Below are positions 1-55,774 of a stretch of 55,774 nt of DNA, piece by piece. Every line of letters starts with the position of its first letter. Position 1 is the first letter of the stretch. This DNA is from an uncultured Microbacterium sp. (GTDB lineage Bacteria; Actinomycetota; Actinomycetes; Actinomycetales; Microbacteriaceae), in NCBI GenBank assembly GCA_913774845.1, contig CAJYJO010000028.1:1-55774 (forward strand). Direction: 5' to 3'. The notes under the pieces were generated by a model. It saw only the letters and a list, made by a program, of their open reading frames with translations, ran no database searches and was not told where the DNA came from. The position numbers and the translations under genes were made by a program.

Positions 1-2
1 GG

Positions 3-1412
3 GAGTGGCGCAGCGCCGAGGCCGGCAAGACCGTCGCCGTGAACGACCCCGCCACCGGTGACGTGCTGCTCGAGATCGCCGACGCGTCGATCGACGACGG
101 CGTCGCGGCGATGGATGCCGCGGCCGAGGCGTTCCCGTCGTGGGCGGCGACCCCCGCGCGCGAGCGCGCCGAGATCCTCCGCCGCGCGTTCGACCTGCTG
201 CAGGAGCGCAAGGAAGACATCGCGCTGCTCATGACGCTCGAGATGGGAAAGCCCCTCGCCGAGGCGCGCGGCGAGGTCGGCTACGGCGGGGAGTTCCTCC
301 GCTGGTTCAGCGAGGTCACCGCCCACACCCAGGGTCGCTACGGTGCGAACCCCGAGGGCACCGGCCGCATGATCGTCTCGCAGCACCCCGTGGGGCCCTG
401 CTACCTCATCACCCCCTGGAACTTCCCCCTCGCGATGGCGACCCGAAAGATCGCCCCCGCGCTCGCCGCGGGCTGCACGGTCGTCATCAAGCCGGCCACG
501 CTCACGCCGCTGACGACGCTGTTCTTCGCGCAGATCCTGCAGGATGTCGGCCTCCCGGCGGGTGTGGTCAACGTCGTCACCACCACGAACACGGGCCCGG
601 TCTCGGAGCGCATCATCTCCGACCCCCGCCTGCGCAAGCTCTCGTTCACCGGCTCGACCCCGGTGGGCGTGAAGCTGCTGCAGCAGGCGGCGCCAGGTGT
701 GCTGCGCACCTCGATGGAGCTCGGCGGCAACGCCCCGTTCGTCGTGTTCGACGACGCCGACCTCGACAAGGCGGTCGAGGGCGCGATGCTCGCGAAGTTC
801 CGCAACATCGGCCAGGCCTGCACCGCCGCCAATCGCTTCATCGTGCAGCGCAGCGTCGTCGAGGAGTTCACCCGCCGGGTCACGGAGCGCGTGCAGGGCA
901 TGAAGATCGGCCGCGGCACCGAGGACGGCGTGCAGATCGGACCCCTCATCGACGATCGCGCGGTCGACAAGGCGAAGACCCTCGTCGGGGATGCCGTCGA
1001 GCGCGGCGCGACCGTCACGACCGGCGGATCGCCCATCGACGGCCCCGGAACGTTCTTCGAACCCACCGTGGTGTCGGACGTGCAGCCGGGCAGCGACATC
1101 CTCCGCGAGGAGATCTTCGGACCCGTGCTCGCGATCATCCCCTTCGACGACGAGGACGACGCCGTGCGCCTCGCCAACGACACCGAGTACGGCCTCGTCT
1201 CGTACGTCTTCACCGAGTCGCTCGCGCGCGGTCAGCGCATGATCGACAAGCTCGAGACCGGGATGATGGGCCTCAACGTCGGTGTCGTCTCGAACGCCGC
1301 GGCCCCCTTCGGCGGCTGGAAGCAGTCCGGCCTCGGCCGCGAGGGCGGCGACGAGGGCATCCACGAGTACCTGCAGACGAAGTACACGCTGACGGCCAAC
1401 CCGTACGCCTAA
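3..1412 (+). CDS. gabD: NAD(P)-dependent succinate-semialdehyde dehydrogenase, 5'-truncated
   Basis: Aldehyde dehydrogenase superfamily enzyme that oxidises succinate semialdehyde to succinate at the end of GABA degradation; cytosolic. The frame is open to the window edge, and the residues before the first internal GTG (position 39) read like the usual GEWR...AVNDPATG opening of the family. The true start is therefore upstream of the window and the 457-residue version is not full length. The cofactor loop (TPWNFPLAM), the FTGSTPVG segment, the glutamate of SMELGGNAPF and the nucleophile in GQACTAANR are all visible. The C-terminus ends naturally at TAA. Substrate is inferred from family resemblance; a related semialdehyde is possible. 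A strong hairpin follows directly. Confidence 0.85.
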   Translation, partial: EWRSAEAGKTVAVNDPATGDVLLEIADASIDDGVAAMDAAAEAFPSWAATPARERAEILRRAFDLLQERKEDIALLMTLEMGKPLAEARGEVGYGGEFLRWFSEVTAHTQGRYGANPEGTGRMIVSQHPVGPCYLITPWNFPLAMATRKIAPALAAGCTVVIKPATLTPLTTLFFAQILQDVGLPAGVVNVVTTTNTGPVSERIISDPRLRKLSFTGSTPVGVKLLQQAAPGVLRTSMELGGNAPFVVFDDADLDKAVEGAMLAKFRNIGQACTAANRFIVQRSVVEEFTRRVTERVQGMKIGRGTEDGVQIGPLIDDRAVDKAKTLVGDAVERGATVTTGGSPIDGPGTFFEPTVVSDVQPGSDILREEIFGPVLAIIPFDDEDDAVRLANDTEYGLVSYVFTESLARGQRMIDKLETGMMGLNVGVVSNAAAPFGGWKQSGLGREGGDEGIHEYLQTKYTLTANPYA

Positions 1413-1418
1413 GACACC

Positions 1419-1466
1419 GGATGCCACGACGCCAGCGCCCCGAGAGGGCCCGGGGTCGTGGCATCC
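1419..1466. terminator. Bidirectional hairpin terminator between gabD and the RamB-like gene
   Basis: A perfect 12-bp stem, GGATGCCACGAC (1419-1430) with GTCGTGGCATCC (1455-1466), contains an inner CCCCGAGAGGGCCCGGGG arm. It starts 7 bp after the gabD stop and lies between convergent genes, so it can serve both strands. No strong U-tract, as is common in GC-rich actinobacteria. Confidence 0.7.
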
Positions 1467-1490
1467 GTGGTTCTCCCTTTCGGGCCGCGT

Positions 1491-1572
1491 GCGAAACTCC
1501 TGAGTTTCGGCGGCGGCAGAGGCCGAACAGCTCCACGCCGAACCCTCGCGCCACGTTTCTCAGGAGTTCTGC
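1491..1572. repeat. 82-bp palindromic element, family A copy 1
   Basis: Left end GCGAAACTCCTGAGTTTCGG, right end GTTTCTCAGGAGTTCTGC. The CAGGAGTT core sits 70 bp after the left end, exactly as in the five other copies (7571, 32300, 32450, 33469, 33681). The interior is not conserved between copies. Located between convergent genes. Confidence 0.8.
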
Positions 1573-1608
1573 CCGCGGGCGCGCGGAGCCGGCCAGCGAG
1601 ACTCGCGC

Positions 1609-3048
1609 TCAGCCGCCCGCGTGCCGGTCCAGGAACGCGAAGACCTCGGCGTCGTCGACGCCGGGGAACATCCCGCGGGGGAGCGGCGAGAACATGTGCC
1701 GGTGCACCCGCGCGCTCGGCCACGCCTTGCCCTGCCAACGTTCGGCGGCCTCGGCGTCGGGGCGGCGGCAGCACGACTCGTCGGGGCAGTGCGAGACGCC
1801 GCGCTTGGCGGTCTCGCGACCGCGGAACCAGCGCGCGTCGTCGAACGGCACGCCCACGGTGATCGAGAAGTCGCCGTCGCTGGTCGTGCCCGTCTGAGTT
1901 GAGCACCAGAACGTCCCGGCCGGGGTGTCGGTGTACTGGTAGTGCTCGGTGGTGCGGTTGTGCTCGGCGAACGCGGAGCGCGCCGAGAACTTCTTGCACA
2001 CGATCTGCCCCTCGACCGATCCCGTGACGTCGGTGGGCAACGGGAGCCCGTCGTTCTCGTACACGCGTGAGATGGCCCCGTCACCGTCGACGCGGAGGAA
2101 GTGCAGACGGATGCCGAGATGCGCCGTCATCAGATTGGTCATGCGCATCGCGGCGGCCTCGTGGGTCACGCCGAACGCGTCGCGGAAGTCCTCCACCGCG
2201 AGGTTGCGGTCTTTCTTGGCCTGCGTGAGGAAGGCGACCGAACTCGTCTCGGGCATGAGGCAGCAGGCGGCGTAGTAGTTGATCTCGAGCCGCTGCTGCA
2301 GGAAGTCGGCGTAGTCGGTGGGCGGGCGATGTCCGAGAAGACGGTGCGCCATGGCCTGCAACGCCATCGAGCGCAGGCCGTGGCCGCCGGGGATCGACGC
2401 CGGGGGCAGGTAGATGCGACCGTTCTCGAGGTCGGTCACCGAACGCGCGGAGTGCGGCAGGTCGCTGACGTAGATGAGCTCGAAGCCCAGCTGCTCGGCC
2501 ATGATGCTCACCGTCCGGTGCGTCAGCGCGCCCGTGCTGTGTCCCGCGGCCTTCAGCTGCTTCTCGGCGAGACGCTCGATCTCGGGGAGGTGGTTGGCGG
2601 TCTCGCGCAGGCGCAGACGCAGCTCGGTGTTGGCGCGACGCGCTTCTTCGGGGCTGGCGATCGTCTCGCGCTCGCGGCGCTGCAGTTCGCGGTGCAGGCC
2701 CAGCACGGACTCGATCGTCTCGTCGCTGGTCCCCTTGGTCACCTTGACGGGAGGGATGCCGAGCTGCCGGAAGAACGGGCTGGTCTGGGCCCGTTCGAGC
2801 TCGATCTCGAGGGCGGCCCGGCGGTTCGGGGGTTCCCGGGAGAGTAACTCGGTCACGTCGGTCTCGGTGGCGCGCGCGATCTCCTGCAACAGCGAGAGCT
2901 TGGGCTCGCGCTTGCCGTTCTCGATCAGGCTCAGCTGGCTGCCGGCGACCCCGACCAGGGCGCCGAGCTCGTCGAGGGTGTACCCCCGGGCGAGCCGGTG
3001 ATGGCGGATGCGATGACCCAGGGTCGTCAGTTCGAACGTCGAAGCCAT
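1609..3048 (-). CDS. XRE-family regulator, RamB/short-chain-fatty-acid-regulator type
   Basis: Predicted 479-residue transcription factor. Residues about 6-60 form a helix-turn-helix ([32 protein letters not shown]). A long middle region resembles the IrrE/ImmA-like domain and the C-terminal part resembles the DUF2083 domain of RamB, PrpR and ScfR proteins, which control acetate, propionate and glyoxylate genes. The metallopeptidase-like site reads MAHRLLGH rather than HEXXH, so protease activity is unlikely. The chosen ATG at 3048 follows a -10-like TATCGT by 6 nt; an upstream in-frame ATG at 3084 is less likely. It is divergent from pckG, a common target of this class, but the exact ligand is not shown by sequence. 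Confidence 0.8.
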
Positions 3049-3054
3049 TCCTTG

Positions 3055-3060
3055 ACGATA
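3055..3060 (-). promoter_or_regulatory. -10 box, leaderless-type, RamB-like gene
   Basis: TATCGT on the minus strand ends 6 nt before the ATG at 3048, placing the expected transcription start at or next to the start codon. The 119-bp divergent region 3049-3167 is also the only room for pckG control. Confidence 0.5.
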
Positions 3061-3154
3061 GCGAAAGATTGGCAGTTCTTGCATCCAAAAGTCGTGGAAA
3101 GACTCCCTGTCGTTCGCTCACCATAGAGGAAGACCACCGAATTCGCTCTCAATC

Positions 3155-3160
3155 GAGGAG
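3155..3160 (+). promoter_or_regulatory. Ribosome binding site of pckG
   Basis: GAGGAG seven nt before the ATG at 3168. It decides this start over the earlier in-frame start near 3069, which would add 33 unconserved residues. Confidence 0.75.
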
Positions 3161-3167
3161 AACGACA

Positions 3168-5057
3168 ATGGCACTTGCCGACATCTTCGCCGCTCGCCCC
3201 CAGGGTCGCGCCGCCGCGACCGCCGCTCCCGCTCCGCGTCCTGGGTACGGGGTCCGTCCCGCCGTCGACGGCCCCGGCCTCGCCGCCCTGACGGCCTGGG
3301 TCGACCAGGTCGCCGCCCTCACGCAGCCCGACCGCATCCACTGGGTCGACGGGTCCGCCGCCGAGAACGACGCCCTCCTGCGCGAGATGGTCGACGAGGG
3401 CAAGCTCATCAAGCTCAACCCCGAGTGGCGGCCCGGCTCCTACCTCGCCCGCTCGCACCCCGGCGACGTGGCTCGCCTCGAGTCGCGCACCTACATCGCC
3501 TCCGAGAGCGAAGAGGATGCCGGCCCCACGAACAACTGGATCGCTCCGGCGGAGATCCGCGAGACGCTGAACGGCGTCTTCGAAGGCTCCATGCGCGGTC
3601 GCACGATGTACGTCGTGCCGTTCTCGATGGGCGCGGTCGGCGGACCCCTCAGCCACATCGGCGTCCAGATCACCGACAGCGCCTACGCCGTGGCATCCAT
3701 CGGCGTCATGACCCGCGTCGGCACCGCCGTCATGGAGCAGATCGCGCAGGGCTCCCCGTGGGTCAAGACCGTGCACTCGGTCGGTGCGCCGCTCGCCCCG
3801 GGGCAGGACGACGTGGCGTGGCCCTGCAACGACGAGAAGTACATCGTCCACTTCCCCGACACGCTCGAGGTGTGGTCGTTCGGCTCGGGCTACGGCGGCA
3901 ACGCGATCCTGGCGAAGAAGTGCTTCGCGCTGCGTATCGCCTCGGTGATCGGCCGCGACGAGGGCTGGCTCGCCGAGCACATGCTGCTCATCCGCGTGAT
4001 CGACCCGAACGGCAAGGCGTACCACGTGGCCGCGGCGTTCCCGTCGGCGTGCGGCAAGACGAACCTCGCGATGCTGCGGCCGACGATCCCGGGCTGGCGC
4101 GTCGAGACCCTCGGCGACGACATCACCTGGATCCGCCCCGGTGAGGACGGGCGCCTGTGGGCCATCAACCCCGAGGCGGGCTTCTTCGGTGTCGCGCCGG
4201 GCACCGGCGAGTCGACGAACGTCACCGCGGTCGAGACGCTGTGGGGCAACACGATCTTCACGAACGTCGCGCTCCGCCCGGACGGCGACGTGTGGTGGGA
4301 GGGCCTGACCGACGAGGCGCCCCCGCACCTGATCGACTGGGAGGGCAAGCCCTGGACGCCCGCCTCGGGCCGCCCCGCCGCGCACCCCAACTCGCGCTTC
4401 ACGGTGGGGGCCGCGCAATGCCCGCAGATCGCCGAGGACTGGGAGGCTCCCGAGGGCGTGCCGCTCGACGCGATCCTCTTCGGCGGCCGCCGCGCGACCA
4501 ACGTGCCGCTGGTCGTCGAGGCCACCGACTGGTCGCACGGTGTCTTCATCGGCTCGACCGTGTCGAGCGAGAAGACCGCCGCCCAGGAGGGGACGGTCGG
4601 CGAGCTCCGCCGCGATCCCTTCGCGATGCTGCCGTTCTGTGGCTACAACATGGGCGACTACTTCGGTCACTGGCTGAAGGTCGGACAGAAGCTCCGCTTC
4701 GACCGCGCGCCCCGCATCTTCCAGGTCAACTGGTTCCGCAAGGGCGATGACGGCCGCTTCCTCTGGCCGGGATTCGGCGACAACGCCCGCGTGATCGACT
4801 GGATCATCCGCCGCGTCGACGGACAGGTGGACGCCGTGGACAGCCCGATCGGCCGGCTGCCCCGGGTCGAAGACCTCGAGCTGTCGGGACTCGACCTGCC
4901 GGCCGCCGACCTCGAGGAGCTGTTCTCGATCGACCGGGACTCCTGGCTCGCCGAGGCCGACCTCACCGAGGAGTTCTTCGACACGTTCGGGTCGCACCTG
5001 CCCGCCGCGCTGCGCGCCGAGCTGGCAGCCCTCCGCTACCGTCTGCAGCGGTCCTGA
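3168..5057 (+). CDS. pckG: Phosphoenolpyruvate carboxykinase (GTP)
   Basis: Converts oxaloacetate and GTP to PEP, CO2 and GDP, the first committed step of gluconeogenesis; cytosolic. The 629-residue length fits the GTP-dependent family. Visible marks are the P-loop with its reactive cysteine ([13 protein letters not shown], about residues 290-302), the substrate region [11 protein letters not shown], and the C-terminal [12 protein letters not shown] segment. The start is set by a GAGGAG site 7 nt upstream. It stands alone and is followed by two strong hairpins. Divergence from a RamB-like regulator suggests carbon-source control, which is an inference. Confidence 0.96.
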
Positions 5058-5061
5058 GCTC

Positions 5062-5100
5062 GCGCGCCCCGACCCGCCTTCACGCGGGCGGGGCGCGCTT
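5062..5100 (+). terminator. Intrinsic terminator of pckG
   Basis: GCGCGCCCC (5062-5070) pairs with GGGGCGCGC (5090-5098), with an inner CCGC/GCGG arm and a short T pair after it. It begins a few bases after the TGA of pckG. Confidence 0.75.
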
Positions 5101-5105
5101 GGAGT

Positions 5106-5146
5106 CCGATGCCCCTCCCGTTCTTGGCGCGTGGGAGGGGCATCGG
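5106..5146. terminator. Second hairpin downstream of pckG
   Basis: Perfect 14-bp stem CCGATGCCCCTCCC (5106-5119) with GGGAGGGGCATCGG (5133-5146). It comes right after the first terminator and could act as back-up for transcription from either side. Confidence 0.55.
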
Positions 5147-5149
5147 CGT

Positions 5150-5345
5150 TCCCGCGCGCTGCGTCGCCGGGCGCCGCTGGGCTCCGCGACGCTGGGCGTC
5201 GCGCTCGGCGTCGGGTCCCCGGGCGCCTCGCTGCTGGGCGCCGCGCTGCCGGGCGTCGCCGGTCGGCGTCGCGTCCCCGGGCGCCGCGCTGCCGCTCGGC
5301 GTCGTGCTGTCGGCCCGCGCCGCGCTCAGCCCGGTGCTGCGCCTC
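5150..5345. repeat. Degenerate GC-rich repeat tract
   Basis: Imperfect reiterations of GGGCGCCGCGCTGCC- and GGCGTCGCG-like words; the word GTCCCCGGGCGCC recurs 58 bp apart (5215 and 5273). No convincing gene lies in it; the long frames crossing it on both strands consist of R/A/P/G-rich low-complexity translation. Confidence 0.45.
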
Positions 5346-5358
5346 GCCCCGCCCGTAT

Positions 5359-5425
5359 CGATAAACGCTCGCTGCACCGACAAACGCCGTGTGAGCGCGT
5401 GTCTCGCTGCAGCGAGCGTTTATCG
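5359..5425. repeat. 67-bp perfect inverted-repeat element, family B
   Basis: CGATAAACGCTCGCTGCA (5359-5376) and its exact reverse complement (5408-5425), 18 bp each, separated by 31 bp. The AT-containing ends contrast with the GC-rich surroundings. Single copy in this window, with the fixed-end/variable-middle design of REP doublets. Confidence 0.75.
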
Positions 5426-5442
5426 CGAAGTGGGACACACGC

Positions 5443-5597
5443 CGGCTCGCGCGAATGAGGCGCAACTCGGCTCGCGCGAATCACGGCACAGGCCGGCTCG
5501 CGCGCCTGAGGGCGCAGGCCGGCCCACGCGAACCAGGCCGCAGGCGAGCTCGCCCGAAGCAGGGCGCAGGCTCCCAGCAAACCAGGCCGCAGGCAGG
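5443..5597. repeat. 26-bp tandem repeat, six degenerate units
   Basis: Units begin at 5443 (25 bp), 5468, 5494, 5520, 5546 and 5572. Consensus approximates CGGCTCGCGCGAA followed by CAGGGCGCAGGC. The array ends about 30 bp before the stop codon of the ABC exporter gene, on its downstream side. Confidence 0.7.
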
Positions 5598-5624
5598 CAG
5601 GCGCCCGCCCCCGCCCGGCGAGGT

Positions 5625-7490
5625 TCAGACCAGCAGTTGGTGCTTCGCCAGGTCGCGGTACAGGGGAGTGGATGCCACCAGCTCGCTGTGCGTGCCCTGA
5701 CCCACGACGCGACCGTCCTCGAGCACCACGATGAGGTCGCTGTCGACGACGGTCGACAGGCGATGCGCGATGACCAGCAGCGTGCGGTCGGCGGCGACGG
5801 CGTCGATGGCCTCGCGCATGCGCTGCTCGTTGACGCCGTCGAGCGACGAGGTCGACTCGTCGAGCAGCAGCACCGGGGGAGCGGCCAGCAGGGCGCGCGC
5901 GATCGCGAGACGCTGGCGCTCACCGCCCGAGAGCATCACGCCGTCCTCTCCCACCGGGGCGTCGACGCCGAGGGCGTTGCGCTCGAGCACGTCGCCGAGG
6001 TTGACCTCGCGCAGCACCCGCTCGCAGTCGGCATCGGATGCCGCGGGCGAGGAGAGGCGCAGGTTGTCGGCGATCGTGCCGGCGAGGGTCGGAGCGTCCT
6101 GCTCGACATAGCCGAAGCGCGACCGCAGCTGGTCGCGGGGCAGCTCGCGCGCGTCGACGCCGTCGATGAGGATCGCGCCGCCCGTGGGGTCGTAGAAGCG
6201 CTCGACGAGCGAGAGGATCGTGCTCTTGCCGGCGCCCGACGGTCCGACGAGCGCCACGCGCGAGCCGCGGGGGACGATGAACGAGACGCCGCGCAGCACC
6301 TCGCGGTCGCGGTCCGCCTCGGCGGCACCGGCGTCCAGGTGCACCTGGGCCAGCACTGAGCGCGCCTCCTCGGCCGCGGCCTCACGAGCTTTGACGACGT
6401 GGTCCGGGTAGCGGAAGCGCACCTCGCGGAACTCGATCGCCGCGGCATCCGTCACCGCGGCCGTGCCCGACGGACGGTCGGCGTGGTCTTCGAGGGGCAG
6501 GTCGAGCACCTCCTGGATGCGTCCCAGCGCACCCAGCGCCTGGTTGACCGACGTGATCGCGCCGATCGCCGAGGCGAGCGGCTGCACGAGCAGGAAGAGG
6601 AAGATCACGAACGTGACGAGCGAGGCGACGTCGATCGCTCCGGATGCCACGCGGTACCCGCCCACCCCGAGCACGACCAGCAGCGACACCTGAAGGGCGA
6701 CGAAGGCGATCGGCACGATGAGCGCCGACACGCGCGCGATGCGCACGCCGGCGTCGTAGGCGGCGGAGGCGTTCTCCGTCACGGCGGCGATCTCTCGCTC
6801 CGTGGCCCCCGAGGCGCGGATGGTGCGGATCGAGCCCACCGCCCGCTCGACCCCCGATGACAGCTCGCCGACCCGGGCCTGTTGGACGGCGGATGCCGCG
6901 CGGATGCGCGTGCTCAGCAGCACGACCACCGCGAGCGAGGCGCCGACGACGACCACGATCAGCACGAGCAGCAGCGGGTCGATGAACGCCATCGCGATCA
7001 CCGCACCGACGAGGATGAGCGCATTGCCGACGGCATCCGCGAATCCCTGCGTGAGCACGGCGTACAGCAGCGTGGTGTCGGTGCCGACGCGTGAGACGAG
7101 GTCGCCGGTGCGTCGGGCGTCGAACTCGCTGATGGGCAGGCGCAGAATCCGCGCGATCAGACGCCGCCGCGACGAGTAGACCACCGCGGTACCGGTGCGC
7201 TGCAGCAGGTAGTGCTGGAAGCCCGAGATGACCGACGACAGCACCACGAACGCCACCAGCAGCCACACCAGGGCGCCCAGCGGCACGCTGTTCTGCACCC
7301 TCGAGATGACCTCCCCCACCAGCAGCGGCTGGGCGAGCGTGGCGGCGGCGCCGAAGACGCTCAGCACCCCGACGACGACGAGCGTGCGCTTGTGCTCGAG
7401 CAGGAAGGGCAGCAGCTGACGGAACGACGCGCGCGGGCCCTCGGGCACGCGGCGACCGCGCCGACCGCGCGCGGGAGCGGGAACGGACAT
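5625..7490 (-). CDS. ABC transporter, fused permease and ATPase (multidrug exporter type)
   Basis: 621-residue half-transporter of the MsbA/LmrA-like exporter class; an inner-membrane homodimer or heterodimer that pumps lipid- or drug-like molecules out using ATP. The N-terminal half holds about six membrane segments. The C-terminal ATPase has Walker A GPSGAGKSTILSLVE, signature LSGGERQRLAIARALL, Walker B VLLLDESTSSLD and the switch histidine in VIAHRLST. The ATG at 7490 is preceded by GAGGTGA, which decides the start. The gene stands alone, with repeats on both sides. The substrate cannot be told. Confidence 0.9.
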   Translation of the reverse strand: MSVPAPARGRRGRRVPEGPRASFRQLLPFLLEHKRTLVVVGVLSVFGAAATLAQPLLVGEVISRVQNSVPLGALVWLLVAFVVLSSVISGFQHYLLQRTGTAVVYSSRRRLIARILRLPISEFDARRTGDLVSRVGTDTTLLYAVLTQGFADAVGNALILVGAVIAMAFIDPLLLVLIVVVVGASLAVVVLLSTRIRAASAVQQARVGELSSGVERAVGSIRTIRASGATEREIAAVTENASAAYDAGVRIARVSALIVPIAFVALQVSLLVVLGVGGYRVASGAIDVASLVTFVIFLFLLVQPLASAIGAITSVNQALGALGRIQEVLDLPLEDHADRPSGTAAVTDAAAIEFREVRFRYPDHVVKAREAAAEEARSVLAQVHLDAGAAEADRDREVLRGVSFIVPRGSRVALVGPSGAGKSTILSLVERFYDPTGGAILIDGVDARELPRDQLRSRFGYVEQDAPTLAGTIADNLRLSSPAASDADCERVLREVNLGDVLERNALGVDAPVGEDGVMLSGGERQRLAIARALLAAPPVLLLDESTSSLDGVNEQRMREAIDAVAADRTLLVIAHRLSTVVDSDLIVVLEDGRVVGQGTHSELVASTPLYRDLAKHQLLV

Positions 7491-7570
7491 GCTCACCTCG
7501 GGGAAGGAAATGGGGTCCTTCGACCGTACCTCGCACCACCGACCCCTCCGGTCGGTCCTTTCGACGGCGT

Positions 7571-7652
7571 GCCGAACTCCGGAGTTTTCGACGGCCCGCG
7601 CGCTGCCGGGTGTCCCGGGGCCGCGTTCGGCGCCGTTTTTCCGGAGTTCGGC
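7571..7652. repeat. 82-bp palindromic element, family A copy 2
   Basis: Left end GCCGAACTCCGGAGTTTTCG, right end TTTTTCCGGAGTTCGGC, same 82-bp length and 70-bp core spacing as copy 1. Located between the ABC exporter start and the MFS terminator. Confidence 0.8.
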
Positions 7653-7705
7653 ACACAGCGCGGGCGCCCGTCGGCCGTGCGCATGCCCCGCCCCCACGGA
7701 ACGAC

Positions 7706-7737
7706 GGATGCCACGAGGCCGAGGCCCCGTGGCATCC
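7706..7737 (-). terminator. Hairpin terminator of the MFS gene
   Basis: GGATGCCACG (7706-7715) pairs with CGTGGCATCC (7728-7737), with an inner GGCC/GGCC arm. It lies 20-51 bp past the MFS stop on the minus strand. Confidence 0.65.
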
Positions 7738-7756
7738 GGTGTCGAGAACGAACGCG

Positions 7757-9208
7757 TCAGGGCGCGGTCGCTCCGGCGGCGATGTTGTCGTCGTAGTCGA
7801 CGTCTTTCGTCTCGGGCGAGAGGACGAGCGCGATCAGCGTCAGCACGCCCATGGCCGAGAGGTATAGACCCACCAGCCACGGGTTGCCGTCGCCGGCCGC
7901 CCACAGGGCCACGGCGACGATGGGCGCGAGGGCCGCGCCGAGGATCGACGAGACGTTGTACGAGATGGCCGAGCCCGTGTAGCGGGTGTTGGTCGGGAAC
8001 AGCTCGGGCAGCACGGCACCCATCGGGCCGAACGTGGCACCCATGAGGAGGAAGCCGAACACGAGGAACGCCTGCACGAGCGCGCCGGTGAACTTCGGGT
8101 CGGTGTGCGGCAGCAGGAAGACCGAGAACGTCAGGCCGAACACGACGATCGCGACCGTCACGCCGATGAGCAGGCGCTTGCGGCCGATCGCGTCCGCGAC
8201 CGGTCCCGACAGCATCGTGAAGACGCCGAAGAACACCACGCCGACGATCTGCATGATGACGAAGTCGGTGTAGCCGAAGCCGAGGCCGGGAACGTAGGCG
8301 GCGGCGTCGAACGCGGTGCCCGCCTTCTCGGCAGCGGCGGCGGCGCCGTCGAGGGTCGGCTTGGTGCCGTACGACAGCGTGAAGCTCGTCATGAGGTAGA
8401 AGAGCACGTATGTCGCCAGCATGATGAACGTGCCGAGGATGAGCTGCTTCCCGTTGCGGCGGATGACCTCGCCGAGCGGGAACTTGCGGATCGCGCCGCT
8501 CTTCTCGGCCTTGGCGAACGACTCGCTCTCGACGAGCTTCAGGCGCACGTAGAGGCCGACGATGACCATGACGGCCGAGAACAGGAACGGCACGCGCCAG
8601 CCCCACGCGAGGAACTCGGCCGACCGCTGGGCGGTGCCGTCGGGGTGCGGCAGCGCGAAGTTGATCACCAGGAACACCGTGTTGGCGATGATGAAGCCGA
8701 TCGGGGCGCCCAGCTGCGGGAACGTCCCGAACAGGGCGCGCTTGCCCTGGGGGGCGTTCTCGGTGGCGACCAGTGCCGCTCCCGACCACTCGCCGCCGAG
8801 CGCGAAGCCCTGCGCGAGGCGCATGATCAGCAGGAGAACGGCCGCCCAGACCCCGATCTCGTTGAAGGTCGGCAGGCACCCGATGAGGAAGGTGGCCACA
8901 CCCATCGTGAGAAGGGATGCCACGAGCGTGGCCTTGCGACCGAAACGGTCGCCGAAGTGGCCGAAGACGATGGCGCCGAGGGGGCGAGCGACCATGGCGG
9001 CGCCGAAGACGCTGAACGACAGCAGCAGCGAGGTCGTGTCGTTCCCGGTGGGGAAGAACAGCACCGGGAAGACGAGGACGGCCGCGGTGGCGTACGCGTA
9101 GAAGTCGTAGAACTCGATCGTCGTGCCGATGAGGCTCGCGGTGATGACACGCGAGCGGGGATTGGCGGGAGCGGACGACGAGGGGCGGGTGGGGGATGAG
9201 GAGGTCAT
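7757..9208 (-). CDS. MFS transporter, metabolite:H+ symporter family
   Basis: 483-residue transporter with about 12 membrane segments. The opening ITASLIGTTIEFYDFYAYAT and the loop GHFGDRFGRKATLV are typical of the metabolite:proton symporters (ProP, ShiA, KgtP and relatives), which import organic acids, osmolytes or shikimate with protons; a second conserved loop, DAIGRKR, follows in the C-half. The ATG at 9208 begins the serine/proline-rich tail normally preceding the first helix; an upstream in-frame start at 9289 would cross a hairpin. The substrate is not resolvable from sequence. No partner genes adjoin it. Confidence 0.88.
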   Translation of the reverse strand: MTSSSPTRPSSSAPANPRSRVITASLIGTTIEFYDFYAYATAAVLVFPVLFFPTGNDTTSLLLSFSVFGAAMVARPLGAIVFGHFGDRFGRKATLVASLLTMGVATFLIGCLPTFNEIGVWAAVLLLIMRLAQGFALGGEWSGAALVATENAPQGKRALFGTFPQLGAPIGFIIANTVFLVINFALPHPDGTAQRSAEFLAWGWRVPFLFSAVMVIVGLYVRLKLVESESFAKAEKSGAIRKFPLGEVIRRNGKQLILGTFIMLATYVLFYLMTSFTLSYGTKPTLDGAAAAAEKAGTAFDAAAYVPGLGFGYTDFVIMQIVGVVFFGVFTMLSGPVADAIGRKRLLIGVTVAIVVFGLTFSVFLLPHTDPKFTGALVQAFLVFGFLLMGATFGPMGAVLPELFPTNTRYTGSAISYNVSSILGAALAPIVAVALWAAGDGNPWLVGLYLSAMGVLTLIALVLSPETKDVDYDDNIAAGATAP

Positions 9209-9267
9209 GACAGCCTGACGAGAGAGCGATCGGTGGCGTTCGTCGTGGGAGCGCGGGGTGGGGCGAG

Positions 9268-9292
9268 CGGATGCCGGGGGTGATGGCATCCG
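9268..9292 (-). terminator. Short hairpin between the small membrane protein gene and the MFS gene
   Basis: CGGATGCC (9268-9275) pairs with GGCATCCG (9285-9292) around a 9-nt loop, about 105 bp past the stop of the 9398-9751 gene. Modest stem and no U-tract. Confidence 0.35.
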
Positions 9293-9397
9293 GGATCGCC
9301 GAACAGCACCCGGGGCGGTTCCGAGTGGGGACCGCCGACCCTCCAGTTTATGCGCGCGCTGAGAAGGCCGCGGGGCGGTCGTCGTCGGCGGGAGGCG

Positions 9398-9751
9398 TCA
9401 GCGCCAGAGCACCGCGAGTGCGGCGTTGAGGAGCGTCAGGATGCCGACGAGCCAGAACATCGCGGCGGGGACCTCGGCACCGCGCTTCTGACGAGCGGAG
9501 CCGATGCCGAGCAGCGCGCCGATCGCGAGCAGGACGACCAGCTTCACGCCGATCTTGGCGTAGTTGAGGTCGTGATCCAGCCCCCAGGGAGCGGCGAGGG
9601 CGAGACCCGAGACGAGGGAGATCACGAGGGCGTAGTTCATCAACGGCGTCACGCGCGCGCGTCGCGCGACAGCCTCGACCACCCACGCGCCGAACAGGAT
9701 CGCGAACCCGACGAGGTGGACGAGGACGACGGCGTGACGCAGGATCTCCAT
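9398..9751 (-). CDS. Small integral membrane protein of unknown function
   Basis: 117 residues with four predicted membrane helices (about residues 5-27, 38-56, 65-87 and 96-115), connected by short charged loops such as ARRARV and SARQKRGAEV. I do not recognise a family with a known role. The ATG follows a -10-like TACCCT by 7 nt, which supports both the start and expression. It is transcribed alone, about 180 bp downstream of ribH on the same strand, with no sign of coupling to the riboflavin operon. Confidence 0.7.
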   Translation of the reverse strand: MEILRHAVVLVHLVGFAILFGAWVVEAVARRARVTPLMNYALVISLVSGLALAAPWGLDHDLNYAKIGVKLVVLLAIGALLGIGSARQKRGAEVPAAMFWLVGILTLLNAALAVLWR

Positions 9752-9758
9752 ACCGGTC

Positions 9759-9764
9759 AGGGTA
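9759..9764 (-). promoter_or_regulatory. -10 box, leaderless-type, small membrane protein gene
   Basis: TACCCT on the minus strand, 7 nt before the ATG at 9751. Confidence 0.45.
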
Positions 9765-9929
9765 GGGATGCCACGGCCGCGCCGCCAGGAAGGCGGGCCT
9801 CACCGCGCGGCCCTCGCGCCGCTCGCGGCCCGGATCTGCGCGTTCCCGGCGCCGACCGGGGCGCCCGCTGTGCATCGGGGCGGTCGGCGGGCACCTCGGT
9901 GCACGTGCGGCGCCCCGCAGCGCGGAACG

Positions 9930-10403
9930 TCAGCCGCGCAGTTCCCGCAGCAGCAGAGCGGTGCGGATCGCCGCGTCCGCGGCCTCCTCGCCCTTGTCCT
10001 CCTTCGAGCCCTCGAGCCCGGCGCGATCGAGGCCCTGCTGCTCGTCGTCGAGGGTGAGCACCCCGAATCCGACGGGTTTGCCGGTGTCGAGCGCGACGCG
10101 CGTGAGCCCGTCGGTCGCCGCCGACGAGACGAACTCGAAGTGCGGCGTCCCGCCCCGGATGATCACGCCGAGGGCCACCACGGCATCCGCTCCCGCGTCG
10201 AGGGCGACCTTCGCCGCGACCGGCAGTTCGAACGAACCGGGAACGCGCACGACGCGGTACGTCGCGCCCGTGGCATCCAGGATTCGCTTCGCACCGGCGA
10301 TGAGCCCGTCGGTGATGACCTCGTGCCAGGTTCCGGCGATGACGACGACGTTCAGGCTCGAGGCGTCGACGCCGCCGGTCTCGGGTGCTCCACTGCCGGC
10401 CAT
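9930..10403 (-). CDS. ribH: 6,7-dimethyl-8-ribityllumazine synthase
   Basis: Condenses 5-amino-6-ribitylamino-uracil with 3,4-dihydroxybutanone 4-phosphate to give lumazine, the penultimate riboflavin step; forms cytosolic shells. The 157-residue length is normal. The pyrimidine site [13 protein letters not shown], the [11 protein letters not shown] motif and the [17 protein letters not shown] segment with its catalytic histidine are present. It is the last gene of the ribD-ribE-ribBA-ribH operon; its ATG overlaps the ribBA stop by one base (TGATG), so translation is probably coupled. Confidence 0.95.
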
Positions 10404-11671
10404 CAGGCGCTCTCTTCCTTCATGTGCGCGAGGGCGTCGCGCAGGTCGTCCTCGGCGATGACGTGGCCCATGCGGTCGCGCTTGGTCTCGAGGTACTGGT
10501 GGTTGTTGGGGCCGACACCGACGAGCAGGGGGACCTGTTCGACGACATCGAGGCCGAAGCTGCGCAGCTGGTTCACCTTGTCGGTGTTGTTGGTCAGCAG
10601 GCGCACCTGCTCAACGCCCAGGTCGGCGAGGATGCCGGCCGCGGCGGCGTAGTCGCGGGCGTCGGCGGGCAGGCCCAGGGCGAGGTTGGCATCGACCGTG
10701 TCCATGCCGCGCTCCTGCAGGCTGTACGCGCGCAGCTTGTTGATGAGCCCGATGCCGCGACCTTCGTGGCCGCGCATGTAGATGACGATGCCGCCGTCAC
10801 GGTCGATCGTGTCGAGTGCGGCGTCGAGCTGCGGGCCGCATTCGCACTTCAGCGAGCCGAAGGCCTCGCCGGTCAGGCACTCCGAGTGCACGCGCACGAG
10901 CGGAGCCTTTTCGGTCAGATCGCCCGAGACCACCGCGAGGTGATCGGTGCCGGTGACCCGGTCCTTGTAGGCGAGGAAGCGGAAGGTGCCGTGCGAGGTG
11001 GGGACGTTCGACTCGGCGCGCAGGCTCACCCGGCGACGCGGGGCGGCGGTCGCGGGGGCGGGGTCCGTCTCGTGGAGGTACGCGATGAGCTGCTCGATCG
11101 TGATGACGGGGATGCCGTCGCGCTCGCCGAGCTCGAACAGTCCGGGCAGGCGCATCATGCTGCCGTCCTCGGCGACGACCTCGGCGATCGCCCCCACCGG
11201 CTGCAGGCCGGCGAGGCGCATGAGGTCGACCGCGGCCTCGGTGTGCCCCGCACGCTCGCGCACACCGCCGTCGACGGCGCGCAGCGGCAGCACGTGACCG
11301 GGGCGGATGAGACTCGTCGGCACCGACTCGGGGTCGGCGAGCACGGTGAGCGTGTGGGCGCGGTCGGCCGCGCTGATGCCGGTGGTGACGCCTGAGGCGG
11401 CGTCGACGCTGACGGTGTAGGCGGTGCCGCGGGCGTCTTGGTTCACCTCGACCATGGGCGGGAGGTCGAGACGGTCGGCCCACTCGGCCGGCATGGGGGC
11501 GCAGACGTACCCGCTCGACCAACGGACGGTCCAGGCCATCCACTCGGGGGTCGCGAGCTGGGCCGACAGGATGACGTCGCCCTCGTTCTCGCGGTTCTCG
11601 TCGTCGGCGACCAGCACCGGGCGACCTTGGCGCAGGGCCTCCAGGGCCTCGGGGATGGTGGACAGGCTCAT
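10403..11671 (-). CDS. ribBA: Bifunctional 3,4-dihydroxy-2-butanone 4-phosphate synthase / GTP cyclohydrolase II
   Basis: 422-residue fusion supplying both precursors of riboflavin. The N-terminal RibB domain (about 1-200) carries the acidic loop [11 protein letters not shown] and the histidine segment RPGHVLPL. The C-terminal RibA domain has the zinc cysteines in [17 protein letters not shown] and the GTP site [12 protein letters not shown]. The ATG at 11671 overlaps the ribE stop (ATGA); long upstream extension in this frame is a shadow of ribE. A few extra residues ([10 protein letters not shown]) join the two domains. Confidence 0.96.
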
Positions 11672-12324
11672 GCGGAGCCCCTCTCGGTCGTTGCGGCCGC
11701 AGCCGCGGGGTTCTCGGTTGTACGGAAGGCGAGCATGCGCTGCACGTGTCGCGCCAGGATGTCGGTCTCGAGGTTGACGGGGGTGCCGGCCTCGGCCCGC
11801 CCGAGGGTCGTGGCGGCGAGCGTCTCGGGGATGAGCGAGACCTCCAGCCAGGGCTCGGGCTCGTCCGCGGGACTCACCGCGCTCACCGTGAGAGAGACGC
11901 CGTCGATGGCGATGGATCCCTTGTCGACCACGAGGGGGGCGAGCGGGGCAGGGATGCCGACCCGCACGACGCTCCACTGCGCGCCGGGCCGCACCTCGCG
12001 CACGATGCCCGTGCCGTCGATGTGACCTTGGACGATGTGTCCGCCGAGGCGGCCGTGCGCCGCGGTGGCGCGCTCGAGGTTGACGGCGCGCCCGGGGGCG
12101 ACGTCGGCGAGCGTCGACATGTCGAGGGTCTGCCTCATGACGTCGGCGGTGAACCAATCGGGGCCCTGGTCGACGACGGTGAGGCACACACCGCTGACCG
12201 AGATCGAGTCGCCGTGACCGGCGTCCGACACCGACAGGGGAGCGCGCAGCGTGAGCCGCACGCCGTCGCCCGAGGGCTCCACGGCGGTGACGGCGCCGAT
12301 CTCTTCGACGATTCCGGTGAACAT
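11668..12324 (-). CDS. ribE: Riboflavin synthase alpha chain
   Basis: Dismutates two lumazine molecules to riboflavin and the ribitylamino pyrimidine. The 218-residue protein has the two lumazine-binding barrel repeats of the family: the first starts MFTGIVEEIG and the second starts at about residue 100 after GGHIVQGHIDG. The C-terminal tail after about residue 200 ([17 protein letters not shown]) is an alanine/threonine-rich extension. It overlaps ribD by one base upstream and ribBA by four bases downstream, in line with one polycistronic message under the FMN riboswitch. Confidence 0.95.
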   Translation of the reverse strand: MFTGIVEEIGAVTAVEPSGDGVRLTLRAPLSVSDAGHGDSISVSGVCLTVVDQGPDWFTADVMRQTLDMSTLADVAPGRAVNLERATAAHGRLGGHIVQGHIDGTGIVREVRPGAQWSVVRVGIPAPLAPLVVDKGSIAIDGVSLTVSAVSPADEPEPWLEVSLIPETLAATTLGRAEAGTPVNLETDILARHVQRMLAFRTTENPAAAAATTERGSA

Positions 12325-13427
12325 CAGGCGTCTCCTCTGTTCGAGAGCGCGGGCGCGGGGCGTCCGGGCTCGGCGGTCGGGGCGGTCACGGGCTCCTCGC
12401 GCACGGCGGGGGCGGACGGCTCGGGGCAGGCGACGACCAGGAGATCGTCGCCGAGGGTCTGCAGCGACGCCACGACCAGGCGCCGTGCGTCGGCGATGGT
12501 CGGCACGCCGATGTCGCCGAGGGCGAGCCGCGACCCGCCCAGGAGCACGGGCGCGACGTAGACGAGCACCTCGTCGGCGAGACCGGCGCGCAGGAACGCG
12601 CTCGCCAGTGTCGGGCCGCCCTCGACGAACACCCGCTGCACGCCCCGTCCCGCCAGGTCGTCGAGGACCGAGGGCAGGTCGTGGGTCGCATAGAACAGGG
12701 GCGAGAGGGGATGCCGGTGCACGGCGGCATCCGGGGCGGTCTCACGGGTGCCGATCACGACGGGAACGGGCTGCGCCTCGAGAAGAGAGCCGTCGGCGGC
12801 GCGCGCGGTCAGCGCCGGATCGTCGGTGCGCACCGTGCCGGTGCCGGCCACGATCGCATCGGCGACCGCCCGGCGGGCGTGCACGTCGCGGCGCGCGTCG
12901 GGACCGGTGATCCACTGGCTGGTGCCGTCGTCGGCGGCGGCGCGACCATCGAGGCTCTGAGCCCATTTGACGGTGACGTGGGGGCGACCGGTGCGTTTCA
13001 CGGCGGCCCAATCATGGATGAGCGCCTCGGCGGCATCCGCCTCGACACCCGACTCGACCTCGACGCCCGCCGCGCGCAGACGGGCGGCGCCCCCGGCGGC
13101 GGTATCGGTGGGGTCGTCGAGGGCGAACACGACGCGGTCCACGCCCGCATCGATGAGCGCCAGGGCGCACGGGCCGGTGCGGCCGGTGTGGTTGCAGGGC
13201 TCGAGGGTCACGACGGCGGTCGCGCCACGGGCCGCGCCGGGCGCGAGCTGCGAGAGTGCGTCGACCTCGGCGTGCGCGGTGCCCGCGCCGCGGTGGTACC
13301 CCTCGGCGAGCGTGTCGCCGGTGGGCGAGAGGATCACGGCGCCCACCTGCGGGTTCAGACCGCGCGGTCCGCGCCGGGCGAGCTGAAGCGCTCGCCGCAT
13401 GGCGTCGATCTCGACGGCGGATGCCAT
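12324..13427 (-). CDS. ribD: Bifunctional riboflavin deaminase/reductase
   Basis: 367 residues. The N-terminal deaminase domain (about 1-145) shows the zinc site HAEVDAL and EPCNHTGRTGPC. The C-terminal reductase domain (about 150-345) begins PHVTVKWAQSLDGRAA and includes the VFVEGGPTLASAFL segment. Together they carry out the second and third steps from GTP. The last 20 residues are proline-rich and unconserved-looking. First gene of the operon; its ribosome binding region can be buried in a stem below the FMN riboswitch, so it is probably the point of feedback control. Confidence 0.95.
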   Translation of the reverse strand: MASAVEIDAMRRALQLARRGPRGLNPQVGAVILSPTGDTLAEGYHRGAGTAHAEVDALSQLAPGAARGATAVVTLEPCNHTGRTGPCALALIDAGVDRVVFALDDPTDTAAGGAARLRAAGVEVESGVEADAAEALIHDWAAVKRTGRPHVTVKWAQSLDGRAAADDGTSQWITGPDARRDVHARRAVADAIVAGTGTVRTDDPALTARAADGSLLEAQPVPVVIGTRETAPDAAVHRHPLSPLFYATHDLPSVLDDLAGRGVQRVFVEGGPTLASAFLRAGLADEVLVYVAPVLLGGSRLALGDIGVPTIADARRLVVASLQTLGDDLLVVACPEPSAPAVREEPVTAPTAEPGRPAPALSNRGDA

Positions 13428-13435
13428 TTCCCTGT

Positions 13436-13471
13436 CCTTCCCGCGGTGTCGGGGCAGGGGCGGCGGGAAGG
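13436..13471 (-). promoter_or_regulatory. Shine-Dalgarno-sequestering stem of the ribD leader
   Basis: On the minus strand CCTTCCCGC (13471-13463) pairs perfectly with GCGGGAAGG (13444-13436) across an 18-nt loop. The second arm contains the purine-rich ribosome binding site 8-16 nt before the ATG at 13427. This suggests the riboswitch acts on translation rather than by termination; no U-tract follows the stem. Confidence 0.65.
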
Positions 13472-13490
13472 CGCGACGCGCCCTCCGTGC

Positions 13491-13630
13491 TGCCTCCCAT
13501 CCGGACTAGCGACGATCACTCGTCGCATCACCGTCGGTTCCGGAATTGCACCGGATCAACCCCTCGGCCGAGGCCTCGGAGCTCGCGGACTGTCACCGCC
13601 GGTTCGGATTCTCACCGACCCCGGAGCACG
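13491..13630 (-). ncRNA. FMN riboswitch (RFN element)
   Basis: Read on the minus strand it contains the conserved RFN blocks in order: GGGGTCGGTGAGAATCCG, ACCGGCGGTGACAGTCCGCG, GGTGCAATTCCGGAACCGAC, GGTGATGCG and AGTCCGGATGGGAGGCAGC. The variable arm is a GC-rich stem around CGAGGCCTCGG. FMN binding is expected to lower expression of the ribD-ribE-ribBA-ribH operon directly downstream. Confidence 0.95.
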
Positions 13631-13644
13631 TAGTTGCTCTTCGA

Positions 13645-13674
13645 AGTGTAGTCAACGCCCCCTTCGCGGTTTCA
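13645..13674 (-). promoter_or_regulatory. Promoter of the riboflavin operon
   Basis: Minus-strand -10 TACACT (13650-13645) with a weak -35 TGAAAC (13674-13669) at 18-bp spacing. Transcription would start close to the first base of the FMN aptamer, which supports the assignment. Confidence 0.5.
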
Positions 13675-13748
13675 TTCCCCGTCATGCACGGACGCGTTGT
13701 GCTATGCCGGGCGGTGCTGAGCCGCGTCGGCGATCGCGTCGGCCGTTG

Positions 13749-14612
13749 CTACTTGAGCAGGCGCGACAGCCGCCGGTCGGCCAGCAGCTTGCCGCCCGTC
13801 TGGCAGGTGGGGCAGTACTCGAGGGAGTTGTCGGCGAAGAACACGCTGCGCACCTCATCGCCGCAGACGGGACACGCCTCACCGCGGCGGCCGTGCACGC
13901 GCATGCCGCGACGTTTGGCGTCTTTGAGCTCGGCGGGCGGCTTGCCGCGCGCGGCGGTGACGGCCTCGGTGAGCGTGGTGGTCATCGCCTCGAACAGCCG
14001 GTCGACCTCGGCCTCGGACAGGGTGGCCGCGAGGGCGTACGGAGACATCTTGGCGGCGTGGAGGATTTCGTCGGAGTAGGCGTTGCCGACGCCCGCGATG
14101 ATCGATTGATCGCGCAGCACGCCCTTGATCTGCGTGCGCCGACCGCTGAGCAGCGCGCCGAACTCGGCGCGACCGAACTCGTCGTCGAGCGGGTCGGGGC
14201 CCAGCCGCGCGATGCCCGGGACCTCGGACGGGTCCGTCACCGCGTAGACGGCCAGCGACTTCTTCGTGCCGGCCTCGGTGAGGTCGAAGCCCGAGCCGTC
14301 GTCAAAGCCGACGCGCAGCGCGATCGGCGTCTTGCCGGGCTTGATGAGCGTGGTGGGAAGAGCGTCGTACCAGCGCAGCCACCCCGCCTTGGCGAGGTGG
14401 AACACCAGACGGATGCCGCCGTCGCCGACGATGTCGACGAACTTGCCGTGGCGCTCGACAGCGGCGATCTTCGCGCCGACCACGGCGGTGAGCGGCGGGT
14501 CGTACGTCTTCAGGGCGTTGATGGCCGAGACCGTGGCCCTGTCGACGCGCAGCCCGATGAGACGTCCACGCAGGAACTCGACGAGCCCCTCGACCTCTGG
14601 CATCTCCGGCAT
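13749..14612 (-). CDS. Fpg/Nei-family DNA glycosylase
   Basis: 287-residue base-excision repair enzyme that removes oxidised bases and nicks the abasic site. The start MPEMPEVEG gives the catalytic Pro2-Glu3. The helix-two-turn-helix region (QSIIAGVGNAYSDEILH) and a C-terminal four-cysteine zinc finger (CPVCGDE, YCPTC) are intact. Sequence alone does not separate Fpg (8-oxoguanine) from an actinobacterial Nei-like variant; the AGTKKSLAVYAVTD middle region resembles the mycobacterial Nei/Fpg2-like group. The start has a -10-like CACGAT 6 nt before it. Its neighbours are not functionally linked. Confidence 0.9.
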   Translation of the reverse strand: MPEMPEVEGLVEFLRGRLIGLRVDRATVSAINALKTYDPPLTAVVGAKIAAVERHGKFVDIVGDGGIRLVFHLAKAGWLRWYDALPTTLIKPGKTPIALRVGFDDGSGFDLTEAGTKKSLAVYAVTDPSEVPGIARLGPDPLDDEFGRAEFGALLSGRRTQIKGVLRDQSIIAGVGNAYSDEILHAAKMSPYALAATLSEAEVDRLFEAMTTTLTEAVTAARGKPPAELKDAKRRGMRVHGRRGEACPVCGDEVRSVFFADNSLEYCPTCQTGGKLLADRRLSRLLK

Positions 14613-14666
14613 GACGTCATCGTGTCACGCCCCTCCGACATCGGGGCGGGGCCTTGCGCCGAGCGC

Positions 14667-15224
14667 TCAGAGCACGGACCAGTCGACCGGGCCGCGGTCG
14701 TCTTCGCGCAGCAGCCCGCCCACCCACAGATCGGCTCGACCCAGCGCGTTGACGTGCGCCTGTCGCAGCAGCCCCTCGTACCGGAAACCGAGGCTTCGCG
14801 CGATGCGCGCCGACCCGACGTTGCCGGCCACCGCGCGCCATTCGATGCGGGCGACCGCCGGGCGCTCCGGCGCGAAGCCCCAGTCGACGACCGCGCGCGC
14901 GGCCTCGGTCGCCACACCCCGACCGCGCACGCTCGCCGACACCCAGTAGCCGATCTCGGGCGCTCCGCTCGGCAGCTTCGCCAGGCCCGCCATGCCGACC
15001 AGTCTGTCGTCGAGGCGGATCGCCCAGGTCGCCTCCGACCCCTCCGCCCACCAGCGGCGGGCGAGCTCGACGAAGGTCTCCGCATCGGCGGGAAGGTAGG
15101 GCGAGGGCACCGTCGTGAAGCGTTGGATCGCGGCATCCTGGCACTCGGCGTGGATGGCCGCGACGTCGCCGTCGTGGGGAGCCGACAGCTCGAGGCGGGC
15201 CGTGCGCAGGGTCTCCGGTTCCAT
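14667..15224 (-). CDS. GNAT-family N-acetyltransferase (RimJ/RimL-like)
   Basis: 185 residues. The opening RTARLELSAP and the acetyl-CoA loop VRGRGVATEAARAVVDWGF are those of the RimJ/RimL-type acetyltransferases, which modify protein N-termini, small molecules or antibiotics. The NVGSARIARSLGFRYEGLLR segment is the typical C-terminal part. The acceptor is unknown. The ATG lies 6 nt after a -10-like TAACGT. A two-copy 55-bp tandem repeat sits about 60 bp upstream, between it and trpS. Confidence 0.85.
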   Translation of the reverse strand: MEPETLRTARLELSAPHDGDVAAIHAECQDAAIQRFTTVPSPYLPADAETFVELARRWWAEGSEATWAIRLDDRLVGMAGLAKLPSGAPEIGYWVSASVRGRGVATEAARAVVDWGFAPERPAVARIEWRAVAGNVGSARIARSLGFRYEGLLRQAHVNALGRADLWVGGLLREDDRGPVDWSVL

Positions 15225-15230
15225 CCGCTC

Positions 15231-15236
15231 ACGTTA
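15231..15236 (-). promoter_or_regulatory. -10 box, leaderless-type, GNAT gene
   Basis: TAACGT on the minus strand, 6 nt before the ATG at 15224. Confidence 0.5.
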
Positions 15237-15281
15237 CCGGCGGCCGGCGTGCGCACCAGAATCGGAACCCGACGACGGATA

Positions 15282-15391
15282 CGGATGCCGCCTCGCGACG
15301 CGTCCGAGTCCGGTGCACCGATCCGATTCCGTGACGCGGATGCCGCCTCGCGACGCGTCCGAGTTCGGTGCACCGATCCGATTCCCCGACA
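15282..15391. repeat. 55-bp tandem duplication upstream of the GNAT gene
   Basis: Copy 1 at 15282-15336 and copy 2 at 15337-15391 differ at only a few positions; each runs from CGGATGCCGCCTCGCGACGC to CGATCCGATTCC. A diverged partial relative may lie at about 15249-15275. It sits between trpS and the GNAT gene, just upstream of the GNAT -10 box. Confidence 0.8.
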
Positions 15392-15469
15392 TCGGAGGCG
15401 CCGCAGCCGTGGCCCGAACGCCGACGCCCCCGCGGCTCAGCGGGTCGCGGGGGCGTCGGACGGGGCAGA

Positions 15470-16486
<1,017 letters not shown>

Positions 16487-16554
16487 GGCCGCGGGGCGCG
16501 GCCGGGACGTCGCGGGGAGGGACCGTGGACGGATGCCCGGCGGCGTCCGCCGAA

Positions 16555-17403
16555 TCAACTTCCGAGCGTGTAGTCGACGATCACCGGCGCGTGGTCGCTC
16601 CAGCGGGTGTCGTACGACGGGGCGCGCTCCACCGTGTACGACGTCACGCGGTCGGCGAGCGCGGGCGTGGCGACGTGGTAGTCGATGCGCCACCCGCTGT
16701 CGGTGTCGAACGCCTTGCCGCGCATGGACCAGAACGTGTACGGCCCGTCGACCTCGCCGACGGCGCGGCGGCCGACGTCGATCCAGCCCAGGCCCGTGCC
16801 CGTCGAGCCGTCGACGCCCTCGACCTGCTCGCCCTCGGGGCCGAAGAAGCGGTCGAAGTAGGCGCGCTCCCGGGGCAGGAAGCCGGCGTTCTTGCGGTTC
16901 CCCCGCCAGTTCTTGATGTCGAGTTCGCGGTGGCCGACGTTCAGGTCGCCCGCGACCAACGCCAGGTCGCGCTCGGCCTTGAGCTCGACGAGACGGCGCT
17001 CCATGGCATCGAGGAAGAGCCACTTGGCGTCTTGCTTGGGGGTGTCGACCTCGCCGCTGTGCACGTAGGCGCTGACGATCGTGACGGTCTCACCGTCGAT
17101 GTCGAAGTCGGTCTCGATCCAGCGGCCGGAGGCGTCGAGCGGCTCGGGGCCGAGGTGCGTGCGGGTCTCGACCCCGGGCAGCCGGCTGACGATCGCGACT
17201 CCCGCGCGCCCCTTCTGCAGGGCCTCGTCGTTGACGATCTCCCACCCGGGCAGGGCTTCGGCGAGTTGATCGGCGGTCGCGCGCACCTCCTGAAGGGCCA
17301 CGATGTCGGCGCCGGAGGCGTCGAGCCACTCGGTCATGCCCTTGCGGACGGCGGCACGGATGCCATTGACGTTGACGGAGACGATGCGTACGGAACGAGC
17401 CAC
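16555..17403 (-). CDS. xthA: Exodeoxyribonuclease III / AP endonuclease
   Basis: 282 residues of the endonuclease/exonuclease/phosphatase fold; cleaves at abasic sites and trims 3' ends during base-excision repair. Visible marks are VNVNGIRAA at the N-terminus, the metal glutamate in IVALQEVRA, AYVHSG, the VAGDLNVGHRE motif with catalytic Asp/Asn, GLGWIDVGRR, and the C-terminal SDHAPVIVDY with the catalytic histidine. The GTG start follows a -10-like TACGCT by 6 nt. It may cooperate with the glycosylase at 13749-14612, though not in one operon. Confidence 0.93.
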   Translation of the reverse strand: MARSVRIVSVNVNGIRAAVRKGMTEWLDASGADIVALQEVRATADQLAEALPGWEIVNDEALQKGRAGVAIVSRLPGVETRTHLGPEPLDASGRWIETDFDIDGETVTIVSAYVHSGEVDTPKQDAKWLFLDAMERRLVELKAERDLALVAGDLNVGHRELDIKNWRGNRKNAGFLPRERAYFDRFFGPEGEQVEGVDGSTGTGLGWIDVGRRAVGEVDGPYTFWSMRGKAFDTDSGWRIDYHVATPALADRVTSYTVERAPSYDTRWSDHAPVIVDYTLGS

Positions 17404-17409
17404 CCGTCG

Positions 17410-17415
17410 AGCGTA
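17410..17415 (-). promoter_or_regulatory. -10 box, leaderless-type, xthA
   Basis: TACGCT on the minus strand, 6 nt before the GTG at 17403. Confidence 0.5.
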
Positions 17416-17445
17416 GCCGGGGCCTCCGACATCGGCCCGGGGGCG

Positions 17446-18645
17446 TCAGTCGGGGATGAGCGAGACCCGGCGCGGCTCGGGGAGGTCGGCCTCGGCGCGG
17501 GCGAGGGTCTTCCGTGCCGCCACGACGTGCCGACGGGCCCGCCAGCGCCAGGGCCAGCGTGCGTCGGCGAGGCGCTCCTCGGCCTCCCGGACGCCGACCT
17601 GGGCCGCGATGACCAGGGCGGCCTGTTCCATCGCGCGACGGTCCTCGGGGGAGCGCAGCGGCACGTCCCGGTCGTCCGCGGCCACCGCGATCCACGCCGC
17701 GGAGACGAGGATGACGATGCCGATGAACCGGAACCACAGCAGAAAACCGATCAGCACGGTGAACGTCGCCAGCAGCGGGTTGGTGGGGCTGTAGACGAAG
17801 AGGAAGCCGGCGGCCACCTGCAGCACGACCATGCCCGTCGCGCCCACCAGCGCGCCGGGGATCGCGCGGCGCCAGGTGAGCGAGGTGCCGGTGAGGAAGC
17901 GGAAGAGGGCCGCGAGCGCGAGGGTGTTGATGGCGAAGGCCACCACGACCGAGACGACGCGCGCGCCGATGGACCAGCCGAGGGTCTCGCGATCCCATCC
18001 GATGACGCTGAAGACGAGGTCGACGGCGCCGGTCGCCACCGAGCCGAGGAGGGCGCCGACGAGGAGCGCGATACCGAAGAGTACGGCCGCGAGCAGGTCG
18101 CGCGCCTTCAACATCACGTAGTTGCGCAGGTCGAACGGCAGCCCGAACGTGTCGCGCACGGCGCGGCGCGTGAAGGTGACGAAGCCGATCGCGGTCCACA
18201 CGACCACGACGACCGCGACGACACCGGTGATGGTGAGCAGACGGCTGCTGTCCTGCGCGACGCCCTCGACCTGCTCGCGGGAGACCAGGCCGTTCTCGCT
18301 GATGATGCCCGGGATGTAGCTGTTGACGATGTGGATCAGCCCGTCGATCGCGGTGCGGCTCCCGCCGAGCCAGATGCCGACGCCCGCGAACGCCAGGTAC
18401 AGGGCCGAGAACACCGCGAACAGGCCCTGGTAGCTCATGCCCGCGGCCAGCAGGAAGCCGTTGTGCCGCAGGAAATGCCGCCACACGCGGATGGGGAACC
18501 ATTGCGCGATCTTCGCCGCACGGGCGAGGGGTTCGTCCAGGCGTTCCCGCACGGCGGTCTGCGCCGCTTCGAGGCGCTCGCGCAGCGAGGCGTCGTCGTC
18601 GCGCACCGCGGGCAGCGGCCGCGGGTCGTGGCGGTTCTCGGTCAC
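17446..18645 (-). CDS. YihY/BrkB-family inner membrane protein
   Basis: 399 residues. After a cytosolic N-terminal stretch the YihY/BrkB core begins around residue 55 (WRHFLRHNGFLLAAGMSYQGLFAVF) and holds about six membrane helices to residue 310, including the NPLLATFTVLIGFLLWFRFIGIVIL segment. The C-terminal 90 residues are charged and cytosolic. The family is widespread, was once annotated as RNase BN in error, and its transport role is unproven. The GTG start is 6 nt after a -10-like TAGGCT. Confidence 0.85.
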   Translation of the reverse strand: MTENRHDPRPLPAVRDDDASLRERLEAAQTAVRERLDEPLARAAKIAQWFPIRVWRHFLRHNGFLLAAGMSYQGLFAVFSALYLAFAGVGIWLGGSRTAIDGLIHIVNSYIPGIISENGLVSREQVEGVAQDSSRLLTITGVVAVVVVVWTAIGFVTFTRRAVRDTFGLPFDLRNYVMLKARDLLAAVLFGIALLVGALLGSVATGAVDLVFSVIGWDRETLGWSIGARVVSVVVAFAINTLALAALFRFLTGTSLTWRRAIPGALVGATGMVVLQVAAGFLFVYSPTNPLLATFTVLIGFLLWFRFIGIVILVSAAWIAVAADDRDVPLRSPEDRRAMEQAALVIAAQVGVREAEERLADARWPWRWRARRHVVAARKTLARAEADLPEPRRVSLIPD

Positions 18646-18651
18646 CGGGAA

Positions 18652-18657
18652 AGCCTA
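18652..18657 (-). promoter_or_regulatory. -10 box, leaderless-type, BrkB gene
   Basis: TAGGCT on the minus strand, 6 nt before the GTG at 18645. Confidence 0.5.
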
Positions 18658-18663
18658 ATGAAT

Positions 18664-18704
18664 GGATGCCGCAGCCTCGGCGTCGCGCCGGCCTCACGGC
18701 ATCC
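18664..18704. terminator. Weak hairpin between sdhB and the BrkB gene
   Basis: GGATGCCG (18664-18671) pairs with CGGCATCC (18697-18704) with a 25-nt GC-rich loop. It overlaps the BrkB promoter region, so it may serve another role. Confidence 0.3.
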
Positions 18705-18811
18705 GGGGTCTGTCTCCGTCACGCGCGAGCCGCCGAGATGTGTTGCCGTCGTGAGGTCTGACGCGACAGATGGTGGCGACTCGCGCGGCTGTGCGGACAG
18801 GAGGAACGCGA

Positions 18812-18865
18812 AACGGCGGGGCGCCGACCCTTCGACAAGCTCAGGGACCGCGACTACCCGCCGTT
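18812..18865 (-). terminator. Nested hairpin terminator of sdhCDAB containing a family E repeat
   Basis: AACGGCGGG (18812-18820) pairs with CCCGCCGTT (18857-18865). The loop is itself a hairpin made of the CTTCGACAAGCTCAGGG repeat (18826-18849). It lies 15-68 bp past the sdhB stop. Confidence 0.6.
18826..18849. repeat. Family E hairpin repeat (CTTCGACAAGCTCAGGG type)
   Basis: 24-bp repeat with GACCCTT and AGGGACC inverted ends. The same word recurs inside the deoA start (29707-29730) and, as CTTCGACGGGCTCAGGG, six times at 51020-51313. Confidence 0.8.
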
Positions 18866-18879
18866 CCGGAGGGGAGGGG

Positions 18880-19665
18880 TCAGCGACCGCCGCGGAGGAC
18901 GGCCTGCTTGACCTCGGCGATGGCCTTGGTGACCTCGATGCCGCGGGGGCACGCCTCGGTGCAGTTGAAGGTGGTGCGGCAGCGCCACACGCCCTCTTTG
19001 TCGTTGAGGATGTCGAGGCGCACGTCGCCGGCGTCGTCGCGCGAGTCGAAGATGAAGCGGTGCGCGTTCACGATCGCGGCGGGGCCGAAGTACTGTCCGT
19101 CGGTCCAGAACACGGGGCACGACGAGGTGCATGCGGCGCAGAGGATGCACTTGGTCGTGTCGTCGAAGACCTCGCGGTCGACGATCGACTGGATGCGCTC
19201 CTTGCCCGGCTCGGGCTTCGAGTTCGAGATGAGGAAGGGCTGCACCTCGCGGTAGGAGGCGAAGAACGGCTCCATGTCGACGATGAGGTCCTTCTCGAGG
19301 GGCAGGCCCTTGATCGCCTCGACGTAGATCGGCTGCGAGATGTCGAGGTCCTTGATCAGCGTCTTGCAGGCCAGGCGGTTGCGGCCGTTGATGCGCATGG
19401 CGTCGGATCCGCAGATGCCGTGCGCGCACGAGCGGCGGAACGACAGCGAGCCGTCGGTCTCCCACTTGATCTTGTGCAGCGCGTCGAGCACGCGGTCGGT
19501 GGAGTACAGCTCGACGTCGTAGTCGACCCAGCGGGGCTCGTCGTCGACCTCGGGGTCGAAGCGACGGATGTTGAAGGTGACCATGAACGACTGGATGCCG
19601 GTGTCTTCCGGCGTCTGCTCGACCTCGTCGGAGACGTCGGTGGTGTCGAGAACGGTGGATGCCAT
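18880..19665 (-). CDS. sdhB: Succinate dehydrogenase iron-sulfur subunit
   Basis: 261 residues. Carries electrons from the FAD of SdhA to the membrane quinone site. The three cluster motifs are complete: SCAHGICGSDAM ([2Fe-2S]), CILCAACTSSCPV ([4Fe-4S]) and CRTTFNCTEACPRG ([3Fe-4S]). The start MASTVLDTTD is chosen because the frame upstream of it only shadows sdhA; sdhA ends one base before this ATG. The N-terminal 25 residues are acidic and variable. Last gene of sdhC-sdhD-sdhA-sdhB. Confidence 0.96.
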   Translation of the reverse strand: MASTVLDTTDVSDEVEQTPEDTGIQSFMVTFNIRRFDPEVDDEPRWVDYDVELYSTDRVLDALHKIKWETDGSLSFRRSCAHGICGSDAMRINGRNRLACKTLIKDLDISQPIYVEAIKGLPLEKDLIVDMEPFFASYREVQPFLISNSKPEPGKERIQSIVDREVFDDTTKCILCAACTSSCPVFWTDGQYFGPAAIVNAHRFIFDSRDDAGDVRLDILNDKEGVWRCRTTFNCTEACPRGIEVTKAIAEVKQAVLRGGR

Positions 19666-19666
19666 C

Positions 19667-21496
19667 TCAGTACTTCCTCTCCAGCGGCGGGTAGCGCAGC
19701 TCCCCGGCCTCGTTCTTGGTGAACACCACGGGCTTCCAGCCGAGCTCGATGTGATCGGCGGGGTGCGACGAGTGGGGATCGCCCGACAGGTACGCCATGG
19801 TGTGCTGCATGTAGTTCTCGTCGTCACGCGTGGGGAAGTCGTCGCGCATGTGACCGCCGCGGCTCTCTTCGCGGTTCTGCGCCGAGTAGACGACGACCTC
19901 GGCGAGGTCGAGCAGGAAGCCCAGCTCGACGGCCTCGAGCAGGTCGGTGTTGAAGCGCTTGCCCTTGTCGTCGACGTGGATGTTCTTGTAGCGCTCGCGC
20001 AGGTCGGCGATCACGTCCATGACGTGGGCGAGGGACTCATGCGTGCGGAACACCTGCGCGCCCTTGTCCATCTCGTCTTGCAGCGTCTTGCGGAGCACCG
20101 CGATGCGCTCGGTGCCGCTGTTGTTGCGCAGGTTCTCGATGAGCCCGCGCACCTCGGCGGCGGGGTCATCGGGCAGGGGCACGAAATCGGCGGTCTTGAC
20201 GTACTCGACGGCGTTGCGGCCGGCGCGCTTGCCGAAGACGTTGATGTCGAGCAGCGAGTTCGTGCCCAGGCGGTTGGAGCCGTGCACCGAGACGCACGCG
20301 CACTCGCCGGCGGCGTACAGGCCGGGGACGACCGTGTCGTTGTCGGCGAGCACCTCGGCCTTGATGTTGGTCGGGATGCCGCCCATCGCGTAGTGCGCGG
20401 TCGGCATGACCGGCACCGGCTCGACGACCGGGTCGACGCCCAGGTACGTGCGGGCGAACTCGGTGATGTCGGGGAGCTTGGTCTCGAGCACCTCGGCACC
20501 CAGGTGCGTGCAGTCGAGGAGCACGTAGTCGCGGTGGGGGCCGGCGCCGCGGCCCTCGGCGACCTCTTGCACCATGCAGCGCGCGACGATGTCGCGCGGA
20601 GCGAGGTCTTTGATGGTGGGGGCGTAGCGCTCCATGAAGCGCTCACCGCTGGCGTTGCGCAGGATCGCGCCCTCGCCGCGGGCACCTTCGGTGAGCAGGA
20701 TGCCGAGACCGGCGAGGCCGGTCGGGTGGAACTGGAAGAACTCCATGTCCTCGAGCGGCAGGCCCTTGCGCCACACGATGCCGACGCCGTCGCCGGTGAG
20801 GGTGTGGGCGTTCGAGGTGGTCTTGAAGATCTTGCCGAAGCCGCCGGTCGCGAAGACCACGGCCTTGGACTGGAAGACGTGCAGCTCACCCGTGGCGAGG
20901 TCGTAGGCGACGACACCGGCGACCTGCGTCTTGCCGGCGGCATCCTTCACCGTGATGAGGTCGAGCACGTAGAACTCGTTGAAGAAGTTGATGCCGAGCT
21001 TGACGCAGTTCTGGAACAGCGTCTGCAGGATCATGTGGCCGGTGCGGTCGGCGGCGTAGCACGCGCGGCGCACGGGGGTCTTGCCGTGGTCGGCCGTGTG
21101 GCCGCCGAAGCGGCGCTGGTCGATCTTGCCCTCGGGCGTGCGGTTGAACGGCAGACCCATGTTCTCGAGGTCGATGACGGCGTCGATCGCCTCTTTGGCG
21201 AGGATCTCCGCCGCATCTTGGTCGACGAGGTAGTCGCCGCCCTTGATGGTGTCGAAGGTGTGCCACTCCCACGAGTCTTCCTCGACGTTGGCGAGGGCCG
21301 CCGCCATACCGCCCTGCGCCGCACCGGTGTGCGAACGGGTCGGGTAGAGCTTCGAGATCACGGCGGTCTTCGCGCCGGGGCCGGCCTCGATGGCCGCGCG
21401 CATGCCGGCGCCGCCGGCGCCGACGATCACGACGTCGAACTGGTGGTAGTGGACGCCGTCTTTGACGATCGAGTCCGAAGCGGTCTGAGTGCTCAC
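19667..21496 (-). CDS. sdhA: Succinate dehydrogenase flavoprotein subunit
   Basis: 609 residues, the catalytic subunit that oxidises succinate to fumarate. The nucleotide-binding motif [20 protein letters not shown], the flavin-linking histidine region [11 protein letters not shown], the substrate loop [20 protein letters not shown] and the conserved active-site arginine region are present. The GTG at 21496 is chosen over an earlier in-frame ATG because [14 protein letters not shown] matches the usual short lead before the FAD motif. AGAGG-like RBS lies about 11 nt upstream. It is 46 bp downstream of sdhD. Confidence 0.96.
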
Positions 21497-21542
21497 GTGT
21501 GCGATACCTCTGCTGTCAGGGGAAAGAAGGGATGCCGCCGGC

Positions 21543-22001
21543 TCACGCCGCCTGGCACACGTCCCACAGGGAGCTGCTCTCGGTGACACCGAGGCAGGGG
21601 TCGAAGGTGAAGACGACGAGCGTGCCGAGGAGGATGAGGAATCCGGCCGACACCCACAGCGACCCCACGAGGATCTTGCGGACGGTGGCGTTGGTCACGT
21701 AGTCGTTGACGATCGTGCGCATGCCGTTGGCGCCGTGGATCAGGGCCAGCCACAGCATCAGGACGTCCCACCACTGCCAGAAGGGCGAGGCGAGCTTGCC
21801 GGCGACGAACGCGAAGTCGATCTGGTGGATGCCGTCGCCCGTCATGAGGTTGACGAACAGGTGGCCGAAGATCAGGACGATCAGCAGCACGCCGGAGGCG
21901 CGCATGTAGATCCAGCCCCACTTCTCGAGGTTGGAGCCCTTCTTGCGCACGCTCGGCGTGCGCGGGGCGGGGATCGTGGCGGCTTCTTGGGCGACGGACA
22001 T
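21543..22001 (-). CDS. sdhD: Succinate dehydrogenase membrane anchor subunit
   Basis: 152 residues with three membrane helices (about 34-55, 75-97 and 113-135). Together with SdhC it anchors the SdhAB pair and forms the quinone and haem site; the FGHLFVNLM histidine and the [16 protein letters not shown] segment are conserved positions for these roles. Its ATG overlaps the sdhC stop by one base. A short C-terminal tail ([19 protein letters not shown]) has two cysteines of unknown meaning. Confidence 0.93.
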
Positions 22002-22435
22002 CAGTGGCTCCCGGTGACGGCGCTGAAGACGTTGATGAGGTGGCGCGGGGTGAACCCGAGCATCGTGACGACCCAGAGGCCGAGCACGCCCCACCACAGC
22101 TGACGCTGGTGGCGCGTGGCCCAGGGCCAGAAGTCGACGAGGATGATGCGCAGGCCGTTGAACGCGTGATACGCGATCGCACCGACCAGAGCGACCTCGC
22201 CCAGACCCATGACCGGGTTCTTATAGGTGCCGATGACGGCGTCGTAGGCCTCGGGCGAGACACGGATGAGCGCCGTGTCGAGGATGTGCACCAAGAGGAA
22301 GAAGAATATGGCGACACCGGTGATGCGGTGAAGCACCCACGACCACATTCCTTCACGGCCCCGGTACAGAGTCCCGCGGGGCCTCTTCGAGGTGGTCTCT
22401 TTCACCGACGGCGTGGCACGTGCTGGTGCAGACAC
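22001..22435 (-). CDS. sdhC: Succinate dehydrogenase cytochrome b556 subunit
   Basis: 144 residues, first gene of the operon. The motif LYRGREGMWSWVLHRITGVAI matches the quinone/haem-side signature HRxTG of SdhC, and the histidine of AIAYHAFNGLRI is the probable haem ligand. Three membrane helices. The start is a GTG preceded by GGGAGGA at 8 nt, which is a clear RBS, and the leader is about 64 nt from the proposed promoter. Divergent from manC. Confidence 0.94.
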   Translation of the reverse strand: MSAPARATPSVKETTSKRPRGTLYRGREGMWSWVLHRITGVAIFFFLLVHILDTALIRVSPEAYDAVIGTYKNPVMGLGEVALVGAIAYHAFNGLRIILVDFWPWATRHQRQLWWGVLGLWVVTMLGFTPRHLINVFSAVTGSH

Positions 22436-22505
22436 GGTCGTCCTCCCTGATCGAACACGGTGTGGGGCCTTGCACGGGCCCCGAGCGTCACACGGGCGCC
22501 ATTGA

Positions 22506-22511
22506 ATACTA
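22506..22511 (-). promoter_or_regulatory. -10 box of sdhCDAB
   Basis: TAGTAT on the minus strand, giving a leader of about 64 nt before the sdhC GTG. The -35 region is poor and overlapped by a palindrome, which would suit a regulated promoter. Confidence 0.45.
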
Positions 22512-22535
22512 CGGCCGGGCTATGAACGGCGGCGA

Positions 22536-22568
22536 TTAGGGCCGCCTAAGACTTTCTCGATGTCGAGA
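22536..22568. promoter_or_regulatory. Two operator-like palindromes in the sdh/manC divergent region
   Basis: TTAGGGCCGCCTAA (22536-22549, TTAGG inverted around 4 bp) and TCTCGATGTCGAGA (22555-22568, TCTCGA inverted around 2 bp) lie side by side just upstream of the sdh -10 box. The bound regulator is unknown; the TTAGG spacing does not fit a DtxR/IdeR box. Confidence 0.5.
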
Positions 22569-22623
22569 TAGTTCCGCGACGTGCGGCGAGACGCCCGCTG
22601 CGGTCTCTCAGGAGCTCGCCCAC

Positions 22624-22629
22624 TAGGGT
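22624..22629 (+). promoter_or_regulatory. -10 box, leaderless-type, manC
   Basis: TAGGGT ends 7 nt before the ATG at 22637. A GGAG overlaps the spacer, so a short leader cannot be excluded. Confidence 0.5.
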
Positions 22630-22636
22630 CGGAGCC

Positions 22637-23755
22637 ATGGCAGACCTCGCACTCGACGACTTCTACGCCGTCATCCCCGCCGGAGGGATCGGCAGCCGCC
22701 TCTGGCCCCTCTCGCGGGCGGACGCCCCCAAGTTCCTGCACGACCTCACCGGCTCGGGCCAGACGCTCCTGCGCGACACCTGGGACCGTCTCGCTCCGCT
22801 CTCCGGCGACGACCGCATCGCCGTGGTGACCGGCCGCGCCCACCGCGCCGCGGTCGAGCGGGAGCTCCCGGGCGTCCCCGACCACAACGTGTTCCTGGAG
22901 TCCGAGCCGCGCGACTCCTCCGCGGCCATCGGCCTCGCCGCGGCGATCCTCGTGCGCCGCGAACCGGATGTCATCATCGGCTCCTTCGCCGCCGACCACG
23001 TCATCCGACAGACGCGTCAGTTCGACTTCGCCGTCCGCCAGGCCGTGGCCGTCGCACGAGCCGGATACATCTGCACCATCGGCATCCAGCCCTCCGAGCC
23101 CTCGGTCGGCTTCGGCTACGTCAAGAAGGCCGACGAACTGATCGTCGACGGCGCTCCCGAGGCCTACACGGTGGAGCGTTTCGTCGAGAAGCCCGACCTC
23201 GACACCGCCAAGGCGTACTACGCCGACCGCGACTACCTCTGGAACGCGGGCATGTTCATCACCCGCGCCGACGTGCTGCTCGCCGAGCTCGCCGTCAACG
23301 AGCCGGAACTGCACGCGGGCCTGCTCGAACTCGCCGAGGCCTGGGACGACCGCGACCGCCGCGGTCCCGCGGTCGACCGCATCTGGCCGGGACTGAAGAA
23401 GATCGCGATCGATTACTCCGTCGCCGAGCCGGCCGCTGAGAAGGGGCGTCTCGCGGTCATTCCGGGGCACTTCGACTGGGACGACGTGGGCGACTTCGCG
23501 AGTCTGTCCAAGCTCAACTCCTCGGGCGGTCGCAACGAGCTGGCGATCCTCGGCGAGGATGCGCGCGTGCTCTCCGACGCCTCCAGCGGCATCGTCGTCT
23601 CGCAGACCAAGCGCGTGATCAGCCTCATCGGCGTCCGCGACATCGTCGTGGTCGACACCCCCGACGCCCTCCTGGTCACCACCAGCGAGAACGCCCAGCG
23701 GGTGAAGGGCGTCGTCGACGCGCTCAAGCTCACCGGTCGCGGCGACGTGCTCTGA
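22637..23755 (+). CDS. manC: Mannose-1-phosphate guanylyltransferase
   Basis: 372 residues. Makes GDP-mannose from mannose 1-phosphate and GTP, the donor for mannosylated lipids and glycans. The nucleotidyltransferase signature AVIPAGGIGSRLWPLSRADAPK, the FVEKPD loop and YLWNAGMFI are present. The protein lacks the fused isomerase domain found in many ManC/AlgA proteins, giving the short, actinobacterial form. It is divergent from sdhC and stands alone between the sdh promoter and a hairpin terminator. The mutase at 44087-45799 might supply mannose 1-phosphate, but that is uncertain. Confidence 0.92.
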   Translation: MADLALDDFYAVIPAGGIGSRLWPLSRADAPKFLHDLTGSGQTLLRDTWDRLAPLSGDDRIAVVTGRAHRAAVERELPGVPDHNVFLESEPRDSSAAIGLAAAILVRREPDVIIGSFAADHVIRQTRQFDFAVRQAVAVARAGYICTIGIQPSEPSVGFGYVKKADELIVDGAPEAYTVERFVEKPDLDTAKAYYADRDYLWNAGMFITRADVLLAELAVNEPELHAGLLELAEAWDDRDRRGPAVDRIWPGLKKIAIDYSVAEPAAEKGRLAVIPGHFDWDDVGDFASLSKLNSSGGRNELAILGEDARVLSDASSGIVVSQTKRVISLIGVRDIVVVDTPDALLVTTSENAQRVKGVVDALKLTGRGDVL

Positions 23756-23756
23756 C

Positions 23757-23785
23757 ACCGGATGCCGCGCACCGTGGCATCCGGT
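23757..23785 (+). terminator. Hairpin terminator of manC
   Basis: Perfect 10-bp stem ACCGGATGCC (23757-23766) with GGCATCCGGT (23776-23785), directly after the TGA. Confidence 0.65.
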
Positions 23786-23937
23786 CCCGTCGGCGTCGTC
23801 GCGTGTGGCGGTCGCGTGACGCGAGATTGCGTCTTTGTAACCATTGCCCGGCATGGGCGCCCTCGGTGCGCAACGGCGCCGACACAGTAGGTAACGTGAC
23901 GGGATCGTCCCTCAAACCCGTTGGGGGCATCCGTCTT

Positions 23938-23943
23938 GGAGGA
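23938..23943 (+). promoter_or_regulatory. Ribosome binding site of the BMP lipoprotein gene
   Basis: GGAGGA, 6 nt before GTG at 23950; it decides this start over earlier codons in the same frame, which would precede the signal peptide. A -10-like TAACGT lies at 23892-23897. Confidence 0.7.
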
Positions 23944-23949
23944 CCATTC

Positions 23950-25062
23950 GTGAAGACCACGAAGAAGGCCGTCGTCAGCGGTCTCGCCATGCTCGGCGCC
24001 GCCGTGCTGCTCGCCGGCTGCGGCGCTGCGCCCGAGAGCAACGGCTCGACCGCTGCTGCCGGGGGAGACATCGTCGAGGGCTTCACCCCCTGCATCATCT
24101 CGGATGACGGTGGGTGGAACGACCGCTCGTTCAACCAGTCGGCCAAGGAAGGCATCGACAAGGCGGCGAGCGAGCTCGGCGTCAAGGCGATCGAGGTCGA
24201 GTCCAGCTCGGCGAACGACTACGCCCCCAACCTCGAGAACCTCGTCGCCGAGGGCTGCACGTTCATCGTCGCGGTGGGCTTCAAGCTCAGCGCCGACACC
24301 GTCGCTTCCGCCAAGGCCAACCCGAGCCTGCAGTACGCGATCATCGACGACCGTGCCGACACCGACAACAACGGTGAGACCGACGCCCCGAACATCAAGC
24401 CGCTGCTGTTCGACACCGTCCAGGCCGCCTACCTCGGTGGGTACGCCGCCGCCGCCTACTCGGCCGAGAACGGCGTGAACAAGGTCGGCACCGTCGGTGG
24501 CATCCCGATCCCGCCCGTCACCATCTTCATGGACGGCTTCGTCGACGGCGTGAAGAAGTACGACGAGGACAAGGGCGCCAGCGTCCAGACCTTCGGGTGG
24601 GACGTCGCCGCGCAGAACGGCTCGTTCACCGGTGGCTTCGCGGCCAACGACGCGGCCAAGCAGGCCGCCCAGGGTCTGCTCGACCAGGGCGTCGACGTGC
24701 TCCTGCCCGTCGGTGGACCGATCTACAGCAGCGCGGCCGACGCGATCCGCGACAGCGGCTCGAAGAGCGTCATGCTCGGTGTCGACTCCGACCTCGCCAA
24801 GGCCGACCCGAACGTGTCGGACCTGGTGCTGACCTCGATCCTCAAGCGCATCGACACCGCCGTGTACGACTCGGTCACGCAGGCGGCCAAGGGCGACTTC
24901 GACGTGACCCCCTACGTCGGCACGCTCGAGAACGACGGCGTCGGCCTGGCCGACTTCAACTCGACGTTCACGCTGCCCGCCGGCCTCGCCGACGAACTGT
25001 CGGCGCTGCGCGAGCAGATCGTCTCGGGTTCGCTGAAGGTCACCTCGCCCAGCTCGCCGTAA
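23950..25062 (+). CDS. BMP/PnrA-family nucleoside-binding lipoprotein
   Basis: 370-residue solute-binding component of a nucleoside ABC importer. The N-terminus is a lipoprotein signal: basic KTTKK, a hydrophobic run, then LLAGC with the lipidated cysteine at residue 24. The mature part follows the Bmp/Med/PnrA pattern: DDGGWNDRSFNQSAKEG near its start, VGTVGGIPIPP in the middle and DVLLPVGGPIY later. It is anchored outside the membrane. It begins the block with ATPase, two permeases and salvage enzymes, which supports nucleosides as substrate. A strong hairpin separates it from the ATPase gene, as expected when more binding protein than transporter is needed. Confidence 0.92.
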   Translation: MKTTKKAVVSGLAMLGAAVLLAGCGAAPESNGSTAAAGGDIVEGFTPCIISDDGGWNDRSFNQSAKEGIDKAASELGVKAIEVESSSANDYAPNLENLVAEGCTFIVAVGFKLSADTVASAKANPSLQYAIIDDRADTDNNGETDAPNIKPLLFDTVQAAYLGGYAAAAYSAENGVNKVGTVGGIPIPPVTIFMDGFVDGVKKYDEDKGASVQTFGWDVAAQNGSFTGGFAANDAAKQAAQGLLDQGVDVLLPVGGPIYSSAADAIRDSGSKSVMLGVDSDLAKADPNVSDLVLTSILKRIDTAVYDSVTQAAKGDFDVTPYVGTLENDGVGLADFNSTFTLPAGLADELSALREQIVSGSLKVTSPSSP

Positions 25063-25073
25063 GGCATCCTCTC

Positions 25074-25115
25074 GAAACCGCGGCCGCTCGGATCCGTCCG
25101 GGCGGCCGCGGTTTC
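25074..25115 (+). terminator. Hairpin between the binding-protein and ATPase genes
   Basis: Perfect 14-bp stem GAAACCGCGGCCGC (25074-25087) with GCGGCCGCGGTTTC (25102-25115). Placed 12 bp after the BMP stop; probably ends or thins transcription before the transporter genes. Confidence 0.7.
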
Positions 25116-25140
25116 CGTCCGCCTTCACAACGTCTTCGAA

Positions 25141-25146
25141 TAAGGT
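25141..25146 (+). promoter_or_regulatory. -10 box, leaderless-type, nucleoside ABC ATPase gene
   Basis: TAAGGT ends 7 nt before the ATG at 25154. The overlapping AAGGTG could instead be a ribosome binding site for read-through messages; the two readings are not exclusive. Confidence 0.45.
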
Positions 25147-25153
25147 GCACAGC

Positions 25154-26667
<1,514 letters not shown>

Positions 26668-26671
<4 letters not shown>

Positions 26672-27996
26672 GCGGCCACATCCCGAGCACGGGCGCGAAC
26701 GGGGACTCCGGTCTCCCGCCCGAGCAGCTGCCGACCGCATCGGGGCCGTTGACCGGTCACACCCCGGCCGAGACGCCCGCGCCCCCGCGGACGAACCAGT
26801 TCCTCACCGAGCTGCTGCGCTCCTCGTGGATCACCACGGTGCTCGCCGTTGTCGCGGCGATGATCGTGGGCGGCATCCTGATGGCGGCTACCAACGACCA
26901 GGTGCGCGCGACCTCCGGGTACTTCTTCGCGCGCCCCGGCGACACGCTGGCCGCGATCTGGAACTCGGTCTACGGCGGGTACGAGGCACTGTTCCGCGGC
27001 GCGATCTTCAACTCCCGCGTCGCCGACTTCGGGGCGCAGATCCGCCCCCTGACGAACACCCTTGGATTCGCCGCGCCGCTCATCGCCGCCGGTCTCGGCG
27101 TGGCGCTGGCGTTCCGCGTCGGCCTGTTCAACATCGGCGGCCGCGGTCAGATCCTCGTCGCCTGCGCCTTCGCCGGTCTCATCACCTTCAACCTCGACCT
27201 GCCGATGATCATCCAGCTGCCGCTGACGCTCATCGTCGGTATCGCCGGCGGCGCGCTGTGGGGCGGGATCGTGGGTCTGCTCAAGGCCCGCACCGGTGCG
27301 CACGAGGTCATCCTCACCATCATGCTCAACTACGTCGCCTACTACCTGGTGACGTGGATGGTGCGCACCCCGGGCCTGCTGCAGCGTCCCGCCGGGGACC
27401 AGCCGATCTCGTCGGCCACGCCCGCGAACGCGCAGTTCCCCGAGCTGTTCGGACCCCAGTTCCCGCTGCTCGACCTGGGCTTCGTCCTCGTGATCGCCGC
27501 GACGGTGTTCGTCTGGTGGCTCATGGAGCGCTCGAGCCTCGGCTTCCGCCTGCGCGCGGTGGGCGAGAACCCCCACGCCGCTCGCGCCGCCGGCATCTCG
27601 GTGCCCCGCATGTACGTGTACGCGATGCTGTTCGCCGGAGGACTGGCGGGTCTGGCCGGCATGAACCAGATCCAGGGATCGGTCACCACCGGGTTCGACG
27701 GCCTCATCGACGCGGGCATCGGCTTCGATGCCATCACCGTGGCCCTCCTCGGCCGCAGCCGTCCCTGGGGCGTGTTCGCCGCCGGCATCCTGTTCGGCGC
27801 CCTCAAGTCCGGCTCCTTCACGATGCAGGCGTCGCAGGGCATCCCCGTCGACATCGTGCTCGTCGTGCAGGCCCTGATCGTGCTCTTCATCGCGGCCCCG
27901 CCGCTGGTGCGCACGATCTTCTTCCTCCCCAAGAGCGAGGCCGAGCGCGCGGCCAAAGACCGGGCCAAGGCGGCCAAGAAGGCGGTGGCGGCATGA
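26668..27996 (+). CDS. Nucleoside ABC transporter permease 1
   Basis: 442 residues of the BPD_transp_2 (RbsC/NupP-like) family. A 50-residue proline-rich cytosolic lead precedes about ten membrane helices. The LRAVGENPHAARAAGISV loop is the family's ATPase-contact signature; GLFNIGGRGQIL and GGLAGLAGMNQI are further family marks. The C-terminus is a lysine/alanine-rich tail. GTG start overlaps the ATPase stop and its own stop overlaps the second permease (ATGA), so the three are translationally coupled. Confidence 0.93.
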
Positions 27997-29270
27997 CCGC
28001 GACGCATCTCGCGGATGACGCGATCCAGCTGACCACGGTGCGCGTGCGCCACATCAAGTTGGCGGTGAGCCTCGCGGTGGTCACCGTGCTGCTCGCACTG
28101 CTGTTCGCCCTCGTCCCGCGCGACGGGCAGAGCACCTTCCGCCTCGGCGACCCGGCCTCGAACATCGACCTCGGCAGCGTCGCGGTCCCCACGGCGGTCA
28201 CCAGCTGGAGCGTGCTCGTCGTGCTGGTCCTGCTCACCGCGTGGTCGGTCTGGGATGCCGTGGGCTACCGCCGCACCCCGCTCTGGCTGCCGATCGCGTT
28301 CGGTGCGCTGGCCGTCTTCGCGTTCCTGGTGTGGGCCGCGGCCGACGGACTGGTCCCCGTGACCGGTCTGCTCTTCGGAGCTCTCTCGCTGTCGGTCCCG
28401 CTCATCTTCGGTGCCCTCGGCGGTGTGATCGGCGAGCGGGTCGGCGTGGTGAACGTCGCGATCGAGGGGCAGTTCCTCTTCGGCGCCTTCAGCGCCGCGC
28501 TCGTGGCATCCCTCACCCGAAACCCCTTCCTGGGGCTCGTCGCGGCCATGGTCGGCGGTGTCCTCGTGGCGTTCGTCCTCGCGGCGTTCTCGATCAAGTA
28601 CCTCGTCGACCAGGTGATCGTCGGTGTCGTGCTGAACGTGCTGGTCACCGGTCTCACGGGCTTCCTGTACGGCGCGCTGCTCGTCCCCAACGAAGACCTG
28701 CTGAACCGTCCCGAGCGCTTCCCGCGCTGGGAGATCCCGCTGCTGGGCGACATCCCGATCATCGGACCGGTGCTGTTCAACCAGACCTTCATCGTCTACC
28801 TGATGTACGCCGTCGTGGCCGTGGTCGCCTGGGGTCTCTACCGCACGCGCTGGGGCCTTCGCCTGCGCGCGGTCGGCGAGCACCCGCAGGCCGCCGACAC
28901 CGTCGGGATCAAGGTCAACTCGAGCCGGTTCTGGAACGTCTCGCTGGCCGGCGCGATCGCCGGTATCGGCGGCGCGTACTTCACGCTGGTGTCGGTGGGG
29001 CAGTTCACCAAGGAGATGACCGCGGGTCTCGGCTTCATCGCCCTCGCGGCCGTCATCTTCGGCCGCTGGGACCCGATCCGGGCCACGCTCGCGGCCCTGC
29101 TGTTCGGCTTCGCGACCAACCTCCAGAACCTGCTGACGGTGCTGCGCACCCCCATCCCCAGCGAGTTCATGCTCATGCTGCCCTACGTCGTGACGATCAT
29201 CGCGGTGGCCGGGTTCGCCGGACAGATCCGGGGCCCCGCGGCCGCCGGCAAGCCCTACATCAAGGGCTGA
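27993..29270 (+). CDS. Nucleoside ABC transporter permease 2
   Basis: 425 residues of the same BPD_transp_2 family, forming a heterodimer with the preceding permease. Marks are GGVIGERVGVVNVAIEGQFL, the coupling loop LRAVGEHPQAADTVGIKV and AIAGIGGAYFTLVSVGQF. About ten membrane helices. The ATG at 27993 overlaps the upstream stop codon; the long frame that continues upstream is only a shadow of permease 1. Followed after 36 bp by cdd. Confidence 0.93.
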   Translation: MTATHLADDAIQLTTVRVRHIKLAVSLAVVTVLLALLFALVPRDGQSTFRLGDPASNIDLGSVAVPTAVTSWSVLVVLVLLTAWSVWDAVGYRRTPLWLPIAFGALAVFAFLVWAAADGLVPVTGLLFGALSLSVPLIFGALGGVIGERVGVVNVAIEGQFLFGAFSAALVASLTRNPFLGLVAAMVGGVLVAFVLAAFSIKYLVDQVIVGVVLNVLVTGLTGFLYGALLVPNEDLLNRPERFPRWEIPLLGDIPIIGPVLFNQTFIVYLMYAVVAVVAWGLYRTRWGLRLRAVGEHPQAADTVGIKVNSSRFWNVSLAGAIAGIGGAYFTLVSVGQFTKEMTAGLGFIALAAVIFGRWDPIRATLAALLFGFATNLQNLLTVLRTPIPSEFMLMLPYVVTIIAVAGFAGQIRGPAAAGKPYIKG

Positions 29271-29306
29271 CCCCCTTCCCTTCACGAGAGGATCCACCAC
29301 TCCACG

Positions 29307-29708
29307 ATGACCGACATCGATTGGGACGAACTCCGTTCGGCCGCCACGGATGCCATGCACCGCGCGTACGCGCCCTACTCCCGCTTCAAGGTGGGCGCCG
29401 CCGCCCTCGTGGCCGACGGGCGCATCGTCTCGGGGTGCAACGTCGAGAACGCCTCCTACGGGGTGACGCTGTGCGCCGAGTGCGGGCTCGTGTCCGACCT
29501 GCACATGAGCGGGGGCGGCCAGCTCGTGGCCTTCGTCTGCGTCGACGGTGAGGGACGCACCCTCATGCCGTGCGGACGGTGCCGTCAGCTGCTGTTCGAG
29601 CACGCGATCCCGGGCATGCTGCTCGAGACCGTCAGCGGCATCCGGACGATCGACGAGGTGCTGCCCGACGCCTTCGGTCCGCGTGATCTCGAGGAGGCGG
29701 CACGATGA
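29307..29708 (+). CDS. cdd: Cytidine deaminase
   Basis: 133 residues. Deaminates cytidine and deoxycytidine to uridine and deoxyuridine in pyrimidine salvage. The zinc site is visible as NASYGVTLCAEC (ligand cysteine and proton-shuttle glutamate) and PCGRCRQ (two cysteine ligands). It follows the nucleoside transporter genes by 36 bp and overlaps the deoA start by four bases (ATGA), placing it firmly in the nucleoside-use operon. Confidence 0.95.
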   Translation: MTDIDWDELRSAATDAMHRAYAPYSRFKVGAAALVADGRIVSGCNVENASYGVTLCAECGLVSDLHMSGGGQLVAFVCVDGEGRTLMPCGRCRQLLFEHAIPGMLLETVSGIRTIDEVLPDAFGPRDLEEAAR

Positions 29709-31015
29709 CCTTTCGACAGGCTCAGGGACCGGTGGAGTCATATGACGCCGTCGACATCATCCGCGCGCAGCGCGACGGGCGACCGATCACCGAGGGCGAG
29801 ATCCGCTGGTTGGTCGACGCCTACACGCGTGGGTATGTCATGGACGCGCAGATGTCGGCGTTCACGATGGCGGTGCTGTTGAACGGTCTCGGCCGCGACC
29901 AGATCCGCGTCCTCACCGACGCGATGATCGCCTCGGGCGAGCGCATGGACTTCGGCTCGCTCGGCAAGGTCACCGTCGACAAGCACTCGACGGGTGGGGT
30001 CGGCGACAAGATCACGCTGCCGCTCGCGCCCCTGGTCGCCGCCTTCGGCGTCGCCGTCCCGCAGCTCTCGGGCCGCGGGCTCGGCCACACCGGCGGCACG
30101 CTCGACAAGCTCGAGTCGATCCCGGGCTGGCGGGCGGCGCTGTCGAACGACGAGATCATGGCGCAGCTGCGCGACGTGGGCGCGGTCATCTGCGCCGCGG
30201 GCACGGGCCTGGCCCCCGCCGACAAGAAGCTGTACGCGCTGCGCGACGTCACCGGCACCGTCGAGGCCATCCCGCTCATCGCGTCGAGCATCATGTCGAA
30301 GAAGATCGCCGAGGGCACCGACTCGCTCGTGCTCGACGTGAAGTTCGGCTCCGGTGCCTTCATGCAGGACATCGACCGCGCTCGCGAGCTCGCCGAGACG
30401 ATGGTCGCGCTCGGTACCGACTCGGGCGTGAACACCACGGCACTGCTCACCGACATGAACACCCCGCTCGGCCTGGCCATCGGCAACGCCAACGAGGTGC
30501 GCGAATCGGTCGAGGTGCTCGCCGGCGGCGGCCCCGCCGACGTCGTCGAGCTGACGGTCGCCCTCGCCCGCGAGATGCTGACGCTCGCGGGCAAGCCCGA
30601 CGCCGACGTCGAAGCCGCGCTGCAGGACGGCCGCGCGATGGACGTCTGGAACCGCATGATCCGCGCCCAGGACGGCGATCCGGATGCCGCGCTCCCCACG
30701 CCCCGCGAGACGCACACGGTCGTGGCCGAGCGCTCCGGCGTCGTCACGCGCGTCGAGGCGCTGCCCTTCGGCATCGGCGCCTGGCGCCTCGGTGCCGGCC
30801 GGGCTCGCGCCGAGGACGCCGTCGTGCACGCCGCGGGCATCGACCTGCACGTCACCGTCGGTCAGGCCGTGAGCGCCGGTCAGCCGTTGTTCACCCTGTC
30901 GGCGGACGATGAGTCGCGCTTCGAGCGCGCCCTCGGCGCCGTCGACGGCGCGCTCGAGATCGGCGACACCGCTCCCGCCGCCACCCCGATCGTGCGCGAG
31001 CGGATCACCGCCTGA
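29705..31015 (+). CDS. deoA: Thymidine phosphorylase, N-terminus derived from a repeat
   Basis: 436 residues. Splits thymidine (or deoxyuridine) with phosphate to base and deoxyribose 1-phosphate. The phosphate-site signature KHSTGGVGDKITL, the GRGLGHTGGTLDKLES loop and SSIMSKKIAEGTDS are present; three domains as in the family. The first nine residues, MTFRQAQGP, are translated from a family E repeat and have no counterpart in the usual short N-terminus. A GTG at 29732, after the repeat, would give the normal protein length. The 29705 start overlaps cdd (ATGA) and the stop overlaps the add start by one base. Confidence 0.92.
   Translation: MTFRQAQGPVESYDAVDIIRAQRDGRPITEGEIRWLVDAYTRGYVMDAQMSAFTMAVLLNGLGRDQIRVLTDAMIASGERMDFGSLGKVTVDKHSTGGVGDKITLPLAPLVAAFGVAVPQLSGRGLGHTGGTLDKLESIPGWRAALSNDEIMAQLRDVGAVICAAGTGLAPADKKLYALRDVTGTVEAIPLIASSIMSKKIAEGTDSLVLDVKFGSGAFMQDIDRARELAETMVALGTDSGVNTTALLTDMNTPLGLAIGNANEVRESVEVLAGGGPADVVELTVALAREMLTLAGKPDADVEAALQDGRAMDVWNRMIRAQDGDPDAALPTPRETHTVVAERSGVVTRVEALPFGIGAWRLGAGRARAEDAVVHAAGIDLHVTVGQAVSAGQPLFTLSADDESRFERALGAVDGALEIGDTAPAATPIVRERITA
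29707..29730. repeat. Family E hairpin repeat inside the deoA start
   Basis: Twenty-four bp matching the copy at 18826-18849 at nearly every position, with inverted ends. It spans the cdd stop region and the first codons of deoA. Confidence 0.8.
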
Positions 31016-32145
31016 TGGCATCCGGAAAGAAGGACACCGTGGCATCCGAGGACTTCCGTATCGGTCGCACGAGGATCGCCGACCTCCCCAAGGTGTCGCT
31101 GCACGATCACCTCGACGGGGGACTGCGTCCCCAGACGGTGCTCGAGCTGGCGGACGAGGTCGGTCTCGACCTGCCCGCCGACGACGCGAAGAGCCTCGAG
31201 GCGTGGTTCTCCGACCACATCGACGGCGGGTCTCTCGAGGACTACCTCGAGAAGTTCTCGGTCACGGTCGGCGTGATGCAGACCCGTGAGGGGCTCGTGC
31301 GCACGGCGAAGGAGTTCGTCGAGGACCTCGCCGCCGACGGCGTCGTGTACGGCGAGGTGCGGTGGGCTCCCGAGCAGCACCTCACCCGCGGTCTCACCCT
31401 CGACGAGGTCGTCGACGCCGTGCAGGAGGGCATCGAAGAGGGAGAGGATGCCGCTGACGCCCGCGGACACGACATCCGGGTCGGTCAGCTGCTCACGGCG
31501 ATGCGTCACACCGACAACTCGCGCGAGATCGCCGAGCTCGCCGTCGCCTGGCGCGGACGGGGCGTCGTCGGGTTCGACCTCGCCGGAGCCGAGGACGGGT
31601 TCCTCCCCAGCCGTCACCGCGCGGCGTTCGAGTACCTCGCCGAGCAATTCTTCCCGACGACGGTGCACGCGGGCGAGGGTGCCGGCCTGGCATCCATCCG
31701 CTCCGCGCTCATCGACGGACGCGCGCTGCGCCTCGGTCACGGCGTGCGCATCGCCAACGACCTCGACGTCGTCTCGCGCGAGGGCGAGGAGGTGCAGGTC
31801 ACGTTCGGCGACCTGGCCCGCTGGGTGCGCGATCGCGAGATCACCCTCGAGCTGTCGCCGACGTCGAACCTGCAGTCGGGAGCGGTGACGGCCTGGGGCG
31901 ACACGATGGACGCCCACCCCTTCGACCTGCTGTACCAGCTCGACTTCTCGGTCACCGTGAACGTCGACAACCGCCTCATGAGCGCGACGACGCTCACGCG
32001 CGAGCTGGGGCTGCTGGCCCAGGCGTTCGACTACGACCTCGACGACCTCGAGGCGTTCCAGCTCAACGCCGCCGCCGGTGCGTTCCTCCCGGTGGAGGAG
32101 CGCGAGGAGCTCATCGAGATCATCTCGGAGGGTTTCGGGCGCTGA
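31015..32145 (+). CDS. add: Adenosine deaminase
   Basis: 376 residues, TIM-barrel amidohydrolase that turns adenosine and deoxyadenosine into the inosines. Metal ligands HDHLDGG (near residue 28), the HAGEGAG zinc histidine, the catalytic RLGHGVRIAND histidine and the ELSPTSNLQSGAV segment are all present. The ATG overlaps the deoA stop (TGATG). The first dozen residues, MASGKKDTVASE, are loose; a GTG nine codons in could also be used. Last gene of the salvage block; a strong terminator follows. Confidence 0.94.
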   Translation: MASGKKDTVASEDFRIGRTRIADLPKVSLHDHLDGGLRPQTVLELADEVGLDLPADDAKSLEAWFSDHIDGGSLEDYLEKFSVTVGVMQTREGLVRTAKEFVEDLAADGVVYGEVRWAPEQHLTRGLTLDEVVDAVQEGIEEGEDAADARGHDIRVGQLLTAMRHTDNSREIAELAVAWRGRGVVGFDLAGAEDGFLPSRHRAAFEYLAEQFFPTTVHAGEGAGLASIRSALIDGRALRLGHGVRIANDLDVVSREGEEVQVTFGDLARWVRDREITLELSPTSNLQSGAVTAWGDTMDAHPFDLLYQLDFSVTVNVDNRLMSATTLTRELGLLAQAFDYDLDDLEAFQLNAAAGAFLPVEEREELIEIISEGFGR

Positions 32146-32156
32146 ACCGCGGTTTC

Positions 32157-32190
32157 GAGGCGCGCACCCGGTCGGGTGCGCGCCTCTTGG
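32157..32190 (+). terminator. Terminator of the nucleoside salvage operon
   Basis: Perfect 14-bp stem GAGGCGCGCACCCG (32157-32170) with CGGGTGCGCGCCTC (32173-32186), then TT. Twelve bp past the add stop. Confidence 0.75.
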
Positions 32191-32299
32191 CGTTCTGCGG
32201 GGGTGGGCGTTGCGGGGCTGGGTCGTGCGGGGGTTGGCCGTGCGGGGCGGGGCCGTGTGGCGCGGTGCGGGGCTGGGCCGTGTGGGGCCGCGCTGGCGG

Positions 32300-32381
32300 G
32301 CGAAACTCCGGAGATCCGTGGCGGAGAGGCCGTGTAGGTGCCGATTTCGGTCATGACTGCGCGGTTTCTCAGGAGTTCGGC
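32300..32381. repeat. 82-bp palindromic element, family A copy 3
   Basis: Ends GCGAAACTCCGGAG and GTTTCTCAGGAGTTCGGC; core spacing 70 bp. The rest of the 373-bp gap 32146-32518 is G-rich reiterated TGCGGGGCTGGG-like sequence without a credible gene. Confidence 0.8.
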
Positions 32382-32449
32382 ACGCGTCCGGGCTCGCGAG
32401 GGGAGGACGAGATCGGCCGATGCGGATTGGACGGGGCCGACCGCGGCGC

Positions 32450-32531
32450 GCGAAACTCCGGAGAAATCGGCGCGCGGGGTCGACAACAGCGCCTGCGGCG
32501 GGATGGGAGCGCGAGAAGTCAGGAGTTTCGA
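32450..32531. repeat. 82-bp palindromic element, family A copy 4 (inverted orientation)
   Basis: Left end GCGAAACTCCGGAGAAAT, right end AAGTCAGGAGTTTCGA. The asymmetric inner bases (GAGAAA left, CTTCT right) show it lies opposite to the other copies whose orientation can be read. Its right end overlaps the stop codon of the DUF559 gene at 32519. Confidence 0.8.
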
Positions 32532-33367
32532 CCGGGTGCGCCGTGGGCGAGGATGCGCTCAAGCGCGGCGCGCACCCGGTCGGGGTGGTAGAGGATGTCC
32601 TCGGCGAGCAGTCGGAGCGTCGTATAGCCGCGTTCCAGTGCCGCCATGTCACGGCGCCGGTCGTTCTTGTGCATCTGCCAGGTGCCGTGGAATCGCTCGC
32701 TGTCGCACTCGACGATGAGCCATCCGTTGATCAGGAGGTCGACGCGGCCCACCCCGCCGATGCGGACCTGCAGCTCGACACGACATCCGAGCGGACGCAG
32801 TAACAGTCGCACGAGCGATTCAGTGCCCGCCTCGGCGCGCGGGTCCACCAGGCGACGCAGCACCTGGAAGCGGCGCGGAACCCGGGCGAACACCTCGTCG
32901 ATGTCGGCCTCGCTGACCACCCCCAAGTGCCAGGCGCTGTCGAGGGTGGCGACCGCCGATCGCGGAGGTTGACAGCGGATAGCCTGAGCGAGGGCCTCCA
33001 CGACGTCGACCGCGAGTCCGTCTCGCGCGGCCGATGACGCACGCCAGTGGTAGACGACACCGCGGGGTGCGGGAGGCCGTCGACTGGCTGGCGGATCCTG
33101 CTGGATATGACGGTCCGCCTGTCGGTGAATGAACACGCCGCGCACGGCGAGAAGGCTGACGCAGTCAAGTCTCCCGCCGGCGCGGGCGGCTTCGACGAAG
33201 TCCTCCTGTGTGCCGGCCCCCACGAATCGCCCTTGTCGTACACGCAAGAGGCTGCCGTCCGCGAGGGCACGGTCGATTGCCCTGCGCGACCATCCGGCGA
33301 TGAGGAGTTCGCGCGTCGTCCACACTCGCTCGGGGTTCTCAGCGGGACGGGGCGGCAGGGAAACCAT
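32519..33367 (-). CDS. AbiEi-like winged helix plus DUF559 (Vsr-like nuclease fold) protein
   Basis: 282 residues. The N-terminal 50 residues (TTRELLIAGWSRRAIDRALADG, then LLRVRQGRFV) match the AbiEi-type winged-helix start. The C-terminal part is a DUF559 domain: GTESLVRLLL, then GRVDLLINGWLIVECD, then RRRDMAALERGYTTLRL, the glutamate-aspartate-E.D layout of the PD-(D/E)XK/Vsr nuclease fold with its acidic residues kept. Substrate and role are unknown; such proteins are common in actinobacteria, often annotated as very-short-patch-repair-like. No toxin partner adjoins it. Four of the six family A repeats in the window lie within 1.1 kb of it and one supplies its stop codon. CAGGGT lies 6 nt before the ATG. 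Confidence 0.8.
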   Translation of the reverse strand: MVSLPPRPAENPERVWTTRELLIAGWSRRAIDRALADGSLLRVRQGRFVGAGTQEDFVEAARAGGRLDCVSLLAVRGVFIHRQADRHIQQDPPASRRPPAPRGVVYHWRASSAARDGLAVDVVEALAQAIRCQPPRSAVATLDSAWHLGVVSEADIDEVFARVPRRFQVLRRLVDPRAEAGTESLVRLLLRPLGCRVELQVRIGGVGRVDLLINGWLIVECDSERFHGTWQMHKNDRRRDMAALERGYTTLRLLAEDILYHPDRVRAALERILAHGAPGRNS

Positions 33368-33468
33368 CAGCCCACCCTGGCCGTCTCAGCCGCTCCATGG
33401 CGGCGGCGAGGGCCCGCGGCTGTGGATAACGGGGCTGGGGAGGACAGGTCGGGGCCGACCCGGCGTGT

Positions 33469-33550
33469 GCGAAAGTCCTGAGTTTTCGGCGGTTCCGGGC
33501 TGTTAAGGGGTTTTCCGGGCGCGCAGGTGCGTGTTTCTCAGGAGTTCCGC
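33469..33550. repeat. 82-bp palindromic element, family A copy 5
   Basis: Left end GCGAAAGTCCTGAGTTTTCG, right end TTTCTCAGGAGTTCCGC; core spacing 70 bp. About 100 bp upstream of the DUF559 start codon. Confidence 0.8.
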
Positions 33551-33559
33551 TGGGGGCTG

Positions 33560-33660
33560 CGGCCGGGCGGCCGCCCCGCCCGCCCCCGGCCCGCCCGCCC
33601 CCCGGCCCGCCCCGGACCCGCCCCGGCTCGCCCGGCCCGCCCGGTCTGCCTCAGCCCGTT
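33560..33660. repeat. C-rich low-complexity tract
   Basis: Short reiterations of CCCGCCC and CCGGCCCGCC between two family A copies; a similar tract (GGCGCCCACCCGG units) lies at 33800-33890. The complementary strand is G-run rich. Nothing gene-like is visible in 33368-33908. Confidence 0.5.
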
Positions 33661-33680
33661 CCGGGGTCGATCCCTTTCGC

Positions 33681-33762
33681 GCGAAACTCCTGACTTTTCG
33701 TCCGCGGCGGGCTGCTCGCGGGGTTTTCGGGCATGTGTGTGCGGGTTTTTCAGGAGTTTCGC
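33681..33762. repeat. 82-bp palindromic element, family A copy 6
   Basis: Left end GCGAAACTCCTGACTTTTCG, right end TTTTTCAGGAGTTTCGC; core spacing 70 bp. Confidence 0.8.
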
Positions 33763-33908
33763 TCGGGTGGAAGGTCACCGGCCCGCCCCCCGCCCGCGCC
33801 CCTATCCTCCCGGCGCCCGCTCCATCCCGCCCGGCGCCCACCCGGCCCGGCGCCCACCCGGCCCCGGCCCCCGCACCCCCGCGCGCGGCGGCGCCGCGGC
33901 GCCCCCGG

Positions 33909-34691
33909 CTACGGCCGCGGCAGAAAGCCGGCCAGCTCCTCGGCGATCACCCGATCCACCTCGGCCGGGTCGGCGGTCGGCGTGCCGTCGCCCGGCTGGG
34001 GGCCGTAAGCGCCGAAGGACGCGTGGGAAGCGCCGGGGATCTCGACGAAGGTGGCGTTCGCGGGCAGTTCGGCCTTGGCATCCGCGATCTTCTGGGGAGT
34101 GCTCAAGCCGTCTTCCGAACCGGACAGGCTCAGCACGGGGATGCCGGATGCCGAGAGGTCGTTCGCGCAGTACGAGGCGAAGAGCACGAGGGCATCGGCG
34201 TCGCTCGCGAGCTGACACGCGCGCACGCCGCCGAGCGAGTGCCCGCCGACGGCCCAGGTCGAGACGCCCGGGGCGAGGTCTGTGAAGGTCGACAGTGGGC
34301 GGGGGTCGAAGAAGGCGAGGTTCAGCCAGGGCTTGGTGATCACGACCGTGACCCCGTCGTCGACGACCGTATCGGCGAGGGTGGCGATGTACCCCTCGGC
34401 CTGCACCTTGGCTCCCGGGATGAACACCAGACCCTGGCCGGTCGCACCTTCGGTGGGTGAGAGCACGATGCCCGCGCCGTCGTCGGTGATCGTCAGAGCG
34501 GGGTTCGCCCTCGCGTCGGCGAGCGGGCCGGGTTCGGCCCCCATGACCCCGACCTGGCTGTAGATCAGGATGCCGCCGACGAGCAGCACCACGACAGCGC
34601 CCAGCCCCCCGAGGGTCCACCGCAGCCATCGCCGCCGCCGACGCGGAGCGGGGGAGGGAGCGGAGTCGGCGGGGGCCTCGCGGTCGGTCAC
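33909..34691 (-). CDS. Membrane-anchored alpha/beta hydrolase
   Basis: 260 residues. An arginine-rich segment (PRRRRRWLRW) is followed by one membrane helix at about residues 26-47, so the hydrolase domain probably faces the outside. The nucleophile elbow is GGHSLGG; later GSEDG and GASHASFG hold the probable acid and histidine. The fold resembles dienelactone hydrolase/chlorophyllase-like proteins; the substrate is unknown. The GTG at 34691 is chosen because TACGCT lies 6 nt before it and the protein then starts just before the basic anchor. It is separated from mtlD by a terminator and is not part of the mannitol operon. Confidence 0.8.
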   Translation of the reverse strand: MTDREAPADSAPSPAPRRRRRWLRWTLGGLGAVVVLLVGGILIYSQVGVMGAEPGPLADARANPALTITDDGAGIVLSPTEGATGQGLVFIPGAKVQAEGYIATLADTVVDDGVTVVITKPWLNLAFFDPRPLSTFTDLAPGVSTWAVGGHSLGGVRACQLASDADALVLFASYCANDLSASGIPVLSLSGSEDGLSTPQKIADAKAELPANATFVEIPGASHASFGAYGPQPGDGTPTADPAEVDRVIAEELAGFLPRP

Positions 34692-34697
34692 GACTCG

Positions 34698-34703
34698 AGC
34701 GTA
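34698..34703 (-). promoter_or_regulatory. -10 box, leaderless-type, hydrolase gene
   Basis: TACGCT on the minus strand, 6 nt before the GTG at 34691. Confidence 0.5.
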
Positions 34704-34728
34704 TCCCGGCCCGTCGGGACGCTGCCCG

Positions 34729-34764
34729 CGCTCGACACGACGCTCGACACGACGCTCGACACGA
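34729..34764. repeat. Three exact 12-bp tandem units
   Basis: CGCTCGACACGA at 34729, 34741 and 34753, between the hydrolase promoter and the mtlD terminator. Confidence 0.8.
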
Positions 34765-34807
34765 CGCCGCCGACGCGCCGCGGGAAGCGGTCGCGTCGGC
34801 GGCGTCG
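34762..34807 (-). terminator. Terminator of the mannitol operon
   Basis: Perfect 16-bp stem CGACGCCGCCGACGCG (34762-34777) with CGCGTCGGCGGCGTCG (34792-34807), starting 7 bp past the mtlD stop on the minus strand. Confidence 0.75.
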
Positions 34808-34813
34808 GGGGAA

Positions 34814-35965
34814 TCAGGCCGCGAGCGCCGCCTGGCGCGCGGCGACGATCTCGACCACGCGCGCGAACAGCGGGTGTTCCGCGTCGAGGCCGGTGACCTC
34901 GGCGGTGAACGCTTCGGCATCCAGCTCGCGCAGCATCCGCTGCAGGTCGACGGCTTGGGCGTCCTCGGCATCCGAGAACTCCAGGGCCGCGGCCATCGCG
35001 GCCACGAGCGCGTCGACGGGAAGACCCCGCTCGACGGCCTCGGCCGCGGGGCCGACGAAGCGCTCGTGCCGCGAGAGCTTGCGCAGCGGCTGCCGGCCCA
35101 CGCGCCAGACGGTGTCGGGGAGGGCGGCGTTGCGGAAGCGTCGCAGGATCGTCGCGCGGTACTCGCCCTGCACGTCGGCGTCGAGCTGGTGCTTCTGCAC
35201 CAGCAGGGCGCTCGTCTCCTCGAGCGCGGCCTCGACCTTCGCGGCGATCCCGGGGTCCGCGAGCGCGTCGGAGATGCGGTCGATCCCGGCCTGCGCCCCG
35301 AAGTACGCCGTGGTGGCGTGCCCGGTGTTGACCGTGAAGAGCTTGCGCTCGATGTACGGCTCGAGGTCGTCGACGAAGTGCGCGCCGGGAATGTGCGGCG
35401 GGGTGTCGCCGAAGGGTGCGCGTTCGATCGCCCACTCGTAGAACGGTTCGACCGTCACGTCGACGCCGCCCTGGGCCTGAGCGGGGACGATCCGGTCGAC
35501 GGCGGTGTTCGCGAACACCGAGCGCGCGGCGAGGGCGTCCCAGGAGTCGCCGGCGACCGCGATGACGTGCTCGCGCAGCTGGTCGGTCGCGCCGATCGCG
35601 TTCTCGCACGCCATGATCTGCAGCGGCGGCAGCGAGGGGTCGCGCAGGGCCAGACCCGCAACGATGTGCGGGGCGACGAACCTCAGGATCGTGGGTCCGA
35701 CGGCGGTGGTCACCACGTCGGCGGTCGCGATCTCGTCGACGAGGGCCTCGGCATCCACCGAGCTGTCGATCGCGCGGAAGCCGGTCACCTCCTTGTCGAC
35801 GCCGCCCTCGCCCACCTCGTGGACGGTGTACGAACTCGCCGCATTGATCGCCTCGACGAGGGCCGCCGAGACATCGGAGAAGACGAGGTCGTAGCCGCCC
35901 TCGTGCAGCAGCAGGCCGACGAAGCCGCGCCCGATGTTGCCGGCTCCGAAGTGGACCGCCTTCAT
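34814..35965 (-). CDS. mtlD: Mannitol-1-phosphate 5-dehydrogenase
   Basis: 383 residues. Oxidises mannitol 1-phosphate with NAD to fructose 6-phosphate, feeding glycolysis. The N-terminal FGAGNIGRGFVGLLLHEGGY is the Rossmann dinucleotide site of the polyol-specific long-chain dehydrogenases; the catalytic lysine region appears in ERKLFTVNTGHATTAY. The start is set by the four-base overlap (ATGA) with the EIIA gene; upstream extension in this frame shadows EIIA. Last gene of the mannitol operon, followed by a strong terminator. Confidence 0.95.
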   Translation of the reverse strand: MKAVHFGAGNIGRGFVGLLLHEGGYDLVFSDVSAALVEAINAASSYTVHEVGEGGVDKEVTGFRAIDSSVDAEALVDEIATADVVTTAVGPTILRFVAPHIVAGLALRDPSLPPLQIMACENAIGATDQLREHVIAVAGDSWDALAARSVFANTAVDRIVPAQAQGGVDVTVEPFYEWAIERAPFGDTPPHIPGAHFVDDLEPYIERKLFTVNTGHATTAYFGAQAGIDRISDALADPGIAAKVEAALEETSALLVQKHQLDADVQGEYRATILRRFRNAALPDTVWRVGRQPLRKLSRHERFVGPAAEAVERGLPVDALVAAMAAALEFSDAEDAQAVDLQRMLRELDAEAFTAEVTGLDAEHPLFARVVEIVAARQAALAA

Positions 35966-36399
35966 GCGTTGACGGAGGCCGAGAGGGCCTGGAACAGTTC
36001 CTCGGGGGAGGAGGCGGCCTTCAGGCGCGCGACGTCGTCCTCCTCGGAGAAGAGGATGGCGATCTGCGACAGGATCTCGAGGTGCTCGTCGCCCTTGCCG
36101 GCGATGCCGATCACGAAGGTCACGGGCTCCCCGCCCCAGTCGACGCCGCCGTCGTAGCGGACGACCGACAGGCCGGACGTGAGGATGGCCTGCTTCGTCT
36201 CGTTGGTGCCGTGGGGGATCGCGAGCTCGTTGCCCATGTACGTCGACACGGTCTCCTCGCGCTGCTGCATGGCGGCGAAGTACTCGGCGGTGACGGCGCC
36301 GGTCGCCTGGAGCAGGTCGGCCGCCTCTTTCATCGCCTCCTCGCGGGTGGCGCTGCCGGGGTGGATGCGGACGGATTCGCTGCGGAGGACGTCTGACAT
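35962..36399 (-). CDS. mtlF: PTS mannitol-specific EIIA component
   Basis: 145 residues. Takes phosphate from HPr and passes it to the EIIB domain of MtlA. The phosphorylated histidine sits in GNELAIPHGTNETKQAIL. Free-standing EIIA of the mannitol/fructose class, of normal length. Its stop overlaps mtlD by four bases, while a strong hairpin lies between it and mtlA on the upstream side, so mtlF-mtlD may be expressed at a different level from mtlA. Confidence 0.94.
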   Translation of the reverse strand: MSDVLRSESVRIHPGSATREEAMKEAADLLQATGAVTAEYFAAMQQREETVSTYMGNELAIPHGTNETKQAILTSGLSVVRYDGGVDWGGEPVTFVIGIAGKGDEHLEILSQIAILFSEEDDVARLKAASSPEELFQALSASVNA

Positions 36400-36457
36400 G
36401 GTTCTCGCCTTTCTCGTCGTGCTGTCCAGCCTCGCAAAACACGGGGCGGACGGGAAG

Positions 36458-36492
36458 ACGAAGGGGCCGGGCTTGTGCCCCGGCCCCTTCGT
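36458..36492 (-). terminator. Intra-operon hairpin between mtlA and mtlF
   Basis: Perfect 14-bp stem ACGAAGGGGCCGGG (36458-36471) with CCCGGCCCCTTCGT (36479-36492) around a 7-nt loop, 9 bp after the mtlA stop. Could be an attenuator, a partial terminator or a message-stabilising end. Confidence 0.65.
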
Positions 36493-36501
36493 GCTAGGGG
36501 A

Positions 36502-38169
36502 TTACTTCGCTTCGTGCTGCGCGCGCACCATCTCCACGACCTCGTCGTAGCGCGGCGAGTTCATGAAGTTGTCGACCGAGACGTGCACGGAGTCGGGCGA
36601 CTGCGCCTTGGCGCGATCGGTGAGCTGGTTCTGCGTGATGACCAGGTCGGCCGAGCCGTCGAGGTTCGCGATCGCCTGGTTGGTGACCGTGACGCCGTCG
36701 ATGCCGGCCTTCTTGATCTTGTTGCGCAGGACGCTCGCGCCCATCGCAGAGGAGCCCATTCCGGCGTCGCAGGCGAACACGATGTTGTTCAGCTGCTTCG
36801 TGGTCACGGCGCCGCCCTCGAGCCCGCCGAGGGCGCCGTCGACGTCGCGGTCGGCCGCCTCGGTGGTGCCCGAACCGGTGGTGCCGGCGGCGCGGGTGCG
36901 CAGAGCGCCGAGGGCCGACGACTCCTTGCCCTTGTTCGCCGCGGTCTGGTCGATGGCCGCGGCGAAGCTGTCGCCCTCGGCCTCCTGGTCGCGCTTGCGG
37001 GAAGCGCGCAGGATCACGCCCGAGACGAGGAAGGTCACGACGGCCGCGACGATGACCGAGAGGTACACCACGAGGACGTTCGCGACGCCGCCACCGGCGG
37101 CCGCCGCCGTCACGGCGATGATGCTGCCAGGAGCGGCCGGGAACACCAGGCCGCCGCCGAAGATCATGTTGACCGCGACACCCGAGGCGCCACCCGCGAT
37201 GAGCGCGAGGATCGTCATCGGCTTGGCGAGGGCGTAGGGGAAGTAGATCTCGTGGATGCCACCGAGGAACTGGATCACGATGGCACCGGGAGCGGAGGCC
37301 TTCGCCGCACCCACACCGAAGAAGGTGAAGGCGAGCAGCAGGCCCAGGCCGGGGCCGGGGTTGGCCTCGATGAGGAACAGGATCGACTTGCCCGTGTTCG
37401 CGGCCTGCTCGATGCCGAGCGGGGTGAACACGCCGTGGTTGATGGCGTTGTTGAGGAATAGCACCTTGGCCGGCTCGACGATGATCGACAGCACGGGCAG
37501 CAGGTTGAACTGCACGAGGAACCCGACGATGCTGCCGAGGACCGCGCTGATGCCGAGGAAGACGGGACCGAAGGCGAAGAAGCCGACGATCGCGAGGATC
37601 ATGCCGAGGATGCCGGCGGAGAAGTTGTTCACGAGCATCTCGAAGCCGGGGCGGATCTTGCCGTCCCACAGCTTGTCCATCTGCTTGGTGATCCAGGCCG
37701 CGAGCGGGCCCATGATCATCGCGCCGAGGAACATCGGGATGTTGGTGCCCACGATCACACCCATCACGGCGATGGTGGCGACCACGCCACCGCGCGCACC
37801 GTAGACGATGCGTCCCCCGGTGTTGGCGATGAGCAGGGGCAGCAGGTAGGTGATCATCACGCTGACCAGGCCGACATAGCCCTGGTAGGTGCCGCCGTCG
37901 GCGTTCGCGGTCAGCGCGGTCGCCGCTCCGGGCCAGCCGATGGTCGTGGCGTCTCCGCCGCCGCCGATGATCTCGGCGACCGGGGCCCAGTGCCACCCGA
38001 AGGGGCTCTTCGCGCCGAAGAACCCGGCGGGGATGAAGAGCATGGTGATGAAGCCCCATGCGATGAACGCCGCGATGTTCGGCATGATCATGCCGGAGAG
38101 GAACGTGCCGAATCGCTGAACCGCGATCCGTGCCCCTCCCGGCTTCTTGGTGGGTGACGTCGTCGTCAT
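36502..38169 (-). CDS. mtlA: PTS mannitol-specific EIICB component
   Basis: 555 residues. The EIIC part (about 15-350, with 8-10 membrane helices) imports mannitol; it starts VQRFGTFLSGMIMPNIAAFIAWG and contains FLGGIHEIYFPYAL with the substrate glutamate. A 90-residue charged linker leads to EIIB, whose phosphorylated cysteine is in VFACDAGMGSSAMGASVLR near residue 466. EIIA is not fused but encoded by mtlF. AAGGAGA lies 8-14 nt before the ATG at 38169, which decides the start. Follows ptsI by 52 bp. Confidence 0.95.
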   Translation of the reverse strand: MTTTSPTKKPGGARIAVQRFGTFLSGMIMPNIAAFIAWGFITMLFIPAGFFGAKSPFGWHWAPVAEIIGGGGDATTIGWPGAATALTANADGGTYQGYVGLVSVMITYLLPLLIANTGGRIVYGARGGVVATIAVMGVIVGTNIPMFLGAMIMGPLAAWITKQMDKLWDGKIRPGFEMLVNNFSAGILGMILAIVGFFAFGPVFLGISAVLGSIVGFLVQFNLLPVLSIIVEPAKVLFLNNAINHGVFTPLGIEQAANTGKSILFLIEANPGPGLGLLLAFTFFGVGAAKASAPGAIVIQFLGGIHEIYFPYALAKPMTILALIAGGASGVAVNMIFGGGLVFPAAPGSIIAVTAAAAGGGVANVLVVYLSVIVAAVVTFLVSGVILRASRKRDQEAEGDSFAAAIDQTAANKGKESSALGALRTRAAGTTGSGTTEAADRDVDGALGGLEGGAVTTKQLNNIVFACDAGMGSSAMGASVLRNKIKKAGIDGVTVTNQAIANLDGSADLVITQNQLTDRAKAQSPDSVHVSVDNFMNSPRYDEVVEMVRAQHEAK

Positions 38170-38221
38170 TGCTGTGTCTCCTTGGGTGACGGTACGGCCG
38201 GAGCCGCGGTAGGGGTGCGGC

Positions 38222-39907
38222 TCACGCCGCGACGGTGTTCGACGAGGCCGCCTGGGCGGCCTCTCGGGCGGAGGCCGCGTCGTCGGCGGCCAGGGCGGCC
38301 TCGGCGATGCGGCGGGCATCGTCGAGAGAATGGGTGAGCAGGGTGGCGCGTACGTCGGCCAGGGCCGTGGGGGCCATCGACAGCGTGGTGGCGCCGAGAC
38401 CGACGAGCACCACCGCGAGCAGCGGATCGGCCGCCGCCTCGCCGCAGATGCCGACGGGCTTGCCGTTCGCCGCACCGGCGGCACCGACCTCGCGGATGAG
38501 GCGGAGGACGGCCGGATGCCACGGGTCCTGGAACGACGCGACCGAACCGAGCAGCCGGTCGGCGGCGAGGGTGTACTGCGTCAGGTCGTTCGTGCCGATC
38601 GAGGCGAAGTCCGCGATCTGCAGGATGCGGTCGGCGAGCAAGGCCGAAGACGGGACCTCGACCATGACGCCGGTGGTCTTCAGGCCGTAGTCCTTCGCCA
38701 GCGCGGTGAAGTACCGGGTCTCCTCGACCGTCGAGACCATAGGGGCCATGACCCACAGGTCGGCGGGGCCGGCCTCGGACGCGCGGGTCGCGGCATCCGC
38801 TTCGGCGAGGGCGGTGAGCTGCTCGCGCAGGATGTCCTCGCTCGCGCGGAGGGCGCGCAGGCCGCGAAGGCCCAGCGCGGGGTTCTCCTCGTGCGCGTCG
38901 TTGAGGAACGGGAGGGGCTTGTCGGCGCCGGCGTCGAGCACGCGCACGACGACCTTCTTGCCCGGGAAGGCGCTGAGCAGCTCGATGTAGGCCGCGCGCT
39001 GCTCCTCGACGGTGGGGGCGGAGCTCGAGCTGAGGAAAAGGAACTCGGTGCGGAACAGGCCCACGCCCTCGGCGCCGAGCTCGACGGCCTCGGCGGCGCC
39101 ACCGGGCTTGCCGAGGTTCGCCAGCAGCGGCACCTTCGTGCCGTCCGCGAGCGCGCCGTCGGTGATGGGGGCGGATGCCGCGGCCTTGCGGGCGTCGGCG
39201 CGGTTCTGCGCACGGGCGAGGTCGTCGTCGGTCGGGTCGACGGTGACGACCCCCGCAGCGGCATCGACGATCACCGTCTGACCGTCGACCAGGTCCTTCG
39301 CGCCGGCGGCGCCGACGACCGCGACGATCGACTTCTCACGGGCGAGGATCGCGGTGTGCGACGTGGGTCCGCCCTCGGTGGTGACGAGCGCGAGCACCTT
39401 GTCGAGGTCGAGGAGCGCCGTGTCGGCGGGGGCGAGGTCCTTCGCGACGAGCACGAACGGGTGGCCGGGATCCGGGATGCCGGGGGCCGCGACGCCGCGG
39501 AGGCGCGCGATGACCCGCTGGGCGACGTCGTCGAGGTCGGCCGCGCGCTCGCCGAGATAGCCGCCGAGGGCGACGAGCTGCTCGCGGAACGACGCGAAGG
39601 CATCGTGCACGGCGAACTCACCGGTCTTTCCAGCGGCGAGGCGGCTGTCGACCTCGGCCTCGAGCGTCGGGTCCTCGGCGATCATCGCCTGTGCCTCGAG
39701 CACGTCGCGCGCGGCGCCGCCGGCCTGCGCGCCGCGGGCCTCGAGCTCGCGGGCGACCGCGGCCACGGCCTCGCGCACGCGGGCCGTCTCGTCCTCGACG
39801 CTCAGCTCGCTCTTCGCGTCCTTCGGGGCGGGCAGGGGCTCGGCCATGCGCGCGATGGGTCCCTGGGCGACGCCCAGGCCGATTCCGACTCCACGGAGTT
39901 CCGTCAT
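38222..39907 (-). CDS. ptsI: PEP-protein phosphotransferase, PTS enzyme I
   Basis: 561 residues. Moves phosphate from PEP to HPr, the first step of all PTS uptake. The phosphorylated histidine is in TEGGPTSHTAILAREKS; the PEP site includes LFRTEFLFL, VRVLDAGADKPL and FASIGTNDLTQYTLAADR; the C-terminal cysteine region PVGICGEAAADPLL is kept. The last 25 residues are alanine-rich. It sits between ptsH and mtlA in the same direction, so the general PTS proteins are co-transcribed with mannitol genes. Confidence 0.95.
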   Translation of the reverse strand: MTELRGVGIGLGVAQGPIARMAEPLPAPKDAKSELSVEDETARVREAVAAVARELEARGAQAGGAARDVLEAQAMIAEDPTLEAEVDSRLAAGKTGEFAVHDAFASFREQLVALGGYLGERAADLDDVAQRVIARLRGVAAPGIPDPGHPFVLVAKDLAPADTALLDLDKVLALVTTEGGPTSHTAILAREKSIVAVVGAAGAKDLVDGQTVIVDAAAGVVTVDPTDDDLARAQNRADARKAAASAPITDGALADGTKVPLLANLGKPGGAAEAVELGAEGVGLFRTEFLFLSSSSAPTVEEQRAAYIELLSAFPGKKVVVRVLDAGADKPLPFLNDAHEENPALGLRGLRALRASEDILREQLTALAEADAATRASEAGPADLWVMAPMVSTVEETRYFTALAKDYGLKTTGVMVEVPSSALLADRILQIADFASIGTNDLTQYTLAADRLLGSVASFQDPWHPAVLRLIREVGAAGAANGKPVGICGEAAADPLLAVVLVGLGATTLSMAPTALADVRATLLTHSLDDARRIAEAALAADDAASAREAAQAASSNTVAA

Positions 39908-39922
39908 GGTGCTGTGTTTCCT

Positions 39923-40198
39923 TTACTCGGCGTCGTGGTCGGTGGTCAGGAGCTCCGCGAGGCGCTCCAGCGTCGCCTCGGCGTTGTCGCCGTCGGCGGT
40001 GAGGGTCACGTAGTCGCCCTGTTCGAGCCCGAGCGCGATGATCCCGAGGATGCTCGCGGCGTTGATGGGCCCACCCGCATCCTTGGCGAGGGTCACCGGG
40101 ATGCCGGACTCCTTCGCGGCCTGCGCGAAGAGCTTCGCCGGACGCGCGTGCAGCCCGTGCGACGATCCGATGCGGACGGTGCGGGTCAGATGGGGCAT
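39923..40198 (-). CDS. ptsH: PTS phosphocarrier protein HPr
   Basis: 91 residues. Relays phosphate from EI to EIIA and to PRD regulators such as MtlR. The active histidine lies in SSHGLHARPAKLFAQ near residue 17, and the second conserved segment is INAASILGIIALGLEQGDYVTL. The regulatory-serine region (NAASILGI) follows the HPr pattern, but an HPr kinase is not in this window. The ATG at 40198 is placed by the family start; ptsI follows after 15 bp. Confidence 0.94.
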   Translation of the reverse strand: MPHLTRTVRIGSSHGLHARPAKLFAQAAKESGIPVTLAKDAGGPINAASILGIIALGLEQGDYVTLTADGDNAEATLERLAELLTTDHDAE

Positions 40199-40217
40199 GG
40201 TGTCGTCTCCTTCGGGC

Positions 40218-40544
40218 TCAGATCGTGTCCGCGTGCGGGCGGGAACGCAGCGCGTCCTCGACCAGGGCGAGGGTCCGGATGCCGCTCTGGTCGGCGAAGA
40301 CGTCGTCGGGCATGAGCACGACGGTCGCGCCCCGCGGGACGGCGGCTGCGCGGATCTCGTCCAGCTCGGAAGCCAGGTGCGGACCCACGAGCACGATGTC
40401 GGCGGCGTCGAGGTCGATCGGGAGGGAGCGCGAGGTCCCCGCCGAGGCGGAGTAGTCCAGGCCCCGCTCGTGCGCAGCACGACGGACGCGTTGCGCGACG
40501 AACGTGCTCGACGCACCCGCTCCACACACCACGAGGATCCTCAT
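40218..40544 (-). CDS. PTS EIIB component, lactose/cellobiose class (orphan)
   Basis: 108 residues. The motif MRILVVCGAGASSTFVAQRVR places the phosphorylated cysteine at residue 8, as in the lactose/cellobiose EIIB class, and DIVLVGPHLASELDEI is the matching middle segment. No EIIC of this class is in the window, so its phosphate acceptor is unclear; it could supply a distant transporter or signal to MtlR. The ATG at 40544 directly starts the domain; a longer frame from 40595 adds unconserved residues. First gene of the mannitol/PTS operon, divergent from mtlR. Confidence 0.82.
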   Translation of the reverse strand: MRILVVCGAGASSTFVAQRVRRAAHERGLDYSASAGTSRSLPIDLDAADIVLVGPHLASELDEIRAAAVPRGATVVLMPDDVFADQSGIRTLALVEDALRSRPHADTI

Positions 40545-40696
40545 CGACCGGCCTTTCTTCCTCTCGATTGTGCGCACCCCGTTCACAGGCGACAACCAGG
40601 TTCGTTTCCCACCCCCCGGAACGCGGATGCCGCCGCCCCGCGCCGCGCGCTGATCGGCGTGGTTGGATGGAGGGAACGCTGCCAGCCCGGCGGCGC

Positions 40697-40702
40697 GGAG
40701 GG
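40697..40702 (+). promoter_or_regulatory. Ribosome binding site of mtlR
   Basis: GGAGGG, 6 nt before the GTG at 40709; the GTG then opens directly on the first helix-turn-helix. Confidence 0.6.
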
Positions 40703-40708
40703 CGGATC

Positions 40709-42637
40709 GTGACGACGAAGGCTCGCCAGGACCGCCTGCTGGCTCTGCTGCTGCGGGACGGGGAGTGGTCGACCGCCGCGTCCCTGGCCGACGCGCTCGG
40801 CGTGACCCCCCGCAGCGTCCGCTCCTACGTCACCGCCGTCAACGCGCGTGTGCCCGGGGGGACGGCGATCGAGTCCGGCCCGCTCGGCTATCGCGCCGGC
40901 AGCGAGGCCGCCTCGGCCCTGCGGGCCCTCAGCGGAACGGATGCCGGCACCCCCCGCGACCGCCTGCACACCCTGGTGCGGCGTCTGCTCGACTCCGCCG
41001 ACGGCATCGACGTCTTCGACACCGCCGACGCCCTCCACGTCAGCGCCGCGACCCTCGAGGCCGATCTCGCGCGGGTGCGGAGCCTTCTCGGCGGAACGGA
41101 GCTGACCCTCGAGCGCTCGGCATCCACCGCCCGCCTCCGGGGGACCGAGGTCGCCCAGCGGCGTCTGCTGTCCAAGCTCGCGCACGACGAGATGGATGCC
41201 GGGCTGTTCGACCTCGACGCGCTGCGGCGCACCCTCGGGGAGCGGTCGGTGGGGGCCCGCGCGTTCGGACCGTTCAAGGCCGAGCTCGTCGCCGAGCTGA
41301 ACGCCCTCGGCTACTACGTCAACGAGATCGGCATCGGCGACGTCGTGATGCACATCGCGATCGCCGCCGACCGCACCACGCGCGACCGTGCCCTCGGCTC
41401 TCCCGGCGGCGACTCCAGCGACGCCGCGGCCGCGGTCGTCGACCTGCTCGACCGTCTCACCGTGAAGCACATCGGCGTGCAGCTCGGCTCCGGCGACCTC
41501 CGCCACCTCGCGACCCTGGTGCTCACGCGCATCGTGGCCCCGGGCACCCCGGGCGGCGACGACGTGCGTGCGCGCCTCGATCCCGACGTCGAGGCCGCGG
41601 TCCGACGGGTCGTCGAGAACGCGGCATCCGAGTTCCTCGTCGACATCGCACACGACGACTTCATCCTGCGCCTCGCGCTGCACGTGCAGAACCTCCTCGC
41701 GCGCTCGCGGGAGCAGGCGTGGTCGCGCAATCCGCTCACGCGCTCGCTGAAGTCGACGTACCCGATGATCTTCGAGGTCGCGGTGTACATCGCCAAGGGG
41801 CTGCAGGACGGCCTCGGCATCCCGATCCTCGACGACGAGATCGCCTACATCGCCATGCACGTCGGCGGACGTCTCGAGCGCAGCCGCCGGGCCGACCAAC
41901 TGCTGACGGCGACCATCGTGTGCCCCGGGTACTACGAGCTGCACGAACTGCTGCGCTCGTCGGTCGACCGCTCGCTCGGGCAGGCCATCGAGGTCGTCGG
42001 CGTCGAGACGCGCATCGACCCCGCGTGGGATGCCATCGACACCGACCTCGTGCTCACCACGATCGACCCGCCGCGTCCCGGCGACCGGTTCGTTCGGATC
42101 CAGCCATTCCTCACCGACGCCGACGTCGAGCGCGTGCAGGCCGCGGCCGGGCGCATCCGGCGCGGTCGCCGCCTGGCGCGTCTGCGGGCCGAGCTCGAGC
42201 GGTACTTCGCGCCGGGCGCCTTCGTGCGGGGCCTGGATGCCACGGCCGCCGAGGCCGGTGTCATCCGGCGCCTCGGGGGTCTGCTCGTGGACCAGGGCGT
42301 CATCGACAGCGCATACGTCGACCGGGCGGTCGAGCGCGAGACGATCTCGTCGACCGCGTTCACCGACGCCCTCGCCGTGCCGCACGCGATGGGCATGACC
42401 GCGACCCAGACCCGCATCGCCATCGGCATCGCTGACCCCTCGATCGCCTGGGGCGAGGGTCGCGTGCAGGTCGTCGCCCTCGTGGCCTTCAGCGAGACGG
42501 ACCGCGAGGCCTTCCAGACGGTGTTCGAGCAGTTCGTCGAGGTGTTCAGCGAGCGCGAGAGCGTGCAGCGCATCGTGCGCCGCGCGACGAGTTTCCCCGC
42601 GTTCCTCGACGAGCTGGTCGCGGTGATCGACGGCTGA
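40709..42637 (+). CDS. mtlR: PRD-containing transcriptional regulator, MtlR-like
   Basis: 642 residues. Domain order: N-terminal helix-turn-helix (about 5-60, ASLADALGVTPRSVRSYVTAV), two PTS regulation domains (about 170-390, with LGYYVNEIGIGDVVMHI and DDEIAYIAMHVGGRLE), an EIIB-like domain (ATIVCPGYYELHELL with a cysteine, about 400-490) and a C-terminal EIIA-like domain (DALAVPHAMG with the histidine, about 500-640). HPr and mannitol EII components can phosphorylate such proteins to switch on mannitol genes. Divergent from the operon it presumably controls. MtlR is preferred over a BglG antiterminator because it has a DNA-binding start and the EIIB/EIIA tail. Confidence 0.9.
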   Translation: MTTKARQDRLLALLLRDGEWSTAASLADALGVTPRSVRSYVTAVNARVPGGTAIESGPLGYRAGSEAASALRALSGTDAGTPRDRLHTLVRRLLDSADGIDVFDTADALHVSAATLEADLARVRSLLGGTELTLERSASTARLRGTEVAQRRLLSKLAHDEMDAGLFDLDALRRTLGERSVGARAFGPFKAELVAELNALGYYVNEIGIGDVVMHIAIAADRTTRDRALGSPGGDSSDAAAAVVDLLDRLTVKHIGVQLGSGDLRHLATLVLTRIVAPGTPGGDDVRARLDPDVEAAVRRVVENAASEFLVDIAHDDFILRLALHVQNLLARSREQAWSRNPLTRSLKSTYPMIFEVAVYIAKGLQDGLGIPILDDEIAYIAMHVGGRLERSRRADQLLTATIVCPGYYELHELLRSSVDRSLGQAIEVVGVETRIDPAWDAIDTDLVLTTIDPPRPGDRFVRIQPFLTDADVERVQAAAGRIRRGRRLARLRAELERYFAPGAFVRGLDATAAEAGVIRRLGGLLVDQGVIDSAYVDRAVERETISSTAFTDALAVPHAMGMTATQTRIAIGIADPSIAWGEGRVQVVALVAFSETDREAFQTVFEQFVEVFSERESVQRIVRRATSFPAFLDELVAVIDG

Positions 42638-42671
42638 CGCCGGTGGGTTGGGTCGGCATCCCCTGCCGCTA

Positions 42672-42803
42672 GGTGGCCCCGGGGCCATTTCTGTCGCCCC
42701 GGGGCCATCTGGGTGTCGAAGGTCGGTCGGTGGTTTTGCGGCGCAGGGTGGCTGGCGGTGGTGCTGGGTGGCCCCGGGGTCATTTCTGTCGCCCCGGGGC
42801 CAC
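42672..42803. repeat. 132-bp element, family D copy 1
   Basis: Two units of GGTGGCCCCGGGGCCATTTC-type sequence, each followed by TGTCGCCCCGGGG, starting 95 bp apart (42672 and 42767). The interior also resembles copy 2. Just past the stop of the AbiEi-like gene on its downstream side. Confidence 0.85.
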
Positions 42804-42843
42804 GCCACCATGATGATGACCATGGTCCGCGGTGGCATCCGGC

Positions 42844-43800
42844 TCAGCGTGGCCTGACGCCGAACGCCGAGAGTCGGCGTCCGAGGGCAGCGGCGTTCGC
42901 AATGTCGCCCCATCCCCATCGGACGAGAGTCCGGTTGGTCACGCCGCGTATCCAATCCTCGCGACGCTTCTCATCCTCGACGACCTCCTGTGCAGTTCGT
43001 CCGCCGACCGCGGCCACGTCGCGATACTTCGATCGTCCGTCGAATTCCCCCCAGGCTTCGACGTCATCGAGGCCGAAGTCGATCCAGTACGTGCGGCCCC
43101 GCGGAGCCGCCACGGGAACCTGAAGAGAGGGCGCCGCGAACCCGAGCTCGTGTAGACGGATGCGGCTGATGCTTTCCCCAGGGAGCTGTGCGCGCCCGTC
43201 TGCAAACGTGATGACCCATCGAGCTTTGGCGCGTCCGACGCTCGTGGGGCCTATATGTGCCAAGGCCTCCGACCTGAACCGCTCGGCCGCGTCTTCGTCG
43301 TAGCTCCCCGGTGCACGGAAAGCGACGTGCCGGAGCGCCGCGTCTGTGGCCGACACGGCTCGCTCCCGCGCGTCGGTTCGCGCAAGATCCGCGATGGTGC
43401 GGCTGAGCGACGTGCAGCGCAACCCGCTGATCTCCGTGACGTCATCATCTCCGAGGGACCCTCGGTGCCGAACGACGCCGTACCCCGAGCCCGGGCGATC
43501 CGCCGAAGAGAGGACGTGGGTCTTCTCATCGTCGGTTACGACCGGCAGGCCGTGAAGGGCGGCGGCCGTCCGGGTGGCGAAGACGGGCGGAACCGAAGCG
43601 ATGGCCGCATACGCCCGAGCGCGGAGGACAGCCCGATCCTCGACCGTGAGTCCCGCCAGCTCCGTCGTTCGCGCGAACACTCCGCGCCTGAGGAGGGTGA
43701 GGTGCCCGGTATCCAGAGCTCGTCTGATCCGCCGGGAGTCATATCCGATGGTGGCGAGGTCGCGACGCTGACGGAGGGGAATGACGAATCCATTTGTCAC
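42844..43800 (-). CDS. AbiEi-like winged-helix protein with DUF559-type C-terminal domain
   Basis: 318 residues from the GTG at 43800. N-terminal winged helix of the type IV antitoxin kind (PLRQRRDLATIGYDSRRIRR, then LLRRGVFA). The central part (RTAAALHGLP, LRCTSLSRTIADLAR) and the C-terminus (GESISRIRLHELGF, YWIDFGLDD, WGEFDGRSKY) follow the actinobacterial family in which a nuclease-like fold keeps E, D and E.DG.KY positions. No AbiEii toxin adjoins it, so an antitoxin role is doubtful. The upstream frame without good starts runs into a family D repeat, so the GTG was chosen. Flanked by direct copies of that repeat. Confidence 0.75.
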   Translation of the reverse strand: MTNGFVIPLRQRRDLATIGYDSRRIRRALDTGHLTLLRRGVFARTTELAGLTVEDRAVLRARAYAAIASVPPVFATRTAAALHGLPVVTDDEKTHVLSSADRPGSGYGVVRHRGSLGDDDVTEISGLRCTSLSRTIADLARTDARERAVSATDAALRHVAFRAPGSYDEDAAERFRSEALAHIGPTSVGRAKARWVITFADGRAQLPGESISRIRLHELGFAAPSLQVPVAAPRGRTYWIDFGLDDVEAWGEFDGRSKYRDVAAVGGRTAQEVVEDEKRREDWIRGVTNRTLVRWGWGDIANAAALGRRLSAFGVRPR

Positions 43801-43930
43801 GACGCCGAGTCTCGCCTCGACGCGTGCGCGTGCGGTCGTCGTCTCGGTCCTGATGTGGAGAAGTGGGGAGATCGGCGCGATGTGCAGAAGGGACGCGGCA
43901 CCGGCGGCTGCGTTCCTGCCTCCGCGCGCA

Positions 43931-44062
43931 GGTGGCCCCGGGGCCACTTCTGTCGCCCCGGGGTCAGTTGGTATCGACGGCCGGTCGGTGATTTCACGGC
44001 GCGGGGCGGTTGTCGGTGGTGCCCGGTGGCCCCGGGGCCACTTCTGTCGCCCCAGGGCCACC
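43931..44062. repeat. 132-bp element, family D copy 2
   Basis: Same orientation and design as copy 1: units at 43931 and 44025, the first with a perfect GTGGCCCCGGGGCCAC palindrome. Together the copies bracket the AbiEi-like gene 1.26 kb apart. Confidence 0.85.
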
Positions 44063-44086
44063 TGCGATCGCCGAAACCGAACCGGC

Positions 44087-45799
44087 TCAGCGCACCGCCA
44101 CCAACAATTCCTCGGCCCCCGCCCGCAGCGCCTCGAGCCGGCGGCGGGCCTTCTTCGCCGAGGAGCCGCGCACGTCGAGGTACAGCTTGAGCTTGGGCTC
44201 GGTGCCGCTCGGGCGCACGATGAGGCGCGAACCGTCGTCGAGCCAGATGCGCAGCACGTCGCCCGGCGGGAGGCCGTCCACGCCGTCGAGCAGGTCGTCG
44301 ATGCGCGACACCGTGGTCTCGCCGATCGCGGCGGGCGGCTGGGCGCGGAGGGATGCCATGATCCCGGCGATCTCGCTCACGTCGTCGACGCGCACCGAGA
44401 TCTGCTCGCTCGCGAAGGCACCGAACGTGTCGCGGAACTCGCGCAGCAGGTCGTCGACGGTGCGGCCCTCGCCGCGCGCCTCGGCGGCCATGCCGAGCAG
44501 CGCGACGGCCGCGGAGATGCCGTCTTTGTCGCGCACGGTGTCGGGGTTCACGAGGTAGCCGAGCGCCTCCTCGAAGCCGAAGACGATACCCGGCGCCCGC
44601 GAGATCCACTTGAAGCCGGTGAGGGTCGAGTGGAACGCGAGTCCGTAGTGCTCGGCCACGGCCTGCAGACCGGGCGACGAGACGAGCGAGCAGGCGAGGG
44701 ATGCCGGTGCCTCGGCGCCGGATTCCGCGGCACCGTCCGCGGGCGAAGCGCCCGGGTCCGACGCCGCGGCGCGCGCCGCACGCCACCCCAGCAACAGCCC
44801 GATCTCGTTGCCGGTGAGCCGCCGCCAGCCGCCCTCGGTGTCGGGGTCGGGGATCGCGACGGCGAGACGGTCGGCATCCGGGTCGTTGGCGACGATGAGC
44901 TCGGCGTCGGCGGAACGGGCGGTCTCGAACGCGAGATCCATCGCTCCGGGTTCTTCCGGGTTGGGGAAGGCCACGGTCGGGAAGCGTCCGTCGGGGTGGA
45001 TCTGCGCCTCCACGACCACGGGGGCGGGGTAGCCGGCTGCCGCGAGCACGCGTGACACGGTTTCCCACCCCACGCCGTGCATCGCGGTGTAGACCCAGCG
45101 CAGGCCCTCGGCTCCGGCCGGCGCGGGCGCGACGGCGGCGGTCGCGGCGACGTACGCCTCGACCACCGATTCGGGGGCGTTCTCGTAGCCGACCGAGCGG
45201 GGGAGGGTGGTGATGTCGCCGCGGTCGGCGATGCGCTGGATGTGCGCGGCGATCTCGGCGTCGGCCGGCGAGACGATCTGCGCACCGGCATCGTCGCCGC
45301 CGAGGTACACCTTGTAGCCGTTGTCGTCGGGCGGGTTGTGGCTCGCCGTGACCATGACGCCGGCGTCGGCACCGAGGTGGCGCACCGCGAAGGCGAGCAC
45401 GGGGGTCGGCAACAGCCGCGGCAGCAGGATGGCCCGCAGCCCCGCGCCGGCGAAGATCTCCACCGAGTCGCGGGCGAACACGTCGGAGTTGCGTCGGCCG
45501 TCGTAGCCGACCACCACGGTCGGCACCCCGCCCGAGGAGCGCTCGAGCAGGTACGCCGCGAACCCGGCCGCCGCCTGTGCGACGAGCACGCGGTTCATAC
45601 GGTTCGAGCCGGCGCCGAGGGTTCCGCGCAGGCCGGCCGTGCCGAACGCCAGGCGGGTGGAGAAGCGATCGTCGAGATCGGCCGAGGCCTCGGCATCCCC
45701 CGCTTCGACCCGGGCGATGAGGGCGGTGAGCTCGTCGCGGGTGACGGCATCCGGATCCTGGGCGAGCCAGGAGCGGGCCGCGTCGAGGGAGGCGCTCAC
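44087..45799 (-). CDS. Phospho-sugar mutase (PMM/PGM superfamily), possibly a phosphopentomutase
   Basis: 570 residues of the alpha-D-phosphohexomutase fold. FGTAGLRGTLGAG starts domain 1; the phosphoserine loop is VMVTASHNPPDDNGYKVYLGG; the metal loop is ANDPDADRLAVAIP; the sugar loop is GFEEALGYLV and the phosphate loop RPSGTEPKLKLYLD. The DNGYKVY wording and length are those of PGM2/PmmB-type enzymes, some of which act on ribose and deoxyribose 1-phosphate. The GTG start overlaps the purine nucleoside phosphorylase stop by four bases, which favours a role in pentose-phosphate recycling. Annotated often as phosphomannomutase. Confidence 0.88.
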   Translation of the reverse strand: MSASLDAARSWLAQDPDAVTRDELTALIARVEAGDAEASADLDDRFSTRLAFGTAGLRGTLGAGSNRMNRVLVAQAAAGFAAYLLERSSGGVPTVVVGYDGRRNSDVFARDSVEIFAGAGLRAILLPRLLPTPVLAFAVRHLGADAGVMVTASHNPPDDNGYKVYLGGDDAGAQIVSPADAEIAAHIQRIADRGDITTLPRSVGYENAPESVVEAYVAATAAVAPAPAGAEGLRWVYTAMHGVGWETVSRVLAAAGYPAPVVVEAQIHPDGRFPTVAFPNPEEPGAMDLAFETARSADAELIVANDPDADRLAVAIPDPDTEGGWRRLTGNEIGLLLGWRAARAAASDPGASPADGAAESGAEAPASLACSLVSSPGLQAVAEHYGLAFHSTLTGFKWISRAPGIVFGFEEALGYLVNPDTVRDKDGISAAVALLGMAAEARGEGRTVDDLLREFRDTFGAFASEQISVRVDDVSEIAGIMASLRAQPPAAIGETTVSRIDDLLDGVDGLPPGDVLRIWLDDGSRLIVRPSGTEPKLKLYLDVRGSSAKKARRRLEALRAGAEELLVAVR

Positions 45800-46629
45800 A
45801 GTGCGCCGATCACGCGCGCGAGCAGCGCCGAGATCACCGGCTCCGCCTCGCGGCCGGCCTCGAGCACCTCCTCGTGGCTGAGGGGGGTCTGCTGGATGCC
45901 GGCGGCCAGGTTCGTGATGAGCGAGAAGCCGAGGATCTCCATGCCGGCCTGTCGCGCGGCGATCGCCTCGAGGGCCGTCGACATGCCGACGATGTGCCCG
46001 CCGATCGTCTTGGCCATCTGCACTTCGGCGGGAGTCTCGTAGTGGGGGCCGCGGAACTGCGTGTAGACGCCCTCGTCGAGGGTCGGATCGATCGACCGGG
46101 CGAGGTCGCGCAGGCGCTTGGAGTACAGGTCGGTGAGGTCGATGAAGGTCGCGCCCTCGAGGGGCGAGTCGGCCGTGAGGTTGATGTGGTCGCTGATGAG
46201 CACGGGCTGGCCGGGCTTCCACGTCTCGCGGATGCCGCCGGCACCGTTGGTGAGGATCATCGTGGTCGCACCCGTCGCCGCGGCGGTGCGGACGCTGTGC
46301 ACGACGCGGCGCACGCCGTGGCCCTCGTAGTAGTGCGTGCGAGCGCCGATGACCAGGATGTTCTTGCCGCCGGGCGTGCGGACGCTGCGGAGCGTGCCGA
46401 CGTGCCCCTCGAGAGCGGGCTTGCTGAAACCGGTCACCTCGGTGGCGGGGAACGACGCCGTCTCCTCGCCGATGAGCTCGGCGGCGCGGCCCCAGCCCGA
46501 CCCGAGGGTCACGGCGATGTCGTGGTGCTCGACGCCGGAGAGGCGGGCGATATCGGCCGCCGCGGTCCGCGCGACCTCGAACGGGTCGACCGCCGGGTCG
46601 TCGAGCGGGTGAGATGTGCTGTGGGACAT
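45796..46629 (-). CDS. Purine-nucleoside phosphorylase
   Basis: 277 residues, trimeric PNP family (as in mycobacteria). Splits inosine and guanosine with phosphate into base and ribose 1-phosphate. Marks are VTLGSGWGRAAELI, the phosphate-site histidine in RTHYYEGHG, LTNGAGGI and the FRGPHYETPAEVQM segment with NP-specific ETPAE, followed by VGMSTALEAIAARQ. It completes the pathway begun by Add (adenosine to inosine). Coupled to the mutase gene by a GTGA overlap. The ATG is 6 nt after a -10-like TAGAGT. Confidence 0.94.
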   Translation of the reverse strand: MSHSTSHPLDDPAVDPFEVARTAAADIARLSGVEHHDIAVTLGSGWGRAAELIGEETASFPATEVTGFSKPALEGHVGTLRSVRTPGGKNILVIGARTHYYEGHGVRRVVHSVRTAAATGATTMILTNGAGGIRETWKPGQPVLISDHINLTADSPLEGATFIDLTDLYSKRLRDLARSIDPTLDEGVYTQFRGPHYETPAEVQMAKTIGGHIVGMSTALEAIAARQAGMEILGFSLITNLAAGIQQTPLSHEEVLEAGREAEPVISALLARVIGAL

Positions 46630-46635
46630 CCCCCC

Positions 46636-46641
46636 ACTCTA
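46636..46641 (-). promoter_or_regulatory. -10 box, leaderless-type, purine-nucleoside phosphorylase gene
   Basis: TAGAGT on the minus strand, 6 nt before the ATG at 46629. Confidence 0.5.
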
Positions 46642-46702
46642 GAAACTGCGGGGCTCGCGGGCCACCTGTGAGGCGCAATGGCATCCGCTCAGCGCTGACA
46701 GA

Positions 46703-48163
46703 ATGGATGCCATGGTGCAGAGCTTCGAGCGCAAGCAGTCCGTCGCGATCGTCGGCGGAGGCCCCGGCGGCTACGAGGCGGCCCTCTCCGCGGCCCAGCT
46801 CGGTGCCGATGTCACCCTCGTCGAGCGCGCGGGCGTCGGCGGTTCCGCCGTCATCACCGACGTCGTGCCGTCCAAGACGCTCATCGCGACCGCCGACGCC
46901 GCCGTCGCGATCCGCAACGCCAGCAGCCTCGGCGTGCAGCTGTTCGCGAAGGACGACCGCGGCAAGCCGCTGACCCCCGAGGTCGCGATCAACCTCGCCG
47001 CCGTCAACCAGCGCCTGCTCTCGCTCGCCCGGCAGCAGTCCGACGACATGCGTTCGTCGCTGCTCGAGGCGGGCGTGCGCATCATCTCGGGCCACGGCCG
47101 CCTCGACGGCAACGGCGCCGTGGTCGTGTCGACCGAGGCCGGCGGCACCGACTTCGACCGGATCGAGGCCGAGACGCTCGTCGTGTCGGTGGGCGCCTCC
47201 CCGCGCGAGCTGCCGTCGGCGAAGCCCGACGGCGAGCGCATCCTCACGTGGACGCAGCTCTACAACATGAAGTCGGTGCCCTCGCACCTGATCGTCGTCG
47301 GCTCCGGAGTGACCGGCGCCGAGTTCGCCTCCGCGTACATGAACCTCGGCGCCAAGGTCACGCTCGTCTCGAGCCGCGACCAGGTGCTGCCCGGCGAAGA
47401 CCAGGATGCCGCCGCGGTCCTCGAGCGCGTGTTCCGGCGCGGAGGGATGACGCTGCTGTCGAAGGCCCGCGCCGATTCGGTGGTCAACACCGGCGACGGC
47501 GTCACGGTGACCCTCGCCGACGGGCGCACGATCGAGGGCAGCCACTGCCTCATGGCGGTCGGCTCGATCCCGAACACCGCCGGTCTCGGCCTCGAGCAGG
47601 CGGGGGTGCAGATGACGGCATCCGGGCACATCCGCGTCAACCGCGTCGCGCGCACCTCGGTGCCGAACATCTACGCCGCCGGCGACTGCACGAACTTCTA
47701 CCCCCTGGCATCCGTCGCCTCGATGCAGGGGCGCCAGGCGATCTTCCACGCGCTGGGCGACATCGTCATCCCGCTCGAGACGCGCCGCATCACCGCCAAC
47801 ATCTTCACCGCGCCCGAGATCGCCACGGTCGGCTTCAGCGAGCAGGACATCACCGAGGGCCGCATCGCCGGCAAGGTGCGCAAGCTCCCGCTGTCGGCGA
47901 ACCCGCGCGCGAAGATGCAGGGCATCACCGACGGTTTCGTCAAGCTCATCGCCCGCGAGGGCAGCGGCACCGTGATGGGCGGTGTGATCGTCGGCCCCAA
48001 GGCCTCGGAGCTCATCTACCCGATCGCAATCGCCGTCGAGCGCCGCCTCACCGTCGACCAGGTCGCCCGCGTCTTCGCCGTGTACCCGTCGCTGACGTCG
48101 AGCATCACCGACGCCGCCCGCGCCATGCACATCGTCGACCGCGACGATCCCGGCGAGGACTGA
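46703..48163 (+). CDS. lpdA: LpdA-type NAD(P)H-quinone reductase (flavoprotein disulfide reductase family)
   Basis: 486 residues. FAD site VAIVGGGPGGYEAALSAAQ, NAD(P) site VVGSGVTGAEFASAY, and the FAD-binding NIYAAGDCTN are intact. The place where lipoamide dehydrogenases have GGTCLNVGCIPSK reads VGGSAVITDVVPSK, so the redox disulfide is absent. The M. tuberculosis LpdA (Rv3303c) is likewise a quinone reductase rather than a lipoamide dehydrogenase. The final dimerisation domain (TAPEIATVGFSE) is normal. Start is ATG 46703, with ATG 46712 possible: CAGAAT lies 7 nt before it. Divergent from the phosphorylase gene. Confidence 0.9.
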   Translation: MDAMVQSFERKQSVAIVGGGPGGYEAALSAAQLGADVTLVERAGVGGSAVITDVVPSKTLIATADAAVAIRNASSLGVQLFAKDDRGKPLTPEVAINLAAVNQRLLSLARQQSDDMRSSLLEAGVRIISGHGRLDGNGAVVVSTEAGGTDFDRIEAETLVVSVGASPRELPSAKPDGERILTWTQLYNMKSVPSHLIVVGSGVTGAEFASAYMNLGAKVTLVSSRDQVLPGEDQDAAAVLERVFRRGGMTLLSKARADSVVNTGDGVTVTLADGRTIEGSHCLMAVGSIPNTAGLGLEQAGVQMTASGHIRVNRVARTSVPNIYAAGDCTNFYPLASVASMQGRQAIFHALGDIVIPLETRRITANIFTAPEIATVGFSEQDITEGRIAGKVRKLPLSANPRAKMQGITDGFVKLIAREGSGTVMGGVIVGPKASELIYPIAIAVERRLTVDQVARVFAVYPSLTSSITDAARAMHIVDRDDPGED

Positions 48164-48246
48164 GCCCCCCCGGATGCCGCTCGGCATCGCGCCCTGAGCG
48201 CCGCTCGTTCCTCTTTGTGCGCTCGGCGTCGCGCCTTGCGCGGGTG

Positions 48247-48366
48247 CTCGTCCCACTTTTGGCGGTGCGTGTCCCGATTGTGGTGGGTGTGCGGCGGTGG
48301 GACCGGCCATAAGTGGGACGAGGGGGTTTCGCGTGCGGCGGTGGGACCGGCCATAAGTGGGACGAG
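48247..48366. repeat. AGTGGGACGAG inverted/direct repeat element, family C
   Basis: CTCGTCCCACTT (48247-48258) faces AAGTGGGACGAG at 48311-48322 and again at 48355-48366. A block of about 36 bp is directly duplicated with a 44-bp period (48289-48324 and 48333-48368). Between the convergent lpdA and carboxylase genes; no gene is visible in 48164-48439. Confidence 0.75.
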
Positions 48367-48391
48367 GGCTGCAGCGGACGCCGTACGAACG

Positions 48392-48425
48392 ACGGCGCCG
48401 CACCCCGGGGGGAGTGCGGCGCCGT
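48392..48425 (-). terminator. Terminator of the carboxylase gene
   Basis: Perfect 12-bp stem ACGGCGCCGCAC (48392-48403) with GTGCGGCGCCGT (48414-48425), 15 bp past the stop of the minus-strand gene. Confidence 0.7.
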
Positions 48426-48439
48426 GACGAAGCGGGGCG

Positions 48440-50206
48440 TCAGCTGATCAGCAGCAGCTGGTGCCCGGCGGAGACGGTGGTGCCGGGGGCGGCGTCGATG
48501 CCCGCGACCGTCCCGTCTTTGTGCGCCTGGATGGGCTGCTCCATCTTCATGGCTTCGAGTACGACGACGAGGTCGCCCTTGACGACCTGCTGGCCCTCCT
48601 CGACGGCGACCTTGACGATGGTCGCCTGCATCGGCGACTTCACCGCGTCGCCGGTGGCGCCGGCGGTGGGGGAGGCCGCGTGCGAGCGACGGGACGGGGG
48701 AGCGGCCGCCGGGCGGCCCACCTGCGGGGCGGCGGCGGTGATGCGGTCGGGCAGGCTCACCTCGAGGCGCTTGCCGCCGACCTCGACGACCACTGTGTGA
48801 CGGCCGGCGGCCGCCGCGGGTGCCTCGAGCTCGCCGTCCCACGCGGGGATGTCGTTGACGAACTCGGTCTCGATCCAGCGGGTGAAGACGCCGAACTCGT
48901 CGTCCTCGGCCGTGAAGGCGGGGTCGCGGACGACCTTGCGGTGGAAGGGCAGCACCGTCGGCATGCCGGCGACCTCGAACTCGTCGAGGGCGCGGCGGGC
49001 GCGCTCGAGCGCCTCGGCGCGGTCGCGGCCGGTCACGATGATCTTCGCCAGCAGCGAGTCGAACGCTCCCGAGACGCTGTCGCCCGCGGTCACTCCCGAG
49101 TCGAGACGGATGCCGGGACCGCCGAACGTCTTGAACACGTGGATGGGTCCGGGCTGCGGCAGGAAGCCCCGGCCCGGGTCCTCACCGTTGATGCGGAACT
49201 CGATCGAGTGGCCGCTGGGCTCGGGGTCGCCGTAGCCGAGCTCTTCTCCCTCGGCCACGCGGAACTGCTCGCGCACCAGGTCGATGCCCGTGACCTCCTC
49301 GGAGACGGGGTGCTCGACCTGCAGGCGTGTGTTGACCTCGAGGAACGAGATCGTGCCGTCGGCGCCGATGAGGAACTCGCAGGTTCCCGCGCCGACGTAG
49401 CCGACCTCCTTGAGGATGGCTTTGGATGCCGAGTACAGCACCGCGTTCTGCTCGTCGCTGAGGAACGGCGCGGGGGCCTCCTCGACCAGCTTCTGGTGGC
49501 GGCGCTGCAGCGAGCAGTCGCGCGTGGAGACGACGACGACGTTGCCGGCGGAGTCGGCGAGGCACTGCGTCTCGACGTGGCGCGGCTTGTCGAGGTACTT
49601 CTCGACGAAGCACTCGCCGCGGCCGAAGGCGGCGACCGCCTCGCGCGTGGCCGACTCGAACATCTCGGCGACCTCGTCGAGCTCGCGCGCGACCTTGAGG
49701 CCGCGTCCGCCGCCGCCGTACGCCGCCTTGATGGCGATGGGAAGCCCCACCTGCTCGGCGAAGGCGATGACCTCGTCGGCACCCGAGACGGGGCCGGGGG
49801 TGCCGGGGGCGAGGGGGGCTCCGACCTTCTCGGCGACGTGGCGCGCGGTGACCTTGTCGCCGAGGGCCTCGATGGCGTCCGGGGAGGGACCGATCCAGAT
49901 CAGGCCGGCACCGATCACGGCGCGGGCGAAGTCGGCGTTCTCGGCGAGGAAGCCGTAGCCGGGGTGCACGGCGTCGGCGCCGGAGCGGCGGGCGACCGAG
50001 AGGATCTTCTCGATCGAGAGGTAGGTGTCGGCGCTCGTGGAGCCCTCGAGGGCGTACGCCTCGTCGGCGAGGCGGGTGTGCAGGGCGTCGCGGTCCTGAT
50101 CGGCGTAGACGGCGACGGAGGCCTTGCCCGAGTCGCGGGCGGCGCGGATGATACGGACGGCGATCTCGCCGCGGTTGGCGACAAGGACCTTGGCGATCTT
50201 CGGCAT
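48440..50206 (-). CDS. Acyl-CoA carboxylase alpha subunit (biotin carboxylase plus BCCP)
   Basis: 588 residues, AccA3/BccA-like. The biotin carboxylase part (1-450) starts [20 protein letters not shown] and contains the ATP-grasp loop [15 protein letters not shown] and the catalytic [18 protein letters not shown]. The C-terminal BCCP domain has the biotinylated lysine in [11 protein letters not shown]. It carboxylates biotin and serves a separate carboxyltransferase beta subunit that is not in this window; acetyl- and propionyl-CoA are the likely substrates. ATG is 6 nt after TAGGCT. The neighbouring maf gene is also close to accA3 in mycobacteria. Confidence 0.94.
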
Positions 50207-50212
50207 TCGTCC

Positions 50213-50218
50213 AGCCTA
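50213..50218 (-). promoter_or_regulatory. -10 box, leaderless-type, carboxylase gene
   Basis: TAGGCT on the minus strand, 6 nt before the ATG at 50206. Confidence 0.5.
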
Positions 50219-50283
50219 GCGACGGCGGGGGCCCGCTTTTTGACCCTCCTCGACAAGAAACGCCGAGAAACGTGTGCGGGAGT

Positions 50284-50931
50284 CTACGAACGGTTCCAGA
50301 GGGCGGTCCACGAGCCGCCGAGCTCGCGCACGAGCCGGCGAACGGTCGACAGCGACATGCCCACGACCGTGGAGGGATCCCCCTCGACGCGCTCGATGAA
50401 CGCTCCGCCGAGGCTGTCGACGGTGAACGCTCCGGCGACGAGGAGAGGTTCGCCGCTGGCGACGTACGCGGCGATCTCGTCGTCGTCGACGTCGGCGGCG
50501 AAGGTGACCGACGCCTCTGCGACCGCGTGCGCTTCGCGCGGTTCGGTGCCCGGCTCCAGACGGAAGACGCTGTGACCCGAGTGCAGCACGCCGGTGCGGC
50601 CGCGCATCCCGCGCCAGCGTGCGGTCGCCGCCTCGGGCGTGTACGGCTTGCCGAGGATCTCGTCGCCGAGCGCGAACATCGAATCGCCGCCGATGACGAA
50701 GCCGTCGAACCCGGGATCCTCGGCGCGCAGACGATGAGCGACATCCGCGGCCTTTCGGCGTGCGAGCAGCAGCACGTGCTCGGCCGCCGGCAGGCGACGG
50801 ACCTCGGCCGCCTCGACCTCGGCGATCACGGCCTCCTCGTCGACCTGCGGAGCCCGCGCCTCGGGCTCGATCCCCGCCTGTCGCAGCAGCATGAGTCGAG
50901 CGGGAGAAGTGGATGCCAAGCACACGCGCAT
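50284..50931 (-). CDS. maf: Maf-family nucleotide pyrophosphatase
   Basis: 215 residues. Hydrolyses non-canonical or modified nucleoside triphosphates to monophosphates and is linked to septum control in other bacteria. The N-terminal phosphate-site motif is LASTSPARLMLLRQAG (SxxR), followed by EARAPQVDEE, ARRKAADV and IGGDSMFALG with the metal-binding Asp. The ATG at 50931 lies 6 nt after TACCGT. A 55-bp-period repeat array occupies the region between its promoter and the divergent methyltransferase gene. Confidence 0.93.
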   Translation of the reverse strand: MRVCLASTSPARLMLLRQAGIEPEARAPQVDEEAVIAEVEAAEVRRLPAAEHVLLLARRKAADVAHRLRAEDPGFDGFVIGGDSMFALGDEILGKPYTPEAATARWRGMRGRTGVLHSGHSVFRLEPGTEPREAHAVAEASVTFAADVDDDEIAAYVASGEPLLVAGAFTVDSLGGAFIERVEGDPSTVVGMSLSTVRRLVRELGGSWTALWNRS

Positions 50932-50937
50932 GCGTCC

Positions 50938-50943
50938 ACGGTA
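50938..50943 (-). promoter_or_regulatory. -10 box, leaderless-type, maf
   Basis: TACCGT on the minus strand, 6 nt before the ATG at 50931. Confidence 0.5.
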
Positions 50944-51019
50944 CCGACGTGCGCGCCCCGGGCGGTCCGCGCGAAGCGGGCCGAGCGTCCCGGGACACCG
51001 GACCGGCGGGTGTCCGGAC

Positions 51020-51313
51020 CCTTCGACGGGCTCAGGGTCCCCGGTCGGGTGGTGGGTGTTGCGGGTGTTCGGGGCCTTCGACGGGCTCAGGGTCCTCGGC
51101 TCGGCGGTGCGTGCTGCGGGCGTCCGGACCCTTCGACAGGCTCAGGGTCCTCGGCTCGGCGGTGCGTGTTGCGGGTGTCCGGATCCTTCGACGGGCTCAG
51201 GGTCCTCGGCTCGGCGGTGCGTGTTGCGGGTGTCCGGACCCTTCGACGGGCTCAGGGTCCTCGGTCGGGTGGTGGGTGTTGCGGGTGTGCGGGCCCTGCG
51301 ACGGGCTCAGGGC
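51020..51313. repeat. Six-unit tandem array, 55-bp period, built on family E
   Basis: The CCTTCGACGGGCTCAGGG word starts at 51020, 51075, 51130, 51185, 51240 and 51295 (last unit partial, reading CCTGCGAC), always 55 bp apart. Spacers alternate between CTCGGCTCGGCGGTGCGTG- and GGTCGGGTGGTGGGTG-type versions. The 55-bp period is not a multiple of three, so the array is not coding. It fills most of the 431-bp divergent region between maf and the methyltransferase gene. Confidence 0.9.
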
Positions 51314-51362
51314 AGCCCGCCGCGCCCGGCGCTCTCGCGGACGCATGTGACAGGCTCGGGGG

Positions 51363-52622
51363 ATGAACGACGGCGACCTCATCGATCTCGACATCACCGG
51401 CATCGCCCACGGCGGCGTGTCCGTCGGGCGGCACGACGGGCGGGTCGTCTTCGTCGCCGACACCCTGCCCGGGGAACGCGTGCGCGCGCGCCTGACCGAC
51501 ACGCGCAAGAAGTCGTTCTGGCGGGCCGACGCCGTCGAGGTGCTCGAGGCGGCGCCCGAGAGGCGCCCGCACGTGTGGCGCGCGGCCGACATCGACGTCG
51601 ATCCGTCGGTGCGCGTGGGCGGCGCGGAGTTCGGGCACATCGAGCTGTCGTACCAGCGTGCGCTCAAGGAACGTGTCATTCGTGAGGCCGTCGAGCGGGT
51701 GGGCAAGCTGGAGCTGCCCGTCGACGTGCGTCCCGCGGGCGACGCGGACGCCCCCGAGACGGCCGACGGCACCGGATGGCGCACCCGCGTGAGCCTGCAC
51801 GTCGACGACGAGGGTCGGGTCGGCGCGTACGCCGCGCGCTCGCACCACGTCGTCGAGACCCCCGATCTCCCGCTGGCCACCGACGCGATCGCCCGCGCGG
51901 CGGCGGAGGCGCGCGCGGGCGCGCGTCCGGGCCGCATCGATCTCGTCCAGCCCGCCGACGGACGGGTGCGCGTGATCGCCCGCCCCGACGGCGCCCGCCC
52001 CGCGGGTTCTCCCGAGGTGATCGAGGAGCGCGTCGGCGAGCGCACCTTCCGCGTGGATGCCACCGGCTTCTGGCAGGTGCACCGACTCGCCGCCCGCACC
52101 CTCACCTCGCTCGTCGCCGAGGAGCTGACCGCGTCGATCGGCGCCCTCGACCCCGACGCCCTGCACCTGGATCTGTACGGGGGAGTGGGGCTGTTCGCCG
52201 CGACGCTGGGGGATCTCGGCGGTCCGGCGACGCGCGTCGTGAGCGTCGAGTCCGACCCCCGGGCCACCGAGCACGCCGGCGAGAACCTCGCCGGGTGGCT
52301 GGGGGCGCGGGCCGAGACCGCCCGGGTGGACCGCTTCGTCGCCCGGCTCGCCGCCGACGCCTCCGAGCGGGAGCGGGAGCGCGTGTCCCGGGGCGTCGTC
52401 CTGCTGGATCCGCCGCGCGCGGGCGCGGGCCGCGAGGTGGTCGATCACATCGCCGCGCTGTCGCCGTCGGCCGTCGTCTACGTCGCCTGCGACCCGGTCG
52501 CCCTGGCCCGTGACCTGTCGATCTTCGCCGGGCACGGGTACCGCGCCGATCGCGGCATCCGCGGCGTCGACCTGTTCCCGAATTCGCACCACGTCGAGGC
52601 GGTGACGGTGCTGCGGCGCTGA
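51363..52622 (+). CDS. TrmA/RlmD-like RNA (uracil-5-)methyltransferase
   Basis: 419 residues. The N-terminal TRAM domain (about 1-60, DITGIAHGGVSVGRHDGRVVFV) binds RNA. The C-terminal Rossmann methyltransferase has LDLYGGVGLFAATL for SAM, LLDPPRAGAGREV, and VYVACDPVALARDL with the nucleophilic cysteine. That is the only cysteine I see, so the four iron-sulfur cysteines of E. coli RlmD are missing, as in other short actinobacterial members. The exact RNA target is unknown. CAGGCT lies 6 nt before the ATG. The response regulator gene starts 47 bp after its end. Confidence 0.88.
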   Translation: MNDGDLIDLDITGIAHGGVSVGRHDGRVVFVADTLPGERVRARLTDTRKKSFWRADAVEVLEAAPERRPHVWRAADIDVDPSVRVGGAEFGHIELSYQRALKERVIREAVERVGKLELPVDVRPAGDADAPETADGTGWRTRVSLHVDDEGRVGAYAARSHHVVETPDLPLATDAIARAAAEARAGARPGRIDLVQPADGRVRVIARPDGARPAGSPEVIEERVGERTFRVDATGFWQVHRLAARTLTSLVAEELTASIGALDPDALHLDLYGGVGLFAATLGDLGGPATRVVSVESDPRATEHAGENLAGWLGARAETARVDRFVARLAADASERERERVSRGVVLLDPPRAGAGREVVDHIAALSPSAVVYVACDPVALARDLSIFAGHGYRADRGIRGVDLFPNSHHVEAVTVLRR

Positions 52623-52657
52623 GATCCGAGCCTCCCCGCTACCCTCTCCCTCGCCGA

Positions 52658-52663
52658 TACGAT
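52658..52663 (+). promoter_or_regulatory. -10 box, leaderless-type, response regulator gene
   Basis: TACGAT ends 6 nt before the ATG at 52670; GAGGGG fills the spacer and could serve as a ribosome site on longer messages. Confidence 0.5.
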
Positions 52664-52669
52664 GAGGGG

Positions 52670-53338
52670 ATGACGCGCGTCGCCCTCATCGATGATCACG
52701 AGTCCGTCCGGCTCGGGTTGGAGGCCGCCCTGACGCGCACCGAGGCGACCGAGGTCGTCTTCTCCGACGCCAGCGTCGCGGCGTACCTGTCGTGGCGGCA
52801 GAGCACCGGGGCATCCCCCGCCGACGTCGTCGTGCTCGACCTCACGCTGGGGGACGGCACGACGGTGTCCGAGAACGTCGACCGCGTCGTGCGCGACGGC
52901 TCGAGCGTCATCATCCACAGCGTCGCCGACCGCGCCGCCGCGGTGCGCGAGGCGCTCGCCGCGGGCGCGGCGGGCATCGTCAGCAAATCCTCGCCCACGC
53001 ACGAAGTGCTCGGCGCCATCAGCACCGTCGCGCGCGGCGAACTGCTCGACAACGTCGAGTGGGCGAGCGCGGTCGAGGGCGACCGCGAGTTCGCCGACGC
53101 CCAACTGTCGGCCCGAGAGCGCGAGGTGCTGCGACTGTACGCGGCGGGACTGCCGTTGAAGGCCGTCGCCGAACGCCTCGGGGTGGCCTACTCGACCGCG
53201 AAAGAGAACATCACGCGGGTCCGGGTCAAGTACGTCGAGGTCGGCCGCCCGGCGCCGACGAAGGTCGACCTGCTGCGTCGCGCCATGGAAGACGGCATCC
53301 TGCAGGATGCGCCCGATGACGCCCCCGGCAATGGCTGA
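52670..53338 (+). CDS. NarL/FixJ-family response regulator
   Basis: 222 residues. The receiver domain begins VALIDDHESVRLGLEAAL (acidic pair), and the aspartate in VVVLDLTLGDG is the expected phosphorylation site; SKSSPTHEV carries the conserved lysine. The C-terminal LuxR-type helix-turn-helix (about 150-205) reads LSAREREVLRLYAAGLPLKAVAERLGVAYSTAKENI. It overlaps the histidine kinase gene that follows. Target genes are unknown; autoregulation is possible. Confidence 0.92.
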   Translation: MTRVALIDDHESVRLGLEAALTRTEATEVVFSDASVAAYLSWRQSTGASPADVVVLDLTLGDGTTVSENVDRVVRDGSSVIIHSVADRAAAVREALAAGAAGIVSKSSPTHEVLGAISTVARGELLDNVEWASAVEGDREFADAQLSAREREVLRLYAAGLPLKAVAERLGVAYSTAKENITRVRVKYVEVGRPAPTKVDLLRRAMEDGILQDAPDDAPGNG

Positions 53339-54587
53339 GGCCGATCGGTCGGTGCTCGACGAGGCGTGGGGGCGCATTCCGCACACGCGCGAGGGGCAGG
53401 CCGAGCAGGGCTCGTTCACGCAGACGCGGATCGAGCGCGTGATCACCCTCATCGTCGGCCCGGGGTCGCTCGTGCTCGGGGCGCAGGCGTTCTTCGCCGC
53501 CTTCGGTCCGGGCGACGAGGCACCGGGCTGGCATCTCCCGCTCGTGCTCGCCGTCTTCGTCCCGCTGATCGCGATGATCGTGGCGTGCTCGGTGGGGCGG
53601 TTCGCGCGCGTGTTCTCGGGCATCTTCGCCGTGGTGTTCGTGCTGGCGCTGACGCTGTGGCCGTTCGCGACCGCCGGCGGCCCGTCTCCGGTGCCCACCG
53701 AGAACCCGTGGATCTTCTACCTCGTCAATGTGGCCACGGTCGCCACGATCGTCGCCTTCCCGCTTCCGCTGCAGGTGGCCTGGACGGTGGCCACCCCGCT
53801 CGTGTTCGGCATCGTGCGGCTGCTGCAGGCCGGCGGGCGACCGGAGTTCGTGCTGCCGATCGCCCTCGACGTGTCGTTCGCGCTGATCCTCGGCAGCGTC
53901 CTGGTGACCCTCGGGTGGATGTACCGCTCGATCGCGGCGAACGTCGACCAGGCGCGCGCGTCGGCGGTGAGCAGCTACGCCTCGGCGGCGGCGACGGCGG
54001 CCACCGAGCACGAGCGCGTCGCTGTGGCCGCGCTCATGCACGACAGCGTGCTCGGCGCGCTCCTCGCCGCCGAACGTGCGTCGACCCCGCGGGAGCGCAC
54101 GCTCGCGGTGAGCATGGCCCGTGAGGCGCTCACCCGTCTGGCGAACGCCGAGAAAGACGCTCTCGAGGGCAGCGACGAACCGGTCCCGGCCACGCGTCTC
54201 GCCGACGACATCGAGTCCGCGGCGCGGGAGCTCGGCGTCGAGCTCACCGTCATCCGCCAGGTCGAGGAGGGCACGCCCCGGGTTCCGGGCCGCATCGCCC
54301 GGGCTCTCGTCCTCGCCGCGATGCAGGCGGTCGCCAACGCCGTCCAGCATGCGGAGGCGCAGGGCCTCTCGGTGCAGCTGACCGGGTACACCGCCCCGGG
54401 AGGGGTGGCGGTGCGCGTGCGCGACACCGGTCCCGGCTTCGACGTGTCGGCGATCCCGCCGGACCGCCTCGGCATCCGGGGCTCGATCGTGGCGCGTCTG
54501 GCCGCGGTCGGCGGCCGCAGCGACATCGACGCCCACGAGGGCGGCACGACCGTCACCCTCGAGTGGGAGAGCGGTGATCGCTGGTGA
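53316..54587 (+). CDS. Sensor histidine kinase, NarL-partner type
   Basis: 423 residues from ATG 53316. Five to six membrane helices (about residues 40-205) form the N-terminal half with no large extracellular domain. The phosphoacceptor histidine is probably in VAVAALMHDSVLGALLAAE, a HisKA_3-like helix, and the ATPase domain has MQAVANAVQHAE (N box), VRVRDTGPGFDV (G1) and GIRGSIVARLAAVGG. ATGs at 53307 and 53331 are alternatives; all overlap the regulator gene. Its stop overlaps the next gene by four bases (GTGA). Confidence 0.88.
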   Translation: MTPPAMAEADRSVLDEAWGRIPHTREGQAEQGSFTQTRIERVITLIVGPGSLVLGAQAFFAAFGPGDEAPGWHLPLVLAVFVPLIAMIVACSVGRFARVFSGIFAVVFVLALTLWPFATAGGPSPVPTENPWIFYLVNVATVATIVAFPLPLQVAWTVATPLVFGIVRLLQAGGRPEFVLPIALDVSFALILGSVLVTLGWMYRSIAANVDQARASAVSSYASAAATAATEHERVAVAALMHDSVLGALLAAERASTPRERTLAVSMAREALTRLANAEKDALEGSDEPVPATRLADDIESAARELGVELTVIRQVEEGTPRVPGRIARALVLAAMQAVANAVQHAEAQGLSVQLTGYTAPGGVAVRVRDTGPGFDVSAIPPDRLGIRGSIVARLAAVGGRSDIDAHEGGTTVTLEWESGDRW

Positions 54588-55606
54588 ACGTCCGCTCCGT
54601 CCTCTCGCTGCTCGGCTTGGCCTTCACGGCGTACCTCGCGGCGCGCGGCTTGATCTGGACCTCACCCGAGACGGTGCGACGCGGCTGGCTCATCGTCGCC
54701 GCGCTGGTGGTCTACCTCCCGGTGACCGTGCTGTGGATCTTCGGCGTCGGTGCCCGCGCGCGCTCCTCGGACCGCGCGGCCCGCATGCCGGGATGGGGAG
54801 TCGCCCTCGCCCTCCTCGTCGCGGTCGTCGTCTCGAATGCGCCGTTCCTCGCCGTCACCGAGGAGGGCCGGACGCAGCCGTTCGTCACCTGGGTCATCGG
54901 GGGCATCGGGGCGCTGATGACGATCGTCATGGTGCGGCGCCGCCCGATCGTCGCGTGGGTCGGCATGATCGTGCTCACGATCTCGACGTCGTTCTGGCTC
55001 GGCCCGCTGCAGGCGCTGAGCCTCGGACTGGTCGGGTCGTTCCTGTGGGTGACGTCGGCTCAGCTGGTCACGATCGCCCTCGACAAGGCGGCGCGTGACA
55101 CCGAGCGTCTCGCCGAGCTGCAGCAGGCCGCCTCGGCGTGGCAGGCGTCGCAGAGCGGACGGCAGCGCGAGCGGCGGATCCACGTGCAGCGCGCGCTGCA
55201 GGCCGCGGGCCCGATCCTCGCCCGCACGATCGAGAACGGCGGCAATCTGCGTGCCGCCGATAAAGAGGCCGCCCGCCGGGCCGAGGCGAGCCTGCGCGAC
55301 GAGCTGCGCGGAAGCCGCCTGCTCGACGACGGCGTCCGTGTCGAGATCGAGGCGGCGAGGCGCCGCGGTGCGGCGGTCAGCCTGTTCGACGAGGGCGGCC
55401 TGGAGGGGATGGATGCCGCTCACCTGGCGTGCATCCGCAAGGAACTCGCCGGGATCCTCCGCGAGTCGGTGTCGGACCGCGTGATCATCCGCACGTCGCC
55501 GCACCACGAGGTGGCGGTGACCATCGTCGGCCGCTCCAGCGGAGACGCCGAGGCCGGCGACGACGACAACGTCGATCTCTGGCGCGAGATCCGACGCCCG
55601 CGGTAG
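54584..55606 (+). CDS. Companion membrane protein of the two-component system
   Basis: 340 residues from a GTG overlapping the kinase stop. Four or five membrane helices in the first 165 residues are followed by a helical stretch (about 165-205, TERLAELQQAASAWQASQSG) and a cytosolic domain with ARRAEASLRDELRGSRLLDDGVR and RRRGAAVSLFDEGG. The layout mimics a histidine kinase (membrane sensor, helical hairpin, ATPase-like end) but I see neither a phosphoacceptor histidine motif nor N/G boxes. I infer a degenerate, non-catalytic kinase relative acting with the pair upstream; no name can be given. Confidence 0.7.
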   Translation: MNVRSVLSLLGLAFTAYLAARGLIWTSPETVRRGWLIVAALVVYLPVTVLWIFGVGARARSSDRAARMPGWGVALALLVAVVVSNAPFLAVTEEGRTQPFVTWVIGGIGALMTIVMVRRRPIVAWVGMIVLTISTSFWLGPLQALSLGLVGSFLWVTSAQLVTIALDKAARDTERLAELQQAASAWQASQSGRQRERRIHVQRALQAAGPILARTIENGGNLRAADKEAARRAEASLRDELRGSRLLDDGVRVEIEAARRRGAAVSLFDEGGLEGMDAAHLACIRKELAGILRESVSDRVIIRTSPHHEVAVTIVGRSSGDAEAGDDDNVDLWREIRRPR

Positions 55607-55774
55607 TCGCCGGAGGCAGCCCGGCGGCCGTGGGCCCCGGGCGCCTGGTCGTGACGCGCGTTGCGTGACCGCGCGTCCCGAGTCGGCGGCCACCGACACC
55701 ATGCCCACACCACCACCCCTGCGGACCTGGGGTTCCCATCGACGTTTCTTGGGGGGGGGGGGGGGGGGGGGGGT

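What the first reader, a model, noticed from the sequence alone, without database searches (positions are those of the whole stretch)
32300..33762. DUF559/AbiEi-type nuclease-fold gene bracketed by four copies of an 82-bp palindromic element
Seen: family A copies at 32300 and 32450 lie on the 3' side and copies at 33469 and 33681 on the 5' side of the gene 32519-33367; only two other copies occur in 55 kb. Known: RAYT transposases are typically flanked by inverted pairs of the REP/REPIN elements they mobilise, and Vsr/PD-(D/E)XK proteins are DNA-cutting folds. Inference: this gene may be the trans-acting partner that spreads or maintains the element, a RAYT-like system built on a different nuclease fold. 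The second AbiEi-like gene in this window has its own flanking repeat family, which makes chance less likely.
Basis: partly seen in the sequence, partly recalled or inferred. Interest (0 to 1): 0.85.

Follow-up and report, generated by a model that had tools for sequence, protein, structure and literature searches.

The report
Nuclease gene with private repeat elements
A soil-bacterium gene for a DNA-cutting-type protein is bracketed by short repeats of strictly set length; relatives of the gene carry their own differently spelled repeats, so the protein and its repeats appear to evolve together as a DNA-recognition system not found in the open papers searched.

Summary
In detail: four 82-bp inverted-end elements bracket the wHTH + Vsr-fold (MTES_1575/DUF559) gene 32519-33367. 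It generalises. Same-ended elements bracket the gene in 27 of 30 genus loci, 53 of 78 named loci (0 of 69 distant-window controls) and 13 of 28 loci of other genera. The end "tag" differs by gene lineage and matches dispersed copies in the genomes examined. Length is quantised: 114 of 117 elements span 63-64, 73-75, 86-87 or 95-96 bp. Interiors are unconserved and not self-complementary, but carry a 10-bp A/T rhythm far above shuffles and flanks, indicating a bent double-stranded complex, not a REP hairpin. In 58 of 110 (overlapping) loci the gene lies beside adenosine deaminase whatever its tag; cassettes there are swapped or absent. Residues 90-95 track the tag. In G084, copies up to 1.1 Mb apart share interiors (up to 82%) while similarity mostly stops at the element ends: the element has been copied as a unit.

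The RAYT-like idea is supported as analogy. That the protein does the copying is not shown, no clean empty site was found, and several genomes keep orphan elements. It is not a RAYT.

The parts
32519..33367 (-). 282-aa protein: N-terminal AbiEi-like wHTH, middle region, C-terminal Vsr-type (MTES_1575/DUF559) nuclease domain
   Evidence: sequence match to solved structure 3hrl (Endonuclease-Like Protein) E 0.002
33230..33319 (-). wHTH match (residues 17-46, AbiEi_4)
33083..33100 (-). candidate specificity segment, residues 90-95 (Q-D-P-P-A-S)
32687..32821 (-). invariant residues E183, D210, E220-x-D222, H227 of the Vsr/DUF559 motif
   Evidence: invariant in 22 of 22 homologs; catalytic role recalled from Vsr/DUF559 families
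32300..32381 (.). element copy 1 (3' side of gene)
32450..32531 (.). element copy 2, overlaps the gene's 3' end; the stop codon lies in its arm (...R-N-S-stop = CGA AAC TCC TGA)
33469..33550 (.). element copy 3 (5' side, about 100 bp before the start codon)
33681..33762 (.). element copy 4 (5' side)
1491..1572 (.). dispersed element between convergent genes
7571..7652 (.). dispersed element (GCCGAACTCCGGA...TCCGGAGTTCGGC)
32203..33909 (.). stretch (cassette: elements-gene-elements) absent at the same locus in genome G024
31015..32145 (+). adenosine deaminase, conserved neighbour of the cassette
33909..34592 (-). alpha/beta hydrolase, neighbour on the other side

Best explanation
The protein is a chromosomal, mostly vertically inherited wHTH + Vsr-type nuclease. 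It recognises its own private element as double-stranded DNA, binding the two inverted end words at once on the same face of the helix, six to nine turns apart, with the DNA between them bent round the complex. The elements bracketing the gene and those dispersed between genes are one population of cognate sites whose end word follows the protein's specificity. Shown by comparison: bracketing, co-divergence, matching dispersed copies, helical quantisation, A/T phasing, element-precise similarity between distant copies in one genome, cassette gain/loss and swap. Inferred: direct binding (likely), nuclease action on the element (plausible), and that this action drives the copying and the tandem amplification, as RAYTs are thought to do for REPINs (unproven). 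When a cassette is replaced or lost, old elements remain as orphans.
For: Bracketing: 27 of 30 (no control there); 53 of 78 against 0 of 69 distant and 28 of 379 mis-paired; 13 of 28 in other genera against 5 of 273 mis-paired. Dispersed copies match the resident gene's tag and span in G084 (50 of 51 listed) and G054 (25 of 41 listed). Tag against tree: 20 changes, 200 shuffles mean 38.8, minimum 34. Spans: 114 of 117 elements at gene-anchored loci in four classes. A/T period 10: power 0.333 against shuffle maximum 0.014, flanks at most 0.007. No hairpin: mirror pairing near expectation past position 10, interior folding z -0.15. Element-precise copying in G084: 20 of 951 distant pairs at 70% or more interior identity, 200 column shuffles mean 0.15, maximum 3; 8 pairs inspected have interiors 72-82% and most flanks at 23-46%. 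Mainly intergenic, 74 of 83, against 20% of random positions, without divergent-promoter enrichment. Segment 90-95. Same locus with different tags, 58 of 110 loci; cassette absent in G024 and G009. Motif residues invariant in 22 of 22.
Against: No binding, cutting or movement has been observed. No clean single-element empty site. Short gene conversion between existing elements could also give element-bounded similarity. Orphan elements in G009, G092, G071, G103, G016, and 3 CGCTCC-type elements in G070, whose gene is of TGA type. With 8 or more elements as the limit, genomes with any gene at 1e-20 do not differ from those without: 23 of 128 against 2 of 21. The A/T rhythm is weaker in the 14 elements of span 63 (4 of 2000 shuffles reach it). 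Gene-element correlations are not fully corrected for shared ancestry; the independent-pairs tests have only 1-4 supported pairs. No structural model was obtained.
Confidence: 0.64

Rival explanations
1. Regulatory operator model: the protein is an AbiEi-like autoregulator, the elements are its long looping operators, and dispersed copies form a regulon; the nuclease fold is structural or secondary.
For: AbiEi proteins bind inverted repeats in their own promoter and bend DNA (PMC7319586, passages). Helically phased half-sites are typical of looping repressors (recalled). An element lies about 100 bp or more upstream of the start codon. A few elements overlap promoter-like stretches or gene starts.
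Against: Elements also lie at the 3' side, overlapping or just past the stop codon. Dispersed copies are not enriched in divergent (promoter) spacers: 7 of 83, with 29 convergent and 38 tandem. Up to 56 copies with tandem arrays. Operators do not explain element-bounded similarity between distant copies. Nuclease motif invariant in 22 of 22.
Confidence: 0.17
2. Homing or cassette-drive model: the nuclease cuts the allele lacking its own cassette, so that elements-gene-elements is copied in by recombination; the bracketing elements mark or protect the cassette's borders.
For: Cassette presence/absence (G024, G009). Swap between relatives: deaminase 93-97% identical but protein only 56-60% identical, while flanking DNA stays about 88% identical to the window's up to the outer element ends of L112. 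EDxHD is listed as a homing endonuclease family (abstract start in search listing).
Against: Does not explain dozens of gene-less element copies elsewhere. The empty locus of G024 shows no such element. In the window itself the homology break lies 101-113 bp outside the elements.
Confidence: 0.2
3. Defence or self/non-self model: elements are self marks or decoys that hold or inhibit a toxic nuclease, and cassette diversity reflects an arms race.
For: Variable cassette at a fixed locus. Weak AbiEi and DpdF matches in the defence library (E 0.0021 and 0.033).
Against: No toxin/antitoxin partner beside it; neighbours tested are adenosine deaminase, pyrimidine phosphorylase, alpha/beta hydrolase and mannitol dehydrogenase. 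Few homologs on plasmids (4 records) or phages (1 record), none covering 80% of the query.
Confidence: 0.08
4. Chance or passive linkage of ordinary GC-rich hairpins or terminators.
For: Bacterial intergenic DNA is rich in inverted repeats (recalled).
Against: Controls: 0 of 69 distant windows; reversed fixed-length pattern 0 in 149 genomes; variable-gap pattern 618 matches against 33 reversed (summed by me; 618 also); 12 permuted words 0-8 against 174; no internal folding.
Confidence: 0.02

Closest known systems
RAYT (TnpA-REP) and REPIN/REP elements
   Same: Nuclease gene flanked by its own inverted-pair repeats with fixed spacing; repeats extragenic, often in tandem clusters; RAYT single-copy and seemingly unable to move itself (PMC3116915, passages).
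   Different: Vsr/MTES_1575 + wHTH protein, no Y1/HUH transposase domain among its Pfam matches at E 1 or better. Interior does not pair, so no long hairpin; lengths step by a helical turn and A/T content is phased, pointing to double-stranded recognition.
AbiEi antitoxin / type IV toxin-antitoxin AbiE
   Same: N-terminal wHTH similarity (AbiEi_4 in 16 of 22 members); binding to inverted repeats and DNA bending is reported for AbiEi (passages).
   Different: Nuclease domain at the C-terminus; no AbiEii toxin found next to it; half-sites 6-9 turns apart and dispersed through the genome.
Vsr-like / DUF559 / EDxHD nucleases and MTES_1575 REase domain
   Same: Nuclease domain: MTES_1575 hit in 22 of 22 members; the domain was named as a novel Vsr-type REase (PMC3710099, passages).
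   Different: No printed link to a repeat element turned up for these families in the searches made (listings only).
MITEs / insertion sequences
   Same: Short, inverted ends, many copies, unit-precise copying between distant sites.
   Different: Most dispersed interiors diverged while ends are kept, strict helical length classes, no clean insertion seen, gene in 58 of 110 loci beside the same neighbour. Target-site duplications were not tested.

Membership tests
RAYT / REPIN | HUH/Y1 tyrosine transposase domain in the gene product | tested here: not met
   only MTES_1575, AbiEi_4 and DUF559 at E 1 or better
RAYT / REPIN | gene flanked by the repeats | tested here: met
RAYT / REPIN | repeat pair forms a hairpin with pairing spacer | tested here: not met
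   mirror pairing near expectation beyond position 10; interior z -0.15
RAYT / REPIN | repeats are copied as units between sites | tested here: met
   G084 only; gene conversion not excluded
RAYT / REPIN | the protein mobilises the repeats | not testable with these tools
   needs experiment; G000/G073 sites gave no clean insertion
AbiE type IV toxin-antitoxin | adjacent AbiEii (nucleotidyltransferase) toxin gene | tested here: not met
   neighbours tested have other domains
Vsr/DUF559-fold nucleases | conserved D, ExD, H nuclease motif | tested here: met
   invariant in 22 of 22; motif assignment recalled
Vsr/DUF559-fold nucleases | predicted fold like Vsr | not tested
   structure job accepted, never returned (last asked); sequence match to 3hrl E 0.002
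Homing endonuclease | inserted in, and cutting, the empty allele of its site | tested here: inconclusive
   empty loci exist in G024 and G009; cutting not testable
MITE / IS | precise empty sites of single elements | tested here: inconclusive
   none clean among 7 comparable sites
MITE / IS | target-site duplication | not tested
   no systematic test made

The most novel reading that the evidence does not exclude
A large family of chromosomal nucleases in Microbacteriaceae (homologs in 60 of 85 genera sampled) in which each lineage owns a private double-stranded DNA address: a short end word read by a variable protein segment, plus a spacing set in whole helical turns round a bent-DNA complex. 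Successive cassettes take over the same locus, seed the genome with unit copies of their elements and leave orphans behind: a RAYT/REPIN-like way of life invented independently with a restriction-type fold and without single-stranded hairpins.
Probability: 0.53. Interest if true: 0.93.

Novelty: categorically new. Interest (0 to 1): 0.87.

Why it matters
It would add a second, unrelated solution to the question of how short repeats and a domesticated nuclease persist together in bacterial chromosomes, and one in which the recognition code is readable: dozens of natural protein/tag/spacing pairs make specificity directly testable. It would also give a function to a common group of genes now annotated as AbiEi-antitoxin-like or DUF559 proteins, and might supply two-site DNA-binding proteins of choosable specificity.

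Tried and rejected
Hairpin/RNA reading: rejected (no Rfam match in 32000-34000). Classical promoter-operator reading: weakened by context. Freely moving transposon carrying its own gene: weakened by the conserved locus. Clean 82-bp empty sites between G000 and G073: looked for, not found. Convergence test of the specificity segment: too few independent pairs (1-4 supported pairs per test; base 9 = C against R92: of 3 pairs, on average 2.3 the same way and 0.0 the other). Second gene with its own repeats in the window: not found. Structure prediction: no result.

Rows dropped or weak: L102 (read in a wrong frame) was dropped. The loci overlap (some rows are the same genomes; 104 of 110 tree rows differ), so 27 of 30, 53 of 78 and 58 of 110 are not independent. 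In one search the three misses are L076 (short), L077 and L082. Two of 80 loci were not testable. In one search the hit in L244 is an overlap artefact of a short contig, L254 is a purine-rich doubtful hit, several loci repeat genes, and no control was run; some homologs listed had no locus and were not examined. In one search four of the 13 hits rest on a single word pair and one locus was short. The 174-element set and the 91-element set partly came from a fixed-spacing pattern, so the length result is quoted from gene-anchored loci, where the rhythm also holds (55 elements). The context table rests on a home-made gene caller and includes copies beside the gene and a few repeated or overlapping entries. 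Per-genome numbers were typed. Arms versus interior at five G000/G073 site pairs, 117 of 125 against 217 of 270, is biased because sites were partly found by their arms. In one search, 45 of the 50 listed G084 elements (those of span 74) were used; distant pairs come from few tandem groups and are not independent.

Full report
OBSERVATION. The gene at 32519-33367 (-) is an open frame of 282 aa. Four 82-bp elements bracket it at 32300, 32450, 33469 and 33681; two more were found at 1491 and 7571. The end word occurs 12 times against 1.13 expected. In its own genome (3.37 Mb) the fixed-length two-ended pattern occurs 12 times and its reverse 0 times; a scan of 30 own-genome loci and the window that allowed a range of spacings found 6 elements, all of one length. 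One downstream copy overlaps the gene: the last codons R-N-S-stop are the element arm CGA AAC TCC TGA. Pfam weakly sees MTES_1575 REase, AbiEi_4 and DUF559; 22 of 22 members of a family alignment hit MTES_1575, and E183, D210, E220-x-D222 and H227 are invariant.

THE PATTERN IS GENERAL. Homologs at E 1e-20 or better occur in 128 of 149 genomes of the genus (relatives with names are nearly all Microbacterium). A scan for inverted-end elements with the same ends on both sides of the gene succeeds in 27 of 30 homologous loci. In a second, named, partly overlapping set it succeeds in 53 of 78 testable loci, against 0 of 69 window pairs 3.8-4.5 kb away and 28 of 379 mis-paired flanks. Distant paralogs have different elements of their own (18 of 30 raw hits, one an artefact, no control). 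In a family-wide draw, 77 of 120 genomes in 60 of 85 genera have a homolog at 1e-15, and 13 of 28 loci from other genera are bracketed against 5 of 273 mis-paired.

CO-DIVERGENCE. Most elements share AACTCC followed by a lineage tag: TGA, GGA, TCA, TCC, TGC, TTC, ACG and others. On the gene tree the tag of 58 labelled genes changes 20 times; 200 shuffles give mean 38.8, minimum 34. With a pattern that fixes the first tag base as T, G084 has 51 elements, of which the 50 listed all have at least one TCA end and 48 span 73-74; G054 has 41, of which the 25 listed all have at least one TCC end and span 63-64; these are the tag and length of their own bracketed genes. The 8 elements of G013 and the 13 of 14 listed for G081 likewise carry their gene's tag on at least one end. 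Genomes with a close gene (E 1e-75 or better) have 4 or more AACTCCT elements in 30 of 46 cases, others in 13 of 103 (Fisher 2e-10, ancestry not corrected); for any gene at 1e-20 it is 41 of 128 against 2 of 21 (p 0.04), and with 8 or more elements 23 of 128 against 2 of 21 (p 0.53). Exceptions: G009, G092, G071, G103 and G016 hold 10-17 copies without an examined homolog bracketed by that element; some of these assemblies are fragmented.

GEOMETRY. At 110 gene-anchored loci there are 117 distinct AACTCC elements; spans between outer AACTCC ends are 63-64 (25), 73-75 (84), 86-87 (2), 95-96 (3), other (3): steps of about one helical turn. In 91 non-redundant elements of span 74 the interior is not conserved and mirror positions pair about as expected beyond position 10; interior folding z is -0.15. 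Yet A/T content peaks at positions 12, 22-23 and 32-33 and their mirrors: power at period 10 is 0.333 against a maximum of 0.014 in 2000 shuffles, at most 0.007 in flanking DNA, and 0.316 against 0.034 in the gene-anchored subset of 55. In 22 elements of span 73 it is 0.330 against 0.067; in 14 of span 63 it is weaker (4 of 2000 shuffles reach it). This is the signature of double-stranded DNA bent round a protein; that reading is inference.

CONTEXT AND COPYING. Of 83 elements, 74 lie between genes (38 tandem, 29 convergent, 7 divergent), whereas 77% of random positions in the same loci lie inside genes and 20% between. Tandem copies, mostly 115-340 bp apart, are common and vary between relatives: 3 against 1 and 1 against 2 at shared sites of G073 and G000. 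In G084, 45 elements of span 74 give 951 pairs more than 5 kb apart; 20 have interiors at least 70% identical, against a mean of 0.15 and a maximum of 3 in 200 column shuffles. Of 8 such pairs laid side by side (three groups of sites, 0.07 to 1.1 Mb apart), interiors are 72-82% identical while flanks fall to 23-46% within a few bases of the ends, except a right flank of 59% in one pair and right flanks that stay similar for about 35 bases in two pairs that include a gene-bracketing copy. So the element, not a longer segment, has been copied or converted between distant sites.

LOCUS AND CASSETTE. In 58 of 110 loci the stretch held also contains adenosine deaminase, often with a pyrimidine phosphorylase and a mannitol dehydrogenase near by, whatever the tag (some rows are the same genomes). 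Among loci whose deaminase is 93-98% identical to the window's, the nuclease is either 79-95% identical with TGA elements or 56-60% identical with CGCTCC-type elements. Between the window and L112 (M. testaceum NS283) flanking DNA is 88% identical up to L112 position 4791 and from 6028, within about 10 bp of the outer ends of its elements, while between them only the gene core aligns; against L099 the break on one side lies some 30 bp further out; on the window side the break lies 101-113 bp outside its elements. In G024 the flanks corresponding to window 32202 and 33910 lie 122 bp apart: no gene, no elements, no match elsewhere in that genome by two patterns or at 1e-20. G009 is empty there too (only two distant homologs elsewhere) but has 11 elements. 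G103 and G016 carry the CGCTCC cassette with 3 elements of that type each, 2 of them beside the gene, plus 13 and 10 elements of the TGA/GGA type. Against a simple rule, G070 (TGA gene) has 3 and G000 1 of the CGCTCC type. Cassette replacement leaving orphans is the simplest account (inference).

WHICH PART READS THE TAG. Residues 90-95 stand out: residue 95 against base 7 z 17.0 (next column 8.1), residue 90 against base 9 z 13.6 (next 9.3, residue 92), residues 92 and 93 top for the whole tag. R92 is found in 20 of 26 genes with base 9 = C and 3 of 32 others (counted from the table). Residues 253 and 186 lead for base 8. Shared ancestry inflates all columns; the strict independent-pairs test is underpowered.

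MECHANISM. Most likely the protein binds two inverted end words at once in a bent double-stranded complex, and the nuclease domain acts on this site. Whether cutting causes the copying and tandem amplification (RAYT-like), cassette exchange (homing-like) or neither is open. The pattern is against a plain operator: elements stand at both gene ends, are not concentrated in divergent spacers, are copied as units, and the nuclease motif is strictly kept.

KNOWN SYSTEMS. RAYT/REPIN shares the logic: flanked gene, fixed-distance inverted pairs, tandem clusters, single-copy gene (PMC3116915, passages). It fails on the HUH domain and the hairpin. AbiEi binds inverted repeats and bends DNA (PMC7319586, passages). 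MTES_1575 was named as a Vsr-type REase (PMC3710099, passages). Searches for DUF559 with palindromic repeats, DUF559 alone, MTES_1575, Microbacteriaceae with inverted repeats, REP with nuclease in Actinobacteria, and Microbacterium with palindromic intergenic repeats showed nothing on such a system in their listings; only open-licence papers were searched.

Noticed in passing
L317-L320, L322, e.g. L320 about 2695-2760: A different palindromic intergenic repeat, roughly GAGTGTCCA... to ...TGGACACTC, occurs beside the deaminase gene in G063, G072, G006, G024 and G009.
   Followed up: no
genomes G007, G018, G019, G037, G062, G080, G081, G119, G129, G137, G144: Two paralogs of the gene lie 17.6-22.7 kb apart in opposite orientation, the + copy first, in these 11 genomes, suggesting a second conserved locus.
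   Followed up: no
G014, G042, G071, G106: An element of the same length lies over a conserved promoter-like stretch TTGACGTTACCACGG...GTGAACATG in four genomes.
   Followed up: no
G048, G081, G137: An arm lies inside a conserved coding stretch (GTGGAGGAGTT, rdgB-like by recall) and the other arm, 73-74 bp away, bears a different tag in each genome: possible tag turnover in place.
   Followed up: no
window 32196-32299: G/T-rich repeats of about 15 bp next to the outermost element (family D2); G073 has similar filler beside its tandem elements.
   Followed up: no
L228 about 2190-2450: G000 has two tandem, near-identical elements with altered ends (CCGAACTCCGGAA...TCCGGAGTCCGG) where G073 has one standard element.
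   Followed up: partly
G007: 8 AACTCCT elements although its best gene has CGCTCC-type elements; its other two paralogs were not examined.
   Followed up: no
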